Of a DNA stretch of 64,000 nt, positions 1 to 64,000 are shown piece by piece (the first letter of the stretch is position 1; each line of letters starts with the position of its first letter). Both the position numbers and the translations under genes were made by a program. Location: positions 310,001 through 374,000 of the forward strand of contig NZ_JAAGOY010000007.1 in NCBI RefSeq assembly GCF_010500215.1. Reading direction: 5' to 3'. This DNA is from Aliiroseovarius sp. PrR006 (GTDB lineage Bacteria; Pseudomonadota; Alphaproteobacteria; Rhodobacterales; Rhodobacteraceae). The notes under the pieces are model-generated. The model worked only from the letters and a program-made list of their open reading frames with translations. It ran no database searches and was not told the DNA's origin.

Positions 1-1043
1 CGGCCCTGCGATCCACAGGCGGCCCACAGATAGGGCACGGGGGCCGGGCCCAGCTTGGACTCTCCCAACGCCAAAAGGCGGCGGGTGCAGGTGTCGGCAA
101 TGTCGGTAATCAGGCGGGTGACCACCTGATGCGGGCGGCCTCCGGCGACCAGTTGGACCAGAAGCTGCGGGATACGTTCTGTCACCTCGCGCATTTCTTC
201 GGGCGTGTTGGCCTGCGCAATCTCGCGCACCAACTCGGCCGAGCTAACGGCCTGAAAGCGGGTCAGGTCGGTCTGGCTGACAATGCCAACCAGCTTGCCA
301 CCCTCAACGATCGGAACATGGCCGATACGACGCTCCATCATCACGTGCAGCACGTCCGAACCAATGGCGGACGGGGCAAGCGTGATGGGATTGGGGGTCA
401 TGATCTGTGACACAGGCGTCTCGACCGGCAGAGCAGCGGCCAGCACTTTGCCCGACATGTCGCGGGTGGTCAGGATACCGGTCAGGGCATCACCCTCGGT
501 GATACACAGCGACGACACGCGGCGGTCGCGCATCAGGATCGCGGCATCTTGCACCGAGGTCGCCGGGGTACAGGTCACAGGATTGGCAGCCATCAACGTG
601 TCCACCTGTGTAGTCGCGAGGTCCTGCTGGTCCTGCTTGTTGTTCCGATCCGCGCGCGAGCGGTCAAAGAACCGTTTTACCGTGTCTTCGGCGGCGATCA
701 GGGCGTGGAACTGAGCGACCGGCAGGATCAGAAGCGTTGTATCCGTGACGGCTTGCGCCGAGGTTACGGCCTTGCCTTCCCGCAGCAGCCCACGTTCACC
801 AAAGGAATTGCGTAGCCCAAGATGCGACACGACCGAGCCGTTCTCGTCACTGACCTCGACCTCACCCTCGTAAATGATGAAAACGCCGGGCAGGTCATCT
901 CCGAACCCATAGACGCTTTCGCCTGCAGGCACGGCGCGTGCTTGAAGCGTCGGTACCAGCTTTTCGACCACATCGGCTGTCAGGGCATCATAGGGGTGAA
1001 CGGATTTCAGAAATCGGAAAATCTGATCTTGGCTCAGGGGCAT
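1..1043 (-). CDS. Cyclic-nucleotide-binding/CBS/DUF294 nucleotidyltransferase-like protein (partial)
   Basis: The frame opens at an ATG at 1043 (start MPLSQDQIFRFL) and runs off the left edge, so only the first 347 residues are seen. Residues about 10-130 look like a cyclic-nucleotide-binding fold, with a glycine-rich FIIYEGEVEV stretch and an FGERGLLREG segment. Two CBS repeats follow at about 147-205 (MAANPVTCTPATSV, RRVSSLCI) and 213-270 (IMTPNPITLAPSA, IGHVPIVEGGKLVGIVS). The start of a DUF294-type nucleotidyltransferase region is then cut by the edge. Proteins of this make-up commonly lie beside DUF4212/sodium:solute symporter genes, as here. A role as a GlnD-like sensor of nucleotides or acetate flux is inference. 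Two hairpins separate it from the symporter upstream. Confidence 0.85.
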   Translation of the reverse strand, partial: MPLSQDQIFRFLKSVHPYDALTADVVEKLVPTLQARAVPAGESVYGFGDDLPGVFIIYEGEVEVSDENGSVVSHLGLRNSFGERGLLREGKAVTSAQAVTDTTLLILPVAQFHALIAAEDTVKRFFDRSRADRNNKQDQQDLATTQVDTLMAANPVTCTPATSVQDAAILMRDRRVSSLCITEGDALTGILTTRDMSGKVLAAALPVETPVSQIMTPNPITLAPSAIGSDVLHVMMERRIGHVPIVEGGKLVGIVSQTDLTRFQAVSSAELVREIAQANTPEEMREVTERIPQLLVQLVAGGRPHQVVTRLITDIADTCTRRLLALGESKLGPAPVPYLWAACGSQG

Positions 1044-1108
1044 ATTAAGCGCCTTCTTCAAAAGTTAGTCCCGCCCGATATGACACCGGACGGGACAAAT
1101 TTAAAAGG

Positions 1109-1138
1109 GGGCGGGTCGCCGCAGAGGGCCACCCGCCC
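1109..1138 (-). terminator. Hairpin terminator after the symporter gene
   Basis: Arms GGGCGGGT (1109-1116) and ACCCGCCC (1131-1138) pair. On the minus strand they are followed by a CCTTTTAAATTT stretch, so this is a likely rho-independent terminator or attenuator just after the symporter stop. A second hairpin (1068-1077 with 1087-1096, one mismatch) lies between it and the DUF294 start, so expression of that gene is probably reduced relative to the transporter. Confidence 0.6.
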
Positions 1139-1145
1139 AAGCTTT

Positions 1146-2933
1146 TTATTTGTTCTGAGCTGCACCGGCGCCGCGCGGAACGCGAACCGATTCAACCAGA
1201 GCTTTGATCTCAGCCGGCAGCGGCTTGGTCATACCCGATACGGTGTAAGCAACAGCGAAGTTGATCGCCGCACCAATTGCGCCGAACGAGGTCGACTTAA
1301 CGGTGCCCAGAAGCGGATCAGCATCGGTGAAGCTGTTGGTACCCGGGATGAACAGCCAGCCTTTGTGCAGGAAGATGTAGATCAGGGTAACCGAAATACC
1401 CGCGATCATGCCTGCAACAGCACCGGTGTTGTTCACTTTGGTCGAGAAGATACCCATCATCAGAGCCGGGAAGATCGACGCGGCGGCCAGACCGAAGGCA
1501 AGTGCCACGGTTTGCGCTGCGAAGCCCGGAGGGTTGAGACCCAGATAGGTAGCTACAACAATTGCCACTGCCATCGCCACACGTGCCGACATCAGTTCGC
1601 CTTTTTCCGAAATGCTCGGGTTGATCGCACCTTTGATAAGGTCGTGCGATACAGCCGACGAGATCGCCAGAAGCAAACCCGCAGCCGTCGAAAGCGCAGC
1701 AGCCAGACCACCAGCAGCAACCAGACCGATTACCCAACCCGGCAGGTTGGCGATTTCGGGGTTGGCCAGAACCAGGATGTCGCGGTTGAACTTGGTCAGC
1801 TCGTTACCGGTCCAGCCTTTTTCGGCGGCCATTGCTTGCATAGCTTCAGACTTGTCGTTGTAGTACTGGATCTTGCCGTCGCCGTTCTTGTCTTCCCAGT
1901 TCAGAAGACCAGTTTTCTGCCACGTCTTCATCCAGTCGTAACGATCTTCGGTCTCGATCTGCTGAACAGTCACAGCTTCACCGTTGACGCCACCATTCGG
2001 CCACATCATTTCCGAGATGTTCAGGCGAGCCATTGCACCAACAGCCGGAGCAGTCAGGTACAGCAGAGCGATGAACACCAGGGTCCAACCGGCCGACCAA
2101 CGGGCGTCCGATACTTTAGGCACGGTGAAGAAGCGCATGATTACGTGCGGCAGACCAGCGGTACCGATCATCAGCGACAGGGTGAACAGAACCATGTTGA
2201 ACGTGTCGGCGTGGTGAGCAGTGTACTCGTTGAAGCCAAGTTCGGTCACGATTGCGTCCAGTTTTGCCAGCAGAGGCTCGCCCGAAGCTGCGTGCTCGCC
2301 GAACAGGCCCAGGGCCGGGATCGGGTTGCCAGTCAGCTGCAGCGAGATGAAGATCGCCGGAATGGTGTAAGCAGTGATCAGTACGCAGTACTGAGCAACC
2401 TGCGTGTAGGTTACACCCTTCATGCCGCCGAAAACGGCGTAGGCGAATACAACAGCAGCACCGATGAACAGACCGGTTGTGTTGTCCACTTCCAGGAAGC
2501 GGCCAAACGCAACACCAACGCCGGTCATCTGACCGATAACGTAGGTGGTCGAGGCCACGATCAAGCAGACAACAGCCACGATACGGGCAGTCTGCGAGTA
2601 GAAGCGATCACCAATGAATTCCGACACGGTGAACTTGCCGAACTTACGCAGGTAAGGCGCAAGCAGCAGAGCCAGCAGAACGTAGCCGCCGGTCCAACCC
2701 ATCAGGAACGAAGAGTTGTCGTAGCCGGTGAAGGCGATAAGGCCAGCCATCGAAATGAACGATGCGGCCGACATCCAGTCAGCAGCCGTCGCCATACCGT
2801 TGGTGACCGGGTGAACACCACGCCCAGCGGCGTAGAATTCGGATGTAGAGCCCGCACGGGCCCAGATTGCGATGCCGATGTAAAGTGCGAAGCTCGCACC
2901 CACAAACAGCAGGTTGATCGTAAACTGATCCAT
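1146..2933 (-). CDS. Sodium:solute symporter, acetate permease-like (VC_2705-type)
   Basis: 595 residues with about 13 hydrophobic membrane segments and the sodium:solute symporter pattern: an early SEFYAAGRGVHPVTNG motif, then ADWMSAASFISMAG, and GIIRT-like core helices. It resembles ActP-type acetate permeases, and its place directly downstream of acsA, adk and a DUF4212 gene supports uptake of acetate or another short monocarboxylate at the inner membrane. Residues about 310-390 form a soluble insert containing DKNGDGKI (from residue 348), which looks like an EF-hand-type calcium loop. The start ATG at 2933 lies 15 bases after the DUF4212 stop and has an AAGGGG upstream. The exact substrate cannot be read from sequence. 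Confidence 0.9.
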   Translation of the reverse strand: MDQFTINLLFVGASFALYIGIAIWARAGSTSEFYAAGRGVHPVTNGMATAADWMSAASFISMAGLIAFTGYDNSSFLMGWTGGYVLLALLLAPYLRKFGKFTVSEFIGDRFYSQTARIVAVVCLIVASTTYVIGQMTGVGVAFGRFLEVDNTTGLFIGAAVVFAYAVFGGMKGVTYTQVAQYCVLITAYTIPAIFISLQLTGNPIPALGLFGEHAASGEPLLAKLDAIVTELGFNEYTAHHADTFNMVLFTLSLMIGTAGLPHVIMRFFTVPKVSDARWSAGWTLVFIALLYLTAPAVGAMARLNISEMMWPNGGVNGEAVTVQQIETEDRYDWMKTWQKTGLLNWEDKNGDGKIQYYNDKSEAMQAMAAEKGWTGNELTKFNRDILVLANPEIANLPGWVIGLVAAGGLAAALSTAAGLLLAISSAVSHDLIKGAINPSISEKGELMSARVAMAVAIVVATYLGLNPPGFAAQTVALAFGLAAASIFPALMMGIFSTKVNNTGAVAGMIAGISVTLIYIFLHKGWLFIPGTNSFTDADPLLGTVKSTSFGAIGAAINFAVAYTVSGMTKPLPAEIKALVESVRVPRGAGAAQNK

Positions 2934-2948
2934 CTGTTTCTGGCCCCT

Positions 2949-3209
2949 TTATTCTTCGTCTACGCCGTGTTCACGGTCGAGTTTGTTCATGCGCATTGCG
3001 TAGTTGAAGATCAAAATCAAGAAGACGATGATCGAACCTTGCTGTGCGAACCAGAAGCCCAGATCGGTTCCGCCGATTGCGATGCCGGAAAGCATCGGGC
3101 GCAGCAGGATGCCGAATCCGAATGATACGACCGCCCAGATAACCAGGCTGATCATGATGATGCGCAAGTTGGCGGACCAATATGCGTCGTTTGATGAGTT
3201 GTCGGCCAT
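2949..3209 (-). CDS. DUF4212 small membrane protein
   Basis: 86 residues with two predicted membrane helices (about 18-40 and 50-75) and a charged C-terminus (LDREHGVDEE). This is the DUF4212 family, nearly always encoded directly before a sodium:solute symporter; a role as a small subunit of that transporter is the usual inference. The start at 3209 is preceded by a strong GAGGGAGGAGG ribosome-binding site. It belongs to the acsA-adk-DUF4212-symporter transcription unit, with 63 bases to adk and 15 to the symporter. Confidence 0.9.
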   Translation of the reverse strand: MADNSSNDAYWSANLRIIMISLVIWAVVSFGFGILLRPMLSGIAIGGTDLGFWFAQQGSIIVFLILIFNYAMRMNKLDREHGVDEE

Positions 3210-3272
3210 GAAGCCTCCTCCCTCTGAAGTTCCTCCAACGGGGTCGCTTATGCGGCCCCGCCCTTCCCTTTC

Positions 3273-3956
3273 TTATGCGACCGCTTCCTGAACGATCTCA
3301 TTAAGGTCACCTGCAATGGTATCGATCGCCTTCATGGCGTCGACCTTCTGCAGGCTGCCCTTGCCCCCGTAGTAGGCAATGAGCGGTGCCGTTTGTGCGT
3401 GGTAGGCCACAAGGCGGCTTCCCACGGTTTCGGCGTTATCGTCGGCCCGGCGTTTCATGTCCGTGCCGCCGCATTTGTCGCAGACGCCATCCTTGGCGGG
3501 CTGCTTAAACTCGTCGTGATACCCTTCACCGCAACCGCCACAGGTGTAACGGCCCGAAATACGGGTCACCATTGCAGCGTCATCGACCTCGAGGCTGATG
3601 GCTGCGTTAATCTTCTGACCGCTTTCCGCCAGCAGGGCGTCCAGCGCCTCGGCTTGAACGGTGGTGCGGGGGAAACCGTCAAGGATCACGCCCTTGGCGC
3701 AATCGGCGTCTTGCAGACGGTCACGCAGGATGTTGATCACGATCTCATCCGAGACCAGTTCACCGGCCTCCATAACGGCTTTTGCAGCAAGGCCCGCTTC
3801 GGTCCCTGCTGCTACGGCTGCGCGCAAAAGATCTCCGGTGGAAAGCTGGACAAGTCCGAACTTGTCTTCCAGCATCCGGGCCTGAGTGCCCTTCCCGGCG
3901 CCCGGAGGGCCGAGAAGGATCAGAACGGGGGCGGCGGTCGTTGTCGCTACGTCCAT
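3273..3956 (-). CDS. adk: Adenylate kinase, zinc-lid type
   Basis: 227 residues, the usual size of a long-form adenylate kinase (ATP + AMP to 2 ADP). The P-loop GPPGAGKGT is at residues 16-24, the AMP-binding STGDLLR and DGFPRT motifs follow, and the LID domain (about 135-165) carries four cysteines in CxxC...CxxC, expected to bind zinc. The start ATG overlaps the acsA stop by one base (TAATG), which implies translational coupling. Coupling to acetyl-CoA synthetase makes sense because that enzyme releases AMP, which adenylate kinase returns to ADP. Rhodobacteraceae usually have another adk in the ribosomal-protein region, so this may be a second, acetate-dedicated copy (inference). Confidence 0.95.
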   Translation of the reverse strand: MDVATTTAAPVLILLGPPGAGKGTQARMLEDKFGLVQLSTGDLLRAAVAAGTEAGLAAKAVMEAGELVSDEIVINILRDRLQDADCAKGVILDGFPRTTVQAEALDALLAESGQKINAAISLEVDDAAMVTRISGRYTCGGCGEGYHDEFKQPAKDGVCDKCGGTDMKRRADDNAETVGSRLVAYHAQTAPLIAYYGGKGSLQKVDAMKAIDTIAGDLNEIVQEAVA

Positions 3957-5926
3957 TATGCGCCTGCCTTATGCATGCGGTTGTCGATCAGATCGTCCAC
4001 AACCGACGGATCGGCCAGGGTCGAGGTATCACCCAGTGCACCGAAATCGTCCTCGGCGATCTTGCGCAGGATACGGCGCATGATCTTGCCCGAACGGGTC
4101 TTCGGCAGACCCGGGGCCCACTGGATGTGGTCGGGGCTGGCGATCGGGCCGATTTCCTGACGGACCCAGTTGCGCAGCTCGACCTTCAGATCGTCGGTAT
4201 ATTCTTCGCCGTCCATCAGGGTGACGTAGCAATAGATGCCCTGACCCTTGATGTCGTGCGGGAAGCCAACAACGGCGGCCTCGGATACCTTGGCGTGAGC
4301 AACCAGAGCGCTTTCGACTTCAGCGGTACCCATGCGGTGACCCGATACGTTGATCACGTCATCCACACGACCAGTGATCCAGTAATAGCCATCCGCGTCA
4401 CGGCGGCAGCCGTCACCGGTGAAGTAGTAGCCTTTGTAGTCGGCGAAATAGGTCGCCACGAAACGCTCGTGATCGCCATACACGGTGCGCATCTGGCCGG
4501 GCCAGCTGTCTTTCATGCACAGAACGCCTTCGGCCTCGGTCTCGTGGATCTCTTCGCCGGTGGTCGGCTCCAGGATCACGGGCTGCACACCAAAGAAGGG
4601 CGTGGTGGCCGAACCGGGTTTGGTTGCAGTTGCGCCGGGCAGCGGGGTCAGCAGGTGACCACCGGTTTCCGTCTGCCACCAGGTGTCAACGATCGGGCAG
4701 TTACCTTTGCCAACAACATCGTTGTACCAGTTCCAGGCTTCGGGGTTGATCGGCTCGCCCACGGTGCCCAGCACCTTCAGGTCGCTCAGATCGTACTTGG
4801 TCACGAACTCTTCGCCGCGTGCCATCAGGGCACGGATCGCGGTCGGCGCGGTGTAGAACTGGTTCACTTTGTGCTTTTCGCACACAGCCCAGAAACGGCC
4901 AGCATCCGGATAGGTGGGAACGCCTTCGAACATCAGCGTGGTCGCACCGTTGGCCAGCGGGCCATAAACGATGTAGCTGTGGCCAGTGACCCAGCCCACG
5001 TCAGCGGTACACCAGTAGATGTCGCCTTCATGATAGTCGAACACGTACTCATGGGTCATCGCAGCCCACAGCAGATAGCCGCCGGTACAATGTTCAACGC
5101 CCTTCGGCTGGCCTGTCGACCCCGAGGTGTACAGGATGAACAGCGGGTCTTCTGCGTTCATGGCTTCGGGCGGGCAGTCAGCCGAAGCGTCTGCCATCAG
5201 CGCCGAATAGGAGTGATCGCGGCCGTCTACCATCGGCACGTCGCCACCGGTACGCTCGACCACCAGCACCGGGGTGTTGCCCAGATCGCCGTGGGCCAGA
5301 GCGGCATCGACGTTGGTTTTCAGCGGCGTGTTGCGGCCACCACGGGGGGCTTCGTCAGCAGTGATCACCAGCGAGGCGCCACAGCCTTCAACACGGGCAG
5401 CAAGTGCCTCGGGCGAGAAGCCTGCGAATACGATCGAGTGGATTGCGCCAATGCGAGCACAGGCCAGCATGGCATAGGATGCTTCCGGGATCATCGGGAG
5501 GTAAAGAATGACGCGGTCGCCTTTGCTGACGCCCATGCCCTTCATCACGTTTGCCAGCTTCGAGACGTTCTCGTGCAGCTCGTTATACGTGATTTTCTTG
5601 TCGAGGTTCGGATCGTCTGATTCCCAGATGATTGCGACCTGGTCACCGCGGGTTTCCAGGTGGCGGTCGATACAGTTGGCCGAGACGTTCAGTTCGCCAT
5701 CTTCAAACCATTTGATCGACACATCAGGGTGCGCGAAAGTGGTGTTCTTGATCTTGGTCGGCGTCTTCGACCAGGTCAGACGCGTCATCTGCTCGGCCCA
5801 GAATGCATCAGGATCATTTACGGATGCGGCATACATCTCTTGGTATTTTGCAGCATCAATATGCGCATTCGAGACAAACTCCGCAGACGGAGCATAGGTC
5901 TTATCAGCCGTAGCTTGCGACGACAT
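3956..5926 (-). CDS. acsA: Acetyl-CoA synthetase (AMP-forming)
   Basis: 656 residues, full length for acetate-CoA ligase (acetate + ATP + CoA to acetyl-CoA + AMP + PPi), cytosolic. The N-terminal ACAS-N region contains DAFWAEQ and [16 protein letters not shown]. The AMP-binding core has [25 protein letters not shown] and [20 protein letters not shown], and the C-terminal lysine motif [14 protein letters not shown] is intact, so the enzyme can be acetylated there as in relatives. The ATG at 5926 has GGAGGA eight bases upstream. It is the first gene of the acsA-adk-DUF4212-symporter-DUF294 unit. Confidence 0.97.
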
Positions 5927-6330
5927 TCAGGATCCTCCCAGATTTTCCTCCAAACGCGAGCAGTTCGCGTGGGCCGGGACATCACCAAACAGGTTTATTC
6001 CCAAACTTGCCTTGAAAACTGGAGGATTAATCACATCTAAACAACAGATTTTGTGTAAATTTATTTAACTCACCCGGAAATTATAGTAATATCTCTTCAC
6101 CATGCCACCTTTAGTAATTGTTTTACAAGCTCTTTCCTGTAAAACGCTTTGTCAAAAAATGTAAAAACTTGACACGCTTCTCACTGACTCCGAACCATCC
6201 AGATTGCCTTCGTTTTAGGCATCAACGGACGCACGCACCGAACCATACGGTGCCGACCGGCATGATTTAGCCGATAAGCGATTCACCCTGTGCTTGACAG
6301 GCCACAGTGGCGCAAGGCACATCCCAGCCC
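5927..6330. promoter_or_regulatory. Divergent AT-rich control region between acsA and nitroreductase
   Basis: About 400 bases without a gene and clearly richer in A and T than the surroundings. It holds an inverted repeat with arms GTTTTACA (6120-6127) and TGTAAAAC (6138-6145), further TGTAAA copies at 6054-6059 and 6160-6165, and a TTGACA at 6169-6174. It must contain the acsA promoter; the repeated TGTAAA/TTTACA elements are the best candidates for regulator sites. No small gene or RNA was recognised. Confidence 0.5.
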
Positions 6331-7011
6331 ATGCAACGCTCGTTCCAAAACCTCCTGTCGCAGCGCCATTCCGTGCGCGCTTTCACCAAGGATCCTGTGG
6401 CCAAATCTGATCTGGAAAGGATCTGCCAGGCCGCGCGGAAAGCCCCCAGCGGGGCCAATCTGCAACCCGGAAAATTCCACGTTCTGACAGGTCAGGCTTT
6501 AGAGGGGCTGATCGGCGCCCTTCATGGTGCGATGGATCGCAACGAACCGCCTGTCAGCGAATATTCTTATTTCCCGATCCCGATGCCTGCCGACCTGAAA
6601 GCCCGGCAACGCGCCGCAGGATATGCGCTGTATCAAGCACTGGGGATTGCAAAACGGGATGTGGAGGGGCGTCGTAAACAATTTGCGCGCAATTATGCCT
6701 TCTTTGATGCCCCAGTGGGTGTGATCGCGACCATTGATCGCCGCATGGGCAAGGGCTGCTTCATGGATCTGGGCATGTCACTGATGACATTTCTGTTGGC
6801 GGCCGAGGATCAGGGCTTAGGTGCGACAGGAATCGGCGCGCTGGCTAACTATGGCAACATCGTACATCAGTATCTGAACCTGCCCGAAGACGAGTTGGTC
6901 GTCTGTGGAATTGCTGTCGGAAAGAAGGACGAAACCGCGCCCGTAAACCAGTTCCGCACCGAACGCGATGCGTTGGACGTGTTCACCAGCTTCCGCGGCT
7001 TCGACGACTAG
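6331..7011 (+). CDS. Nitroreductase family FMN oxidoreductase
   Basis: 226 residues from the ATG at 6331; an in-frame GTG at 6307 would add eight residues, and neither start has a strong ribosome-binding site. The family opening RRxSVRAF is seen as QRHSVRAFTKDPV. The middle APSGANLQPGKFHVL matches the FMN-binding PSxxNxQPW region, and the C-terminal half has GLGATGIGALANYG. It probably reduces nitro, quinone or enone compounds using NAD(P)H and FMN; the substrate is unknown. Its TAG stop shares the palindromic CTAG at 7008-7011 with the stop of the convergent thiolase-like gene, so the genes overlap tail to tail by four bases. Confidence 0.9.
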   Translation: MQRSFQNLLSQRHSVRAFTKDPVAKSDLERICQAARKAPSGANLQPGKFHVLTGQALEGLIGALHGAMDRNEPPVSEYSYFPIPMPADLKARQRAAGYALYQALGIAKRDVEGRRKQFARNYAFFDAPVGVIATIDRRMGKGCFMDLGMSLMTFLLAAEDQGLGATGIGALANYGNIVHQYLNLPEDELVVCGIAVGKKDETAPVNQFRTERDALDVFTSFRGFDD

Positions 7012-8111
7012 GGCGCCGACAAGACCAACGCGCTACCCAGCCCGCCTGCTGCGGCAATTCCGGCCACACCGGCCCCGCCCTTGGGCAAAAGCTCATAATA
7101 CAGCCCCACCGCCAAGATCGCACCGGACGCTCCAATGGGATGGCCCCGCGCAAGCGCCCCGCCATTCGGATTGACGATCTCGCGCGGCAGGCCCGCGCCT
7201 TCCTGACAGGCAATGGCCTGAACGGCGAAAGCCTCCATGATCTCGGCAATGGTCAAACTGTCAGGCTTCCGCCCCGCGCGCTCCAGCGAAGCATTGATGG
7301 CGGCAACGGGAGCAATGCCGGGCAGATCGGGCGTGCCGCCAAGGCTCGATCCGGCCTCGATCCGGATTTTCGGGGCCGAAAGCCTGCGCGCCACGCGGTC
7401 CGACACCACCAGCACGAAGGCGGCTCCGTCCGCCGCCACAGCCATGTTCGCTGCGGTGACGCTGCCTGCGACTACCGGCGCACGCGCACAAAGGCGCGGG
7501 GTGAGCTTTCGGGTGAAGGCGTCAGTGTCCTGACCTTCAATGGATACGATCTGATCGGACTGCGTCCCGTCCAACGCGTCTTGATGGCTGGCCACGGCCC
7601 AGTCATCCTGCGCCTGCCGGGTAATCCCCAGCTTCTGTGCCAAAGCCTCGGCCGCTTCGGCCATATCCGGATCACGATCCGGCCACGGGGTGAACTGGGC
7701 TTGCTCATACGGCTCCGGGTCGCGCCCATCCGCGAAGGTGCGGGACCGCAGGGGACGGCGCGAGTAGCTTTCCGCCCCGCCCGCGATCACCACGTCATGT
7801 TGGCCAGACAAGATCATCGCCTGCGCCAACATCACCGCGTCCAGCCCACCGCAGCATTGGCGGTCGATGGTCAGCCCACCGACGGTTTCTGGCAACCCCG
7901 CCGCCAGCGCCGCGACCCGCGCGGGATTGCCACCCGCGCCCAGCGCGTTGGCCAAGATCACCTCGCCAACCTCGTCCGGGGCCACCCCAGCTTGCGCCAA
8001 GATATCCTGGATCACCGGGGCCGCGAGGTCGTGAATATCTAACGCCGCAAACGCCCCGCCGCGCGGGACGACGGCTGTGCGACGGGCTGCGATGATCCAA
8101 GCGGCGCTCAT
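7008..8111 (-). CDS. Thiolase-like protein lacking the second catalytic cysteine
   Basis: 367 residues with a thiolase fold: the nucleophile region DRQCCGGLDAV (Cys86), an NMAVAADGA segment and the GGALARGHPIGASG motif with His324 are present. In active thiolases the C-terminus carries a cysteine in a CxGGG-type motif; here that stretch reads GIAAAGGLGSALVL without a cysteine. The usual NEAFA motif is MEAFA. The protein is also shorter than the common 390-400 residues. It may be an acyl-CoA-binding or condensing homologue with altered chemistry. Its start overlaps the stop of the AMP-ligase gene by four bases (ATGA), so the two probably act in one pathway. Confidence 0.85.
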   Translation of the reverse strand: MSAAWIIAARRTAVVPRGGAFAALDIHDLAAPVIQDILAQAGVAPDEVGEVILANALGAGGNPARVAALAAGLPETVGGLTIDRQCCGGLDAVMLAQAMILSGQHDVVIAGGAESYSRRPLRSRTFADGRDPEPYEQAQFTPWPDRDPDMAEAAEALAQKLGITRQAQDDWAVASHQDALDGTQSDQIVSIEGQDTDAFTRKLTPRLCARAPVVAGSVTAANMAVAADGAAFVLVVSDRVARRLSAPKIRIEAGSSLGGTPDLPGIAPVAAINASLERAGRKPDSLTIAEIMEAFAVQAIACQEGAGLPREIVNPNGGALARGHPIGASGAILAVGLYYELLPKGGAGVAGIAAAGGLGSALVLSAP

Positions 8112-9307
8112 ACCTGCCCCCGCGCAAATTGCTCAAGTGCTTTCAGATCCGGCTTTCCGGCTGGCAGCATCGGCAGAGCGTCAACGAACAGCACCTGCCG
8201 CGGCATCGACGGCGCGCCCAGCGTATTGCGGCAACGGTCCTTTATGATGCGCTCCTTGTCGTCACTCGCCATGCCTTCAACAACCGCAACCAGCACCTGC
8301 CCACGCGCGTCATCCGGCACGGGGACCACTGCACAACGCGCGGCGCTGACGGCCTTCGAAACCTCGACCTCGACCGCCTCGGGGAAGACATTGTGATCGG
8401 CCACGGTCACCATCCGCGACTTGCGTCCCAGAAGGTACAGGAAGCCGTCATCGTCCAACTGCGCCATCTCGCCCACGGTCAGGAAGTCGCCATTCCAGCG
8501 GGTCTCGGGGCTGTCGCCCTCGACATAGTGTTCGAACAGATAGGGGCTTTTCACCCAAAGCTCACCCGGCCCCTGCCCGACTGGCTGGCCGTTTACATCG
8601 CGCAATGCGATCTCGACGCCCGGATAGGCCCGACCGACCGAGGCGATGGGCGCATCCACGGGCGCGATGGACATGAAGCTGGTCTCGGACGCGCCGAAGA
8701 ACTCGTGCAGCTCTGCATTTGGGAAGAGCGTGGACAGCGCCGATGCCGTGTCAGCGTCCAGCTTTCCGCCACCCGAAAACACCAGCCGCATTTCGGGCAG
8801 CGGTTCAGGATGTACTTTCAAAAGCAGCCGCAGTTGCGCGGGCGTAGCATAGAGCACCTGCACCCCGTCGTGCCCCATCCCCTGCAGCTGGGCGCGGGGC
8901 GACAGGCCGGTCAGGATCGACAGGTCCGCGCCAAGATGCAGCGCTTCCATGATAGCAAACAGCACCAGCGAATGCCCCGGATCACCGAGCACAGCATAGG
9001 GCGTGTCCTCGCCGGCGCCGAACTGTTGGCGAGTGATCTCGAAACTGGAGATCCAGCTGTCCGGGCGGCGCTGGATGGTTTTCGGCGCGCCGCTGGATCC
9101 CGAGCTTTGGCATTGCAAAACCTGCTGCCCGTCCTCGGCCTGCCAGACGTCAATCGGATCGCCTGCGACTTGGCGGGCACAGATGCTGGCCCCATCGCGC
9201 AATCCATTCATCAAAAGCAGCACTGCTCGCGCCGCGCGCCGCGCCTGTTCTGGCGCGTGTCCATCAGGAAGATGGATGGTGCTGTGCATGTCTTGGCGAA
9301 ACCGCAT
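8108..9307 (-). CDS. Short AMP-binding (acyl-CoA synthetase-like) protein
   Basis: 399 residues, well below the 500-650 of ordinary acyl-CoA synthetases. The phosphate-binding motif SSGSSGAPK lies only about 70 residues from the start, so most of the usual N-terminal subdomain is missing. Later motifs are present: FGASETSF, a GELWVKSPYLFEHY stretch, LLGRKSRMVTVADHNVFP, and a C-terminal PAGKPDLKAL with the conserved lysine. This suggests an acyl-adenylating enzyme that still has its C-terminal lid. The ATG at 9307 is preceded by AAGGG; a second ATG lies seven codons in. Coupled to the thiolase-like gene, it could activate an acid and pass it on as a thioester (inference). Confidence 0.85.
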   Translation of the reverse strand: MRFRQDMHSTIHLPDGHAPEQARRAARAVLLLMNGLRDGASICARQVAGDPIDVWQAEDGQQVLQCQSSGSSGAPKTIQRRPDSWISSFEITRQQFGAGEDTPYAVLGDPGHSLVLFAIMEALHLGADLSILTGLSPRAQLQGMGHDGVQVLYATPAQLRLLLKVHPEPLPEMRLVFSGGGKLDADTASALSTLFPNAELHEFFGASETSFMSIAPVDAPIASVGRAYPGVEIALRDVNGQPVGQGPGELWVKSPYLFEHYVEGDSPETRWNGDFLTVGEMAQLDDDGFLYLLGRKSRMVTVADHNVFPEAVEVEVSKAVSAARCAVVPVPDDARGQVLVAVVEGMASDDKERIIKDRCRNTLGAPSMPRQVLFVDALPMLPAGKPDLKALEQFARGQV

Positions 9308-9387
9308 GGCGATGTATTGCCCTTCTTCTGGCGAAAACCTGCGCCCTTTGTAGAAGCACGCCCCGCCAAGGGGAAGCCCAACAGAAG

Positions 9388-9413
9388 ACGGGCGCGGTCA
9401 GCGCCGCGCCCGT
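9388..9413 (-). terminator. Hairpin between usp and the AMP-ligase gene
   Basis: Perfect ten-base arms ACGGGCGCGG (9388-9397) and CCGCGCCCGT (9404-9413) with a six-base loop lie just after the usp stop. They probably end or attenuate the rpiR-TAXI-usp transcript. The following minus-strand bases CTTCTGTT are only moderately T-rich. Confidence 0.6.
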
Positions 9414-9437
9414 TTCAATACTCCTCGTCACGAGTGC

Positions 9438-9872
9438 TTACCCGCGCACCACATAGACCGAACAGGTCGAGTGGCGCACCACCCGCGCCGCGTTCGGGCC
9501 CAGAAGGTAATCCTTCAGGTCCGGGCGATGCGCGCCAAGGACGATCAGATCGGCGTTGCCAAGCTCAGCGGCGCGCAGCACCTCTTCATAGACCGAGCCG
9601 ACGGCCACAATGTGACGTATCTTACTGTCAGCCTCTGGCCCCAAAGTCTTCAAGGTCATGGCTTTCAGAATGTCGCCCGCGTCGTTTTGCGCCGATTTGA
9701 CATGATGGTCCTGAAAATAGGCCCCCACAACCGACATACCGAAATCCGGCACAACGGTAATCACGTCCAGCTGCGCGCCCCGTAGCTCGGCCAGCTCGGC
9801 CGCGGTTTTCAGAACGGGGTTTTCGGCATCAACGCGGTTGATATCGACTGCACACAGGATGGTCTGGGTCAT
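9438..9872 (-). CDS. Universal stress protein (UspA family)
   Basis: 144 residues, the normal single-domain Usp length, starting MTQTILCAVDINR. The C-terminal half has the nucleotide-binding pattern (LIVLGAHRPDLKDYLLG followed by VVRHSTCSVYVVR). Its ATG overlaps the stop of the TRAP permease gene by four bases. Usp genes are often joined to TRAP transporters (as TeaD is to TeaABC), where the Usp protein is thought to tune the transporter by ATP binding; the same is likely here. Confidence 0.92.
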   Translation of the reverse strand: MTQTILCAVDINRVDAENPVLKTAAELAELRGAQLDVITVVPDFGMSVVGAYFQDHHVKSAQNDAGDILKAMTLKTLGPEADSKIRHIVAVGSVYEEVLRAAELGNADLIVLGAHRPDLKDYLLGPNAARVVRHSTCSVYVVRG

Positions 9873-12484
9873 GCCGCTTCTCCTTCCATGATTTCTTCTT
9901 CCTTGGCGCGACGCGACTGCAGGAAGGCCACAAGGCCAAGCAGCAGCAGTGCCGGGATGAAGATCAGTTCTTTCGGCAACTGGTTCGAGGGCGCCTGCAC
10001 CGCCGAGATTTGAACGGGATCATCCCCGTAGAAATCAAAGGTCGACAGCTTGTCGGACAACGGCGTGCCGAACATGGGTTCGTCGATCCGCATCACATCC
10101 CCTTCCGGCATCAGCATGATGCCAGCCGCGTCCAGACGGGCCGCGCCGCCATCAGCTTCGGGCACGTTCAGAACCACGGTCAGGTCCTTGACCTCAAGCG
10201 TGTCAAAGTCCGGCCCCGAGATCACCACCCGCAGTGGATCACCTGGCGCAGCATCGCCAATCGCTTGCTCGATACTGGTTGGCGCGATTTGCGTAAACGG
10301 CGGCTGGATCTGGTTCATAAAGAAGCCCGGGCGGAACAGTGCGAAGGCCACAACCAGAAGGGCAACGGTTTCCCAGATACGCGATTTGGTCAGGAAGAAG
10401 CCCATGGTGCCTGCTGTGAAGACAAGGATGCCGATGGTCGCCACGATAAAGACAATAATCCCTTGCGTGAGCGTTACATCAATCAACAAAAGATCCGTGT
10501 TGAAGATGAAGACGAACGGCAAGGCCACGGTACGTAGGCTATAGAAGAACGCGGTGAACCCGGTGCGGATGGCATCGCCACCCGACACAGCCGCCGCCGC
10601 GAAACTTGCAAGCCCCACCGGGGGCGTCACATCTGCCATAATCCCGAAATAGAAGACGAAGAGGTGAACGGCGATCAGCGGCACAACAAGGCCGGACTGC
10701 GCGCCCAGTTCAACAACCACGCCCACCATCAGCGAGGACACAACGATATAGTTCGCGGTCGTCGGCAAGCCCATCCCAAGGATCAGCGACAGGATCGCCA
10801 CAAAGACCAGCATCAGGATCAGGTTCCCGCCAGACAGGAACTCGACAAAATCCGCCATCACCTGACCGATCCCGGTCAGCGATACGGTGCCCACGATGAT
10901 ACCCGCTGTGGCTGTCGCCAGACCGATCCCGATCATGTTACGGGCCCCATCAATCATGCCTTCAATCAGGTCCATCACACCATCGCGCAGACGCGAGATC
11001 GGATTGTCCTCGCCCCGGAAGAACGCTTTCAACGCCTTCTGGGTCAACAGGATACCAAATAGCAGGAAGGTGGCCCAGAAGGCCGACAGGCCGGGCGATT
11101 TGCGCTCGATCATCAGGAAGTAAACCAGCACGATGATCGGCATCAGGTAGTACAGACCCGACTTATAGATCTTGGCCACGTCCGGCAGCTCGACCACCTC
11201 GGCGTTGGGATCATCGGGTTCCAGATCCGGCACCTGTGCAGCCAGATAGATCAGGGCCACATAGATCACGAACAGAAGGATCGACAGGATCCAGCCCGAG
11301 CCCTCGGGGAACAGCGATACAATCCAGCCCACCGGGTATTGTGTGGCGTAGCACAGCAGTGCAAAGCCCGCGAAGAAGGCAAACATCCCGCCGATGGTTT
11401 TGCCCATCGACACGACCTTGTTGCCGATGGTCGGCATTTTGTTTTTCACCGCCTCCAGATGCACGATGTACACCAGCGCGATGTAGGAAATGATCGCGGG
11501 CAGGAAGGCGTGGGTGATGACCTCGACATACGAGATACCCACATATTCCACCATCAAGAACGCAGCCGCGCCCATGACGGGCGGCATGATCTGACCGTTC
11601 ACGGACGAGGCAACCTCGACCGAGCCAGCTTTTTCCGCCGAGAAGCCAACGCGCTTCATCAGCGGGATGGTGAAGGTGCCGGTGGTGACCACGTTCGCAA
11701 TGGACGAACCGGAAATCAGTCCGGTTGCAGCCGAGCCAACAACAGCGGCCTTCGCCGGGCCGCCACGCAGGTGACCAAGGGCGCCAAACGCCATCTTGAT
11801 GAAATAGTTGCCCGCGCCTGCACGGTCCAGAAGGGCGCCGAACAGTACGAATAGGAAGACGAACTTGGTGGACACGCCCAGAGCGATGCCAAAGACACCT
11901 TCCGAGGTGATCCACATATGGCTCATCGCTTTACGAAGCGACGCACCGGCCCAGCGGATCTGGTCGGGCACCACTTCGGATGAGCCGAAGAATACGTAGA
12001 AAAGAAACACAATCGCCAAGGCCACCATGACGGGGCCAAGGGTGCGATAGGCGGCGATGAACAGGAAGGTCAGGCCCGCTACGGCAAAATACGCGTCCGA
12101 TTGATCGGCTAGACCACCATTCGCCACGATCTTATCGTAGAAAAAATAGCCGTAGAGCGCCAAGAATGCACCGCCGACGCCGAGCACCCAGTCATACCAG
12201 GGAATATAGTTGCGCGGGCTGGATTTAAACAAAGGATAGGCCATCGCGGCCAGGAAAACTGCAAACGCCAAATGGAACTGGCGCGAGTTGTTAATCAGAT
12301 CTCCAGGCAGAACATAAGGCGCGACCGGCGAAGCCAGAAGCACCTGAAAAATAGACCAAATCAGCGCAACGGCGGCAATCATTAGCCCAACCGCGCCCTG
12401 TGGGTTTCGCGCACCGGTGTCGCTGGCGGCGACGAGCTCTTGAAGCTCTTCTTCGCTAAGCGCGCGTTCCTCTTTCGTGGACAT
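9869..12484 (-). CDS. TRAP transporter fused permease (TAXI type, DctQM fusion)
   Basis: 871 residues from the ATG at 12484, which has GAGGGAGAG just upstream; a longer frame from a GTG at 12517 has no such signal. The protein has about 18 or more membrane helices. The first third corresponds to the small DctQ part, and the rest to the large DctM channel with GAAAFLMVEYVG, MGLPTTANYIVVSSLM and ADVTPPVGLASFAAAAVSGGD motifs. A C-terminal soluble segment (about 740-840) matches the DUF3394 tail common in this class. It would import an organic acid driven by an ion gradient, together with the TAXI binding protein encoded upstream. Confidence 0.93.
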   Translation of the reverse strand: MSTKEERALSEEELQELVAASDTGARNPQGAVGLMIAAVALIWSIFQVLLASPVAPYVLPGDLINNSRQFHLAFAVFLAAMAYPLFKSSPRNYIPWYDWVLGVGGAFLALYGYFFYDKIVANGGLADQSDAYFAVAGLTFLFIAAYRTLGPVMVALAIVFLFYVFFGSSEVVPDQIRWAGASLRKAMSHMWITSEGVFGIALGVSTKFVFLFVLFGALLDRAGAGNYFIKMAFGALGHLRGGPAKAAVVGSAATGLISGSSIANVVTTGTFTIPLMKRVGFSAEKAGSVEVASSVNGQIMPPVMGAAAFLMVEYVGISYVEVITHAFLPAIISYIALVYIVHLEAVKNKMPTIGNKVVSMGKTIGGMFAFFAGFALLCYATQYPVGWIVSLFPEGSGWILSILLFVIYVALIYLAAQVPDLEPDDPNAEVVELPDVAKIYKSGLYYLMPIIVLVYFLMIERKSPGLSAFWATFLLFGILLTQKALKAFFRGEDNPISRLRDGVMDLIEGMIDGARNMIGIGLATATAGIIVGTVSLTGIGQVMADFVEFLSGGNLILMLVFVAILSLILGMGLPTTANYIVVSSLMVGVVVELGAQSGLVVPLIAVHLFVFYFGIMADVTPPVGLASFAAAAVSGGDAIRTGFTAFFYSLRTVALPFVFIFNTDLLLIDVTLTQGIIVFIVATIGILVFTAGTMGFFLTKSRIWETVALLVVAFALFRPGFFMNQIQPPFTQIAPTSIEQAIGDAAPGDPLRVVISGPDFDTLEVKDLTVVLNVPEADGGAARLDAAGIMLMPEGDVMRIDEPMFGTPLSDKLSTFDFYGDDPVQISAVQAPSNQLPKELIFIPALLLLGLVAFLQSRRAKEEEIMEGEAA

Positions 12485-12561
12485 TGTGTCTCTCCCTCGG
12501 TCTGCTTGCGACCGCACTTAATTACTTAGGAAACATGCCCGATCTTCTGCCGGGTCAAAGC

Positions 12562-12591
12562 GATCGGGGGACGCAGGGCCGCCCCCCGATC
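12562..12591 (-). terminator. Intercistronic hairpin after the TAXI binding-protein gene
   Basis: Arms GATCGGGGG (12562-12570) and CCCCCGATC (12583-12591) pair perfectly in the gap between the binding-protein stop and the permease start. No T-run follows, so it is more likely an mRNA-stabilising or attenuating hairpin than a full terminator. Confidence 0.6.
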
Positions 12592-12612
12592 ATAAGGCTT
12601 ACGGGTAACCGA

Positions 12613-13581
12613 TTACTCGATAATACCAGCCTCTTTATAGTACTTCGCAGCACCCGGGTGCAGCGGAGCCGACAGACCAGCGGTTGCCATTTCCTTGGGG
12701 TCAAGATTGGCGAATGCCGGGTGCAGACCTTTGAAGTCTTCGATGTTGTTCATGACCGACGACACAACGGCGTAAACAGCGTCTTCCGACACGGCGTCCG
12801 AGCTGACGAAGGTTGCGCCCACACCGAAGGTGGCGGTGTCAGCATCGTTGCCACGGTACATGCCGCCCGGAATGGTTGCGGTACGGTAGAACGAGTTCTC
12901 GGCAACCAGCTTGTCCACAGCCTCGCCCGAGACTTCAACCAGTACCGAGTCACAGGCCGTGGTGGCTTCCTGGATCGAGCCCGAGGGGTGACCAACGGTG
13001 TAAACCATCGCGTCGATCTGGTTGTCGCAGAGCGCTGCAGACTGTTCCGAAGCCTTCAGCTCGGTTGCCAGAGCGAAGTCGCCGGTGGTCCAGCCCAGAG
13101 CTTCCAGCAGAACTTCCATGGTGCCGCGCTGACCGGAACCGGGGTTACCGATGTTGACGCGCTTACCTTTCAGGTCGGCGAAGGTCTTGATGCCGCTGTC
13201 GGCACGGGCAACGACCGTAAAGGGCTCGGGGTGGACCGAGAACACAGCGCGCAGGCCTTCAAAGGCACCAGCATCTTCGAACTTCGAGGTGCCGTTATAT
13301 GCGTGGTACTGCCAATCCGACTGAGCCACACCAAATTCCAGCTCGCCTTCGCGGATGGTGTTGATGTTGTAGACCGAGCCGCCGGTCGACTCGACCGAGC
13401 AGCGCACGCCGTGCTCTTTGCGACCCTTGTTCACCAGACGGCAGATGGCGCCACCAGTCGGATAGTACACGCCGGTTACGCCGCCGGTACCGATGGTGAT
13501 GAATTCCTCGGCAAAGGCAGCCGGCGCCATCACTGCGGTGGCAGCAACCCCTGCAAATGCAATCTTGAACCCTTTAAACAT
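12613..13581 (-). CDS. TAXI family TRAP substrate-binding protein
   Basis: 322 residues from the ATG at 13581, preceded by GGGAG; a longer frame from 13620 lacks a signal and would run into the rpiR stop. Residues 1-24 ([17 protein letters not shown]...AFA) form a secretion signal. The mature start [27 protein letters not shown] is the TAXI family hallmark, and [22 protein letters not shown] follows. It binds the substrate in the periplasm and hands it to the fused permease. Family members bind glutamate, glutamine or other small acids; the ligand here is unknown. It lies 26 bases after rpiR. Confidence 0.93.
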
Positions 13582-13607
13582 CAGATTTCTCCCTTGTTGA
13601 TGTATAT

Positions 13608-14477
13608 TTATTCGCTCCACACTTCCGCCAACTGGCGGTTGTGAAGCTCGACTTCAGCAATTCGTTCCTGAGCCGTGACGCCTGCGCGCCCGACCACCAT
13701 TCCGACGATGGTTTCCAGAAGGAACATCGTCGACACGTAGGACGAAAAGAAATGAGGGCTATCGGTCGACACGGTGAACCCGGCCGACGCGTATTCCAAC
13801 GCAGGACATGTATGCGTATCGGTGATCACCACAACGTAAACCCCTAACTCACGAGCAAGCCTGGCTGCCTTGATCACTGAGACAGCAAATGGCGGCTTGG
13901 TAACTATAAGTAGTGCATCACGTTCATCGAGCCCTGACAAGGCTCCCCCTAGGGAAGCCCCCATCCGATTGGCGAGAATCCAGTTATCTGCGCAGAAATT
14001 CGCCATATAAGACAGGTATTCGACAACCCCGGTGGACCCCAACGCCCCCAACAACAGCACTTTCCGGGATGCCGCCAAACGGTCGGCCACGTCGCGAATC
14101 GCATCCGGGTCCAGACCGGCCATCGTCTGCTTCAGGTTGTTCTCGCATGCCGCGAAATGGGCTTGAGCGAAGTCAGACTTCCCGTCGCCATGCGCCTTTT
14201 GAAGCTGTCCAGCCCGATCGGAAAAGTTGTTCACTTTTCGATCAATCTTATCGCGCATTTCGTCGCGCAGCTCGTCAAAGCTGGCATAATCCAAGGCCCG
14301 GGCAAGACGCGAGAATGTGGCGGGCGACACGCCGGTCTGCGCGGACACGGTGCGCAGCGGACGCGACACAGCGTCCAGCGGGTTGGCCACAAGGTAATCG
14401 GCGGCTGCGCGCAAGGCACCGCTTAGATCTCCATAGGCCACAGCCAGCCTCTTTTCGAAGCCCTCACTTGCGCTCAC
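13608..14477 (-). CDS. MurR/RpiR family transcriptional regulator (HTH-SIS)
   Basis: 289 residues from a GTG at 14477 with GGGAGA upstream. Residues about 5-80 form the RpiR helix-turn-helix ([28 protein letters not shown]). Residues about 115-265 form a SIS sugar-isomerase-like ligand domain ([30 protein letters not shown]). It is the first gene of the TAXI transporter operon and is divergent from the aminotransferase-BKACE pair, so it likely regulates both. RpiR proteins usually sense phosphosugars but several sense other metabolites; the effector is not known. Confidence 0.92.
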
Positions 14478-14593
14478 GTCCAGTGTCTCCCTGTTTGGAC
14501 AAGGCTCAGTGTTCCTTTTGTTTCACGTATTGTCAATTCCCGCATTATTTGTTTCAATGTCAACAGGTTCAACGGGACATGCAAGGGATCCCC
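14478..14593. promoter_or_regulatory. Divergent promoter region with repeated TTTGTTTCA
   Basis: The 116 bases between rpiR and the aminotransferase gene contain TTTGTTTCA twice (14517-14525 and 14548-14556) and TGTCAA twice (14531-14536 and 14558-14563). The 31-base spacing of the longer repeat is close to three helical turns. These are candidate RpiR operator half-sites; which promoter each overlaps was not determined. Confidence 0.45.
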
Positions 14594-15913
14594 ATGTCAC
14601 ATATTTTCCCGCGTCACTGCAAATCAGCCCCACCTGTCGCAACACGCGGAGACGGCATATACCTGATTGATTCAGAAGGGAAAAGATACCTTGACGGATC
14701 TGGCGGAGCGGCCGTGTCCTGCCTTGGTCATTCGGACCCAGACGTGGCCAAAGCCATGCATGATCAGATCGACAGACTCAGCTTCGCGCACACCGGATTC
14801 TTGACGTCAGAGCCGGCAGAATCACTCGCTGACCGTCTGGTTGCGCATGCGCCCGAGGGAATCGAGCGCGTGTATTTGGTATCTGGTGGCTCGGAAGCTG
14901 TGGAAGCCGCGCTGAAGCTTTCGCGCCAATACATGATCGAAATTGGGCAGACCCAACGCACCCGCTTCATCGCCCGCAAGCAAAGCTATCACGGCAACAC
15001 GCTGGGCGCGTTGGGCACCGGCGGCAACATGTGGCGGCGCGAACCGTTTGACCCGCTGATGATGTCGGCCAGCCATATCGATCCCTGCTATGAATATCGC
15101 CTGCGCCAAGAGGGCGAGACGGAAGAGGAATACGGTCTGCGCGCCGCGAATGCCTTGGAAGAGGAAATCTTGCGCGTCGGCCCTGATACCGTGATTGGCT
15201 TCCTTGCGGAACCCGTGGTCGGGGCCACCGCAGGCGCCGTGCCCGCCGTCAAAGGCTACTTCAAGCGCATCCGCGAGATTTGCGATCAGTACGGCATCCT
15301 TCTGATCCTGGACGAGGTCATGTGCGGCATGGGGCGCACCGGCACCTTGTTCGCCTGCGAGCAGGACGAGATTTCGCCCGACATCATCACCATCGCAAAG
15401 GGGCTTGGTGCAGGCTATCAGCCGATTGGCGCGATGCTGTGCACGGGCGAAATTTACGACGCGATCGCCCAAGGCAGCGGGTTCTTTCAACACGGTCATA
15501 CCTATATCGGCCACCCCGTCGCCGCCGCAGCGGCAGATGCAGTTGTCCGCAAGCTGACCGAAGGCGGCATGACCGCCCGTTCTGCCAAGATGGGCACCCG
15601 TCTGAACGACGCGCTGCATGCCGAGTTCGGTCAGCACCCGCATATCGGTGATATCCGCGGCCGCGGCATGTTTCGTGGGTTGGAGATCGTGGCGGACCGC
15701 GACAGCAAAGCGCCGTTTGATCCGTCCCGTGGCATCGCAGGCCGCTTAAAAAAACAAGCGTTCGAGAATGGCCTGATCTGCTATCCGATGAGCGGTACGA
15801 TTGACGGACAGAACGGGGATCACGTGTTGCTGGCCCCGCCTTTTATCATCTCGGATGAACAGATCGACGAACTGGTGGGCAAGTTGTCCAAATCATTGGA
15901 GCAAGTTCTGTGA
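14594..15913 (+). CDS. Class III pyridoxal-phosphate aminotransferase
   Basis: 439 residues from the ATG at 14594, which has AAGGG upstream; the open frame extends much further back but has no start signal. The fold-type I class III motifs are clear: VSGGSEAVEAALKLSRQY, SYHGNTLGALG, FLAEPVVGA, ILDEVMCGMGRTG and IAKGLGAGYQPIGA with the cofactor lysine at about residue 269. The family converts omega-amino or beta-amino acids and an oxo acid. Its stop overlaps the start of the BKACE gene (GTGA), so its keto product is probably the BKACE substrate (inference). Confidence 0.92.
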   Translation: MSHIFPRHCKSAPPVATRGDGIYLIDSEGKRYLDGSGGAAVSCLGHSDPDVAKAMHDQIDRLSFAHTGFLTSEPAESLADRLVAHAPEGIERVYLVSGGSEAVEAALKLSRQYMIEIGQTQRTRFIARKQSYHGNTLGALGTGGNMWRREPFDPLMMSASHIDPCYEYRLRQEGETEEEYGLRAANALEEEILRVGPDTVIGFLAEPVVGATAGAVPAVKGYFKRIREICDQYGILLILDEVMCGMGRTGTLFACEQDEISPDIITIAKGLGAGYQPIGAMLCTGEIYDAIAQGSGFFQHGHTYIGHPVAAAAADAVVRKLTEGGMTARSAKMGTRLNDALHAEFGQHPHIGDIRGRGMFRGLEIVADRDSKAPFDPSRGIAGRLKKQAFENGLICYPMSGTIDGQNGDHVLLAPPFIISDEQIDELVGKLSKSLEQVL

Positions 15914-16680
15914 CACCGCTTCCCAAGATCATGCTGGCTCCGAATGGGGCACGCCTGACCAAAGCCGACCACCCAGCCCTGCCGATGACGCCAGCCGAGA
16001 TTTTGGAGACCACGCAGGCCTGTCGCGCGGAAGGCGTCGATGGGCTGCATCTTCATCTGCGGGATGCGGATGGGAAACACCTTCTGGATGCGGACGCTTA
16101 CGCCGACGCGCTGAACTTGTTTCGCACCGACATGCCCGGTTTTCCGGTCCAAATCACGACCGAGGCAGTCGGGATGTATGGCCCCGCCCATCAACGGCAT
16201 GTGGCGCTGAATTCGGGGGCAGACATGGTTTCGGCGTCCGTGCGTGAGCTGTGCCGAGATGATCACGACGTGACGCGGGCGTTTTACAACGACTGCCATC
16301 AGCGCGGCATTGCAGTGCAACATATCCTTTACGATGTGGAGGACGCGGATCTTCTGACCCGCGTGTTGGACGACGCGCTTCTGGCCTCTCCGGATTTGCA
16401 ACTGATCTTTGTGCTGGGTCGCTATGCTGTCGGGCAGAAATCCGACCCGAAAGAGCTGGATCCGTTTCTGACATGGCTGACGTCAGCCGGCCTGACGCCC
16501 GACTGGGCAGTCTGTGCCTTTGGCCAAAACGAGACCCCTGCCCTTCTGCGCGCAGTTCGTGCTGGCGGAAAATGCCGGATCGGGTTCGAGAACTCGCGCC
16601 AGCACGCGGATGGGTCTAATGCGAAGGACAATGCCGCGCGCGTGGCTGAGTTGGTGAAGGCCTGCGCCGAGCATGCCTAA
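15910..16680 (+). CDS. BKACE family beta-keto acid cleavage enzyme (DUF849)
   Basis: 255 residues from a GTG at 15910 overlapping the aminotransferase stop. The family's zinc-site motif is seen as DGLHLHLRDADGKH (His47, His49), with PxxGARLTKADHPALPMTP at the start and GFENSR near the C-terminus. BKACE enzymes condense a beta-keto acid with acetyl-CoA to give acetoacetate and a new CoA thioester, as in 3-keto-5-aminohexanoate cleavage. The protein is somewhat shorter than most relatives. It ends three bases before the stop of the convergent GlxA-type gene. Confidence 0.9.
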   Translation: MTPLPKIMLAPNGARLTKADHPALPMTPAEILETTQACRAEGVDGLHLHLRDADGKHLLDADAYADALNLFRTDMPGFPVQITTEAVGMYGPAHQRHVALNSGADMVSASVRELCRDDHDVTRAFYNDCHQRGIAVQHILYDVEDADLLTRVLDDALLASPDLQLIFVLGRYAVGQKSDPKELDPFLTWLTSAGLTPDWAVCAFGQNETPALLRAVRAGGKCRIGFENSRQHADGSNAKDNAARVAELVKACAEHA

Positions 16681-16683
16681 GCC

Positions 16684-17649
16684 TTAAAACATCTTCGCGC
16701 GGGCATCCGTGGGCGACATGCCGAACTGCTTTTTGAACGATCGCACAAGGCTGGAGCGCGTGCCGAACCCAGTGGCTGCCGCGATCTCGTGCATGGAGTA
16801 GCTGGTCTGCTGTACCAGTTGACTGGCACGCTCCAACCGTAGGCTGCGATAGATCGTCAGCGGGCTAACCCCCAACTGGGTGGCAAAGCGGCGCTGCAAT
16901 TGGCGCGAGGACACGTTCATGATCCGGGCGATCTGGACGATCGACAGGGTGTTTTCCAAATGCTCCAGCATCACGGCCACACAGTCACCGATGATCCGGT
17001 CGCCGCCGGAATAGCGTTTGATAATATGCTCTTGCTTGCCGTGAAACGGCTCACCCGAAACCTCAAGCCCGACATAGTCGCCGAAGGTGGCGGCAGAGAA
17101 CCCGCCCATTTCCGCCTCGAGCAGTTTCAGGAACAGACGCAGGGCGGCAAAGATGCTTGTGGCGCTGCAAATGCGGCCATCGATGGCGAAGGGCGCGCCG
17201 CCGTCTATGCAGAACAGCCCCTCTTCTTCGGCCACGAAGCGCAGATTTGAATGCACTGCCAAGGCGGTGCGGCTGGCAAAGACCGACTTGCACAGGACGA
17301 ACACGCCACCACCAACCAGCACGCATTGTCGGCTGAGGCGCAGAAGCTGATGCGCACGGTTCAGTTGTTTGTTGTCCAGCTGCCAGCGGGCGTGGAAGTC
17401 AGCCCAAAAGACGACCGTGCGACCCCGCCAATAGGCCTGATCATGCGACGGGCAGCTGTCCAGCGTATAGACAGAGACGTCGCGCGGCGTTTCCGCGTTG
17501 GTGAACTGATCGAGCGAGATGAAGAAGTCGCGAAAGACGCTGGCCAGCGAGACGTGGCTGCGGTCCGGCACGATGATGGTTATCCCCTGAATGGGGCCAA
17601 TGGCCGACAGGTCATTCATGGGGGCCATAAGTGTGTTCTGAATATTCAT
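16684..17649 (-). CDS. GlxA-type AraC family transcriptional regulator
   Basis: 321 residues. Residues about 25-190 form a DJ-1/PfpI-like (class I amidotransferase-like) domain, as in GlxA, CdhR and ArgR-type regulators of quaternary amine and arginine breakdown. The C-terminal 100 residues are an AraC helix-turn-helix pair (LSIVQIARIMNVSSRQLQRRFATQLGVSP and MHEIAAATGFGTRSSLVRSFKKQFGMSPTDAR). It is convergent with the BKACE gene and upstream of gcvP on the same strand. Regulation of amino-acid or betaine catabolism nearby is plausible. The start is the first ATG of the frame; no strong ribosome-binding site was seen. Confidence 0.9.
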   Translation of the reverse strand: MNIQNTLMAPMNDLSAIGPIQGITIIVPDRSHVSLASVFRDFFISLDQFTNAETPRDVSVYTLDSCPSHDQAYWRGRTVVFWADFHARWQLDNKQLNRAHQLLRLSRQCVLVGGGVFVLCKSVFASRTALAVHSNLRFVAEEEGLFCIDGGAPFAIDGRICSATSIFAALRLFLKLLEAEMGGFSAATFGDYVGLEVSGEPFHGKQEHIIKRYSGGDRIIGDCVAVMLEHLENTLSIVQIARIMNVSSRQLQRRFATQLGVSPLTIYRSLRLERASQLVQQTSYSMHEIAAATGFGTRSSLVRSFKKQFGMSPTDARAKMF

Positions 17650-17684
17650 AGATGCATCCCGTTATCTGGTACGACATTATGAGA

Positions 17685-17715
17685 CCCCGCCCGGCCACTT
17701 TTGGACCGGGCGGGG
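17685..17715 (-). terminator. Terminator hairpin after gcvP
   Basis: Ten-base arms CCCCGCCCGG (17685-17694) and CCGGGCGGGG (17706-17715) lie just after the gcvP stop at the end of the glycine cleavage operon. The tail is not T-rich, so efficiency is uncertain. Confidence 0.6.
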
Positions 17716-17722
17716 GAAGTGC

Positions 17723-20575
17723 TTATGTCTCGTCTTCGTAGGCATCCATCGGCGGACAGGTACAGATCAGGTTGCGGTCGCCATACGCGTTATCCACGCG
17801 GTTCACGACAGGCCAGTACTTGTCCACACCAAGGTTGCCCGGAGGGAAGCAAGCCTGTTCGCGGGTGTAGGGACGATCCCAATCGCCCACCAGGTCACGC
17901 ACCGTGTGAGGGGCGTGTTTCAGCGGGTTGTTTTCGGGGTCGATCTTGCCGTCGATGATGTCCTGCGCCTCGGCCCGGATGGAGAGCATGGCGTCGCAGA
18001 AGCGATCCAGCTCGGCCTTGGGTTCGGATTCCGTCGGCTCAACCATCAGGGTGCCAGCAACCGGCCACGACATGGTCGGCGCGTGGAAGCCGCTGTCGAC
18101 CAGACGCTTGGCCACGTCATCCACGGTCACGTTGCCCTCGTCCGCCAGCGGGCGGGTGTCGAGGATACATTCGTGCGCCACACGGCCAGTCTTCGAGGTG
18201 TACAGAATGTTGTACCCATCTTTCAGACGCGCCGCGATGTAGTTGGCGTTCAGGATGGCGACCTTGGTGGCTTGGGTCAGACCCGCACCGCCCATCAGAA
18301 GGACGTAAGCCCAGCTGACCGGCAGGATCGAGGGCGAACCAAACGGAGCCGCCGAAACCGGACCAACGGCAGTGCCGTATTCCGGGTGACCCGGCAGGTG
18401 CTCGGTCAGATGTGCTTTCACACCGATCGGACCCATGCCGGGGCCGCCACCGCCATGCGGAATGCAGAAGGTTTTGTGCAGGTTCAGGTGGCTAACGTCG
18501 CCGCCCACATCGCCCGGACGGGCAAGGCCGACCATGGCGTTCATGTTGGCGCCGTCGATATAGACCTGACCGCCGTGATCATGGGTGATCTGGCAGACTT
18601 CCTGCACGGTTTCTTCGAACACACCGTGGGTCGAGGGATAGGTGATCATGCAGGCCGCAAGATCGTCCGAGTGTTGGATCGCCTTCGAACGGAAATCTTC
18701 CAGATCGATGTTGCCATCGTCATCCGATTTCACCGGCACAACCTTATAGCCCACCATCTGCGCGGACGCCGGGTTGGTACCGTGCGCCGAAGTCGGGATC
18801 AGACAGATGTTACGATGTGCTTCGCCCCGTGCCGCGTGATAGTTGCGGATGGTCAGAAGACCCGCATATTCACCCTGCGCACCCGAGTTCGGCTGCTGCG
18901 AGATCGCATCATAGCCAGTGATCTGACACAGCTTGTCGTTCAGGTCGGCGATCATCTCGTGATAGCCCTGCGCCTGATCAACCGGCACGAACGGGTGCAG
19001 GTTGCCGAATTCCGGCCACGTGACCGGGATCATTTCGATCGTGGCGTTCAGCTTCATGGTGCACGAGCCCAGCGGGATCATCGCACGATCAAGCGCCAGA
19101 TCGCGGTCAGCCAGACGACGCATATAGCGGGTGATCTCGGCCTCGGCGCGGTTCAGGTGGAAGATCGGGTGGGTCAGGTATGCGCTTTCACGCAGCGCAT
19201 AATCCGGCAGGCGGTACGCCACGTTCGCGCTGTCATCCTTGCGGTCGATGCCAAAGGCACCCCAGACGGCTTCGATGGTTTCCGCGCGGGTCTGTTCGTC
19301 AAGGCTGATGCCAACCTTGGTTTCCCCGACTTTGCGCAGGTTCACCCCACGTGCAACGGCAGCTTCCATGACGGTTTTCTGCAGCGGGCCAACCTCGACG
19401 GTGATGGTGTCGAAAAACACCTCTGGCTCGACTTGGAAGCCATGCTCTTCCAGACCAGCGGCCAGACGCGAGGTTTTGCGGTGTACCGACTGGGCGATCG
19501 CTTTAATGCCATCGGGGCCGTGGTACACGGCGTACATCGAGGCGATGACGGCCAGCAGAGCCTGCGCGGTACAGACGTTCGAGTTCGCCTTCTCGCGACG
19601 GATGTGCTGTTCGCGGGTTTGCAGGGCCAGACGGTAAGCTTTGTTGCCACGCGCATCAATCGAGACACCGATGATACGGCCGGGCATGGCACGCTTCAGC
19701 TTGTCGGTCGTCGCCATGTAAGCAGCGTGCGGGCCACCATAGCCCATCGGCACGCCGAAACGCTGGGTCGAGCCCACGGCGATGTCGGCACCCATTTCGC
19801 CCGGCGACTTCAGCAGCGCCAGCGCCAGAATGTCGGCAGCAACGACGGCAATCGCTTTGTGCTCGTGCAGAGCTTCGATTTCTTTGGTGAAATCACGCAC
19901 GTGACCTTCAGTGCCCGGATACTGGAAGATCGCGCCAAACACGGCGCCAGCGTCCAGCGCGTCGGGATCAGCAACCTGTACGTCGATGCCCAGAGGCTCG
20001 GCGCGGGTTTTGATCACGGCGATGGTCTGCGGGTGACAGTTCTTGTCCACGAAGAACGCGGCGTTGTTGGCTTTCGAGCGCGAGCCGCGATGCGCCATGG
20101 TCATGGCTTCGGCAGCGGCGGTGGCTTCGTCCAGCAGCGAGGCGTTAGCGACTTCCAGACCGGTCATGTCCGATACCATGGTCTGATAGTTCAGAAGGGC
20201 TTCCAGACGGCCTTGCGAAATCTCGGGCTGATAGGGCGTGTAGGCCGTGTACCAAGCCGGGTTTTCCAGAATGTTGCGCAGGATGGGCGCAGGCGTCGTG
20301 GTGCCGTAATACCCCTGCCCGATCAGCGAGGTCAGAACCTTGTTCTTCGAGGCCACCTGTTTCATGTGGAAAAGCGCGTCACGCTCGGACATGGCAGGGC
20401 CCCAGTCCAGCGCCTCTTCCTGACGGATTGCGGGCGGAACCGTTGCGTCGATCAGTTCATCAAGCGTCTTGAAGCCGATCACTTTCAGCATGTCGGCCAT
20501 CTCGCGCGGGGATGGGCCGATATGGCGGCGGTTGGCGAAGTCATAGGCTTCGTAGTCGGTCAGTTTGAAGGCCAT
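17723..20575 (-). CDS. gcvP: Glycine dehydrogenase (decarboxylating), P-protein
   Basis: 950 residues, a full-length single-chain P-protein. It decarboxylates glycine with pyridoxal phosphate and passes the aminomethyl group to lipoyl-GcvH. The start has [15 protein letters not shown], the middle [22 protein letters not shown], and the cofactor lysine is Lys701 in NLHKTF, followed by a glycine-rich [13 protein letters not shown] loop. It is the last gene of the lpdA-lipA-symporter-gcvT-gcvH-gcvP unit, 59 bases after gcvH with a hairpin in the gap, and ends at a terminator hairpin. Confidence 0.97.
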
Positions 20576-20604
20576 GCTTGGATCCTCGTGATGGGGGGAT
20601 ATGA

Positions 20605-20624
20605 CCCGCCGGTCGCCCGGCGGG
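20605..20624 (-). terminator. Intercistronic hairpin between gcvH and gcvP
   Basis: Arms CCCGCCGG (20605-20612) and CCGGCGGG (20617-20624) with a four-base loop lie in the 59-base gap. It may stabilise the gcvH message or attenuate gcvP. Confidence 0.5.
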
Positions 20625-20634
20625 CAGTCTGTTC

Positions 20635-21000
20635 TTAGCCGATCAGGGCTTTGTAGCCGTCCAGATCCATCAGATCTTCCAGCTGCGAGGCGTCTGCCAG
20701 CTTGACCTTATAGATCCAAGCGTCGCCTTCCGGGCTTTCGTTCAGGGCACCGGGGGTGTCTTCCAGCGCGCCGTTGGCCTCAACCACTTCACCGTCAACC
20801 GGTGCGTAGATTTCCGAGGCAGCCTTGACGCTTTCGATCACGCCGATCTCGTCGCCTTTTTCGAACTCGTCGCCCGCTTCGCGCTGCTCAACGAAGACGA
20901 TTTCGCCCAGCTGGTCGGCTGCGTGTTGGGTGATGCCGATGGTGGCGATATCGCCCTCGACCAGCACCCATTCGTGTTCTTCAGAATAGTAAATAGCCAT
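20635..21000 (-). CDS. gcvH: Glycine cleavage system H-protein
   Basis: 121 residues, typical for GcvH, the lipoylated shuttle of the glycine cleavage system. The lipoyl-lysine motif [18 protein letters not shown] places the modified residue at Lys59. The opening [24 protein letters not shown] is characteristic. The start ATG at 21000 has GGAG upstream and lies 17 bases after gcvT. The lipoyl synthase gene lipA is in the same unit and would supply its cofactor. Confidence 0.97.
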
Positions 21001-21017
21001 GGTGTGATGCTCCGAAT

Positions 21018-22115
21018 TTAGCGTTTGTAGTTTTGCTGCACGAAGGGCAGCGATACGATTTCGGCAGGCTGGGCCTTGCCGCGAATGATAAGGTTCACTT
21101 TCTCGCCAACCTCGCCGTGGCCCTTGGCCACATAGCCCATAGCAACGGGGCCACCGACGGTCGGACCAAAGCTGCCCGAGGTGATCTCGCCGATGGTGTT
21201 GCCTTCAGCGCATTGGATTTCCACGTGCTGACGGGCGGGGGCGCGGCCTTCGGGCTTGATGCCCACCAGCTTTTTCGCGGCACCTTCGGCCAGTTCACGC
21301 TGGATGCGCTCGGCACCCGGGAAACCGCCTTCTTCCTTGCGGCGCTTCTGGATCGCCCAGTTCAGACTCGCCTCGATCGGCGAGGTCGACTGGTCGATGT
21401 CGTTGCCATAGAGGCAGAGGCCAGCTTCCAAGCGCAGGCTGTCGCGGGCGCCAAGGCCAGCGGGTTCGCAATCGTCATGGGCCAGGAAGGCACGGGCGAC
21501 GGCTTCGGCATCCGCTTCCGGGATCGAGATTTCGTAGCCATCTTCGCCGGTGTAGCCCAGGCGCGAGATGCGGCATTCGACACCGTTGATGTCAGCGACA
21601 GTGGTTTCCATGAAGGTCAGATCACGGGCGGCAGGGCAAAGCTCGCCTACGACGTCCTCGGCCTTGGGACCTTGGACGGCAACCAGCGCACGATCAAAGA
21701 TCTCGGTCACTTCGACGCCGTCCAGATTGGCGGCCATGTGCGGGATGTCCTGATGACGCATCGAAGCGTTCACCACGACAAAGAAATGATCACCGGCGTT
21801 CGAAACGATCAGGTCATCCATTATGCCGCCGTCTTCGTTGGTGAAGAAGCCATAGCGTGCCTTGCCTGCTTTCAGCGTGGCATAGGCCTGCGGGCAGATC
21901 ACTTCCAGCTTCTCGCCGATATTGTCGCCTTTCAGGATCACCTGACCCATGTGGCTGACGTCAAAAAGCGCGGCTTTCTCGCGGCAGTGCTTGTGCTCGC
22001 CCATGATCCCCATCGGGTATTGAACGGGCATTTCCCAGCCGGCGAAATCAACCATCTTGCCGCCAAGTTCGACATGCAGGTTATAAAGCGGCGTGCGTTT
22101 AGGGGTGTCGGTCAT
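21018..22115 (-). CDS. gcvT: Aminomethyltransferase, T-protein
   Basis: 365 residues, full length for GcvT, which transfers the aminomethyl carbon to tetrahydrofolate and releases ammonia. Motifs include FDVSHMGQVILKG, GGIMDDLIV, LGYTGEDGYEI, GLGARDSLRLEAGLCLYG and ITSGSFGPTVGGPVAMGYV. The start at 22115 has an AGGAGG site. It is the first of the three gcv genes, 69 bases after the glycine/alanine symporter gene. Confidence 0.97.
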   Translation of the reverse strand: MTDTPKRTPLYNLHVELGGKMVDFAGWEMPVQYPMGIMGEHKHCREKAALFDVSHMGQVILKGDNIGEKLEVICPQAYATLKAGKARYGFFTNEDGGIMDDLIVSNAGDHFFVVVNASMRHQDIPHMAANLDGVEVTEIFDRALVAVQGPKAEDVVGELCPAARDLTFMETTVADINGVECRISRLGYTGEDGYEISIPEADAEAVARAFLAHDDCEPAGLGARDSLRLEAGLCLYGNDIDQSTSPIEASLNWAIQKRRKEEGGFPGAERIQRELAEGAAKKLVGIKPEGRAPARQHVEIQCAEGNTIGEITSGSFGPTVGGPVAMGYVAKGHGEVGEKVNLIIRGKAQPAEIVSLPFVQQNYKR

Positions 22116-22149
22116 GTCGGCCTCCTATGGCGCGATTGGTATTGTCGGG

Positions 22150-22177
22150 GCCGGGGGGCAGGCATCCACCCCCCGGC
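22150..22177 (+). terminator. Hairpin with T-run between the symporter gene and gcvT
   Basis: Arms GCCGGGGGG (22150-22158) and CCCCCCGGC (22169-22177) are followed on the plus strand by TTTTTCTTT. The T-run is on the strand opposite to the flanking genes, so as a classical terminator it would stop antisense transcription entering the symporter gene. For the minus-strand operon it is an intercistronic hairpin. Confidence 0.55.
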
Positions 22178-22184
22178 TTTTTCT

Positions 22185-23555
22185 TTATTCAGCCGGGGTC
22201 TGATCCGGCTCGGTCGCACCACCAGAGGCGAAGAATTCCTTCGTCACCTTGAAGACAACCGGGCTGAGCAGGGCCAAGGCGATCAGGTTCGGGATCGCCA
22301 TCATGGCGTTCAGCGTATCGGCCAGCAGCCAGATGAAGCCCAGGTTGGCGGTCGCGCCCAGCGGCACCGCGATGCACCACAGGATGCGGAACGGTACCAG
22401 AGATTTGACCCCCAGAAAGAATTCGACGCATTTTTCACCATAATAGGACCAGCCAAGGATGGTGGTAAAGGCGAAGACCGACAGCGAGATCGCGATCAGA
22501 TACCCGCCGAAGCCCGGCAGGGTCGTCTCGAATGCCAGCGAGGTCAGAGCCGCACCGGATTCACCCGAGGTCCAAGCACCCGAAGCGATGATCGCCAGGC
22601 CGGTGATCGAGCAGACGATGATCGTGTCGATAAAGGTTCCCAGCATGGCAATCAGGCCTTGGTTCACCGGACCGGCAGTTTCGGCTGCGGCGTGGGCGAT
22701 GGGCGCAGAGCCCAGACCAGCTTCGTTCGAGAACACGCCACGTGCCACACCGAAGCGGATCGCGGCCCAGACGGCGGCGCCCGCAAAACCACCTTCGGCG
22801 GCCGAGGGGGTGAAGGCGTGGGTGAAGACCAGCGACAGAGCGTTGCCCAGCTCACCAGCGTTCAGAAGCAGAACCAGAAGGCCGATCAGGATGTAGGACA
22901 CAGCCATCAGCGGCACCAGTTTTTCAGCCACGGCACCGATGCGGGTAATACCACCCAGCACAACGCCACCGGTCAGGATCATCAGGACAACGCCCGTGCC
23001 GATTTCCGGAATGCCGAAATTGGTGTTCAGCACGTCGGCCACACCATTCGCCTGCACCGTGTTGCCGATGCCGAAGGCGGCGATGGCACCAAAGCCTGCA
23101 AACGCCGGAGCCAGCCAGTACCAGCCTTTGCCCAACCCGTTCTTGATGTAATACATCGGACCACCGACGTAGTTGCCCAGCTCGTCCTGCTCGCGGTATT
23201 TCACCGCGCAGACGGCCTCGGCGTATTTGGTGGCCATACCCACAAGCGCGGTCATCCACATCCAGAACAGCGCGCCGGGGCCACCCAGGAACACGGCGGT
23301 CGCAACGCCGGCGATGTTACCGGTGCCGATCGTGGCCGACAGCGAGGTCATGAGCGCCTGAAACGGCGTAATCTGCCCGTCACCATGGGCGGTGCGACCG
23401 CTCCACAGCAGTGAAAACCCTTTACCGATCTTCAGGATCGGCATCAGCTTCAAGCCGACCTGAAGGAACAGGCCGACCCCCAGGATCAGGACCAACATCA
23501 GTGGCCCCCAGACGATCCCGTTGATCCAGCCTACAAAATTTGACAACGCTTCCAT
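22185..23555 (-). CDS. Alanine/glycine:cation symporter (AGCS family)
   Basis: 456 residues with about 11 membrane helices. Family motifs are seen: GTGNIAGVATAVFLGGPGALFWMWMTALVGMATKYAE near residues 75-115, and GVFSNEAGLGSAPIAHAAA in the middle. It imports glycine or alanine with sodium or protons across the inner membrane. The ATG at 23555 has GGGGAGG upstream and lies 26 bases after lipA. Its place between lipA and gcvT makes glycine the likely substrate, feeding the cleavage system encoded next. Confidence 0.93.
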   Translation of the reverse strand: MEALSNFVGWINGIVWGPLMLVLILGVGLFLQVGLKLMPILKIGKGFSLLWSGRTAHGDGQITPFQALMTSLSATIGTGNIAGVATAVFLGGPGALFWMWMTALVGMATKYAEAVCAVKYREQDELGNYVGGPMYYIKNGLGKGWYWLAPAFAGFGAIAAFGIGNTVQANGVADVLNTNFGIPEIGTGVVLMILTGGVVLGGITRIGAVAEKLVPLMAVSYILIGLLVLLLNAGELGNALSLVFTHAFTPSAAEGGFAGAAVWAAIRFGVARGVFSNEAGLGSAPIAHAAAETAGPVNQGLIAMLGTFIDTIIVCSITGLAIIASGAWTSGESGAALTSLAFETTLPGFGGYLIAISLSVFAFTTILGWSYYGEKCVEFFLGVKSLVPFRILWCIAVPLGATANLGFIWLLADTLNAMMAIPNLIALALLSPVVFKVTKEFFASGGATEPDQTPAE

Positions 23556-23581
23556 GGTTTTCCTCCCCTTAGCGTCTTCAG

Positions 23582-24526
23582 TCAGGCCCGTGCTGCAAGC
23601 GCCGCTTCGCGTGCTTGATTGAGGGCCACGAAATCTTCGTCAGCATGGAACGACGACCGCGTCAGCGGCGTGGCCGAGACCCCAAGGAACCCCTTGGCGC
23701 GGGCGGCTTGCTCCAGGCTTTCGAACTCTTCCGGTGTCCAGAACCGGTCGATCTTGTGATGTTTTGCAGTGGGCTGCAGATACTGCCCGACGGTCAGGAA
23801 ATCGACACTGGCGGCGCGCAGGTCATCCATGACCTGTTTCACCTCGGCCATCGTCTCGCCCAGACCGACCATCAGGCCGGACTTGGTGAAAATACCGGGG
23901 TTGGCGCGCTTGGCGTCGTCCAGAAGGCGCAGCGACTGGTAGTAGCGCGCGCCGGGGCGCACGGTCGGATACAGCCGCGGCACAGTTTCCAGATTGTGAT
24001 TGAAGACGTCGGGTGCAGCCTCGAATACTTCGTCTGCCGCGTCGCCCTTGCCCAGAAAATCCGGGGTCAGAACTTCGACCGTTGTGCCGGGGTTCTGATG
24101 ACGCACGGCGCGGATCGTCTGGGCGATATGCCCTGCCCCGCCATCAGCCAGATCGTCCCGGTCGACCGAGGTGATCACCACGTGACGCAGCCCCAGCTTC
24201 TTCACCGCTGCCGCCACGCGGCCCGGTTCAAACGCGTCCAGCGCATCCGGGCGACCGGTCGACACGTTGCAGAAGCTACACCCACGGGTACAGATCTCGC
24301 CCATGATCATCATGGTCGCGTGACGCTTGGACCAGCATTCACCTACATTGGGGCACGCGGCCTCTTCACAAACCGTGACCAGATCATGGTCCCGCATCAG
24401 GCGACGTGTCTCGTAATACTCGGCGCTTTCGATCTTCTTTTTGCGAATCCAGCTGGGTTTGCGCGGGATCGCGCTGTCGGGCTTGTGGGCCTTTTCCGGG
24501 TGACGCAGGCGAGGGATCTGGTTCAT
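23582..24526 (-). CDS. lipA: Lipoyl synthase
   Basis: 314 residues from the ATG at 24526, ten bases after the lpdA stop; the longer frame from 24559 would start inside lpdA. It is a radical-SAM enzyme that inserts two sulfurs into octanoyl groups. The auxiliary cluster motif [12 protein letters not shown] and the radical-SAM motif CTRGCSFC are both intact, and the C-terminal TRSSFHADE carries the conserved serine. It would mature GcvH of this operon as well as the 2-oxoacid dehydrogenases. Confidence 0.96.
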
Positions 24527-24536
24527 CGCCGCCCCC

Positions 24537-25913
24537 TTACGCGTGAATGGCGCGGCCAAGCGCGTCCAGACAGGCTTCTTTCACGGCTTCAGCCATCGAG
24601 GGGTGCGCGTGGCAGCTGGCCGCCACGTCCGTGAGCGTCGCCGCCTTCGCCATCGCCAAGACCAGTTCAGCAATCAGATCGCCGCCATGGGCACCGCAAA
24701 TATGCGCCCCCAGCAGCACGCCGTCAGGCGAGGCCAAAACCTTGACCGCACCGTCGGTTTCCCCGGTCGAGCGCGCGCGCGAGTTCGCCATGAAGGTAAA
24801 CTTGCCGCTGATATAGTCGGTGCCCGCGTCTTTCAGCGCTTCTTCGGTTGCCCCGACCGAGGCGACCTCGGGATCGGTGTAAACCACGCCCGGAACCTTG
24901 TCGTAGTCCACATGGCCCTGAAGACCGGCCAGACCTTCAACACAGGCCACGCCGTCCTCTTCCGCTTTATGCGCCAGCATCGGGCCGGGCACACAGTCGC
25001 CAATGGCATAGATGCCGGGGGCCGAGCTTTGGAAGCTGCCATCCACCGGGATAAAACCGCGTTCGTTGACCTCAACGCCCAGCGCCTCAAGCCCCAGTCC
25101 ACGGGTGACGGGGCGGCGACCAATGGCCACCAGAACCTTGTCGGCCTCGATCGTGTCCACAGTGTCTTTGCCGACACGCTCGACGGTCAGGGACAGACCG
25201 CCCTCGCCCGCCTCAACGGCTTTCACGGCACGGCCCAGCTGAAACTTCAGCCCGCGCTTGGACAGGGCGCGCTGCGCCAGCTTGGCGATCTCGCCATCAA
25301 TGCCCGGCAGGATGCGGTCGAGATATTCCACCACGGTCACTTTGGCGCCCAGTCGCGCCCAGACCTGACCCAATTCCAGACCGATGACACCGGCCCCAAT
25401 CACCACCAGATGTTCAGGCACCGCATCCAGCGCCAGCGCGCCGGTCGAGCTGAGCACATCTGCCTCGTCAATCTCGACACCCGGCAGCGGGGTCGGTTCG
25501 GAGCCGGTTGCGATCAGGATGTTCTTGGTCTCGTGAACGATGTCGCCCACCTTGACCTGACCTGCGGCGGGAATGGTCGCCCAACCCTCGATCAGCTCAA
25601 CCCCGTTCTTCTTGAACAGGAACGCGATGCCTTTGGTCAGATCACCGACGACCTTATCTTTACGCGCCATCATGGCACCCAAATCCAGAGAAGCGCCTTC
25701 AACCGCGATCCCGTGTGCGGCCAGGTGCGACAGTTCGGCATATTTTCCCGAGGAGGTCAGAAGCGCCTTCGACGGAATGCAGCCCACGTTCAAGCATGTT
25801 CCGCCCAGCGAACCACGCCCTTCAACACATGCAACCTTCAGGCCCAGCTGTGCGGCACGAATGGCAGCGACATAGCCACCGGGGCCTGCTCCGATCACGA
25901 TCAGGTCAAACAT
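24537..25913 (-). CDS. lpdA: Dihydrolipoyl dehydrogenase
   Basis: 458 residues from the ATG at 25913, preceded by GCGGAGGAAC; a longer frame begins at 25952 without a signal. FAD-binding [17 protein letters not shown] is at residues 8-24, the redox disulfide is in [16 protein letters not shown] (Cys40 and Cys45), the NAD-binding [17 protein letters not shown] follows, and the C-terminal [14 protein letters not shown] holds the active His-Glu pair. As first gene of a glycine cleavage operon it is probably the L-protein; it could also serve other lipoyl complexes. Confidence 0.96.
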
Positions 25914-26103
25914 GTGTTCCTCCGCTTCCCGTTCACATTCATTAATGCGCATTTTGTGGAATAGTTTCCTATTCGGGATTTCTTGTTTCTCTTAGGAAAC
26001 TTTTGGGGAAATTGCAACATTTGTGTGCAGTAGGATACTTTGACAGCTTCACGAGCAATTACTAAGCTGTGAGGGAATAAAGGAAAATTGACGGGAGGTG
26101 AGC
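25914..26103. promoter_or_regulatory. Divergent control region of the glycine operon with TAGGAAACT-type sites
   Basis: This region lies between lpdA and the XRE-cupin gene. AGTTTCCTA (25963-25971) is the exact reverse complement of TAGGAAACT (25993-26001). A near copy, TAGGATACT, is at 26031-26039, so TAGGA(A/T)ACTTT occurs twice in the same direction, 38 bases apart. A short dyad GAATAG-TTTC-CTATTC covers 25959-25974. No glycine riboswitch was recognised. The XRE-cupin protein encoded next is the likely binder. Confidence 0.5.
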
Positions 26104-26718
26104 TTGGAGACCGATCCGAATACTGCATCGCAAGCGGGAAACGAACCTGCGGACGCGCCGGACGGCGAGGCCATGGGCCTTATGATTCGAGAGGCCCGGA
26201 AGGCAAAAGGTCTGACGCTGGAAGACACAGCACGGGCCGCCGGGATCGGCCGTTCGACCCTGTCTAAGATCGAAAACAACCAGACCCGGCCAAGCTTCGA
26301 CATCATCCGTCGTCTGATGCAGACGCTGGAGCTTGAGACCCCACAGCTGTTCCTGCAATCCGCGAAAACGGACATCTCGGGCCGCCGCGACTATACCCGC
26401 GCAGGCCAAGGCGAGATCAAGAAGACCCCGACCTACACCCATGAACTTCTGTGTAATGAGCTGACCTCGAAAAGCATGGTGCCTTACATTTCGACCGTCA
26501 CCGCACGCGAAGTCTCGGAATATGACGACTGGGTACGCCACAATGGTGAAGAGTTCATGTTCGTCCTGTCAGGTGAATTGACTTTGGTGACAGAGCATTA
26601 CCGCCCACTGCATCTGGGCCCCGGCGATTCCGTCTATTACGACGCGCGGATGGGGCATGGGTTGATTTCGACCAGCGATGAAGATGCGAAGGTGCTGTGG
26701 GTGTCGCTGGGACTGTAG
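26104..26718 (+). CDS. XRE family regulator with C-terminal cupin
   Basis: 204 residues if translation starts at the TTG at 26104, five bases after a near-perfect GGGAGG; the in-frame GTG at 26098 overlaps that site and is less likely. Residues about 20-75 form an XRE helix-turn-helix (LGLTLEDTA-like AKGLTLEDTARAAGIGRSTL, SKIENNQTRPSFDIIRRLM). Residues about 115-200 are a cupin barrel (NGEEFMFVLSGELTLV, HLGPGDSVYYDARMGHGLIS). Such regulators sense small ligands through the cupin. It is divergent from lpdA and probably controls the glycine operon and itself. Confidence 0.92.
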   Translation: METDPNTASQAGNEPADAPDGEAMGLMIREARKAKGLTLEDTARAAGIGRSTLSKIENNQTRPSFDIIRRLMQTLELETPQLFLQSAKTDISGRRDYTRAGQGEIKKTPTYTHELLCNELTSKSMVPYISTVTAREVSEYDDWVRHNGEEFMFVLSGELTLVTEHYRPLHLGPGDSVYYDARMGHGLISTSDEDAKVLWVSLGL

Positions 26719-26895
26719 CACAACTCCTCATGCGATGCAGATTGTTACCACTTGTGCTCTGGCAACGATTGTGGCTCATATGTCAGGTGCAACGCCTCAA
26801 AGGCGCCATAATTTATTCTTACCTACCGACAAGTTTCGCGATTCATTTGCGAAAAACTTAGAACTTGGTTCATGAATTTGGCCTGCTATAGATTG

Positions 26896-26911
26896 CCGAG
26901 ACATGTCTCGG
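26896..26911. promoter_or_regulatory. Perfect 16-base palindrome upstream of the Hint gene
   Basis: CCGAGACATGTCTCGG is a perfect palindrome ending 30 bases before the ATG at 26942, just downstream of a TATAGA that could be a -10 box (about 26887-26892). It is likely an operator covering the transcription start. A second weaker dyad (TTTCGC...GCGAAA) lies about 60 bases upstream. Confidence 0.5.
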
Positions 26912-26941
26912 AACAATGGACAGGTCAGCTGGAGATTTCGA

Positions 26942-28021
26942 ATGGCACAAAGTCAAATTTATGAAGGCCGCGAAAATAAATTTACTGCGGGCAACAATGT
27001 TCTGAATCTAGACACCGGCGTCGACTACACTTTCTATTTCATCTCTGACGGCGATCTGGATGGCACAGAAGATGCCTCGGGTGATCTTATTCTGGACGCA
27101 AATGGTGGCCTCTCTGATCCCGATACCATGGTTGTCATTGATGGTGTTGCATACGAATTTATTTTGGAGGGCGCAGGAGAACTTCCGGTCGACGGCAAGG
27201 TCCCGACTTCCGTTCAGGGCACGACTGTTGTGAAGATCGAGGTCGTAGGGTTCCCGACACCGCTTAAGCTTGTCTTTTCTCCCGACGGTTCCATTTCTGC
27301 GGCGACTTGGGCTCAATTCGGAAACGGGAACATCTCGCTTGATGCTCTTGATACCGATCCGACTCCTGTTTGCTTTTGCAATGGGACATTGATCAGAACC
27401 AGTTCTGGATTCGTTGCTGTCGAAAGTTTGGCGAACGGGGACCGCGTCGCGCTCGAATCTGGGAAGACCGCAACAATTAAATGGATCGGGTCGCGTACAT
27501 TCTCGTTGGTAGACTTAATGTTGACCCCTAGCGCACGCCCGGTGTGCATCCCGGCTGGTGCGCTTGGCAACGGCACACCCACCACTGACCTTTGGGTCTC
27601 GCCTCAGCACCGTGTTCTGATCCAGGGCTACCTAGCCGAAACACTGTTTGGCGTACCTGAAGTACTGGTCGCCGCGAAGCATCTGGACTTTGGCGATCTT
27701 GCCAAGGGCAAGAAACGCCCAGCCGAAGTCGAGTATTTCCACATCCTGCTGGACAAGCATGACGTACTGATCGCCAATGGCGCCCCAGCGGAAAGCCTGT
27801 TCCTTGGGAACCAAGCGCAGACCATGCTATCGGATGACGCTCTGGCCGAGATCGAAGCAAAGTTCCCGCGGGAAGACCACGCCGAAATGTGGAATGACGA
27901 AACCGCAGCGACTGTGTTGAAGGCATATGAGGGCGCAGTGCTTTCCGAGGCGTTGCGTAAGGGTTTCCAACACACACACCGAATTTCTGCAAGTTCCCAG
28001 CATGTGCCTCTGGCGAGCTGA
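26942..28021 (+). CDS. Hint-domain (Hint_2) protein
   Basis: 359 residues from the ATG at 26942, which has GGAG upstream; an earlier in-frame ATG at 26903 lies within the operator region and is unlikely. Residues 1-140 are an acidic, glycine- and aspartate-rich segment. A Hint module (hedgehog/intein fold) begins at Cys144 in CFCNGTLIRTSSG, with WIGSRTF, a WVSPQHRVLI block and YFHILLDKHDVLIANGAPAESL. This is the Hint_2 family, abundant in Rhodobacteraceae, whose function is largely unknown; autocatalytic cleavage at the cysteine is possible. No signal peptide is obvious. Downstream is a 453-base gap. Confidence 0.9.
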   Translation: MAQSQIYEGRENKFTAGNNVLNLDTGVDYTFYFISDGDLDGTEDASGDLILDANGGLSDPDTMVVIDGVAYEFILEGAGELPVDGKVPTSVQGTTVVKIEVVGFPTPLKLVFSPDGSISAATWAQFGNGNISLDALDTDPTPVCFCNGTLIRTSSGFVAVESLANGDRVALESGKTATIKWIGSRTFSLVDLMLTPSARPVCIPAGALGNGTPTTDLWVSPQHRVLIQGYLAETLFGVPEVLVAAKHLDFGDLAKGKKRPAEVEYFHILLDKHDVLIANGAPAESLFLGNQAQTMLSDDALAEIEAKFPREDHAEMWNDETAATVLKAYEGAVLSEALRKGFQHTHRISASSQHVPLAS

Positions 28022-28154
28022 ATTTTCGTAAAACTCCTGCAAAAGCGCAGACTTTCAACAGTGAGAAACGGTGCGGCCAAGATTCGGTCGCCCCCCGCGT
28101 TGCAAAGCGCCACGAGGCTGCACTTATCGCATCGGCCTGATCCGAAAATAGTTT

Positions 28155-28181
28155 GAAGCCCGCGCCTCGGTTGCGGGCTTC
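28155..28181 (+). terminator. Hairpin downstream of the Hint gene
   Basis: Perfect nine-base arms GAAGCCCGC (28155-28163) and GCGGGCTTC (28173-28181) with a nine-base loop lie 134 bases after the Hint stop. There is no long T-run, so termination strength is uncertain. Confidence 0.5.
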
Positions 28182-28383
28182 ATGCATTGCAGCACCGCCA
28201 GTACGTGGGCGATGTCGCCCCAAGCTTTTCCAAAACCCGGATACAAAGCACAAAGCTTTGATCGCGTGCCTATTGGCGTCTGTCGCGGTGACCTGCCCGT
28301 TTCCCATCATCACCCCTTGCATCTGCTAAACACATTCATTAACTGGAATGTATGATCCTGATCAAGTTCACGTCAGGGCAATC

Positions 28384-28417
28384 CGTCTAGTGTCATAACA
28401 CGCTCTGACACTGGACG
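28384..28417. promoter_or_regulatory. Inverted repeat in front of the RND efflux genes
   Basis: CGTCTAGTGTCA (28384-28395) and TGACACTGGACG (28406-28417) are inverted copies with one mismatch and a ten-base spacer. It ends 57 bases before the adaptor ATG. This looks like a TetR- or MarR-type operator, but no such regulator gene is adjacent. Confidence 0.5.
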
Positions 28418-28474
28418 TGTTGACCCCGTCAGCAACGGACATGGTTTGGGCCACCTACCGCAAAGGAGATTGCG

Positions 28475-29452
28475 ATGCGTAAAATTGTTTTGCCCCTATT
28501 GGTCGCCTTGTTCCCATTTGTGACCATGGCCGAAGGGCCCTTCGTCGCAAAGAATGTTGACGTCACAGAATGGAAAGCCGTCTTTGGCCGAATCGAAGCA
28601 CGTGACCGTGTACAAGCGCGGTCGCGCCTTGGGGGGACGATCATTTCGATTAACGTCTCTGAGGGGTCCACGGTCGAGAAAGGCCAGCAAATCGCCAGCA
28701 TCACGGACGAAAAACTGACCCTGCAGCTAAACGCGATTGATGCGACGCTGACGTCTTTGGCATCTCAGCTAGACACGGCAACGGCCGATCTCCAGCGCGG
28801 TGAAGACTTGCTGAAACGCGGGGTCGCCACGGCTCAGCAGCTAGATCAGCTGCGCACGCGGGTGGATGTGATCACCGGACAGATTGGGACCGCGCAGGCC
28901 GAACGCAGTGTTCTTGAACAGCGCGAAGCGGAAGGGGCTGTGTTGGCGCCGATCGGCGGCTCTGTGCTTCAGGTCCCTCTGACCGAAGGTTCTGTCGTCA
29001 TGCCCGGTGAAAGCATCGCCGAGATCGGTGGTGGTGGTTTCTTTCTGCGCCTTGCCGTGCCTGAACGTCACGCCGCCTACCTTGAAGAGGGCGCGGAAAT
29101 CCGCGTTGGCGGCGACGAGGGCGAGACCACCGGCGTTCTGGCCAAGCTCTACCCTCAGATCGAAAACGGCCGCGTGATTGTCGATGTGGAATTCGCAGGA
29201 ATGGAGACTGACTTCGTAGATGCGCGCGTTCTGGTGCGTCTGCCGGTTGGCAAATCGACCGTTTTGCTGGTGCCCGCTGGCTCGGTCTCGACCCGCATGG
29301 GGTTGGATTTCGTTACCGTCCTGTCGACGGATGGCGCTGAAACGCACCGTACCGTTGTCACTGGCAGCGCGCGCCAGATGGATGGCGCCGACATGATTGA
29401 AATCCTGTCGGGTTTGACCGCAGGCGAGCAGGTGGTACCCAGCCATGAGTGA
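28475..29452 (+). CDS. RND efflux periplasmic adaptor (membrane fusion protein)
   Basis: 325 residues. A secretion signal covers about residues 1-20 (MRKIVLPLLVALFPFVTMAEG). A lipoyl-like domain begins with VQARSRLGGTIISINVSEGSTVEKGQ and is followed by a helical hairpin (about 75-145). The second lipoyl half AVLAPIGGSVLQVPLTEGSVVMPGE and a beta-barrel domain follow. It links the inner-membrane pump to an outer-membrane channel. The ATG at 28475 has AAAGGAG upstream, and the gene overlaps the pump gene by eight bases. No outer-membrane channel gene is adjacent, so it probably uses one encoded elsewhere. Confidence 0.93.
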   Translation: MRKIVLPLLVALFPFVTMAEGPFVAKNVDVTEWKAVFGRIEARDRVQARSRLGGTIISINVSEGSTVEKGQQIASITDEKLTLQLNAIDATLTSLASQLDTATADLQRGEDLLKRGVATAQQLDQLRTRVDVITGQIGTAQAERSVLEQREAEGAVLAPIGGSVLQVPLTEGSVVMPGESIAEIGGGGFFLRLAVPERHAAYLEEGAEIRVGGDEGETTGVLAKLYPQIENGRVIVDVEFAGMETDFVDARVLVRLPVGKSTVLLVPAGSVSTRMGLDFVTVLSTDGAETHRTVVTGSARQMDGADMIEILSGLTAGEQVVPSHE

Positions 29453-32400
29453 TCAACCACACACGACCCCACTGGGCATTGCAGGCGGATTGACCAAAGC
29501 GTTCATCCGCTCGGCTCTAACCCCCTTGATGATTTTGGCGGCCCTTGCCGTCGGCCTTGTGGCGCTGATCAGCTTGCCTCGGGAAGAAGAGCCGCAAATC
29601 TCGGTCCCGATGGTGGATATCCATATCCAGGCACCGGGTCTGAAGGCAGAAGACGCCGCCAAGCTGGTGACCGAGCCGATGGAAAGCATCGTGCAGGGCA
29701 TCAACGGTGTCGAACATGTCTATTCGCAGACCAGTGACGACTATGCGCTCGTGATGGCGCGTTTTTTGGTCGGCACCTCGGCAGATACCGCGATCTTGCG
29801 GGTGCATGACAAGGTGCGCGCGAATATGGACCGCATCCCGGTCGGGATCAACGAGCCCCTGATCGTCGGACGCGGAATCGACGACGTGGCCATTGTATCT
29901 CTGACGCTGACACCCAAGCCAGCAGCGGACCTGACCACCGCGAACGATCTGACGCGGATTGCCCGCAAACTGCAGGTCGAGGTTGCCAAGATCCAAGACG
30001 TGGGCCTGACCTATCTGGTTGGCGAAAGCCCCGAGGCGATCCGCATCGCCCCGGATCCCGAGCGTCTGGCACTGTATGGCGTGACCTTGCAGCAGCTGGT
30101 CGGCAAGGTCCAAGGCGCAAACCGCGCGTTCAACACCGGGTATATCCGCGACGGCGGGCAGCAGGTGATGCTGGCGACGGGCCAGACGCTGCAGGCGTCT
30201 TCCGATGTGGCAAACCTGCTTCTGACCACGCGCGACAACCGCCCGGTTTACGTCCGTGACGTGGCCAATGTCAGCTTCGTGCCGGATACATCGGACAAGA
30301 TCGTTGCCAATGTCACGCGCGGTGAAGACGGAGAGATCATCCGCACCCCTGCCGTCACGCTGGCCGTTGCCAAACGCGCGGGCGCCAACGCCGTGGTCGT
30401 GGCCGAGGAAATCCTGCACCGTGTCCACATGCTGGAACACGACCTGATCCCCGACACGGTTCAGATCGACGTCACCCGCGACTATGGGGAAACGGCAGAC
30501 GAGAAAGCGAACGAGCTTCTGTTCCACTTGGGGCTGGCGACGGTCTCGATCGTGGCGCTGGTGCTGTTCACCATCGGCTGGCGCGAATCCATCGTGGTTG
30601 CTGTGGTGATCCCGGTCACCATCCTGCTGACGCTTTTTGCCGCGTGGGTCATGGGCTACACGCTGAACCGGGTGTCGCTGTTCGCGCTGATCTTCTCGAT
30701 CGGGATCCTTGTGGATGACGCGATCGTGGTCATCGAAAACATCGCCCGCCATTGGGGCATGCAAGACAAAGCGGACCGCGTGACCAAGGCCATTCGCGCC
30801 GTTGCCGAAGTGGGCAACCCAACCATTGTCGCGACCCTGACCGTTGTGGCCGCGCTATTGCCGATGCTGTTCGTCTCGGGCCTGATGGGACCGTACATGA
30901 GCCCAATCCCAGCCAACGCCTCGGCCGCGATGATCTTTTCGTTCTTCGTGGCGGTGATCATCACGCCGTGGCTGATGATCAAGATCGCAGGCAAGGCGCC
31001 TGCGCATGATCACGATGAGGAAGGACATCACGGTGGCGTTCTGGGGCGGATCTACGCCTCGGTCGCGCGGCCTTTGCTGAAGACCAAGGCCATCAGCCTG
31101 ACCTTCCTGCTGGTCGCCGCTGTGATCTCGTTCGGGTCGCTGGCGTTGATCTACACCAAGGACGTGACGGTCAAACTGCTGCCCTTCGACAACAAGTCCG
31201 AGCTGTCAGTGGTTGTCGATCTGCCCGAAGGCTCGTCGATCGAGGCGACGGACGCCGTGGTGCAAGCCGTGGCGCGCGAAGCCCTGCAGATGCACGAAGT
31301 TGTGTCGGCGCAGACTCATGCCGGGGCATCCGCTCCCTTCAACTTCAACGGCTTGGTCCGGCACTATTACCTGCGCACACAGCCGCATCTTGGCGATGTG
31401 CAAATCCTGCTGGACCATAAGGAACATCGCGAGCGCACCAGCCACGAGATTGCGCTGGAGCTGCGTGAACGGGTGAACCAGTTGGATCTGCCCGCAGGCA
31501 CCAACATCAAAACGGTCGAGCCGCCCCCCGGCCCGCCAGTCATGGCGACCCTGCTGGCCGAAGTCTATGGACCTGACGCTGAGACCCGGCGCGAGGCTGC
31601 CAGCAAGATCCGTGCCGCGTTTGACAGCATACCCTTCGTCGTCGATGTCGATGACAGCTTTGGCGAACAACCACGCCGTCTGCGCATCACGATCTCGCAG
31701 GACCAGCTGGAGTTCTTTGGCGTGCAGGAGCAGGACGTCTTCTCGACACTCGCGCTTTTGAACCACGGGCAGACTGTTGGGTATTCGCATCGGGGTGAGG
31801 GCCGTTATCCGGTTCCTATCATCGTGGAACGCGACAAGGCGGACCGGGTGCTGGACGAACGCTTCCTGTCCACGCCTATTCCCGCGAACGCCCTGCCCGG
31901 CGCCCGTGGCGTGGTCGAACTTGGCGACGTGATCGAGATCACCGAAGAAAAGGCCTCGTACCCGATCTTCCGGCACAACGGACGCACGGCCGAAATGGTC
32001 ACCGCCGAAGTTGCCGGCGCGTTCGAGGCTCCGGTCTATGGCATGATCGCCGTGGCCGAGCAGTTGGACGCGATGGAGTGGGAAGACGGCACAAAGCCCG
32101 AAATCCGCATGAACGGCCAACCCGAAGATGAAAGCATCGTCACCCTGCTGTGGGACGGCGAATGGGAAGTCACTTGGGTCACCTTCCGCGACATGGGGGC
32201 TGCCTTTGCCGTGGCCCTGCTGGGGATCTACATCCTTGTGGTTATGCAGTTTGGCTCGTTCAAACTGCCGCTGGTGATCCTGACGCCCATCCCGCTGACA
32301 TTCGTAGGGATCATGGGTGGGCACTGGTTGTTCAACGCACCGTTCTCGGCCCCGTCGATGATTGGCTTCATCGCGCTTGCGGGCATCATCGTGCGCAATT

Positions 32401-32651
32401 CGATCCTGCTGGTGGACTTCATCCGGCATGCCGATCCCGCGAAGGACAAGGTGGAAACCCTGATCGAGGCAGGCGCCATCCGCTTCAAGCCGATCCTTCT
32501 GACCGCAGTTGCGGCGATGATTGGTGCGGCGGTGATTTTGGCCGACCCGATCTTCCAAGGGCTTGCCCTATCGCTGCTCTTTGGTTTGCTCAGCTCGACC
32601 TTGCTGACGGTTCTGGTGATACCCGCGATCTACCGCGTGTTCCGGACCTAA
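29445..32651 (+). CDS. RND efflux inner-membrane pump
   Basis: 1068 residues, typical for an RND permease with 12 membrane helices and two large periplasmic loops. The proton-relay helix has FSIGILVDDAIVVIENIARH with paired aspartates. The second half repeats the topology, with GIIVRNSILLVDFIRHA. Before the second half a cytoplasmic loop is rich in histidine and acid residues (HDHDEEGHHGG, about residues 520-530), which could bind metal. It would export hydrophobic compounds by proton exchange; the substrate is unknown. It is translated with the adaptor gene by overlap, and a 30-base palindrome follows its stop. Confidence 0.94.
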   Translation: MSDQPHTTPLGIAGGLTKAFIRSALTPLMILAALAVGLVALISLPREEEPQISVPMVDIHIQAPGLKAEDAAKLVTEPMESIVQGINGVEHVYSQTSDDYALVMARFLVGTSADTAILRVHDKVRANMDRIPVGINEPLIVGRGIDDVAIVSLTLTPKPAADLTTANDLTRIARKLQVEVAKIQDVGLTYLVGESPEAIRIAPDPERLALYGVTLQQLVGKVQGANRAFNTGYIRDGGQQVMLATGQTLQASSDVANLLLTTRDNRPVYVRDVANVSFVPDTSDKIVANVTRGEDGEIIRTPAVTLAVAKRAGANAVVVAEEILHRVHMLEHDLIPDTVQIDVTRDYGETADEKANELLFHLGLATVSIVALVLFTIGWRESIVVAVVIPVTILLTLFAAWVMGYTLNRVSLFALIFSIGILVDDAIVVIENIARHWGMQDKADRVTKAIRAVAEVGNPTIVATLTVVAALLPMLFVSGLMGPYMSPIPANASAAMIFSFFVAVIITPWLMIKIAGKAPAHDHDEEGHHGGVLGRIYASVARPLLKTKAISLTFLLVAAVISFGSLALIYTKDVTVKLLPFDNKSELSVVVDLPEGSSIEATDAVVQAVAREALQMHEVVSAQTHAGASAPFNFNGLVRHYYLRTQPHLGDVQILLDHKEHRERTSHEIALELRERVNQLDLPAGTNIKTVEPPPGPPVMATLLAEVYGPDAETRREAASKIRAAFDSIPFVVDVDDSFGEQPRRLRITISQDQLEFFGVQEQDVFSTLALLNHGQTVGYSHRGEGRYPVPIIVERDKADRVLDERFLSTPIPANALPGARGVVELGDVIEITEEKASYPIFRHNGRTAEMVTAEVAGAFEAPVYGMIAVAEQLDAMEWEDGTKPEIRMNGQPEDESIVTLLWDGEWEVTWVTFRDMGAAFAVALLGIYILVVMQFGSFKLPLVILTPIPLTFVGIMGGHWLFNAPFSAPSMIGFIALAGIIVRNSILLVDFIRHADPAKDKVETLIEAGAIRFKPILLTAVAAMIGAAVILADPIFQGLALSLLFGLLSSTLLTVLVIPAIYRVFRT

Positions 32652-32677
32652 GCTGACCGGCGCGCACTCACAAACAC

Positions 32678-32707
32678 GACGCGGCCCCAAAATTTTGGGG
32701 CCGCGTC
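32678..32707. terminator. Bidirectional terminator, 30-base perfect palindrome
   Basis: The arms GACGCGGCCCCAAAA (32678-32692) and its exact reverse complement (32693-32707) leave no unpaired loop. The palindrome lies between the convergent RND pump gene and the 282-residue membrane protein gene, so it probably ends transcripts from both sides. Confidence 0.7.
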
Positions 32708-32720
32708 TGCGTTTAGCATG

Positions 32721-33569
32721 TCATCTGCGCGTTCGCGCCCTCCAGCCCGCAACGGCAATTGCGAGCATCACGACAAGAGCGGCGATGAACAGCCAGATAC
32801 GCACATTGCTCCAATCGATAATGAACTCACCATCTGAAGCCTTATCTGTGGAGAGCCGCACGACGGCCAGTAGCTCCAGCACACAGAAGACGATCACGGC
32901 CGCATTGGCATGTCCGACCCGCTGATTATCCCCTTCCAAGGCCATATGCGCGGAAAGTGCCCCGATCCCGATCATCCACGCGCCCACCGCCCGCGCGGTC
33001 AGCGCGCTTAAGGCCCATGGCCACAAGGCTTTCGTATCCCCTGGGGCGAGGAACAAACCAATCCCCAGTGACAGCAGCACTGCGGCTTGCCCCCAAAGCG
33101 CGACCCGCATCCACCCAGCCATCGGGTTCGCACGTGGGCCATCCGCGTGTGATTGGCGCAACTGAAGTAACCACAAAGCCCCCATCACTATCGGCACCGA
33201 CCCATAAACGGCCAGCCAAACCCATGTGACAAACTGGGTGAATGGGGCGAAATCTGCGCCGAGGTGGAACTTATCGATGTGAAGCAGCGTGGCGATCAGA
33301 GTCATGGTTGTGAAGATCCAGACCGCAGGCACCGCGATCCGTGCGCTGTCCCATGAGGTGTCCTGAGAGGCGCGGAACTCGATCACGCCAGCGGCCAGAT
33401 ACGCGCCGCCCAGAAAGGCCGCGGTCAAAGGCGGGTTCACGGTCCAAGAAAACAGAAAGGCGGTTTTGTCGGGAAACAGGAACAACGGCGCCCCAATCAC
33501 GGTGACCAGCACCGCAGCCACAAGAAGCATCCAACGCATCGCGTCGGTGGTTTTTGTTCGCTCTGACAT
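32721..33569 (-). CDS. Uncharacterised multi-pass membrane protein
   Basis: 282 residues from the ATG at 33569, which has GGGAGAGGG upstream. I do not recognise the family. About eight membrane helices are visible (for example WMLLVAAVLVTVIGAPLFLF and VRIWLFIAALVVMLAIAVAG). Polar stretches between them include a DKFHLGADFAPF segment. The gene is alone on its strand between the RND pump and the AbrB-family gene, convergent with the former. Function cannot be assigned. Confidence 0.8.
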   Translation of the reverse strand: MSERTKTTDAMRWMLLVAAVLVTVIGAPLFLFPDKTAFLFSWTVNPPLTAAFLGGAYLAAGVIEFRASQDTSWDSARIAVPAVWIFTTMTLIATLLHIDKFHLGADFAPFTQFVTWVWLAVYGSVPIVMGALWLLQLRQSHADGPRANPMAGWMRVALWGQAAVLLSLGIGLFLAPGDTKALWPWALSALTARAVGAWMIGIGALSAHMALEGDNQRVGHANAAVIVFCVLELLAVVRLSTDKASDGEFIIDWSNVRIWLFIAALVVMLAIAVAGWRARTRR

Positions 33570-33668
33570 GGTCCCTCTCCCTCGACAACTTCCCAATTAT
33601 ATCACCCTTAGGTCAGTGTGCAGCAAAAGGCGGGGATTGTCGTATCTTACTGCTGAACTCGCGTCTTG

Positions 33669-34694
33669 TCAGTTACTTCGCCGCCGGGGAAATCGGCGCC
33701 CGATGACAGGTGCGAACAGCACGACGATCACAATCCTCAGGATATGGTGCGTCACGACATAGGCCAGATCCGACCCTGCAATGATTGCAATGACCACCAT
33801 CTCGGCCTGACCACCGGGAAGGAAGGCCAGTAGGGCATCCAGCGACGGGGCAAGCTCTAGGCGGGTGATGACGATAAAGAACCCGAACGAGATCACGCCA
33901 AGCAGCACGGAATAGAGAACCCCGGCCACGACATTCACGCGGATTTCGCGACTAGTGATACCGACATATTTCACGCCCACGGCGATGCCGATGAAGAACT
34001 GCGCGGCTTGGATAATCTCGGCCGGAGGGCGGGCCTCGATCACGCCAGCCAAGGACAGTGCGGTAGCCACAATCATCGGCCCCAGAATAGACGCGCCAAA
34101 CAGGCCGATCCGTTCGAAAAACTTCCATCCGAACAGACCCGCCGCGACCATGATTGCAATCTGCGAGGGTGATATGGACGATATTGGCTGCCCCGGTGCG
34201 ACGCTGAGATCCAGTCCCCACACAAACTGCATCAGGACTGGGGCGCAACTTACCAGAACAACAACGCGGGTCGCGTGGATCAGGGACAGCGCACGCGGGT
34301 CTCCTCCGGCTTCCTCGCCAAAAATCAGCATGTCCTGAAGCCCGCCAGGCATGGCGCTGTACCATGAGGTGACGGGGTCCAGTCCAAAGACATGACGCAG
34401 CAAGGGGTAGCCCACCACGGCAATGGTTGCGATGAACAGCGGTACGAAGGCCAAGGAGCTTGCGATTTCGGGCATGCGGCCCAGCAGCTCGGGCGTGATC
34501 GAGCTGCCGACCGCGACCCCAAGAAACGTCCGCATGAAGATGCCAAACTGTCCCGCGCCTTTCAACTGCATCCCCGCAAGAGCGGCAATCAGGCAGGCGA
34601 ACATCGGTCCAAGCAAAAACGGCAAAGGCAGCCCGAGGATGAAGAACCCCAGACTGCCCGCACCGGCGATAAGAAAGGTCAAAGCACGCGACAT
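33669..34694 (-). CDS. AbrB family membrane protein (putative transporter)
   Basis: 341 residues in about ten helices forming two related halves, each with a GPM motif (PLPFLLGPMFACLIAAL, ASILGPMIVATALSLAG). This is the AbrB/'ammonia monooxygenase' membrane family, not the DNA-binding AbrB. The FLPGGQAEMVVIAIIAG and SAMPGGLQDMLIFGEEAGGD motifs are typical. It lies 33 bases after tctA in the same direction and is often found with Tct transporters, so a role in the same transport or export process is inferred. The start at 34694 has AAAGG upstream. Confidence 0.88.
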   Translation of the reverse strand: MSRALTFLIAGAGSLGFFILGLPLPFLLGPMFACLIAALAGMQLKGAGQFGIFMRTFLGVAVGSSITPELLGRMPEIASSLAFVPLFIATIAVVGYPLLRHVFGLDPVTSWYSAMPGGLQDMLIFGEEAGGDPRALSLIHATRVVVLVSCAPVLMQFVWGLDLSVAPGQPISSISPSQIAIMVAAGLFGWKFFERIGLFGASILGPMIVATALSLAGVIEARPPAEIIQAAQFFIGIAVGVKYVGITSREIRVNVVAGVLYSVLLGVISFGFFIVITRLELAPSLDALLAFLPGGQAEMVVIAIIAGSDLAYVVTHHILRIVIVVLFAPVIGRRFPRRRSN

Positions 34695-34727
34695 GCCGTT
34701 AGCCTTTCGACTTACGTGACATACGCA

Positions 34728-36242
34728 TCAATCACCTTCAGCCACACCTTCTTGACGGGCCTTCGCACGGCGCGCGCGGAAGCTAGGAATAACCACCAGC
34801 AGAACCGCGATCACCAGCAGACCAAGGGTCATCGGACGATCGAAGATAAACCCGATCCCATCATAAAGCTGCATCGAACGCGAGAAGTTGTCTTCCAACA
34901 TCCCACCCAGAATGAAACCGATCAGAAGCGGTGCAAGCGGGTAGTCCGCGAACTTCAAAACCGTCGCACAGATGCCCATGCCGACTAGGATCAACAGCTC
35001 GGTCGCGTTGTTCTGCCCGATATAGCTGCCCATCAACGTGAAGAAGAGGATGAACGGGATCAGGTAGTTGCGCGGGATGGCCAGAACTTTGGCAATGTAA
35101 GGGATTAGCGGCAGGTTCAGGATCAACAGCACTAGGTTGCCGATATACATCGAGATGATGACTGCCCAGAAGATCTGCGGCTCGTCGATCATCAGGCGCG
35201 GGCCCGGCGTAACGTTCAGCGCGATCAGTGCACCCAACAGGATTGCCGTTGTGCCCGAACCGGGAATGCCCAGCGTCAGAAGCGGGACGAACGATCCGGT
35301 ACAGGCCGCGTTGTTCGCGGTTTCTGGCGCGGCCAGCCCCTTGATGGCGCCCTTGCCGAACTCTTCCTGCTCTTCCTTAGTCGCGATGTTGCGTTCCACC
35401 GCATAGCCAAGGAACGACGCGATGGTCGCGCCTGCCCCCGGCAACACGCCAATGAAGAAGCCTTGGATCGACTGGCGACCAATGACCGGGGCGATCTTGC
35501 GCCCCTCTTCGCGGGTGATGCGCAGGTTTTCGATCTTGCCGCTGGCACCTTGAGCAGAGCGTTTCGGATTCAGGACCAGAAACAGTGCCTCGGGCAGGGC
35601 GAACATCGCCATGGCCAGCGTGATGAAGCTGAAGCCCGATTGCAGGTCCATCAGCCCCATGGTGAAGCGCGGCATGTTGAAAAGGGCGCCTTCGCCCACC
35701 GTGGCCATGACTAGCCCCAGCAAGGTCATCAAGATCGCCTTACCCACGTTGCCGGTGCCCGCGAAGGCCGCGATGGCTGACAGGCCGACAACCATCAGCG
35801 CGAAATACTCGGCTGAATGGAACAACAGCGCGACGGTCGACAACATGGGGGCGAAGATCATCAGAAGCAGAGCACCGATGCTGCCGCCTGCGAACGAAGC
35901 AATGGCCGCAATGGTCAGCGCCTTACCGGCCTGCCCTTTTCGGGCCATTGGGTAGCCATCGAAACTTGATGCTACGGTCCCCGCTACGCCCGGCGCGTTC
36001 AGCAGGATAGACGAGGTCGAGCCGCCGAAAATGGCACCGTAATACACACCGGCCAAAAGGATGATGGCGGCAGATGGATCACCAATCGTGATCGCGACAG
36101 GGATCATGATGGCGATGATCGACATCGGGCCCAGACCCGGCAGCATGCCAATGAACGTACCGATCAAACAGCCCGCGATTACCATCAGAAGGTTTTGGAT
36201 TGAGAATGCGGCGCTAAGGCCGATCAGAAGTCCTTCGATCAT
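34728..36242 (-). CDS. tctA: Tripartite tricarboxylate transporter, large permease TctA
   Basis: 504 residues with about 11-12 membrane helices. The family signature GTFIGMLPGLGPMSIIAIMIPV lies at about residues 28-50 and YYGAIFGGSTSSILLNAPG at about 67-85; the duplicated half has GFFIGVLPGAGATIASFLGYA and GIPGSGTTAILLGAL. It forms the channel for sodium-driven uptake of citrate-like or other carboxylates with TctB and TctC. The start has GAGGAG upstream and lies 11 bases after tctB. Confidence 0.95.
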   Translation of the reverse strand: MIEGLLIGLSAAFSIQNLLMVIAGCLIGTFIGMLPGLGPMSIIAIMIPVAITIGDPSAAIILLAGVYYGAIFGGSTSSILLNAPGVAGTVASSFDGYPMARKGQAGKALTIAAIASFAGGSIGALLLMIFAPMLSTVALLFHSAEYFALMVVGLSAIAAFAGTGNVGKAILMTLLGLVMATVGEGALFNMPRFTMGLMDLQSGFSFITLAMAMFALPEALFLVLNPKRSAQGASGKIENLRITREEGRKIAPVIGRQSIQGFFIGVLPGAGATIASFLGYAVERNIATKEEQEEFGKGAIKGLAAPETANNAACTGSFVPLLTLGIPGSGTTAILLGALIALNVTPGPRLMIDEPQIFWAVIISMYIGNLVLLILNLPLIPYIAKVLAIPRNYLIPFILFFTLMGSYIGQNNATELLILVGMGICATVLKFADYPLAPLLIGFILGGMLEDNFSRSMQLYDGIGFIFDRPMTLGLLVIAVLLVVIPSFRARRAKARQEGVAEGD

Positions 36243-36253
36243 GTCTCAGCTCC

Positions 36254-36736
36254 TCAGATGAAAAACGGCCAGGGGCGCAGGAAAATGCCCAGCACCTCGT
36301 CCACCAGATACCAGACAACGAAGCTGGCAAAGGCGGCGATGGGCAGCAGGATGTGAAACTTGCGTTCACCCAAAGCGAAGGCGCCACAGGACAGGAAAGC
36401 AAAGGTCGCGAACAGGAAACCAGCCGGACGCAACAACAGAGCATAGGCTACCATCAGCCCCAGAAGCGCCAGCGCTTGACCCAGATGATAGTCCCCAAGG
36501 CGCCGGTAATCGATGTCTGGCTCTTGGTCGCTTTCAGGGGATTTTTCAAACCCCAGAAGAATGAACAGCGACGTGGCAATCGTCAGGATAGCGAGAACCT
36601 TGGGAAAGGTGCTTGGCCAGATCGGATTGCGCTGCATGAACGGCGGCAAAGACGCGTCCATTGTGAAAAACGCGGCATAGCCATAGGCCAGTGCGGCGCA
36701 CAGAATGATGAATGAAACCCAGCGGTCCAGTGCCAT
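36254..36736 (-). CDS. tctB: Tripartite tricarboxylate transporter, small permease TctB
   Basis: 160 residues with four membrane helices, as expected for TctB. The start MALDRWVSFIILCAALAYGYAAF and a cytoplasmic acidic linker (ESDQEPDIDYR) are seen. It has a strong GGGAGGGG site before the ATG at 36736. It lies between tctC and tctA, the normal order for this transporter class. Confidence 0.9.
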   Translation of the reverse strand: MALDRWVSFIILCAALAYGYAAFFTMDASLPPFMQRNPIWPSTFPKVLAILTIATSLFILLGFEKSPESDQEPDIDYRRLGDYHLGQALALLGLMVAYALLLRPAGFLFATFAFLSCGAFALGERKFHILLPIAAFASFVVWYLVDEVLGIFLRPWPFFI

Positions 36737-36758
36737 TTTCCCCTCCCTTAGTCGCGTC

Positions 36759-36785
36759 GCGACCGGCCAATGGCTGGCCGATCGC
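36759..36785 (-). terminator. Intercistronic hairpin after tctC
   Basis: Arms GCGACCGGCCA (36759-36769) and TGGCCGATCGC (36775-36785) pair with one mismatch across a five-base loop. It lies in the gap between tctC and tctB and may protect the tctC message or limit read-through. Confidence 0.5.
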
Positions 36786-36802
36786 AGTGTTGTGTGAGTG
36801 GT

Positions 36803-37783
36803 TTAGAGGAAGCCCAGCTTCTTCATCAGATCGCCGATGACCTTTTCCTGTGCTTCCAGAAAGGTTCTGAAGTCATCACCCGAGTTGTGGATGTTTACCC
36901 AGCCATTGCGGGCGCGCACGGCTTCCCATTCCGGGGTGTCATACATCTTGGTGATGGCCTCTTGGTACATGGCCAGCTTGTCGGCCGGCAGACCAGGAGC
37001 CCCGAAGAAACCGCGCCAATTGACGAAGGTGGTGTCGATGCCCTGTTCCTTCATGGTGGGCGCGTCGCCGTATGCGTCCACACGCTCGTCCGAAGTCACG
37101 CCGATGATCTTAACTTCGCCGGCCTGTGCCAAAGCGACCGCTTCCGAGAAGCCGGTCGACAGGGCTTTGATCTCGCCCGACAGCAGGGCTGCCATGGCTT
37201 TGCCGCCAGCGTCGTACGGAATGTACTTCACGTTCAGTGCGTCCTTACCAGCTGCTTCCATAACCATGGCTGCAACCAGGTGGTCCATACCACCGGGAAC
37301 CGAACCACCGCCGATCGCGGTGCCGGATGCGTCAGCGTCATAAGCTGCCAGCAGGTCCGCCATCGAGTTGATCGAGCTGTCCTTGCCAACAACCAAAGCG
37401 GCATAATCGCCGATGGTGCCTGAGACCAGCGTCAGGTCACGGAAGTTATGCGGGAACACACCAGTCAGCGAGCGGATCACGATCGGGGTCGAGTTGACCA
37501 TCAGCGTGCCGTGCTGGCTGTCTGCGTTTTCGATCAGATAACCGATAGCCTTACCGCCGCCGCCGCCCGACATGTTTTCGTAGGATGCGGTGCCGACCAA
37601 GCCAGCGCCGGTCAGCGCTTCGCCGGTTCCACGTGCGGTGCCATCCCAGCCGCCACCTGCGCCACCGGGGATCAGAAAGTGAATGCTGTCAGCGACCTTG
37701 TGGCCGTCTGCAAAAACCGGGGCAGCAAGGCTGAGCGATGCAGCAGCAGCGATAAAGGCGCGACGGCCCAATGTGAATTTCAT
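36803..37783 (-). CDS. tctC: Tripartite tricarboxylate transporter binding protein TctC
   Basis: 326 residues. The signal MKFTLGRRAFIAAAASLSLAAPVFA contains a twin arginine, so export by the Tat route is possible. The mature protein has the Bug/TctC pattern IHFLIPGGAGGGWDGTARGTGEAL and a KVNIIGVTSDER-like segment (VKIIGVTSDERV). It captures a carboxylate in the periplasm for TctAB. It is the first gene of the operon and is divergent from the response regulator gene. The start at 37783 has GAGGAC upstream. Confidence 0.94.
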   Translation of the reverse strand: MKFTLGRRAFIAAAASLSLAAPVFADGHKVADSIHFLIPGGAGGGWDGTARGTGEALTGAGLVGTASYENMSGGGGGKAIGYLIENADSQHGTLMVNSTPIVIRSLTGVFPHNFRDLTLVSGTIGDYAALVVGKDSSINSMADLLAAYDADASGTAIGGGSVPGGMDHLVAAMVMEAAGKDALNVKYIPYDAGGKAMAALLSGEIKALSTGFSEAVALAQAGEVKIIGVTSDERVDAYGDAPTMKEQGIDTTFVNWRGFFGAPGLPADKLAMYQEAITKMYDTPEWEAVRARNGWVNIHNSGDDFRTFLEAQEKVIGDLMKKLGFL

Positions 37784-37847
37784 GTTTATGTCCTCCCATT
37801 TGACATTGGCGACACTTGCCGCTCATGTCGGAAGAGGGTGACAATCT

Positions 37848-37868
37848 AAGCTGACACAAAGCTGACAC
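37848..37868. promoter_or_regulatory. Tandem AAGCTGACAC repeat between tctC and the response regulator gene
   Basis: AAGCTGACAC occurs at 37848-37857 and again at 37859-37868, an 11-base period, 33 bases before the response regulator start. Direct repeats one helical turn apart are the usual binding pattern of OmpR-type regulators such as the one encoded next. The site probably controls tctC and the regulator operon. Confidence 0.65.
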
Positions 37869-37901
37869 GACAAAAATACGAGCAAAAAGAGAAAACCTTG
37901 C

Positions 37902-38567
37902 ATGCGATTCTTGCTGATCGAAGATAACGAACAACTAGCCGAAGCTGTCGTGGACAGGTTGGTGCTGGATGGGCATGTCGTCGATCATGCGCCGGACATT
38001 CAGACCGGGCATGATTTCACCGCCACAACCGCTTATGATTTGATTTTGCTGGATATTATGCTTCCAGACGGCGACGGGCGAACCTTCCTGGCACAGCATC
38101 GCAAGCAAGAAGAAAGCACGCCGGTCATCGTCCTGACTGCGCGTTCAGAAGTCGCAGATCGCGTCGGTCTTTTGGATCTTGGCGCGGATGACTACATGGT
38201 CAAACCCATCGATTTTTCCGAGCTCGAAGCACGTTGCCGTGCGGTCATGCGCCGTCGTGGAGGCGCCGCGCAGAACCTTCTGACCCTCGGAAATCTCCGC
38301 TTCGATTCGCTGTCCGGTACGCTGAAACTTCCCGATCAGGACATCCAATTGCGCACCCGCGAGCTGCGTCTGTTCGAAGTTTTGGCCAACGCGCCCGGAC
38401 AGGTGTTCTCGAAATCCACGCTGGTGGACCGGCTGTTTTCATATGACGAAGACGTCACCGAAAACGCGATCGAGGTCTATATTGGGCGGCTGCGACGTCA
38501 CCTTGAGGCTTCGACCGTGAAGATCACGACCATCCGCGGACTTGGCTATAAGCTCGAGGTCGCATGA
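37902..38567 (+). CDS. OmpR-type response regulator (TctD-like)
   Basis: 221 residues. The receiver domain covers about 1-115 (phospho-acceptor in YDLILLDIMLPDGDG, about Asp51; lysine in DDYMVKP). The C-terminal winged helix covers about 125-220 (RTRELRLFEVLANAPGQVFSKSTLVDRLF, VEVYIGRLRRHL). It is divergent from tctC, so it probably activates the tct operon through the tandem repeats in the shared promoter. Its stop overlaps the kinase start by four bases. Confidence 0.93.
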   Translation: MRFLLIEDNEQLAEAVVDRLVLDGHVVDHAPDIQTGHDFTATTAYDLILLDIMLPDGDGRTFLAQHRKQEESTPVIVLTARSEVADRVGLLDLGADDYMVKPIDFSELEARCRAVMRRRGGAAQNLLTLGNLRFDSLSGTLKLPDQDIQLRTRELRLFEVLANAPGQVFSKSTLVDRLFSYDEDVTENAIEVYIGRLRRHLEASTVKITTIRGLGYKLEVA

Positions 38568-39940
38568 GCACACCCGTCGCACATGGCTCCATTCGCCGTA
38601 GGCTGATGCTGTCGTTGCTGGCAAGTGCGGCCGTTCTTGCGATTGTTGTCTATTTCGTCGTGCAATCTGTGGCCCGGCAGGTGGCGCAGGAAAGTCAGGA
38701 CAATGTGCTGACGGCCTCTGCCCTGTCCATTCTGGACAGCGCGCGCCTGAGCGGCGGCGAGATCAGCATCGACCTTCCCTACTCTGCCCTATCTATGCTC
38801 GACAGTATCTCGGACGAGCGGGTGTTCTATGCTGTCCGTCTTGAAGACGAGTTTCTGAGTGGTTACGCCGATCTGCCGGAAGCGAAAGAGGACGGCACTG
38901 CAACGCCAGCGTACCTATCAGCTATATTCCTTGGTGAAGAGGTCCGCGTGGCAACGGTCAGACGACGCATGTCGACGGATACTGGTCGCAGCTTTCTGAA
39001 GGTCTCGGTCGCGCAGACCCTTTCCGGGCAGAAACGGGCGCTTGCAAGGATCTCGCGAACGTCGATGGGGATCGGGGCGGGATTCTTCCTTGTTTCGGTT
39101 TTGCTTGCGGCGCTTATCTCGCGCAGCACGATCCGCCCGCTGGATCGACTGACAAGCTCGGTTTCCCGCAGGGGGCCAAAAGATCTGCGCCCGGTGGCGG
39201 CCCCCGTCCCGTCCGAGATGGTACCGCTGGTCACCTCGCTGAATTCGTTCATGCGCCGCTTGCAGCAATCCCTGATGCGGTCCGAGGATTTCATCGCGGA
39301 AGCCGCGCACCGGGTGCGCACGCCGCTGGCAGTTGTCCGAACCAAAGCCGAGGTCGCTCAGCGAAAATCCGACGACCCGGAAACCCGCAAAGCCCTGCGG
39401 GAGATGATCCGCGCCATCGACGACAGCTCGCGCACGGCGGGGCAGCTTCTGGACCATGCGATGGTGACGTTCCGGCTGGACCACCTGGAGCGGGAAGAGA
39501 TCAGCCTGCATCGCCTTGTGCAGGACACCGTCGAACGCATGCGCCCGACTTCGGAACTGAAAGACGTCACCCTTGAAGCGACCGAGGTCGAGACTGCCGT
39601 TATCAAGGGCGACCCCATTCTGGTGCAGAATGCGCTGCACAACCTGTTGGACAACGCGGTGAAATATTCGCCGTCCGGCGCGGAAATCCACGTGGCGCTG
39701 ACCATCACCGATGACGGCGCAAAAATCTGCGTCAACGACACCGGGCCCGGCTTCCAAACCGATGAGTTGGACAAGCTTCCGCAACGCTTTGCACGCGGGG
39801 CGAACACGCAAGATATCGTTGGCTCTGGCCTTGGGCTGACCATCGCGAAAGAGGTGATCGAGGCCCACGGCGGCACCCTGCACATCACGAACAACCCAGG
39901 AGGCGGCGCATGCGTCAGTTTGCTCTTTCCATCGTCCTGA
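38564..39940 (+). CDS. Sensor histidine kinase (TctE-like)
   Basis: 458 residues. Two membrane helices (about 14-36 and 168-188) enclose a 130-residue periplasmic sensor. A HAMP-like linker follows, then a dimerisation helix with the phosphorylated His249 in EAAHRVRTPLAVVRT. The ATP-binding region has NALHNLLDNAVKYSP, NDTGPGF and GSGLGLTIAKEV. The last 31 bases overlap the next gene, and the start overlaps the regulator gene, so all three are translated together. Confidence 0.93.
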   Translation: MSTPVAHGSIRRRLMLSLLASAAVLAIVVYFVVQSVARQVAQESQDNVLTASALSILDSARLSGGEISIDLPYSALSMLDSISDERVFYAVRLEDEFLSGYADLPEAKEDGTATPAYLSAIFLGEEVRVATVRRRMSTDTGRSFLKVSVAQTLSGQKRALARISRTSMGIGAGFFLVSVLLAALISRSTIRPLDRLTSSVSRRGPKDLRPVAAPVPSEMVPLVTSLNSFMRRLQQSLMRSEDFIAEAAHRVRTPLAVVRTKAEVAQRKSDDPETRKALREMIRAIDDSSRTAGQLLDHAMVTFRLDHLEREEISLHRLVQDTVERMRPTSELKDVTLEATEVETAVIKGDPILVQNALHNLLDNAVKYSPSGAEIHVALTITDDGAKICVNDTGPGFQTDELDKLPQRFARGANTQDIVGSGLGLTIAKEVIEAHGGTLHITNNPGGGACVSLLFPSS

Positions 39941-40926
39941 TCTTCGCGGCCGGATGGGCTAGCGCTTTCGAGGCGGAGGAGGTCGCGCGGTTTGGCCCAG
40001 AAGACAGCACGCGCGAACTGCGGATCATCTCGACCGCCGACATCGCGTTTTTCAAGCCGATGATCTCGTCTTTCCTGGCTTCGGCCCCCGATACGTCCAT
40101 CGAATACACGGTGGTCAGCTCCTCCGAGCTACAAAAGGCCATCGTTGACGAAGGCAAGGCGTTCGACGTCGCCGTGTCCAGCGCGATGGACCTGCAAACC
40201 AAACTGGCGAATGACGGCTTGGCTCAGCGCTTTACTTCTGAAGCCACTGGCGCGCTTCCCGACTGGGCTGTGTGGAACGACATGCTGTTCGCATTCACGC
40301 AGGAACCTGCGGCAATCGTTGTGTCGAAATCGGGTTTCGGCGATCTTCCCCTGCCCAACAGCAGAAACGACCTGATCAACCTGTTGCGTCAGCACCCCGA
40401 TCTTTTCCGGGGCCGCGTCGGCACCTATGACGTGCGCGAGTCCGGCCTTGGCTATCTGTTCGCCACACAGGACACGCGCGCTTCGGAAATCTATTGGCGC
40501 CTGACCGAGGTCATGGGCGCACTGGATGCGCAGCTTTTCTGCTGTTCGTCCAACATGATCGACGCGGTAAAATCCGGTGATCTGCTTGTCGCCTATAACG
40601 TCCTTGGAAGTTATGCGATCAACCGCGAAGACCGGGACGAGTTCGCCATCATCCTGCCGTCAGATTTTACCACTGTCATGCTGCGCACCGCGTTGATCCC
40701 CAGCAATGCCCCGTCGTCTGAACTTGCGGCCCTGTTTTTGAACCACCTCATGACACGGTCGCATGGGCAGGACGCTCAGGTTCTGACCAACCCCGCGCTT
40801 GACCTCAGCCAGAATGAAGCTGCCTTAAACCGCATCCGGATCGGCCCGGGCCTTCTTGTCTTCTTGGACCAGCTCAAGAAACGCGCATTTCTGTCGGAAT
40901 GGGAAAGCGCCATCTTGCAGAAGTAA
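39910..40926 (+). CDS. Periplasmic binding protein linked to the TctDE-like pair
   Basis: 338 residues. The first 20 (MRQFALSIVLIFAAGWASAF) form a secretion signal; the rest has the pattern of type 2 extracellular binding proteins of the iron/ABC class (ELRIISTADIAFFKPMISSFL, KAFDVAVSSAMDLQTKLANDGL). The ATG at 39910 has AGGAGG upstream inside the kinase gene, so the 31-base overlap is real. No ABC permease or ATPase gene is nearby. The arrangement suggests a periplasmic co-sensor that presents a ligand to the kinase, not a transport component. Confidence 0.88.
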   Translation: MRQFALSIVLIFAAGWASAFEAEEVARFGPEDSTRELRIISTADIAFFKPMISSFLASAPDTSIEYTVVSSSELQKAIVDEGKAFDVAVSSAMDLQTKLANDGLAQRFTSEATGALPDWAVWNDMLFAFTQEPAAIVVSKSGFGDLPLPNSRNDLINLLRQHPDLFRGRVGTYDVRESGLGYLFATQDTRASEIYWRLTEVMGALDAQLFCCSSNMIDAVKSGDLLVAYNVLGSYAINREDRDEFAIILPSDFTTVMLRTALIPSNAPSSELAALFLNHLMTRSHGQDAQVLTNPALDLSQNEAALNRIRIGPGLLVFLDQLKKRAFLSEWESAILQK

Positions 40927-40950
40927 GGATACCCACTGGCAACAGGTACA

Positions 40951-40975
40951 CGGTTGGTATCATAGATACCAACCG
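40951..40975 (+). terminator. Hairpin after the sensor operon
   Basis: Perfect 11-base arms CGGTTGGTATC (40951-40961) and GATACCAACCG (40965-40975) with a three-base loop lie 25 bases after the binding-protein stop. The tail is not T-rich. It could end transcription of the sensor operon. Confidence 0.55.
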
Positions 40976-41181
40976 CTCCCTCTGACCATGCAGAAATCGT
41001 AACTCAATCACTTCAAACTTTGCAGGCCAAACCCAAGATACTCAGGCGCTGGAGGGCACCACGTAACCGCGCACTATTTAACCAAAACTCCAGCACCGCA
41101 CTAAGCAACAGCAGCGACACAAACAACGTCGCTATATGTTTGTCGGCTGAGGATGGGAGAGGGTTCAAAATAAATTTGAAA

Positions 41182-42702
41182 TTAGTTGCACGGGTCTGCC
41201 TGGATCAGTCCCCAGCCAAACCGATTGTCCTTTCCAGGACGGCCGAGATCCCGAGACCGTTCACGCAGAACGTTCAGAAGACGCGTCTGTTGCCCACCGG
41301 ATCGTGCGACTTCCTGGGCGATGATCGCAGTGGCAAAAGCCGCAGCATATGAGGTGCCCGAGGCAAAGGTTGTACCCCGCCCGCGTGGCAAAAGCAGATC
41401 GACACCAGGCGCAGAGAAGTCCACCTCGGGGCCGCCATTGGCATGTTTATACAGCCGCTCGCTAGCATCAATCGCGGTGACTGCGATGACGTTCGGATCC
41501 GATGCGGGGTATGCAACAGCATCGCGCCCCCCATTCCCCGTGGCCGCCACCATAATCAGCCCCTTGCGGGCGACGGTTTTGACAATGTCTTCCAAGCTGT
41601 CATTCTTCGCCCCGGCCAAGGACATGTTCACGATGTCGACATTGTTTTCGACCATCCAATTCAGGCCTTGCGCAATGCTTTCCAGCCGCGCAACCGAACG
41701 CCCCCCGTTGCGCGCAAACGCCACGACCGAGAAAATTTCCGCTCCGGGGCTGATACCCTGCGGCAGCTTATCCGTTCCCAATCCGCTGATCAGGGCAACG
41801 ATGCCCGTGGCATGATCGACCGAACCGGTGCGGTCACGCGGAAACAGGACAGAGGTCGATTTGACGGACACGCCCCGCAATGCCGGGTTTGAGGTATCCA
41901 CCGGGCCATCGATCAGCCCAACACGGACAGGGCGTTTTAGCTTGCAGCCTGTATCTGGCGCCAAACCCAAAAGCTGGTTGGCGTAAGCGGTGCGCCCCTT
42001 GGCGGCCCCATACACTGAATGTTTGTCGACGATCACGGAAATGCGCTGCCGGGCCAAACGAGACCGTAGCTCGGCAAGTGACAGGCGTCCGTTCAGATCC
42101 ACCGCAGACATCCGCGCGCCCAGAGCCCCAAGAGAGGTGTTGCGCAGGATGGACACGCCTTCACGAGACATCATGGTCTGGGCCCGGGCCATTTCTTCGC
42201 TGGACCCGATCAGAAGATATTCTGGCCCGCCACTTGGTGCGGCCACTTCATGCCGGGTGGCCCGAACAAGGGGCTGACCATTGGGCGTCCTCAGAAAAAG
42301 GCCCTGCCCTAACCCGGCACCCCGACCCGAGCCTCCACCGCCGCCCGGCCCGGTCACGCTGCCTCCTCCATTCGGATCATCACAAACTCGCGCCGAAGCG
42401 ACGACCTTGGTCGACCCGTTGGGTTCGACATGAACGATGTGAAACTGAACCGAGTAAGGCAATCCGGACAACGGCAGCCTGACACGAATGCGGCTGGTAG
42501 TGTGCGAAATCAACGTGGCGGGCAACAATGTGCCATTTACCCGCGTTCTCAAATTGGGTGTCGCATTCCGTAGGAAACCTGGGGTGGGCACATCAAGTAT
42601 GTCGCCGGGCAGCACGCAATTGCCCTGCTGCGCCTGTGCGCTTGGAACGACACCAAAGAGTGTGATGGCAATCAGGGCAAAAGCAAGGGCAAGGCGCTTC
42701 AC
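41182..42702 (-). CDS. Secreted subtilase (S8 family serine peptidase)
   Basis: 506 residues. A signal peptide ends at about 24 (...AQA). Residues about 29-107 form an Ig-like beta domain, followed by a glycine-rich linker (about 111-135). Residues about 160-230 look like a propeptide. The peptidase domain has Asp265 (VGLIDGP), His297 (DHATG), Asn390 (AATGN) and Ser451 (ASGTSYAAA), so the catalytic set is complete. The start overlaps the anti-sigma gene stop by four bases, and the operon also encodes an ECF sigma factor and a beta-barrel protein. The protease probably acts in the periplasm or at the surface; its target is unknown. Confidence 0.93.
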   Translation of the reverse strand: MKRLALAFALIAITLFGVVPSAQAQQGNCVLPGDILDVPTPGFLRNATPNLRTRVNGTLLPATLISHTTSRIRVRLPLSGLPYSVQFHIVHVEPNGSTKVVASARVCDDPNGGGSVTGPGGGGGSGRGAGLGQGLFLRTPNGQPLVRATRHEVAAPSGGPEYLLIGSSEEMARAQTMMSREGVSILRNTSLGALGARMSAVDLNGRLSLAELRSRLARQRISVIVDKHSVYGAAKGRTAYANQLLGLAPDTGCKLKRPVRVGLIDGPVDTSNPALRGVSVKSTSVLFPRDRTGSVDHATGIVALISGLGTDKLPQGISPGAEIFSVVAFARNGGRSVARLESIAQGLNWMVENNVDIVNMSLAGAKNDSLEDIVKTVARKGLIMVAATGNGGRDAVAYPASDPNVIAVTAIDASERLYKHANGGPEVDFSAPGVDLLLPRGRGTTFASGTSYAAAFATAIIAQEVARSGGQQTRLLNVLRERSRDLGRPGKDNRFGWGLIQADPCN

Positions 42703-43292
42703 GGAAGATCCACAGTTTCGAAAATTTCGGTTTCTGACCGCAGCACCCCGGCCAGCAGCGCCAGATCGGTGTCCGGATCAAGCGGAGACAGCCGGTAAAG
42801 GCCGATCGCAGACGGGCCGTCGACGATCACCAGATCATGCATCTGCAAAAGAGATGACATCGAGGCCTGCGTTACATCTGGCCGAAACATCACAACAATA
42901 TTTGCCGCGTCGTCGCTGGACGAGGCCAGTTCATAGACGTCTTCCGACGCGCGAAAGTTGCCGAGCACGGCAAGCAAAGCAAGCGCTGCCGCCAGACCGC
43001 TTGAAAACGACAGAATATAGCGCCGCGCTCTGGATCGCCCGTCCAGAACTTGCTGTGGATCTTCTTCGATGACACGCCGAAGCCGGGCTAGACCCAACTC
43101 TCCGGGGCTCTGCATCTCGGGCTGCTCTTTCACCGTTGCGCGGATGAGGGCAAGCATCTCGGCTTCCTGCCGAAGGGTCGGGTCTTGCTCCATTGCGGCC
43201 TCGACCATGCCCCGCTCTTCTGGCGACAGGGTTCCGTTGACCCAAAAGGGCAACAGCTCGAGGATATGCTGACGGTCTACTTGCTCACTCAT
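42699..43292 (-). CDS. Anti-sigma factor with periplasmic propeptide-like domain
   Basis: 197 residues. Residues 1-75 are cytoplasmic and resemble an anti-sigma domain (HILELLPFWVNGTLSPEERGMVE), but lack the Cys/His zinc ligands of ZAS proteins. One membrane helix lies at about 92-111. The periplasmic part (131-197) has the pattern VVMFRPDVTQASMSSLL...IVDGPSAIGLYRL...LRSETEIFETV. It resembles the short inhibitory propeptides of subtilases by pattern. It overlaps both neighbours by four bases (sigma factor before it, subtilase after it). It probably holds the sigma factor at the membrane until a periplasmic signal acts; this is inferred from position and topology. Confidence 0.8.
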   Translation of the reverse strand: MSEQVDRQHILELLPFWVNGTLSPEERGMVEAAMEQDPTLRQEAEMLALIRATVKEQPEMQSPGELGLARLRRVIEEDPQQVLDGRSRARRYILSFSSGLAAALALLAVLGNFRASEDVYELASSSDDAANIVVMFRPDVTQASMSSLLQMHDLVIVDGPSAIGLYRLSPLDPDTDLALLAGVLRSETEIFETVDLP

Positions 43293-43846
43293 AACGCCAC
43301 CTTTGCATTCATTCTGCCCTGTAGGCAGTGCAACAACAACTTTTTGGCATGGAAAATACGGGTCTTGATGGTCCCTTCAGGAACTGCGGTAATCTCGGCG
43401 ATTTCACGATAGCCCATGTCCTCGTAGAACGCCAATTCGATGGCGTCACGATGGTCGGGTTTCAAACCGTCCAAGCAGATCCGCAAATGCGCCGCATCTT
43501 CCGCAGCCGCGATATGTGCCACCGCGCTTGGCGCGTCATCCACCTGTTCGGGAAGATCATCAGATATGGTCAGACGTGCATTCTTGCGAAACACATCAAT
43601 CACCTTTCGGTACGCAATCGAAAACATCCACGTCTTAACAGCAGATCGCCCTTCAAAAGCGGCCGCCCCTTTCCATACATCTAAAAACACGTCTTGTAGT
43701 ATGTCGGCCGAGAGGAACGGATCGTTCAATTTAATGTTGATAAATCTGTAAAGGGGTTGCTCCATATGGCGATAAAGCGCTTCAATGGCGTTCTTTTCCC
43801 CCGCCCCGATCCGGTGGATCAAAGATTTCAGATCTGCCTCTTTCAT
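43289..43846 (-). CDS. ECF-type RNA polymerase sigma factor
   Basis: 185 residues, the size of an extracytoplasmic-function sigma factor. Region 2 (about 25-95) shows DILQDVFLDVWKGAAAFEGRSAVKTWMFSIAYRK. Region 4 (about 128-178) shows LKPDHRDAIELAFYEDMGYREIAEITAVPEGTIKTRIFHAKK. No extra C-terminal domain is present. It lies nine bases after the beta-barrel gene and overlaps the anti-sigma gene by four. It probably drives its own operon and surface-protein genes elsewhere (inference). Confidence 0.95.
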   Translation of the reverse strand: MKEADLKSLIHRIGAGEKNAIEALYRHMEQPLYRFINIKLNDPFLSADILQDVFLDVWKGAAAFEGRSAVKTWMFSIAYRKVIDVFRKNARLTISDDLPEQVDDAPSAVAHIAAAEDAAHLRICLDGLKPDHRDAIELAFYEDMGYREIAEITAVPEGTIKTRIFHAKKLLLHCLQGRMNAKVAL

Positions 43847-43855
43847 ATCCGCACC

Positions 43856-45739
43856 TTACCGATATACGATGTGTCGAAGATCGCTGCGCAGGGCAATACC
43901 GAATAGCCAACCATCCCCGTCAAGCATCCTTCTTGACCAATCACCCCTCATATATTCTGCGCTGAAGACAAGCGAATGATCCTCGATCAGTGTCAAACCG
44001 AGCTCTTGACGCAGATAGCGGGCGTTCTCATCCGCGCCGTCGCTATACTCTACGATCCCAGCTTCAAATGCATAGTCCCAGAGGCCGGGTACAAGCGTGT
44101 AGTTCAGGCTGGCGGCGGCGCGCGCCTCCCAGAATTTTCCGAGTGTCGAAGTATGGTGCCGAAGGTTCAGCTGCACCGTTGCGTCAAGCCGATCATTGGG
44201 CGCAACCGAGGCCAGAAACTCAAGCCCATGCGCGATTTCGTCCCCATCCGGGGACGAGAGATAGTCCAGATCCTCATAGCTGTAGAGCACCGCATAGCTG
44301 CCGCGTTCAGTGAATTTGTTCATTCCGACGTTAAACGAGGCCAGTTGGTGATCCTGCTCTGGCAAGGCGCCCAGTGGGGTCTCGAGCCGTTCCTGCACAA
44401 ACAGTTCGGACGAGAAATAGAACCTTGCCCCGTTCAGAAATCCGCCGGTGAACACATCCGGGGCGTATGTTGTTTCAAAGGACAGACGGGTCAGGCGATC
44501 CACGGCTTGGTCTGGGCTTCCACCCTCATTTGTCCGGGCCTGTTCGGCCCCAAGGGCCCAGCTCCATTCATGGCCCGCATAATCCACTTCAACCCGTTTG
44601 GCCCGTTCTCCGACGATCAGGTTCGGGTTGAGCGGCGAATGGAAATCCTGATCAATCTGCGAATAGCCCAGACCAAGCGATAATGCGTCGGGAATTTCAG
44701 GCGGCGTCAGACGGACTGTCAGTTCCGCTTCAAGCGCTTGTCCTGAACGCCATGTGCCACCATCAAACCACGCGGTCTCGTCCGCAGACAACAAGATATC
44801 CATCCTGTCGCCGAACACAGGCGCGGACAGCGACACACCTTTGCCCCGAACACTGCCAACCGACCCGTTGGGCAGATCCCCTGCCCGCCCATCATAGGCG
44901 GTGAAACCAAGGCGCAAACCGCTGTTCAAAAACGGCGCGATCTGAGTTGTCGCCCCGTACACCCGATCATTCCAGTCGTCCACGCCGATCAGGTTTTCCG
45001 TGCTGGTGGACAGGCTGGGTTGCAAAACGAACGCCGCGACCTCGTCCCGGTTGGCTTCATCCACGAAGCGTAAAGACACCCCGCGGCGCGACGCCTGGTC
45101 AATCAGGTTTCCGTTCATGTTGTAGTAATGCGAGCCCAACCGCAGGAACAGGTTCCCGCCAAGCACCGTGTGTCGGGTTTCCAGATAGTGATCATCAATC
45201 GCGTAGTATTCGCCGGTGACAGGATCCGACAACGCCGCCCGCGAGAAGCTTAGACCGCCACGCAGAAGGCCATTCCGGATGTCGAAATCCAGCCGCCCCC
45301 CGAACCCGGTATAGACCTTGTGTTCATCGCGATTGCCCACCACTCCACTTTCGGCCTGAAGGGCGACATAGGCTTCTGTGGTACCGGCCGCGACAAGCGT
45401 GAATTCCCACCGGCCGATGAAAACATCCCCGCGCGGTGTCTCTTCATACAGCACAATCTCATGCGTATTTCCGGTCAGATCTGTGGGCACCTTCAGACGA
45501 AGCGTTGTGCCGGACAGGTCCAGAGTGGTCCAGACCTGTTCGCCGTCTATCTCGACTTTCAACCGCGTCAGAGGAAGCAATTGGTCAAGCTCGATCAACA
45601 GGATTTCGCCGGGTTGCGTATCACCCAGTGATACATGATCGCTTGCGGGTGCTTCTGCTGGCAGCAAAAAAATCAGCAGTGCGGCGATCCACGCCCCAAA
45701 TCCACCCGCTCTCTGCCCGCGATATCTTTTCACCAACAT
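43856..45739 (-). CDS. Predicted outer-membrane beta-barrel protein of the sigma-factor operon
   Basis: 627 residues. A signal peptide ends at about residue 32. Residues about 44-115 form a small beta domain (LTRLKVEIDGEQVW, TTLRLKVPTDLTG). The remaining 500 residues alternate polar and hydrophobic positions with many aromatic girdle residues (YVALQAESGVVG, RLDFDIRNGLLRGGLSFS, AEYMRGDWSRRM), as in outer-membrane barrels. I do not recognise a named family. The ATG at 45739 is hard against GAGGG; the in-frame GTG two codons later (45733) has better spacing and may be the true start. It is the first gene of the operon with the ECF sigma factor. Confidence 0.8.
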   Translation of the reverse strand: MLVKRYRGQRAGGFGAWIAALLIFLLPAEAPASDHVSLGDTQPGEILLIELDQLLPLTRLKVEIDGEQVWTTLDLSGTTLRLKVPTDLTGNTHEIVLYEETPRGDVFIGRWEFTLVAAGTTEAYVALQAESGVVGNRDEHKVYTGFGGRLDFDIRNGLLRGGLSFSRAALSDPVTGEYYAIDDHYLETRHTVLGGNLFLRLGSHYYNMNGNLIDQASRRGVSLRFVDEANRDEVAAFVLQPSLSTSTENLIGVDDWNDRVYGATTQIAPFLNSGLRLGFTAYDGRAGDLPNGSVGSVRGKGVSLSAPVFGDRMDILLSADETAWFDGGTWRSGQALEAELTVRLTPPEIPDALSLGLGYSQIDQDFHSPLNPNLIVGERAKRVEVDYAGHEWSWALGAEQARTNEGGSPDQAVDRLTRLSFETTYAPDVFTGGFLNGARFYFSSELFVQERLETPLGALPEQDHQLASFNVGMNKFTERGSYAVLYSYEDLDYLSSPDGDEIAHGLEFLASVAPNDRLDATVQLNLRHHTSTLGKFWEARAAASLNYTLVPGLWDYAFEAGIVEYSDGADENARYLRQELGLTLIEDHSLVFSAEYMRGDWSRRMLDGDGWLFGIALRSDLRHIVYR

Positions 45740-46032
45740 TCCCTCGTTTGCGTTTGAGGGTTACTAACGGGACGTCGCAAATTCTCAAGAAAAAACAGGT
45801 TTCTATCGTCTTCGGTTTGGTGAAGTGTCTCTGATACGTCAATCAAAACTATCTATGGGTGAATGACTATCCCAAGGCTACCGCTTAAGCCTTTTTTCAT
45901 CACGACGTTCGGGTTGCGAACGTCCGTTGACAAATGTGGCGGTGTTTTGCCGGACGGACGCCCCGATCTTCGCGGCGCTTTCTTAGAGGATACGTGATCG
46001 ATGGGATGTGTCTGACCCACCCACGCTATGCG
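45740..46032. other. Intergenic region holding the sigma-factor operon promoter
   Basis: 293 bases with no gene. The promoter of the beta-barrel/ECF operon must lie here; I could not identify a -35/-10 pair with confidence. A perfect inverted repeat GACGTTCG (45904-45911) with CGAACGTC (45917-45924) lies 109 bases beyond the D-lactate dehydrogenase stop and may be its terminator or an operator. Confidence 0.4.
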
Positions 46033-47712
46033 TCACGCATAGTGCTTCTTCTTCGACATCTTTCCGATGCCGGGATTGAACGAATTGGAGGGATCACAGC
46101 AGGTATAATGCGCCGCCAGATCAGGCTTGGCCGGATAGAGATGCCCGACATTGTGTTCGGCCGGATATTCTGCGCCGCGCTGATCCAAAAGCTTCAACAT
46201 CTGTGCCTTGATCTGCTTGGGATCGGCATCTTTTTTGACCACGTAATCCTGATGCAGCACGTGGCAGAAGAAGTGGCCATAATAAAGCTTGTGAACAAGC
46301 TGATCATCGACCTCGGCGGGCAGGACTTCGTACCAATCACGATCATTGCGGCGCAACGCGATATCAAGCGCCAAGATATCCTCGACCTCGTTCGAATGGA
46401 TCGCCATGTAGCGCACGGCGGCGCCTGCAGCGGCGAACCGATGCAACCCGGCAATCTTCGCCTCGCGGTCGGAACATTCGAAGAAATCCCCGTCGCGATC
46501 CGCAAAGAGCTTGGACAGATAGTCCGACGCCTCGGCAATCCCGTCGTCTCGCATCTTCAGGATCAGGTGGTGACGATAGCGGTTGCGGAAGTCCTTCAAC
46601 CGTTTCGGCAGGATGCTGGGGGTCAGGCGGGCAAACAGCTGCATGGCGCGGTCCGTGAAATTGGCAAGGCCGGGGACAGACCGCAGCCGCGCATCAATCG
46701 CGCCTTTCAGGGCAAAGAAGGACGGCAGGCGATCCGTGCCCAACCAGTCGATCATCATGACCGTGTCCTTGCCATAGCACTCGGTCAGATCGAACACCTC
46801 GCGTTCCATATATTCGCCCGAAACCGGCAGCGTCTCAAACTCCGACAGGATATGACGGCGCAGCTCTGTCAGGTCTGCGGTGTCATTGGTGCCGATATAA
46901 AAGGTCTTTTGCGTGGCGGGTTTGGCGTAGGTATCCAGCCGCACAGCGAAAACGCCAAGCTTGCCCGCACATCCCGAGGCCTCGTGCAGGCGGCGCTTGT
47001 CGGCATTGAACCGCGCGGGCGTTTCCGCGTCCACCTTGCGTACCTGACTGGCATAGTCGGTGGCGGACGCCTTGCGATTGGTATCAGGGACGCTCGACCC
47101 CAGATCGCCTGCCTCAAGCCGCGTCAGAATCTCCTCGGGCGTGTCGCCCAGATCGACCCCCAGATGATTGACCAACGACAGCTGGCCGTTTTCATCAACC
47201 TGCGCGTAAAGCGACAGCTCGGTATAGGATGGGCCACGTTCCACCAGCGAGCCGCCAGAATTGTTGCAGACCCCGCCGATGATCGACGCACCGATACAAG
47301 AAGACCCGATCACGGAATGCGGTTCGCGCCCCAGCGGGTCGAGAAGCTTCTCCAAGGCAAACAGTGTGGAGCCCGGAAAGCCGATGACCTGACGCCCCTC
47401 GTCCAGCGGCACGATCTTGCCCATGCGTCGGGTGTTGATCAGAACCACGTCGCGGTCATAGTTGCCCGACGGGGTCGAGCCTTCGGTCAGCCCGGTATTG
47501 GCAGCCTGCATGATGACGATCTTGTCAGCCGCGACGCAGGCCTCAAGCACCTGCCATTGCTCAAGCAGCGTCCCCGGACGAACAACGCACAGCGCTTCCC
47601 CTTCCCCCGATCTGAACCCGCGCCGAAAGCGTTCGGTCGCCCGCTGTCCGGTCAGGACATGACGGCGACCAACGATGTCGCGGAAACGGGAGAGAAGCGC
47701 GTCGTTGGTCAT
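46033..47712 (-). CDS. dld: Quinone-dependent D-lactate dehydrogenase
   Basis: 559 residues from the ATG at 47712, which overlaps the lldD stop by four bases (ATGA); the longer open frame upstream is antisense-like read-through of lldD. It is an FAD enzyme of the E. coli Dld type at the inner membrane, oxidising D-lactate to pyruvate and reducing quinone. The FAD-binding region shows MQAANTGLTEGSTPSG and SSCIGASIIGGVCNNSGG. The membrane-binding D-LDH domain ends in CCDPSNSFNPGIGKMSKK, matching the family's end. With lldD it allows use of both lactate isomers. Confidence 0.95.
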   Translation of the reverse strand: MTNDALLSRFRDIVGRRHVLTGQRATERFRRGFRSGEGEALCVVRPGTLLEQWQVLEACVAADKIVIMQAANTGLTEGSTPSGNYDRDVVLINTRRMGKIVPLDEGRQVIGFPGSTLFALEKLLDPLGREPHSVIGSSCIGASIIGGVCNNSGGSLVERGPSYTELSLYAQVDENGQLSLVNHLGVDLGDTPEEILTRLEAGDLGSSVPDTNRKASATDYASQVRKVDAETPARFNADKRRLHEASGCAGKLGVFAVRLDTYAKPATQKTFYIGTNDTADLTELRRHILSEFETLPVSGEYMEREVFDLTECYGKDTVMMIDWLGTDRLPSFFALKGAIDARLRSVPGLANFTDRAMQLFARLTPSILPKRLKDFRNRYRHHLILKMRDDGIAEASDYLSKLFADRDGDFFECSDREAKIAGLHRFAAAGAAVRYMAIHSNEVEDILALDIALRRNDRDWYEVLPAEVDDQLVHKLYYGHFFCHVLHQDYVVKKDADPKQIKAQMLKLLDQRGAEYPAEHNVGHLYPAKPDLAAHYTCCDPSNSFNPGIGKMSKKKHYA

Positions 47713-48893
47713 GCAGCAGCTCCTGCGCGTGTCTTCACCGCACCGTCCCCGAGAAAGCGCAGGTTGTCGCGGCTCAGTTGGTCGACGCGTGTGACGCCCA
47801 TCAGTTTCATGTCGCGCTCGATCTCGGCGTGCATCAGACCCAGCGCGCGCTCGACGGCTGGTTGACCGCCCGCAGCCAGCGCATACAGGTATCCGCGCCC
47901 GATCCCCACTGCTTTGGCGCCAAGCGACAATGCCTTCAGAACATGAGTACCACGTTGGATCCCGCTGTCCATCATGACGTCCAACTTGTCGCCAACCGCC
48001 TGAACGATCTCGTCCAACTGATCGAACGGCGTGCGCGAGCCATCCAGCTGTCGCCCGCCGTGGTTCGACAGAATGATACCGGTGCAACCAATCTCGGCAG
48101 CGCGTTTAGCGTCTTCGACGGTCATGATGCCCTTCAGGCAGAACTGACCATCCCAGTCACGCACCATCTGGGCCACGTCATCCCATGTCATCGATGGGTC
48201 GAGCATGTCGGTGAAATAACCCCCGATCGAGCTGGCCCCACCCCCCATATCGACATGTTCATCCAGTTGCGGCAGGCGGAATTTCTCATGCGTGACATAG
48301 TTGATGCCCCACATCGGCTTGATCGCGAACTGGATCATGCCGCCCAAGGTCAGCCGGAACGGGATCGAAAACCCGGTGCGCAGGTCCCGTTCACGATTGC
48401 CGCCGGTGATGCTGTCCACGGTCAGCATCATCACTTCGACGCCGGCCTCTTTCGCGCGCTGCATCATGGCCGCGTTCAACCCGCGGTCCTTGTGGAAATA
48501 GAACTGGTAGACCTGCGGATTCTTGTGCTTTTGCCGCAGCTCTTCCAGCGACACGGTGCCCAGAGACGAAACCCCAAACATGGTGCCGTATTTGTCGGCT
48601 GCGGCGGCAACGGCACGTTCACCTTTGTGATGGAACAACCGTTGCAGCGCGGTGGGCGAGCAATAGACCGGCATGTCCAGCTTTTGCCCCATCACGGTGA
48701 CGGACATATCCACGTCCTTCACCCCACGCAGGACCGACGGCAGCAGATCGCAATTGTCGAACGCGCTCGAGTTCTTGCGCAGCGTCACCTCGTCATCGGC
48801 ACCGCCGTCAATGTAGTTGAAGATCGGCCCCGGCAGACGACGCTGCGCCAGTTTGCGGAAATCGTGGAAGTTGTGACAATCTTTAAGACGCAT
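47709..48893 (-). CDS. lldD: L-lactate dehydrogenase (FMN, alpha-hydroxy-acid oxidase family)
   Basis: 394 residues from the ATG at 48893, which has AGGAG upstream; a longer frame to 48962 would overlap the TRAP permease. The FMN barrel shows FNYIDGGADDEVTLRKN at the start and the active-site SNHGGRQLDGS with the catalytic histidine, then MMDSGIQRGTHVLKALSLGAKAVGIGRGYLY. It oxidises L-lactate to pyruvate and feeds the respiratory chain. It lies ten bases after the TRAP permease gene, tying the transporter to lactate. Confidence 0.94.
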   Translation of the reverse strand: MRLKDCHNFHDFRKLAQRRLPGPIFNYIDGGADDEVTLRKNSSAFDNCDLLPSVLRGVKDVDMSVTVMGQKLDMPVYCSPTALQRLFHHKGERAVAAAADKYGTMFGVSSLGTVSLEELRQKHKNPQVYQFYFHKDRGLNAAMMQRAKEAGVEVMMLTVDSITGGNRERDLRTGFSIPFRLTLGGMIQFAIKPMWGINYVTHEKFRLPQLDEHVDMGGGASSIGGYFTDMLDPSMTWDDVAQMVRDWDGQFCLKGIMTVEDAKRAAEIGCTGIILSNHGGRQLDGSRTPFDQLDEIVQAVGDKLDVMMDSGIQRGTHVLKALSLGAKAVGIGRGYLYALAAGGQPAVERALGLMHAEIERDMKLMGVTRVDQLSRDNLRFLGDGAVKTRAGAAA

Positions 48894-48903
48894 ATTCAAA
48901 CTC

Positions 48904-50982
48904 CTAGTACGCGACCGACGGCAGCCAAGTGGCAAGTGCGGGCCAGTAGAAGACAAGGGCAAGACCGATCAGCTGCAGGATCACAAAGGGAATGATGCCC
49001 TTGTAGATATCCGTCAGTTTGATCTCGGGCGGGCAAACCCCCTTCAGATAGAAGAGCGCAAATCCAACCGGTGGCGTTAAGAAACTGGTCTGCAACGTCA
49101 CCGCGACAAGGATCACGAACCACACCAGCGCAGGTTCATCGATGGCGCCAAAGCCGGGAATATCCAGACCCAGCGCATTCACAATCGGGCGCATCAGAGG
49201 CAGCACGATCAAGGTGATCTCGATCCAGTCCAGCACGAAGCCCAGCAGGAACACGATGAACAGGATGAAAATCACAGTTCCAGTGGCGCCAAGGCCAGCG
49301 CTGTGGATCATGTCCTCGATCAACGCATCGCCACCCAGTTCCCGCAGCACATAGCTGAACACCGTCGCGCCCAGAAAGATCGCGAAGATATAGGCGGTGG
49401 TGTTGAAGGTGGCTTTCAGCACGTTGACCAGCTTACGGAAGGTCAGCTTGCGATAGCCCAGCGCCAGCAGGGTTGCGCCAAGGGCACCCACGCCCGACGC
49501 CTCGGTCGGCGTGGTGAGGCCCGCGAAGATCGAACCAAGCACCGCCAAGATCAGACCCAGCGTCGGCAGGATCGCAATCAGCACATCCTTGACCGCTGCC
49601 CAGTCAGGGCGGGTTGCGCCCTCGGGCACCGGGGCCGCGTCGCGTTTGATCAGCGCAATAACAAAAATATAGGTCAGGTAGAGGCACCCGATGATCACGC
49701 CCGGGAACACCGCGGCCATGAACAGATCCCCTACTGACAAGGCCATCTGGTCGGCCATGATCACCAGCATGATCGAAGGCGGGATCAGGATGCCAAGCGT
49801 ACCGGACGCCGACACCACACCAGCCGCCAGCGAGGGGTTGTATTTCTGCTCCATCATCGACGGCAGCGACAGCACGCCCAGCAGAACCACCGACGCACCG
49901 ATAATGCCGGTCGAGGCCGCAAGAATGATGCCGATCATGGTCACTGTGATGGCCAGCCCGCCACGCACCGTTCCAAACAAGCGCTGCATCGAGGTCATCA
50001 GACGTTCCGCCACGCCGCTTTCATCCAGCATCAGCCCCATGAAGATAAACATGGGCAACGCCACCAGAACAGCGTTCGACATAGTCGCATAGACCCGATT
50101 CACAACGGCCCCAAGGGTTAGATAATCAAGCCCGGTGAAGGTGCTTTCCAGCCCGGTCCAGAGCATCAGGTCATTGTCGAACAGGTAAGCCAGCCCGCAA
50201 TAGGCCACCCCGACACCTGCAAGGGTCCACGCCACGGGGAAGCCCGTGAACAGAAGCGCGATGAAGGTCAGGAACATCGCGATGACCAGCTTCTCTTCGG
50301 TGGTTTCGACCACGAAGGTCAGAGCGGTTGCGACGACGGCGAAGGCCACCAGCGCCCACAGGATCAAGCGTAGGTCCTTGCCCTTCCGCTCGTCATCGTA
50401 ATTCACCACAATCGCATGCGCGTCGTGGATCAAGCGGGCCACGGCAGCCAGCGCCAACAGCACGAAGCTGGCCGGGATCACGGCCTTGAACGCCCAGCGC
50501 GCGGCCAGACCTGTCGGGCTGTCAGAGCGTTCGTTCACCCGCCAGCTTTCATAGAAATAGTCCCAGCCCTGATCGACCATCAAATAGATGAAGGGCACCA
50601 GCAGCGCGAGGATCCCGATCACCTCGATCACCCGCTGCGCACGGCGGCTTAGTTGCATGTGCAGGATATCAACGCGCACATGGCTGTCGGTGACCAAGGC
50701 ATAAGAAATGCCGACCATCGTCACCAACCCATAGAAATGCCACTGGATTTCGTCGAGCTTGGGGAAGTTCACGTTGAACAGATAGCGCAGGCTTACCTGT
50801 GTCACGATGGCGGCCACCAAAAGAAGGTTGGCCCACATGACGATGTTGCCTACGCCCTTTACAGTTTTGTCGATGGCGACGGCAGCGACCTGCGTGTCGC
50901 GGTCCTCGTGTTCGAGAATGTGTTCGTACACGTCGACGGGATCATTCAAGTCCACGTCTTGTTGATGCGGGGTCTGGGCCAT
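48904..50982 (-). CDS. TRAP transporter fused DctQ-DctM permease (lactate locus)
   Basis: 692 residues from the ATG at 50982, with GGAGG five bases upstream. The first ~200 residues are the DctQ part with four helices (GISYALVTDSHVRVDILHMQ). The remainder is the DctM channel (GLDYLTLGAVVNRVYATMSNAVLVALPMFIFMG, SGTLGILIPPSIMLVIMADQ, SFLTPPVGFALFYLKGVCPPEI). It imports a small organic acid with the DctP-type protein encoded before it. The presence of lldD and dld directly after it makes lactate the most likely substrate. Confidence 0.94.
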   Translation of the reverse strand: MAQTPHQQDVDLNDPVDVYEHILEHEDRDTQVAAVAIDKTVKGVGNIVMWANLLLVAAIVTQVSLRYLFNVNFPKLDEIQWHFYGLVTMVGISYALVTDSHVRVDILHMQLSRRAQRVIEVIGILALLVPFIYLMVDQGWDYFYESWRVNERSDSPTGLAARWAFKAVIPASFVLLALAAVARLIHDAHAIVVNYDDERKGKDLRLILWALVAFAVVATALTFVVETTEEKLVIAMFLTFIALLFTGFPVAWTLAGVGVAYCGLAYLFDNDLMLWTGLESTFTGLDYLTLGAVVNRVYATMSNAVLVALPMFIFMGLMLDESGVAERLMTSMQRLFGTVRGGLAITVTMIGIILAASTGIIGASVVLLGVLSLPSMMEQKYNPSLAAGVVSASGTLGILIPPSIMLVIMADQMALSVGDLFMAAVFPGVIIGCLYLTYIFVIALIKRDAAPVPEGATRPDWAAVKDVLIAILPTLGLILAVLGSIFAGLTTPTEASGVGALGATLLALGYRKLTFRKLVNVLKATFNTTAYIFAIFLGATVFSYVLRELGGDALIEDMIHSAGLGATGTVIFILFIVFLLGFVLDWIEITLIVLPLMRPIVNALGLDIPGFGAIDEPALVWFVILVAVTLQTSFLTPPVGFALFYLKGVCPPEIKLTDIYKGIIPFVILQLIGLALVFYWPALATWLPSVAY

Positions 50983-51054
50983 GTTCTCCTCCACAGGCGA
51001 TGGCGGCGAAATTGCGCGAGGTCAGGGATAAAAAGGGAAAAACAAATAGGTGCA

Positions 51055-51075
51055 GGGCGGCGGATCACGCCGCCC
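51055..51075 (-). terminator. Terminator-like hairpin after the lactate-locus binding-protein gene
   Basis: Arms GGGCGGCG (51055-51062) and CGCCGCCC (51068-51075) with a five-base loop are followed on the minus strand by a T-rich tail (ATTTGTTTTTCCC). It is a good partial terminator between the dctP-like gene and the permease gene. Confidence 0.65.
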
Positions 51076-51091
51076 CACGTTCTTGGGAAAG

Positions 51092-52144
<1,053 letters not shown>

Positions 52145-52477
52145 GGGTTTCCTCCGAGGTTGGACCGTAATGACCGGCGCCGCCTCCACGGCAAATCCGG
52201 CATTGATACAAATTGGTAAATAAATATTACCACCGCGACCGGTCAACAACTTTATTTACCACTGGCAATTCTCAACACTGAGTTTTCGTAGGTTAAACGG
52301 CACGGATTTTGGGCAATCGTCAGCCAATGAGGCCCACATACCCCGGACATTCCTGTTATTTTTCAAACCATAACAAGGAACACCGCGAAGATTTGATCCG
52401 GGTTGATTTTTGATCAGCGTTGGTTACTTTGTTTTACCACCACTCCGGGAACAACTTGGAACCGAGGTAAGCTCAAA
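52145..52477. promoter_or_regulatory. Divergent control region of the lactate operon with two TGGT-N11-ACCA sites
   Basis: The 333 bases between the binding-protein gene and the regulator contain two 19-base dyads with the same form. One is TGGTAAATAAATATTACCA at 52214-52232, near the transporter start; the other is TGGTTACTTTGTTTTACCA at 52421-52439, near the regulator start. Paired copies in front of both genes fit autoregulation and control of the operon by the FadR-type protein. No gene was seen in the rest. Confidence 0.6.
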
Positions 52478-53251
52478 ATGACGAACAAAGCTCTTTTTGA
52501 TCCGGTTGGACACGAATCACTGGCCGATGCTGTCGTCGCACAGATCGAGGATTTGATTGCCTCGGGCATCCTAAAACAGGGGCGAAAACTACCGTCAGAA
52601 CGCGAGCTGGCCGAGACACTTCGCGTCTCGCGCCCAAAGCTGCGTGAAGCGCTTCATATTCTAGAAGAGCGCGGCTTGGTCATGATCAAGCACGGGGAGG
52701 GCAGCTTTGTTGCGCCCTTGACCGGTCAGGCGATGCTTCCCGCCCTTCTGGATCTGTATGGCCGTCACGAACCGGCGTTTTTCGATTACCTGGAATACCG
52801 GCGCGAACAAGAGGGCTTCGCCGCCCGCCTTGCAGCCCGCCGCGCCACGCACGCCGACAAAGAGCGGATTTCCGAAATCCTGACCGAGATCGAGCGGGCG
52901 TGGAAGACAAACGACGCGGACGCATCGCGCGAAGCAGATTTCGCCCTGCATTCAGCCATTGTGGATGCCAGCCAGAATGCAACGCTGATCCATATGATGG
53001 CGTCGATTTTCGACCTGACCCAGCAAAGCGTGTTTTATAACCGCGACTTCCTGAAGACGCTTGATGGGACGGGTAAGAAACTGCTCGAACAACACTTAAG
53101 CTTGGGGCAAGCGGTCATCGACGGGGACGAAGAGCGCGCGGAAAAAGCGGCGCTGGATCACATCGACTTTGTGGAACAGTCCTTCCGGCAAGGTCTGGAA
53201 CAGCAAAGGCGCGAGGCGATGGCCGAAAAACGTCGATTGATGGCGCAATAG
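52478..53251 (+). CDS. FadR-type GntR regulator (LldR/PdhR-like)
   Basis: 257 residues from the ATG at 52478, with GAGGTAAG upstream. The N-terminal winged helix has KLPSERELAETLRVSRPKLREALHILEERGLVMIKHGEGSFV. Residues about 95-235 form the FCD ligand domain with the usual metal-binding aspartate and histidines (ADFALHSAIVDASQNATLIHMM). It is divergent from the lactate TRAP operon, so it is probably a lactate- or pyruvate-responsive repressor. Its stop is 11 bases from the convergent GST gene. Confidence 0.92.
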   Translation: MTNKALFDPVGHESLADAVVAQIEDLIASGILKQGRKLPSERELAETLRVSRPKLREALHILEERGLVMIKHGEGSFVAPLTGQAMLPALLDLYGRHEPAFFDYLEYRREQEGFAARLAARRATHADKERISEILTEIERAWKTNDADASREADFALHSAIVDASQNATLIHMMASIFDLTQQSVFYNRDFLKTLDGTGKKLLEQHLSLGQAVIDGDEERAEKAALDHIDFVEQSFRQGLEQQRREAMAEKRRLMAQ

Positions 53252-53262
53252 CCGCCGACGTC

Positions 53263-54072
53263 TCAGCCCGTATCCGCAGCAACCAACCCAAGCGCCTCAT
53301 CAGATGCCCGCGTCCCATATTTGTCGCGCGGTGGCATCGGGCGCGTTTTCCAGCCTGGCTCGAACGCGAAACTCGACACGCTTCGGCCATCGACCAGAGC
53401 CCCATTCCCCGCACCCAGAGCGTAATCGTAATAGAGCTTCACGATTTCTTCCTGTGACACCTGATCCGTCGCGTCGTGGGCCAAGCACGCCGTGCGCCAC
53501 TTCGCAACACGATCATAGTCCGGACCGGCGGGCAGCTCGAAACCTTCATAATAGTCAAGGAACCAGAACCGTTTGAATACCGGGGTAAACACGGCTTCTG
53601 CCAAACCGAACTCATCGAACAGGAAGGTGCCGTCCGGGTTGTATTCAAGCAGGAAGTCATTGAGGTCCCGGTAGAGGCCAAGCAGCTTGTCATTTAGCGC
53701 CGTGCGCTGCGCCTTGTCCTGATTCATCACATAGATATAGCCCGCCATCGTGAACGAACCTTCTTTGGCGATCAGCATGCTTTCAATCGCATGTTCATAT
53801 GGGTCGCGACGCCGCAGCGGCGCCCCTTCGAGCGCTTCATCGAGATAGCGCAGGATCACCAAGCTTTCCTTGAGGATCTGGCCCTCAGACGTTTCAAGGA
53901 CCGGCAACGCCGTTGTCCCGCGCGTCTTGGCCAGAAGGTCAGGATCGCGCGGCTTGGTGATATCGACGACACGGAACTCGACGGCATCCTGCTGGCCGCG
54001 CAGGGCCAGCAGGATCTCCAACCGCTGAGAAAAGGGACAGACGGGGATGTGGTAGACAACGGGTTTGGTCAT
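53263..54072 (-). CDS. Glutathione S-transferase-like protein
   Basis: 269 residues from the ATG at 54072; an in-frame TTG at 54081 has no signal. The thioredoxin-fold N-terminus has VYHIPVCPFSQRLEILLALRG with a CPFS active-site motif, then TTALPVLETSEGQILKESLVILRYLDE. A helical C-terminal domain follows. The family adds or removes glutathione on electrophiles; the substrate is unknown. It starts five bases after the end of the cupin gene and is probably co-transcribed with it. Confidence 0.88.
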   Translation of the reverse strand: MTKPVVYHIPVCPFSQRLEILLALRGQQDAVEFRVVDITKPRDPDLLAKTRGTTALPVLETSEGQILKESLVILRYLDEALEGAPLRRRDPYEHAIESMLIAKEGSFTMAGYIYVMNQDKAQRTALNDKLLGLYRDLNDFLLEYNPDGTFLFDEFGLAEAVFTPVFKRFWFLDYYEGFELPAGPDYDRVAKWRTACLAHDATDQVSQEEIVKLYYDYALGAGNGALVDGRSVSSFAFEPGWKTRPMPPRDKYGTRASDEALGLVAADTG

Positions 54073-54077
54073 GGCTC

Positions 54078-54524
54078 TCAATCTAAGGGGGGACCGGTAA
54101 AGGTCATGTTATGGCGATCACCGGATTCTACAATGGCCGGCATGTCATCAGGGATTGCGAACTGACCGGCGACCATGTCGGCGAAGAACCCTTCAAACCC
54201 GCCAGGGGTCAGGATGACCAGATGGCGGCATGGTTCGTCTCCGATCACCTTGAACGTATGCTCTTTGCCGCGCGGGATGAACGTGCTTCCCCCGGCTTCC
54301 AGCACCTGTTCTTCGCCTTCCAACCAGACCCGACACGCACCGGTCAGGATCACGAAGGTCTCGTCTTCATTGTGATGGATATGGCGCGGGGGGCCGCTGC
54401 CGATGGGCGAGGTGCTGTCGACAATCGACATGGCGCCATCCGTTTCATCAGCGGCCAGAATGGTTTTATAGGTCACGCCCAGCCATTCGAGCTCGGCGTT
54501 TGTGGTCTTACTGTCTTTCATCAT
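54078..54524 (-). CDS. Cupin-domain protein
   Basis: 148 residues, one small beta-barrel cupin. Motif 1 reads PPRHIHHNEDETFVILTG with two histidines and a glutamate, and motif 2 PRGKEHTFKVIG with a further histidine, so a metal site is complete. The start at 54524 has AGGAG upstream. It may be a dioxygenase, isomerase or binding protein. It is divergent from a LysR-type gene and followed by the GST-like gene. Confidence 0.88.
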   Translation of the reverse strand: MMKDSKTTNAELEWLGVTYKTILAADETDGAMSIVDSTSPIGSGPPRHIHHNEDETFVILTGACRVWLEGEEQVLEAGGSTFIPRGKEHTFKVIGDEPCRHLVILTPGGFEGFFADMVAGQFAIPDDMPAIVESGDRHNMTFTGPPLD

Positions 54525-54633
54525 TTCTCTCCTAATACCGTGGATTGAAACGAAAGCGCCTTCGTTGACTGAAGCTTAATCCAGCCTCAAGATATCTACC
54601 AAACAGACATTTTTAATGCAGGATATTAATCAA

Positions 54634-55557
54634 ATGAATTTCGCGACATTCGATTTGAATCTTCTCAGGGTATTGGACGCGCTGTTCCGCGAGGGGTCGA
54701 CCGTCAAGGCGGGCACACGGTTGGGCCTGTCTCAATCCGCTGTCTCCTCGGCCCTGTCTCGTTTGCGCCATGCGCTGAACGATCCGTTGTTCGTACGGCA
54801 GGGAAACACGCTGGTGCCCACTGAATATGCTGAAAGGATACGCCAAGACCTGCCTGGAGAGCTGAACCGGATTGAGGTGCTTCTTTCTCCTCAGGATACT
54901 CTTGACCCGGCGACCGCCGAGGGGAACTTCAAAATTGCCGCGTCTGACTTCATGGCTGAAATGTTGATGCCAAAGCTTGGTGACGTGCTGCTGAAGAAAG
55001 CTCCGCGATTGCGCGCCCAACTGGTCGATCTTGTCCCCTATGATTACGTGGACAGTTTGGAGCGGTATGACGCGGATCTGGCACTGATCCCCGACACAAA
55101 ACTGCCAAACTGGATCAGCCGCGCGCCGCTGTTTCACGCGCCCTTTGTGGTCATCGCGCGCAAGACCAACCCCGGCATTGCCGGACTTCAGGACGGTGCC
55201 ATGATGCCGATGGAACGTTTCTGCGCCATGCCGCATGTGCTGTTCTCACCCGAAGGCAAGCTTGCGGCGATGGGAGATGCCGCATTGGCCAAGGTTGGGC
55301 AGAAACGGCATGTCGCCATGACGGTTCCCGTGTTTTCGGGCGTGTGCCGGGTTGTTCGTGACAGCGATCTGATCGCCTTGATCCCCGCGCAACTTGCGAC
55401 CGAGGTGAAAGATGCCTACGGGCTTGACGTTTTCCAGCCACCGATGCCCATCGCGCCATCTTTGATCATTGGCATCTGGCACAGCCGGGCTGACAAAACA
55501 CCGATGGCCGCGTGGATGCGCGCGCAGATATTCGATCTACTGAGGGCGTTAGACTGA
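54634..55557 (+). CDS. LysR family transcriptional regulator
   Basis: 307 residues from the ATG at 54634, which has CAGGA upstream; an in-frame ATG at 54616 has none. The helix-turn-helix is FDLNLLRVLDALFREGSTVKAGTRLGLSQSAVSSALSRLRHALNDPLFVRQGN. The C-terminal ligand-binding part resembles NodD/SyrM-like LysR proteins (DLALIPDTKLPNWISRAPLF). It is divergent from the cupin-GST pair, so it probably controls them. The ligand is unknown. Confidence 0.92.
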   Translation: MNFATFDLNLLRVLDALFREGSTVKAGTRLGLSQSAVSSALSRLRHALNDPLFVRQGNTLVPTEYAERIRQDLPGELNRIEVLLSPQDTLDPATAEGNFKIAASDFMAEMLMPKLGDVLLKKAPRLRAQLVDLVPYDYVDSLERYDADLALIPDTKLPNWISRAPLFHAPFVVIARKTNPGIAGLQDGAMMPMERFCAMPHVLFSPEGKLAAMGDAALAKVGQKRHVAMTVPVFSGVCRVVRDSDLIALIPAQLATEVKDAYGLDVFQPPMPIAPSLIIGIWHSRADKTPMAAWMRAQIFDLLRALD

Positions 55558-55620
55558 TCGATCAGCAATGGAAAAAGCACGTCGCGCATCAGGCGCGAAA
55601 AGCCGCCCTCGGGCAGGTAT

Positions 55621-55867
55621 GCATCGGTGAAATACAGTCCCGCAGCGGGCGAGGAGGTCCCGCGCAAAGGCGGAGCTGCGGTCACCCGCTCGGACACTCT
55701 GGTAATCAACAAGACCGACCTTGCCCCCATGTCGGCGCAAGTCTTGACGTGATGGACCGCGACGCGGCGCAGATGCGCCCCAATCTGCCCTTGCTCTTCA
55801 CCAACCCAAAGCACTGCGAGGGCGTTGAAGAAATATGGGGCCACATTCGATCCGTGGGTGGTGTGTA
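55621..55867 (+). pseudogene. ureG: Remnant of urease accessory GTPase gene ureG
   Basis: In one frame, from about 55648, [27 protein letters not shown] is read. This matches the UreG segment with the NKTD GTP-binding motif. One base short, in the C-run at 55724-55729, the match continues in the next frame as [16 protein letters not shown] and PLLFTNPKHCEGVEEI up to a stop at 55867. The P-loop and the N-terminal two thirds of UreG are missing, and no other urease gene is nearby. A one-base deletion and a 5-prime truncation make this a clear decayed fragment. Confidence 0.75.
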
Positions 55868-55972
55868 GCAGGCATCTTTCGGCTTGGATGGCCGCGCAAA
55901 CTGGGGCCGCGAAGGAACCGACATGAGAAGTAATTACTTGCTTTCCCATTTGAAACCGGCCAATCGATTGGC

Positions 55973-57700
55973 ATGCGTTTGCGATCGCTAATCATTCCAA
56001 TCATCGCGACCACCGTCGTTGCGTTCATCCTGTTCAGGATGTCCTACGGCTATTTCCAGTCCGAGGAACTGACGAAAGCGCAGGGGCGTCTTTCGCTCTA
56101 CCAAAGCTCGGTTTCAGGTGAATTGGAACGGTTCTCCCATCTGACATACGTGCTGGCGCGTGATCCGTTTGTGATCGAAACCGCGAAGGGTGGCGCGACC
56201 GATCGCCTGAACCCTCGGATCATGGATTTCGCGTCGCGTGCCGGGCTGGATGCGATTTACTTGATTGATCCGGACGGGCTGACGATTGCCGCCTCCAACT
56301 ATCAGGAACCAAGCAGTTTCATTGGTCAGAACTATGCGTTCCGGCCTTACTTCCAAGATGCACTTTCAGGCGCGCAGGGGCGGTTTTATGCCATCGGGGC
56401 GACCACGGGTCTGCCGGGGTATTTCATCGCGGATGCGGTTCGTGATGTGTCGGGCCAGATTTTGGGCGTGCTGGCGATCAAGATCAACCTGACAGGGCTT
56501 GAAGAAAACTGGATTGGGTCTGGCGAACGGGTGTTCTTGGCGAATAAGGACGGGGTTGTCTTGTTGGCGTCGGATCCGTCGTGGCGCTATCGGGTGTTGT
56601 CGCCGCTATCGCCCGAGCGGCGGCAGGAGATCGTGGATGCGCGGCAGTTTTCAGGGCAGGATTTGGCGCTGCTGGACTGGTCGGCGCTTGCCGATCAACG
56701 CGCGCGGATCGGCGGTTCGGAACACCTGCATTTGGTGGCGGATGATCTGCCACACGGGTGGCAGTTGCATTTCTTTGCAAGCGACGTTCAGGCGCTTACG
56801 CGGGCGTGGCTGGTCACGGCCATCGCGATGATCCTGGCCGCCGTTGCCTTTATCCTATTCCAGATCCAACGCGCGCGCCGCGTCGACGCCGAGCTTCGCC
56901 GATCCGAGCGGGAAGAGGCCGATCTGCGGCAGGCGAACGAACGGCTGGCCACGGAAATCACCGAACGCATGACCGCCGAGCGTCGTTTGAAGCGGACTCA
57001 GAACGAGCTTGAAAGCGCAAGCCGGCTGGCTGCTCTTGGACGGCTGGCGGCATCCGTAACGCATGAGTTAGGGCAGCCCATTGCGGCCATGCGCAACCAC
57101 CTTGTGGCCGCCGAGATCGGTAGCGGTGGGGGAAACAAGCTGACCACGGATATCGGCGGCTTGGTGGACCGGATGGAAGGCATCACACGGCAGCTGAAGT
57201 TCTTCGCCAGCTCGGACGCCGAGGCCTTCAAAGAACTAGACCTGCGTGATGCGATCAAAATGTCACTCGATCTTGTTGCGCCAAACATTCAACAGATCGG
57301 GGCCAAGGTGGCGTTGGATCTGCCGACAGATCCGGTGCTTATTCGCGGCATACGCTTGCGGGTTGAACAGGTCATGACCAACCTTCTGCGTAACGCCTTG
57401 GATGCCAGCGAAGACCGCTCTGCCCCCAGACTTACGATTAGGGCGGGGATATCCGGCACCGACGCGTGGGTCGAGATCGAGGATAACGGGCACGGCATCG
57501 GCTCGGCCACCTTGGAGGACCTGAAAGAACCCTTCGTCACCACGCGCGAAAGCGGGCGCGGGATGGGGTTGGGTCTGGCGATTTCCGCCAGCATCGTGAA
57601 AGATCACGAGGGCCAGATGACTGCGCGAAATGTCGACCCAGAAGGGGCGGTTTTCCGTGTAACCTTCCCCCATGCCCCCCTTGAAGAGGATCAAATCTGA
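55973..57700 (+). CDS. Sensor histidine kinase, DctB-like
   Basis: 575 residues. Two membrane helices (about 5-25 and 278-297) flank a 250-residue periplasmic double-PAS sensor (YLIDPDGLTIAASNY, FYAIGATTGLPGYFIADAV) of the DctB type. A coiled coil covers about 300-350, then the H box ALGRLAASVTHELGQPIAAMRNHL with His364, and ATP-binding motifs NLLRNALDAS, EDNGHGI, GRGMGLGLAIS. Its stop overlaps the start of the response regulator gene by one base. It probably senses a carboxylate for the TRAP operon downstream. Confidence 0.93.
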   Translation: MRLRSLIIPIIATTVVAFILFRMSYGYFQSEELTKAQGRLSLYQSSVSGELERFSHLTYVLARDPFVIETAKGGATDRLNPRIMDFASRAGLDAIYLIDPDGLTIAASNYQEPSSFIGQNYAFRPYFQDALSGAQGRFYAIGATTGLPGYFIADAVRDVSGQILGVLAIKINLTGLEENWIGSGERVFLANKDGVVLLASDPSWRYRVLSPLSPERRQEIVDARQFSGQDLALLDWSALADQRARIGGSEHLHLVADDLPHGWQLHFFASDVQALTRAWLVTAIAMILAAVAFILFQIQRARRVDAELRRSEREEADLRQANERLATEITERMTAERRLKRTQNELESASRLAALGRLAASVTHELGQPIAAMRNHLVAAEIGSGGGNKLTTDIGGLVDRMEGITRQLKFFASSDAEAFKELDLRDAIKMSLDLVAPNIQQIGAKVALDLPTDPVLIRGIRLRVEQVMTNLLRNALDASEDRSAPRLTIRAGISGTDAWVEIEDNGHGIGSATLEDLKEPFVTTRESGRGMGLGLAISASIVKDHEGQMTARNVDPEGAVFRVTFPHAPLEEDQI

Positions 57701-59040
57701 TGGCGGACACGCGCCCCTTTAGCGTTTTGATTGTCGATGACGACAAAGCCATGCGCCAATCCCTTGTGGACCTTCTGACCGCAGCGGGCTGGCAGGCTGA
57801 GGCGACGTCTCGCGCGGCGCAGGTCTCATCAAAACTGGCGGATGCCCCCCCGGATGTAATCTTGTCGGATGTTCAGATGCCCGGCATGAGCGGGCTGGAG
57901 CTCTTGAACTCTTTGGATTTGGAAACAGCCCCGCCGCTTGTGTTGATCTCGGCCCATGGGGACATTCCCATGGCCGTTCAGGCGATGCAGGACGGGGCCT
58001 ATAGCTTTGTCGAAAAGCCCTATGAACCGCGCCGCCTGTTGCGCATCCTGTCCCATGCGGCCGAACAGAACCGGATGCGGCGCGACAATGCGCGGCTGAA
58101 GGATCGCCTGATGCGGTTATCGGGGTTGGATCGCGTTCTGCTGGGGCAAACGGACGAGGTTGCGACGCTGCGCGAAGATGTGATGGCATTGGCCGACATT
58201 GGGGCTAGCGTTCTGATCACCGGGGAAACCGGAACCGGGAAAGAACTGGTGGCCCAGGCGCTGCACGATCTGGGCGGTGACGGCCAGACACCCTTTCTGG
58301 CGCTGAACTGCGCCGCGCTGTCCCCGGACACGTTCGAGGCCGAGATGTTCGGGGTCGCGGGTGAACGCGAAGGCCGATTGACCGCCGCAACAGGCGGCAC
58401 CCTGTTTCTGGACGAAGTCTGCGCCTGCCCCCTTGCCGTGCAGGCCAAGCTGCTGCGCGTACTGGAAGACAAACAGGTGCTGCCCGTGGGGGCGACGCAA
58501 ACGGTGACGACCGAATTCCGCGTGATCTCGGCCACCAGCGAAGATGTGGCGGCGGCGGTGAAAGAAGGGCGTCTGCGACAGGACTTCTTGTTCCGCATCA
58601 ACACCGTCGTGCTGACTGTGCCATCCTTGCGGCAGCGCAGGGACGACATAGCCCTGCTGGCGCGTCATTTTTTGGATGACTACGCCAAGATTTACGAACT
58701 GGCCGTCCCTGCCCTGACCCCGGACGATTTGGCAGCACTTCTGGCCCATGACTGGCCCGGCAATGTGCGCGAGTTGCGCAATGTGTGCGAGCGTCGGGTA
58801 CTGGCCGCGCGGCGGGGTGGTGGCTCGATGACTCAGGCCATCGAGGCCGATCAGCATCTGGATGACATTCCCGGCACCCTGCGCGAAGCCGTGGCCGCCT
58901 TCGAACGCGAGCTGATCGGGAAGGCCATTCAGGCCCATGAAGGCCGCATGGATGCCGCTGCCGAGGCGCTTGGGATCGGGCGTCGGACGTTGAACGAAAA
59001 GATCGTAAAACTGGGCCTCGACAAGGACGCATTGCTCTAG
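57700..59040 (+). CDS. DctD-like response regulator lacking the GAFTGA loop
   Basis: 446 residues. Receiver domain: about 8-120 with Asp57 in ILSDVQMPG and KPYEP. AAA+ domain: Walker A GETGTGK (175-181), Walker B GGTLFLDEV (232-240), and a sensor region FRVISATSED. C-terminal Fis-type helix-turn-helix: about 400-445 (MDAAAEALGIGRRTLNEKIVKLGL). Between FG at 217-218 and GR at 225-226 the family normally has the GAFTGA loop that contacts sigma-54; here it reads VAGERE, so the loop is absent. It may work without sigma-54, as NtrC of Rhodobacter capsulatus does. Confidence 0.92.
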   Translation: MADTRPFSVLIVDDDKAMRQSLVDLLTAAGWQAEATSRAAQVSSKLADAPPDVILSDVQMPGMSGLELLNSLDLETAPPLVLISAHGDIPMAVQAMQDGAYSFVEKPYEPRRLLRILSHAAEQNRMRRDNARLKDRLMRLSGLDRVLLGQTDEVATLREDVMALADIGASVLITGETGTGKELVAQALHDLGGDGQTPFLALNCAALSPDTFEAEMFGVAGEREGRLTAATGGTLFLDEVCACPLAVQAKLLRVLEDKQVLPVGATQTVTTEFRVISATSEDVAAAVKEGRLRQDFLFRINTVVLTVPSLRQRRDDIALLARHFLDDYAKIYELAVPALTPDDLAALLAHDWPGNVRELRNVCERRVLAARRGGGSMTQAIEADQHLDDIPGTLREAVAAFERELIGKAIQAHEGRMDAAAEALGIGRRTLNEKIVKLGLDKDALL

Positions 59041-59047
59041 TCCATTT

Positions 59048-59069
59048 GCCCTGCGGATTTCCGCAGGGC
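59048..59069 (+). terminator. Hairpin after the two-component pair
   Basis: Arms GCCCTGCGG (59048-59056) and CCGCAGGGC (59061-59069) with a four-base loop follow the regulator stop by seven bases. The tail is not T-rich. It may separate the regulator message from the TRAP operon. Confidence 0.55.
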
Positions 59070-59162
59070 TGGTCCGGCAGCGCAGGCAATTTCTCTCATA
59101 GCCAGACAGGATCGCGGAGCGGATACTGTGCCCACAAATTCGCGATTTCTGGGAGGAATACC

Positions 59163-60173
59163 ATGCGATCGACTTTCAAAGGCGCTGCCCTTGCAGCGCT
59201 GTCTCTGACTATTGCCAGCGAAGCATTCGCTACGGATTGGAACGTATCTCTGTGGGGCAAGCGTCGCGCATTCACCGAGCACGTTGAGAAACTGGCCGAG
59301 CTGGTCAGCGAAAAAACCAACGGCGAGTTCACCCTGAACCTCAGCTATGGTGGCCTGTCCAAGAACCGGGAAAATCTGGACGGCATCTCGATCGAAGCAT
59401 TCGAGATGGCCCAGTTCTGCGCGGGCTATCACCGCGACAAGAACCCTTCGATCACCGTGCTGGAACTTCCGTTTCTGGGTGTAAGCTCGCTTGAACAAGA
59501 GATTGCGCTGTCCATGGCAGTCTACAACCACCCGGCCACGCAAGCCGACATGGCGCGCTGGAACGCAACGCTTCTGATGCCTTCGCCCCTGCCGCAATAT
59601 AACATCGTTGGTGCAGGTGACGCACCTGCGACCTTGGCAGACTTCGAAGGTCTGACCGTGCGCGCAACCGGCGGCATCGGCAAAGCCATGGAAACCATCG
59701 GCGCTGTTCCGACGTCGATGTCGGCCTCCGAAGTGCGTCAGGCAATGGATAGCGGCGTGGTCAAGGCTGTCAGCTTTGCCCCCCACGCCCACATGTCCTA
59801 TGGCACGATTGAAAACGCCACCTGGTGGACCACAAACCTGAACCCCGGCACCGTGAACTGCCCGGTTGTTGTGAACTCGGACGCGCTGGCCAACCTGTCG
59901 GACGAACACCGTGACGCTCTGTTGGGGTCGGTTGACGAGGCACTGGCCCATTATGTTGACAACTACAACAACAAGACCATGGTCGCGTGGGGACCCGCCC
60001 TAGACGAAAAGGGCATCCAGCAGGTCACCTTCTCGGATGACGAGATTGCCGCCTTCCGCGACGCCGCCGCCGCCCCGGCCGCCGAGGCGTGGATCGCAGA
60101 CAACACCGCCCGTGGGCTGCCCGCACAAGAACTTTACGATCTTGTCACCGGTATGATTGCCAACGGCAGCTAA
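59163..60173 (+). CDS. TRAP substrate-binding protein (DctP family)
   Basis: 336 residues from the ATG at 59163, with GGGAGG upstream. The first ~22 residues are a signal peptide (MRSTFKGAALAALSLTIASEAFA). The mature part has the DctP pattern: FTEHVEKLAELVSEKTNGEFTLNLSYGGL, then EAFEMAQFCAGYH, FEGLTVRATGGIGKAMETIGAVPTSM. It belongs to the set that binds carboxylic acids. It starts the TRAP operon downstream of the DctB/DctD-like pair. Confidence 0.92.
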   Translation: MRSTFKGAALAALSLTIASEAFATDWNVSLWGKRRAFTEHVEKLAELVSEKTNGEFTLNLSYGGLSKNRENLDGISIEAFEMAQFCAGYHRDKNPSITVLELPFLGVSSLEQEIALSMAVYNHPATQADMARWNATLLMPSPLPQYNIVGAGDAPATLADFEGLTVRATGGIGKAMETIGAVPTSMSASEVRQAMDSGVVKAVSFAPHAHMSYGTIENATWWTTNLNPGTVNCPVVVNSDALANLSDEHRDALLGSVDEALAHYVDNYNNKTMVAWGPALDEKGIQQVTFSDDEIAAFRDAAAAPAAEAWIADNTARGLPAQELYDLVTGMIANGS

Positions 60174-60180
60174 ACCCATC

Positions 60181-60215
60181 GCCCTGCGCCCCATCGGCGC
60201 AGGGCATCCTTTTTT
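60181..60215 (+). terminator. Rho-independent terminator between dctP and dctQ
   Basis: Arms GCCCTGCGCC (60181-60190) and GGCGCAGGGC (60196-60205) with a five-base loop are followed by ATCCTTTTTT. This is the best-formed terminator in the window and would lower expression of the permease genes relative to the binding protein. Confidence 0.85.
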
Positions 60216-60231
60216 CGAACGGAGTGGCGCC

Positions 60232-60864
60232 ATGGCCGGGTCTTCCCTTGTTCTGACCGACGACAGTGTACTCAGCCGCATTGACCAGAAGCTCTATCGC
60301 GTCGAGGGCGCACTGGCGCTGATCAGCGGGCTTGCAGTCTTTTCTTTGATGATCTTGGCGGTCGTGTCCGTCAGCGGGCGCAACTTCGCCAACCAGCCTT
60401 TGCCGGGCTATATCGACTGGATCGAGCAGGCCATGCCACTGATTGCGTTCATGGGCATTTCATTCACACAACGTGATGGCGGGCATATCCGCATGGACAT
60501 GCTGGTGGGCGCGCTTCGTGGCCGCAGCCTCTATCTGGTCGAGCTGATCACGACGCTGATCATTCTTGCCCTGATGTTGCTTCTGGTCTGGGGCAGTTGG
60601 GCGCATTTCGACCGCAGTTTCGACTTCGCCGCACCCCTGTGGAGCCGCGACAGCTCGGTCGATATTTCACTGCCGCTGTGGCCGGCGAAGCTTCTGGCTC
60701 CTGTTGCGTTTTCCGTCCTGTGCCTGCGCCTTCTACTGCAAGTCTGGGCATATTCACGCGCGCTGATCACCGGAATGGCCTCCCCAATTGCTGTTCCTCT
60801 AATCGCAGATGCTGCCAAGCAGGCCGCGATGGAAGCCGAGCACGTCTCAGGCAACGACGCTTAA
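60232..60864 (+). CDS. TRAP transporter small permease (DctQ)
   Basis: 210 residues from the ATG at 60232, with CGGAG upstream; earlier starts would lie in the terminator. Four membrane helices and the DctQ motif LPGYIDWIEQAMPLIAFMGISFTQRDGGHIRMDML are seen. It connects the binding protein to the large permease. It lies 58 bases after dctP and ten before dctM. Confidence 0.92.
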   Translation: MAGSSLVLTDDSVLSRIDQKLYRVEGALALISGLAVFSLMILAVVSVSGRNFANQPLPGYIDWIEQAMPLIAFMGISFTQRDGGHIRMDMLVGALRGRSLYLVELITTLIILALMLLLVWGSWAHFDRSFDFAAPLWSRDSSVDISLPLWPAKLLAPVAFSVLCLRLLLQVWAYSRALITGMASPIAVPLIADAAKQAAMEAEHVSGNDA

Positions 60865-60874
60865 GGATACTGGT

Positions 60875-62275
60875 ATGGAACCGATTGAAATTGGCCTCGT
60901 CGTCTCGGGCGGCCTTCTTGTTCTTGTCATTCTGGGAATGCGCGTGGCCTTTGCGGCTGCCACGGCCGGGATGATCGGGTTGATCTGGATCTTCTGGGCC
61001 AAGTTTGGCTACGACCCGGCCCGTTTTGGCAAGGCGATGACCATTGCGGTCAAAACGGCAGGTCAGGTGCCGCATTCCAAGATCTCAAGTCAGGCGCTCA
61101 GCCTGATCCCTACCTTCATCCTGATTGGCTATCTGGCGTACTACGCAGGCCTGACGAAAGCCCTATTCGAGGCCGCAAAGCGGTGGCTCGCGTGGGTGCC
61201 CGGCGGGTTGGCCGTGTCGACCGTCTTTGCGACCGCAGGGTTTGCGGCTGTGTCCGGCGCGTCGGTCGCGACCTCGGCGGTGTTTGCCCGGATCGCCATC
61301 CCCGAGATGCTGAAGATCGGCTACAACAAACAGTTCGCGGCAGGCGTCGTGGCTGCCGGCGGCACGCTCGCCTCGCTGATCCCGCCCTCGGCCATTCTGG
61401 TGATCTACGCCATCATCGTGGAACAGGACGTGGGCAAGCTCTTGCTGGCGGGATTCATTCCCGGCGCGTTCTCGGCCGTGATCTACGGTGCGTTGATTAT
61501 CGGTATGGCGGTGGTGATCAAAGACTTTGGCCCTCCGGTAAAAGGCTTCACTTGGAAAGAGCGTTTTGTCTCGCTTCCCCCTGCCCTGCCGATCCTTGTC
61601 GTGGTCCTGACCATCATCCTGTTCGTCTATAACCCGTTTGGCGGCGAAGCATGGGGCACTCCCACCGAAGGTGGCGCAATAGGAGCCTTCGTCGTGTTCC
61701 TGATGGCGCTCTATCGTGGGATGCGTTGGGCGCAGTTGAAAGACGCGCTTCTGGAAACCGCCAAGCTCAGCGTGATGATCTTCACGATCATCTGGGGCGT
61801 GCTGATCTATGTCCGCTTCCTTGGTTTTGCCGAACTTCCGGCCGCGTTCTCGGACTGGATCACATCGCTGACCATGTCGCCGATGCTGATCCTTATCTGC
61901 ATCCTTCTGGCCTACGCAGTCTTGGGGATGTTCATGGACGCCATCGGAATGCTGCTGCTGACCCTGCCTGTGGTTTATCCCGCCATCATGGCCCTGAATG
62001 GGGGCGAGTTTGTCTCTGCCGCTGACAGCACCTTCGGAATGTCCGGGCCGATGTGCGCGATCTGGTTCGGGATCCTTGTGGTGAAAATGGCCGAGTTCTG
62101 CCTGATCACACCGCCCATCGGATTGAACTGCTTCGTCGTGGCTGGCGTGCGCGATGACCTGAGCGTGCAGGACGTGTTCAAAGGCGTCACGCCCTTCTTC
62201 ATCGCAGACGCGATCACCATCGCGCTTCTGGTGGCATTCCCCGCAATCGTGCTGTGGCTGCCGGGACAAGTCTGA
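60875..62275 (+). CDS. TRAP transporter large permease (DctM)
   Basis: 466 residues from the ATG at 60875, with AAGGA upstream. About 12 membrane helices; family motifs include AVSGASVATSAVFARIAIPEMLKIGYNKQFAAGVVAAGGTLASLIPPSAILVIYA and MAEFCLITPPIGLNCFVVAGV. It forms the channel of the transporter. Its operon is followed by a convergent racemase-family gene and a D-amino-acid dehydrogenase-like gene, which hints at an amino-acid-related substrate, but a dicarboxylate is equally possible. Confidence 0.93.
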   Translation: MEPIEIGLVVSGGLLVLVILGMRVAFAAATAGMIGLIWIFWAKFGYDPARFGKAMTIAVKTAGQVPHSKISSQALSLIPTFILIGYLAYYAGLTKALFEAAKRWLAWVPGGLAVSTVFATAGFAAVSGASVATSAVFARIAIPEMLKIGYNKQFAAGVVAAGGTLASLIPPSAILVIYAIIVEQDVGKLLLAGFIPGAFSAVIYGALIIGMAVVIKDFGPPVKGFTWKERFVSLPPALPILVVVLTIILFVYNPFGGEAWGTPTEGGAIGAFVVFLMALYRGMRWAQLKDALLETAKLSVMIFTIIWGVLIYVRFLGFAELPAAFSDWITSLTMSPMLILICILLAYAVLGMFMDAIGMLLLTLPVVYPAIMALNGGEFVSAADSTFGMSGPMCAIWFGILVVKMAEFCLITPPIGLNCFVVAGVRDDLSVQDVFKGVTPFFIADAITIALLVAFPAIVLWLPGQV

Positions 62276-62283
62276 GGATGAAT

Positions 62284-62323
62284 TGAACGGCAGAGTGACC
62301 GGGTTTTCCGGTTCTGCCGTTCA
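62284..62323 (+). terminator. Terminator hairpin after dctM
   Basis: Outer arms TGAACGGCAGA (62284-62294) and TCTGCCGTTCA (62313-62323) match perfectly, and an inner ACCGG/CCGGT pair extends the stem. It lies eight bases after the dctM stop. The tail is only weakly T-rich. Confidence 0.65.
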
Positions 62324-62379
62324 CTTGCACTTTGCTGGCACCAAACCCGGCCGGCACAATTGCCCCAAAGCGTGATCAC

Positions 62380-63093
62380 TCAGCCATATTCAAACGTACC
62401 CGGATATCGTGTTCGTGAGACAATGGAATGGACCATTGTTGCAAGCGTCGTCAAATCTGCGACCGGCAAGCCCAGTTGCTTTTGCAGGGCGTGCGCGTAG
62501 GGCGGCAGGTCGGTACACTCCAGAACGATTGAGGTCACATCTGGTGAGTTTTTCAGAAGCATCTGACCGACGCTAATCAGTTCGGCCATGACTTTTTCCT
62601 GATCCAAATCGGTCCGTTTGCTGTGCAGGATGACATCCGAGAATTCAGGCTGATCCTCCATTCCCGCCACAGCGACCGGAATGCCCCCCGCGCCAACCGC
62701 TTGGAAATGGGCCTCGGTCAAGGCCGATGCGCGGGCTGTGATCACGCCAACCTTGCCGCGTCCGCCAGCCATCTGATGCATCAAGGGGATCTGGATCAGG
62801 CTGGACGAAAACACCGGGATCGACACCTGCGCAGCCAATTCCTTTTGATAAAGTGCCATGAAGCCACAGCTTCCGGTAATCGCGGCACAGCCTGCGGCCT
62901 CCAGTTCTTTCGCCGCATCGAGAAACGGGGTGAAGAACTCCAAACTGGGACGATCCAATAGCTCGGCGATGGTGGTGCCCCTAACTACGGATTTGCGGAT
63001 CGGAAAGGGCAAGCTGCTGGCACAACGGATATGCCCCGGCGGTTTGGCAAAATGGGTGTCCAGGCACAAAAGGCCAATGGTTGGCTCTGTCAT
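62380..63093 (-). CDS. Asp/Glu/hydantoin racemase family protein
   Basis: 237 residues. The two catalytic cysteines of the family are in place: ITGSCGFMALYQ (Cys76) and VLECTDLPPYA (Cys193). The first part, IGLLCLDTHFAKPPGHI, is seen in a subgroup of uncharacterised aspartate/glutamate racemase-like proteins. It probably racemises an amino acid or related acid. It starts 19 bases after the end of the oxidoreductase gene and is convergent with the TRAP operon, sharing the hairpin region. Confidence 0.88.
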   Translation of the reverse strand: MTEPTIGLLCLDTHFAKPPGHIRCASSLPFPIRKSVVRGTTIAELLDRPSLEFFTPFLDAAKELEAAGCAAITGSCGFMALYQKELAAQVSIPVFSSSLIQIPLMHQMAGGRGKVGVITARASALTEAHFQAVGAGGIPVAVAGMEDQPEFSDVILHSKRTDLDQEKVMAELISVGQMLLKNSPDVTSIVLECTDLPPYAHALQKQLGLPVADLTTLATMVHSIVSRTRYPGTFEYG

Positions 63094-63112
63094 GTCAGCT
63101 CTCCTCGTAGTG

Positions 63113-64000
63113 TTATTTGGCGCGCGTAAATCGGTTGGTCCGGTAGGGGCGGCAATCGATGTTGGGCGACGTGTCTGTCAGCATCTCGGCGAGCAACTCA
63201 CCGGTTTTCGGAGCCATCATCAGACCGTAGTGAGAATGGCCAAACCCTGCGAAAAGCCCGGGCAGTGCATCGAATTCTCCGATCATTGGCAAGCTGTCTG
63301 GAAAAGACGGGCGTCGGCCCATCCAGAACCTTGTTTCTATGGTGTTGAGATCCGGAAACGCCGCTTTGGCCTGCGCCATCATGCGGCTTTTTTTGCTGGG
63401 ATCTTCACGAGCATCAATCGCGGCAAACTCGGCCTGACCAGCCACGCGTAGCCCGTCTTCCATTGAACTGGCGACGAATTTCGCATCCACATCCATCACC
63501 GAGTTCTGCAACTCAACTCCAGCGGCTGGAAACTCGACATGATAACCGCGCTCAACCGCCAAAGGCACCGAGATCCCCAGCGGATTCACCAGTTCCGCCG
63601 ACCACGCCCCCATGGCGAGGATCACTTTGTTACAACGATAACTCGCGTTCGAACACAGGACCTCCCAGCCTTCGGTCACCCGGCGCAGCGACTGGATATC
63701 GTCCCGAAGGATCTCGACCCCCAGCGTTTTGGCCTTCTCGGCCAGAACCGTCATGATCTTGCCTGGCGACAAGGCTCGTGCCTGACCATGGACCAGAACC
63801 GCAGCCTTAAACTCACGTGACAGGGCCGGTTCGATCCGGCTCAACTCATCCGCACCGACCAGTTCCAGATCGGCGCCCTTTTCGGCACGAATGCGGTAAT
63901 CGAGCCCCTGAAGGGCGTCGGGATTTTCGCTGCGAAAGGCATGTACATAGGCGCTGTCCTGCACCAGATGCTCTTGCCCTGTGCCCTGCAGATGACGCCG
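63113..64000 (-). CDS. FAD-dependent D-amino-acid dehydrogenase-like oxidoreductase (partial)
   Basis: The last 295 residues are in the window; the start lies beyond the right edge. The DAO fold is clear: a substrate-domain run (VLRDDIQSLRR-like EILRDDIQSLRRVTEGW), YRCNKVILAMGAWSAELVNPLG, RGYHVEFPAAGVE, and the C-terminal FAGFGHSHYGLMMAPKTGELLAEMLT flavin-binding segment. It resembles DadA. With the racemase-family gene behind it, the pair may turn an L-amino acid into the D form and oxidise it to the keto acid (inference). Confidence 0.88.
   Translation of the reverse strand, partial: RRHLQGTGQEHLVQDSAYVHAFRSENPDALQGLDYRIRAEKGADLELVGADELSRIEPALSREFKAAVLVHGQARALSPGKIMTVLAEKAKTLGVEILRDDIQSLRRVTEGWEVLCSNASYRCNKVILAMGAWSAELVNPLGISVPLAVERGYHVEFPAAGVELQNSVMDVDAKFVASSMEDGLRVAGQAEFAAIDAREDPSKKSRMMAQAKAAFPDLNTIETRFWMGRRPSFPDSLPMIGEFDALPGLFAGFGHSHYGLMMAPKTGELLAEMLTDTSPNIDCRPYRTNRFTRAK

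What the first reader, a model, noticed from the sequence alone, without database searches (positions are those of the whole stretch)
41182..45739. Four-gene surface operon: beta-barrel, ECF sigma, anti-sigma, subtilase
Seen: four minus-strand genes, the last three overlapping by four bases and the first nine bases away, encode a signal-peptide beta-barrel, an ECF sigma factor, a single-span anti-sigma factor and a secreted subtilase with a complete Asp/His/Asn/Ser set. Known: ECF sigma factors are usually released by proteolysis of the anti-sigma factor or by a surface signal. Inference: the protease and barrel are both the regulated output and the sensor, forming a closed circuit at the envelope. 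I know of no named system with this composition. The target of the protease and the inducing signal are open.
Basis: partly seen in the sequence, partly recalled or inferred. Interest (0 to 1): 0.85.

Follow-up and report, generated by a model that had tools for sequence, protein, structure and literature searches.

The report
Anti-sigma factor with protease-prodomain-like sensor
A marine bacterium carries an operon in which a membrane switch protein that holds a gene-control factor inactive seems to wear a copy of the 'safety cap' of the protein-cutting enzyme encoded next to it, which suggests that the enzyme itself flips the switch.

Summary
The four minus-strand genes are real and spaced as described; the window is Aliiroseovarius-like. 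Synteny reaches far beyond close relatives: all 17 non-own loci found with the anti-sigma protein in 149 family genomes have an ECF gene and an S8 subtilase nearby. In class and phylum samples, 34 of 37 anti-sigmas with the same periplasmic C-domain have a subtilase within about 4 kb, against 4 of 21 without it. The barrel-like gene is optional, but every copy found in two genome samples lies at or within about 6 kb of such a locus. Pfam's fervidolysin-prodomain model matches 12 of 58 such proteins, mostly below its cut-off, and 0 of 21 controls; the window's copy does not match. Profile comparison with the subtilases' own prodomain regions is suggestive. AlphaFold models were unusable. Most likely the subtilase docks on this domain and sets anti-sigma stability. 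Polarity, signal and the barrel's role are open.

The parts
45761..45789 (-). Most conserved upstream block, CTTGAGA-N14-GTTAGTAA; candidate promoter, sigma factor unknown
   Evidence: Conserved in all 4 Aliiroseovarius loci aligned; one exact site in the own genome, 0 for the reversed-pattern control
43856..45739 (-). Secreted protein with an N-terminal domain and a beta-strand-rich remainder, probably an outer-membrane beta-barrel; likely true start GTG at 45733
   Evidence: no family or PDB sequence match above threshold; fold not predicted here
43289..43846 (-). ECF sigma factor, 185 aa
   Evidence: Sigma70_r2 and Sigma70_r4_2 over cut-off
42699..43292 (-). Single-span membrane anti-sigma factor, 197 aa
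42957..43019 (-). Hydrophobic span of the anti-sigma factor, about residues 92-112
   Evidence: Hydropathy maximum at residue 93
42702..42911 (-). Periplasmic C-domain of the anti-sigma factor (residues 128-197), prodomain-like, ends the protein
   Evidence: PF22148 in 12 of 58 family members but not in the window copy; hhalign
41182..42702 (-). Secreted S8 subtilase, 506 aa, with Asp265/His297/Asn390/Ser451
42379..42621 (-). Extra N-terminal domain of the subtilase (about residues 28-108), beta-sandwich-like, two Cys
   Evidence: Only part of the subtilase model with moderate confidence; weak Ig-like Foldseek matches, none at E<=0.001
41989..42240 (-). The subtilase's own putative prodomain region (about residues 155-238)
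   Evidence: Aligned across homologues before the catalytic domain; no Pfam prodomain match in 21 subtilases
41209..41928 (-). Peptidase S8 catalytic domain (residues 259-498)
   Evidence: PF00082

Best explanation
The core is a three-gene module: ECF sigma factor, membrane anti-sigma factor and secreted subtilase. The anti-sigma's periplasmic domain is a second, membrane-tethered, prodomain-like domain for the neighbouring subtilase. Once secreted and active, the subtilase docks on it much as on its own prodomain, and that contact sets the anti-sigma's stability. My leaning is that free active protease starts the anti-sigma's destruction and so releases the sigma factor. In the window's version a barrel-like protein and an extra subtilase domain were added, probably to work with the protease at the outer membrane. 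Shown by sequence: the operon, the families, the conserved linkage, its association with this C-domain, and the prodomain resemblance of that domain in relatives. Inferred: docking, polarity, autoregulation, role of the barrel.
For: ECF and subtilase genes accompany 17 of 17 non-own anti-sigma loci in the family sample, in two strand arrangements. S8 within about 4 kb of 34 of 37 anti-sigmas with the C-domain against 4 of 21 without it: p 2.6e-8 by locus, 18 of 20 against 4 of 18 genera, p 4e-5. PF22148 (fervidolysin N-terminal prodomain) matches 6 of 21 and 6 of 37 C-domain anti-sigmas at E<=1, best 6e-6, L116 over the curated cut-off, and 0 of 21 controls. hhalign of the C-domain against the subtilases' pre-catalytic regions: 56.5%, E 1.1e-4, 0 of 300 column shuffles above 2.4%. 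In 59 profile-hit ORFs the domain lies within 28 residues of the C-terminus.
Against: The window's own anti-sigma has no PF22148 match and most members' matches are absent or, where printed, below cut-off (4 of 10, none above). hhalign with 21 sequences was not significant (4.1%), and 56.5% is moderate. No PDB sequence match; the AlphaFold models are unusable for this domain. 3 of 37 C-domain loci have no S8 neighbour (L103, L125, L136), and 4 of 21 loci without the domain have one. Distance correlation does not single out the C-domain: partial r 0.21 for C-domain and subtilase, 0.32 for the N-domain and subtilase. No binding, cleavage or expression data exist here.
Confidence: 0.45

Rival explanations
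1. Homeostatic polarity: subtilase bound to the prodomain-like domain protects the anti-sigma factor.
For: The domain ends the protein with few residues after it, as in a cleaved, product-bound prodomain. FoxA's signalling domain protects FoxR in a different system (PMC11637429, abstract).
Against: Nothing tested here separates it from the trigger polarity.
Confidence: 0.25
2. The C-domain is a small alpha/beta sensor of something else, and the subtilase is merely a regulated output encoded beside its sigma factor.
For: The window copy has no significant prodomain match; 4 loci couple a subtilase to anti-sigmas with a different periplasmic region.
Against: The linkage is concentrated on anti-sigmas with this C-domain, and it is these that match the prodomain model.
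Confidence: 0.22
3. The barrel-like protein is the signal receptor and contacts the anti-sigma factor, as TonB-dependent transducers do in cell-surface signalling.
For: It is co-encoded and has an extra N-terminal domain; copies found in two genome samples lie at or near loci with this anti-sigma factor.
Against: No plug, receptor or signalling-domain family in 10 members; most of the C-domain loci examined show no such gene.
Confidence: 0.06

Closest known systems
RsiV / sigma-V of Bacillus subtilis (PMC4183432, abstract and outline seen)
   Same: An ECF anti-sigma ectodomain as a direct receptor for an enzyme, whose binding leads to anti-sigma proteolysis.
   Different: There the ligand is lysozyme from outside; here a co-encoded subtilase and a prodomain-like domain are proposed.
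FoxR/FoxA TonB-dependent cell-surface signalling (PMC11637429, abstract and outline seen)
   Same: An ECF sigma factor, a membrane anti-sigma factor and an outer-membrane protein with an extra N-terminal domain.
   Different: The barrel-like protein here matches no plug, receptor or signalling-domain family, and a subtilase is part of the module.
PrtI/PrtR of Pseudomonas fluorescens (passages of PMC2194791 and PMC2997014)
   Same: ECF sigma factor and transmembrane partner linked to protease regulation.
   Different: PMC2194791 reports no protease gene near the related ecfB in Burkholderia or near the PrtI-like locus of P. putida; PrtR acts as an activator. Whether PrtR has this C-domain was not tested.
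ECF54 group (passages of PMC8999054)
   Same: Subtilase domains in the conserved neighbourhood of an ECF sigma factor.
   Different: [quoted passage not shown] ECF group membership was not tested here.
Fervidolysin N-terminal prodomain, Pfam PF22148
   Same: The C-domain of several anti-sigma relatives matches this model; one printed match is above cut-off.
   Different: Here it ends a membrane anti-sigma protein instead of preceding a protease domain.

Membership tests
ECF sigma / membrane anti-sigma pair | Sigma regions 2 and 4 | tested here: met
   PF04542 and PF08281 over cut-off
ECF sigma / membrane anti-sigma pair | Adjacent single-span protein with an N-terminal anti-sigma domain | tested here: met
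   zf-HC2 sub-threshold, NCBIfam anti-sigma E 7.3e-9 below cut-off, one hydrophobic span; binding not tested
S8 subtilase | Catalytic Asp/His/Asn/Ser in an S8 domain | tested here: met
   PF00082; residues invariant in 21
Subtilase prodomain (PF22148) | Score over the curated cut-off, window's anti-sigma C-domain | tested here: not met
   No match listed for the window protein at E<=1
Subtilase prodomain (PF22148) | Score over the curated cut-off, family members | tested here: inconclusive
   12 of 58 match at E<=1; L116 over cut-off (24.7 against 21 bits); 4 printed are below
Subtilase prodomain (PF22148) | Binds or inhibits the cognate protease | not testable with these tools
   Needs purified proteins
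TonB-dependent cell-surface signalling | TonB plug, receptor and signalling domains in the barrel | tested here: not met
   No such Pfam match in 10 members
Outer-membrane beta-barrel | Barrel fold | tested here: inconclusive
   No later hydrophobic helix and no Cys, but alternation z about 1; no family or PDB sequence match; fold not predicted

The most novel reading that the evidence does not exclude
A class of ECF switches spread through Proteobacteria senses a protease directly: the anti-sigma factor carries a tethered decoy of the subtilase prodomain, so the level of free, mature protease in the periplasm is read by the same lock-and-key contact that normally keeps the protease inactive.
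Probability: 0.45. Interest if true: 0.85.

Novelty: new variant of a known kind. Interest (0 to 1): 0.68.

Why it matters
Many ECF systems have no known input (recalled; PMC8999054 passages say that most ECF groups lack experimental data). If the anti-sigma ectodomain is a prodomain decoy, the input of a whole class of such systems would be named at once, a cognate secreted subtilase, and could be tested with two purified proteins. It would also be a new use of a protease prodomain: as the sensor of a transcription switch.

Tried and rejected
The first hhalign of the anti-sigma C-domain against the subtilase prodomain region, with 21-sequence alignments, was not significant (4.1%; 100 shuffles reached 3.1% at most). 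Only the enlarged sets gave a signal. In the first shuffle control of the enlarged set, one of 200 shuffles (seed 146) scored 134.7 on 13 columns, far above the real value. Re-run with fresh output files it was again the only one above the real value, an alignment of 13 gapped end columns; the next best was 2.1%. With match columns only, 0 of 300 reach the real value. I treat the outlier as an artefact.

The order of elements drawn for the C-domain (strand-helix-strand-strand-helix) carries no weight at that confidence. Foldseek on the subtilase model gave no match at E<=0.001, only weak Ig-like ones to its N-domain.

A homology between the N-domains of the barrel-like protein and the subtilase was a guess by eye; I printed both, ran no profile test and do not claim it. 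Distance correlation on 53 loci plus the window was not discriminating. The conserved upstream block has one exact site in the genome, so no regulon could be inferred. The generic promoter and terminator scan was at shuffle level. A search of plasmid records with the anti-sigma protein gave no match, and the viral-contig scan no relative. A family-model search for PF22148 in the own genome gave no match.

Literature: ten searches of the open-licence library listed no paper that I recognised, from titles and abstract starts, as describing an anti-sigma factor with a subtilase prodomain or this gene set; I read passages of four papers and the abstracts of two. The large ECF reclassification paper is not held, so a description there cannot be excluded.

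Selection: for I fetched 60 loci: all 34 whose match reached model position 175 or beyond from the N-terminal side, one C-terminal-only match, and 25 N-terminal-only matches chosen mostly by rank, not at random. Two (L128, no C-domain hit; L133, E 0.003) were left out of both groups; both have an S8 neighbour. Some loci in both groups are cut short by contig ends.
Full report
What is there. The window lies in a 3.2 Mb genome close to Aliiroseovarius: three named Aliiroseovarius contigs carry a subtilase 92-94% identical and the whole four-gene order. The ECF and subtilase assignments are firm, the anti-sigma assignment good, the barrel assignment only plausible. A search of the own genome with the subtilase finds only this locus. 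The likely start of gene 1 is GTG at 45733 rather than ATG at 45739, because the ATG is absent from L022 and L023 and lies directly behind the GAGGG.

Conserved linkage. Searching 149 genomes of the family with the anti-sigma protein gave matches in 17 genomes including the own one. The 17 non-own loci all have an ECF gene and an S8 subtilase nearby, the farthest subtilase about 0.8 kb off. In 5 of these 17 the anti-sigma gene is on the other strand from the ECF gene (L032, L034, L036, L037, L039), so the linkage has survived rearrangement. These loci were found with the anti-sigma protein alone, without selecting for the subtilase.

Wider sampling and a control. A profile of 21 anti-sigma factors was run on 337 class genomes (44 with a match) and 349 phylum genomes (52 with a match; the samples overlap). 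I fetched 60 loci: 34 with a near full-length match, one C-terminal-only match, 25 N-terminal-only matches. Scored with separate profiles, 37 carry the periplasmic C-domain, and 34 of these have an S8 subtilase within about 4 kb (exceptions L103, L125, L136). Of 21 without it, 4 do (L139, L145, L148, L154). Fisher p is 2.6e-8 by locus and 4e-5 by genus, 18 of 20 against 4 of 18, genera counted by hand from the kinship labels. L128 and L133 were ambiguous and left out of both groups; both have an S8 neighbour. By those labels L114, L125, L131 and L136 lie outside the window's class.

The barrel-like gene. Relatives were seen in 10 of the 59 loci examined (L021-L024, L029, L099-L102, L104), from four families by the kinship labels. 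Reverse search: in 149 family genomes the protein is found in 3, each time at the trio. In 337 class genomes it is found in 7; in 6 it sits beside the anti-sigma locus, and in the seventh (G481) it lies about 6 kb from it, with anti-sigma and subtilase in one block and barrel, a secreted protein and ECF in a second block about 4 kb on. Five of the ten sequences of the search profile come from these class genomes, so those hits are expected; what counts is that no copy turned up elsewhere at this threshold. The barrel is thus an optional add-on tied to this module. Subtilases of the barrel-bearing loci carry an extra N-terminal domain with two cysteines (by eye), but so do L105 and L114.

The anti-sigma ectodomain. 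About 70 residues after the membrane span form a conserved domain whose consensus contains VxFxPDAT, IVDGPSA and GxYRL. In 59 profile-hit ORFs it lies within 28 residues of the C-terminus. Its layout and ending recall a subtilase prodomain. Independent support: Pfam PF22148, the fervidolysin N-terminal prodomain, matches 6 of 21 and 6 of 37 of these proteins at E<=1, best 6e-6; in the 5 matches printed with positions it aligns to this domain. L116 is above the curated cut-off (24.7 against 21 bits); the 4 printed are below. It matches 0 of 21 control anti-sigmas, 7 of which match RskA_C instead. The window's protein itself does not match. Comparing 60 C-domain sequences with the region before the catalytic domain of S8 proteins in the fetched loci (including the 4 from control loci) gave hhalign 47.5% (all columns) or 56.5% (match columns), with 0 of 300 column shuffles above 2.4%; smaller alignments gave nothing, and one shuffle in an earlier control was an outlier. 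No solved structure matches by sequence, and AlphaFold gave no usable model. I therefore call the domain prodomain-like, not proven.

How it may work. Subtilase prodomains bind their mature protease tightly and are slowly cut by it (recalled). A membrane-tethered copy on an anti-sigma factor whose operon encodes the protease would let the cell read free mature protease. I lean to the trigger polarity, in which protease engagement leads to loss of the anti-sigma and release of sigma, but the homeostatic polarity is close behind; the lack of residues after the domain, as in a cleaved product, would fit the latter. RsiV with lysozyme shows that an anti-sigma ectodomain can be a direct receptor for an enzyme (PMC4183432, abstract); FoxR with FoxA shows that a partner can instead protect it (PMC11637429, abstract).

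Promoter. The most conserved upstream block among the four Aliiroseovarius loci is CTTGAGA-N14-GTTAGTAA at 45761-45789. It occurs once in the genome as an exact pattern. Whether the operon's own sigma factor uses it is not known.

What is known. The searches listed under Tried and rejected showed no description of this gene set or of a prodomain on an anti-sigma factor. A review notes subtilases near ECF54 genes, but in a setting without anti-sigma factors (PMC8999054, passages). PrtI/PrtR links an ECF pair to protease production, but PMC2194791 reports no protease gene beside the related loci in Burkholderia and P. putida (passages). Membership: it is an ECF/anti-sigma system and contains an S8 subtilase; it is not TonB-dependent cell-surface signalling by the tested domains; prodomain membership is not met for the window copy by Pfam and inconclusive for the family.

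Verdict. The stable unit is the trio rather than the quartet, and the prodomain-like ectodomain makes a direct protease-to-anti-sigma contact the likeliest mechanism: 0.45 with the trigger leaning, 0.25 for the homeostatic polarity.

Noticed in passing
L029:7166-8374, L099:2304-3497, L100:5249-6454, L101:2353-3528, L102:2164-3459, L104:2088-3431, L168:13568-14782: A secreted protein of about 400 residues, Fn3/Ig-like at most weakly in Pfam, lies between barrel and ECF in these loci but not in the window.
   Followed up: partly
L139, L145, L148, L154: A second kind of ECF/anti-sigma pair, whose anti-sigma has another periplasmic region (a shared LxFRxxxGxxCR-like stretch by eye), stands beside an S8 subtilase gene on the opposite strand.
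   Followed up: partly
L125:3250-4056: At a C-domain locus without a subtilase, a secreted caspase-like protein (by eye) follows the anti-sigma gene.
   Followed up: no
L032:7434-9428, L037:2993-4672, L039:7640-11047: Proteins with RTX-like repeats (by eye) lie beside trios in which the anti-sigma gene is turned round.
   Followed up: no
L123, L124: Here the subtilase gene precedes the ECF gene, a third gene order.
   Followed up: no
window 43856-45739, about positions 16-123 of the family profile: The N-terminal domain of the barrel-like protein weakly matches CopC structures (E 0.064), consistent with a small beta-sandwich.
   Followed up: no
G691 (same genus as the window): A genome of the same genus shows no match to the anti-sigma profile at E<=1e-5, so the operon may not be universal in the genus.
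   Followed up: no
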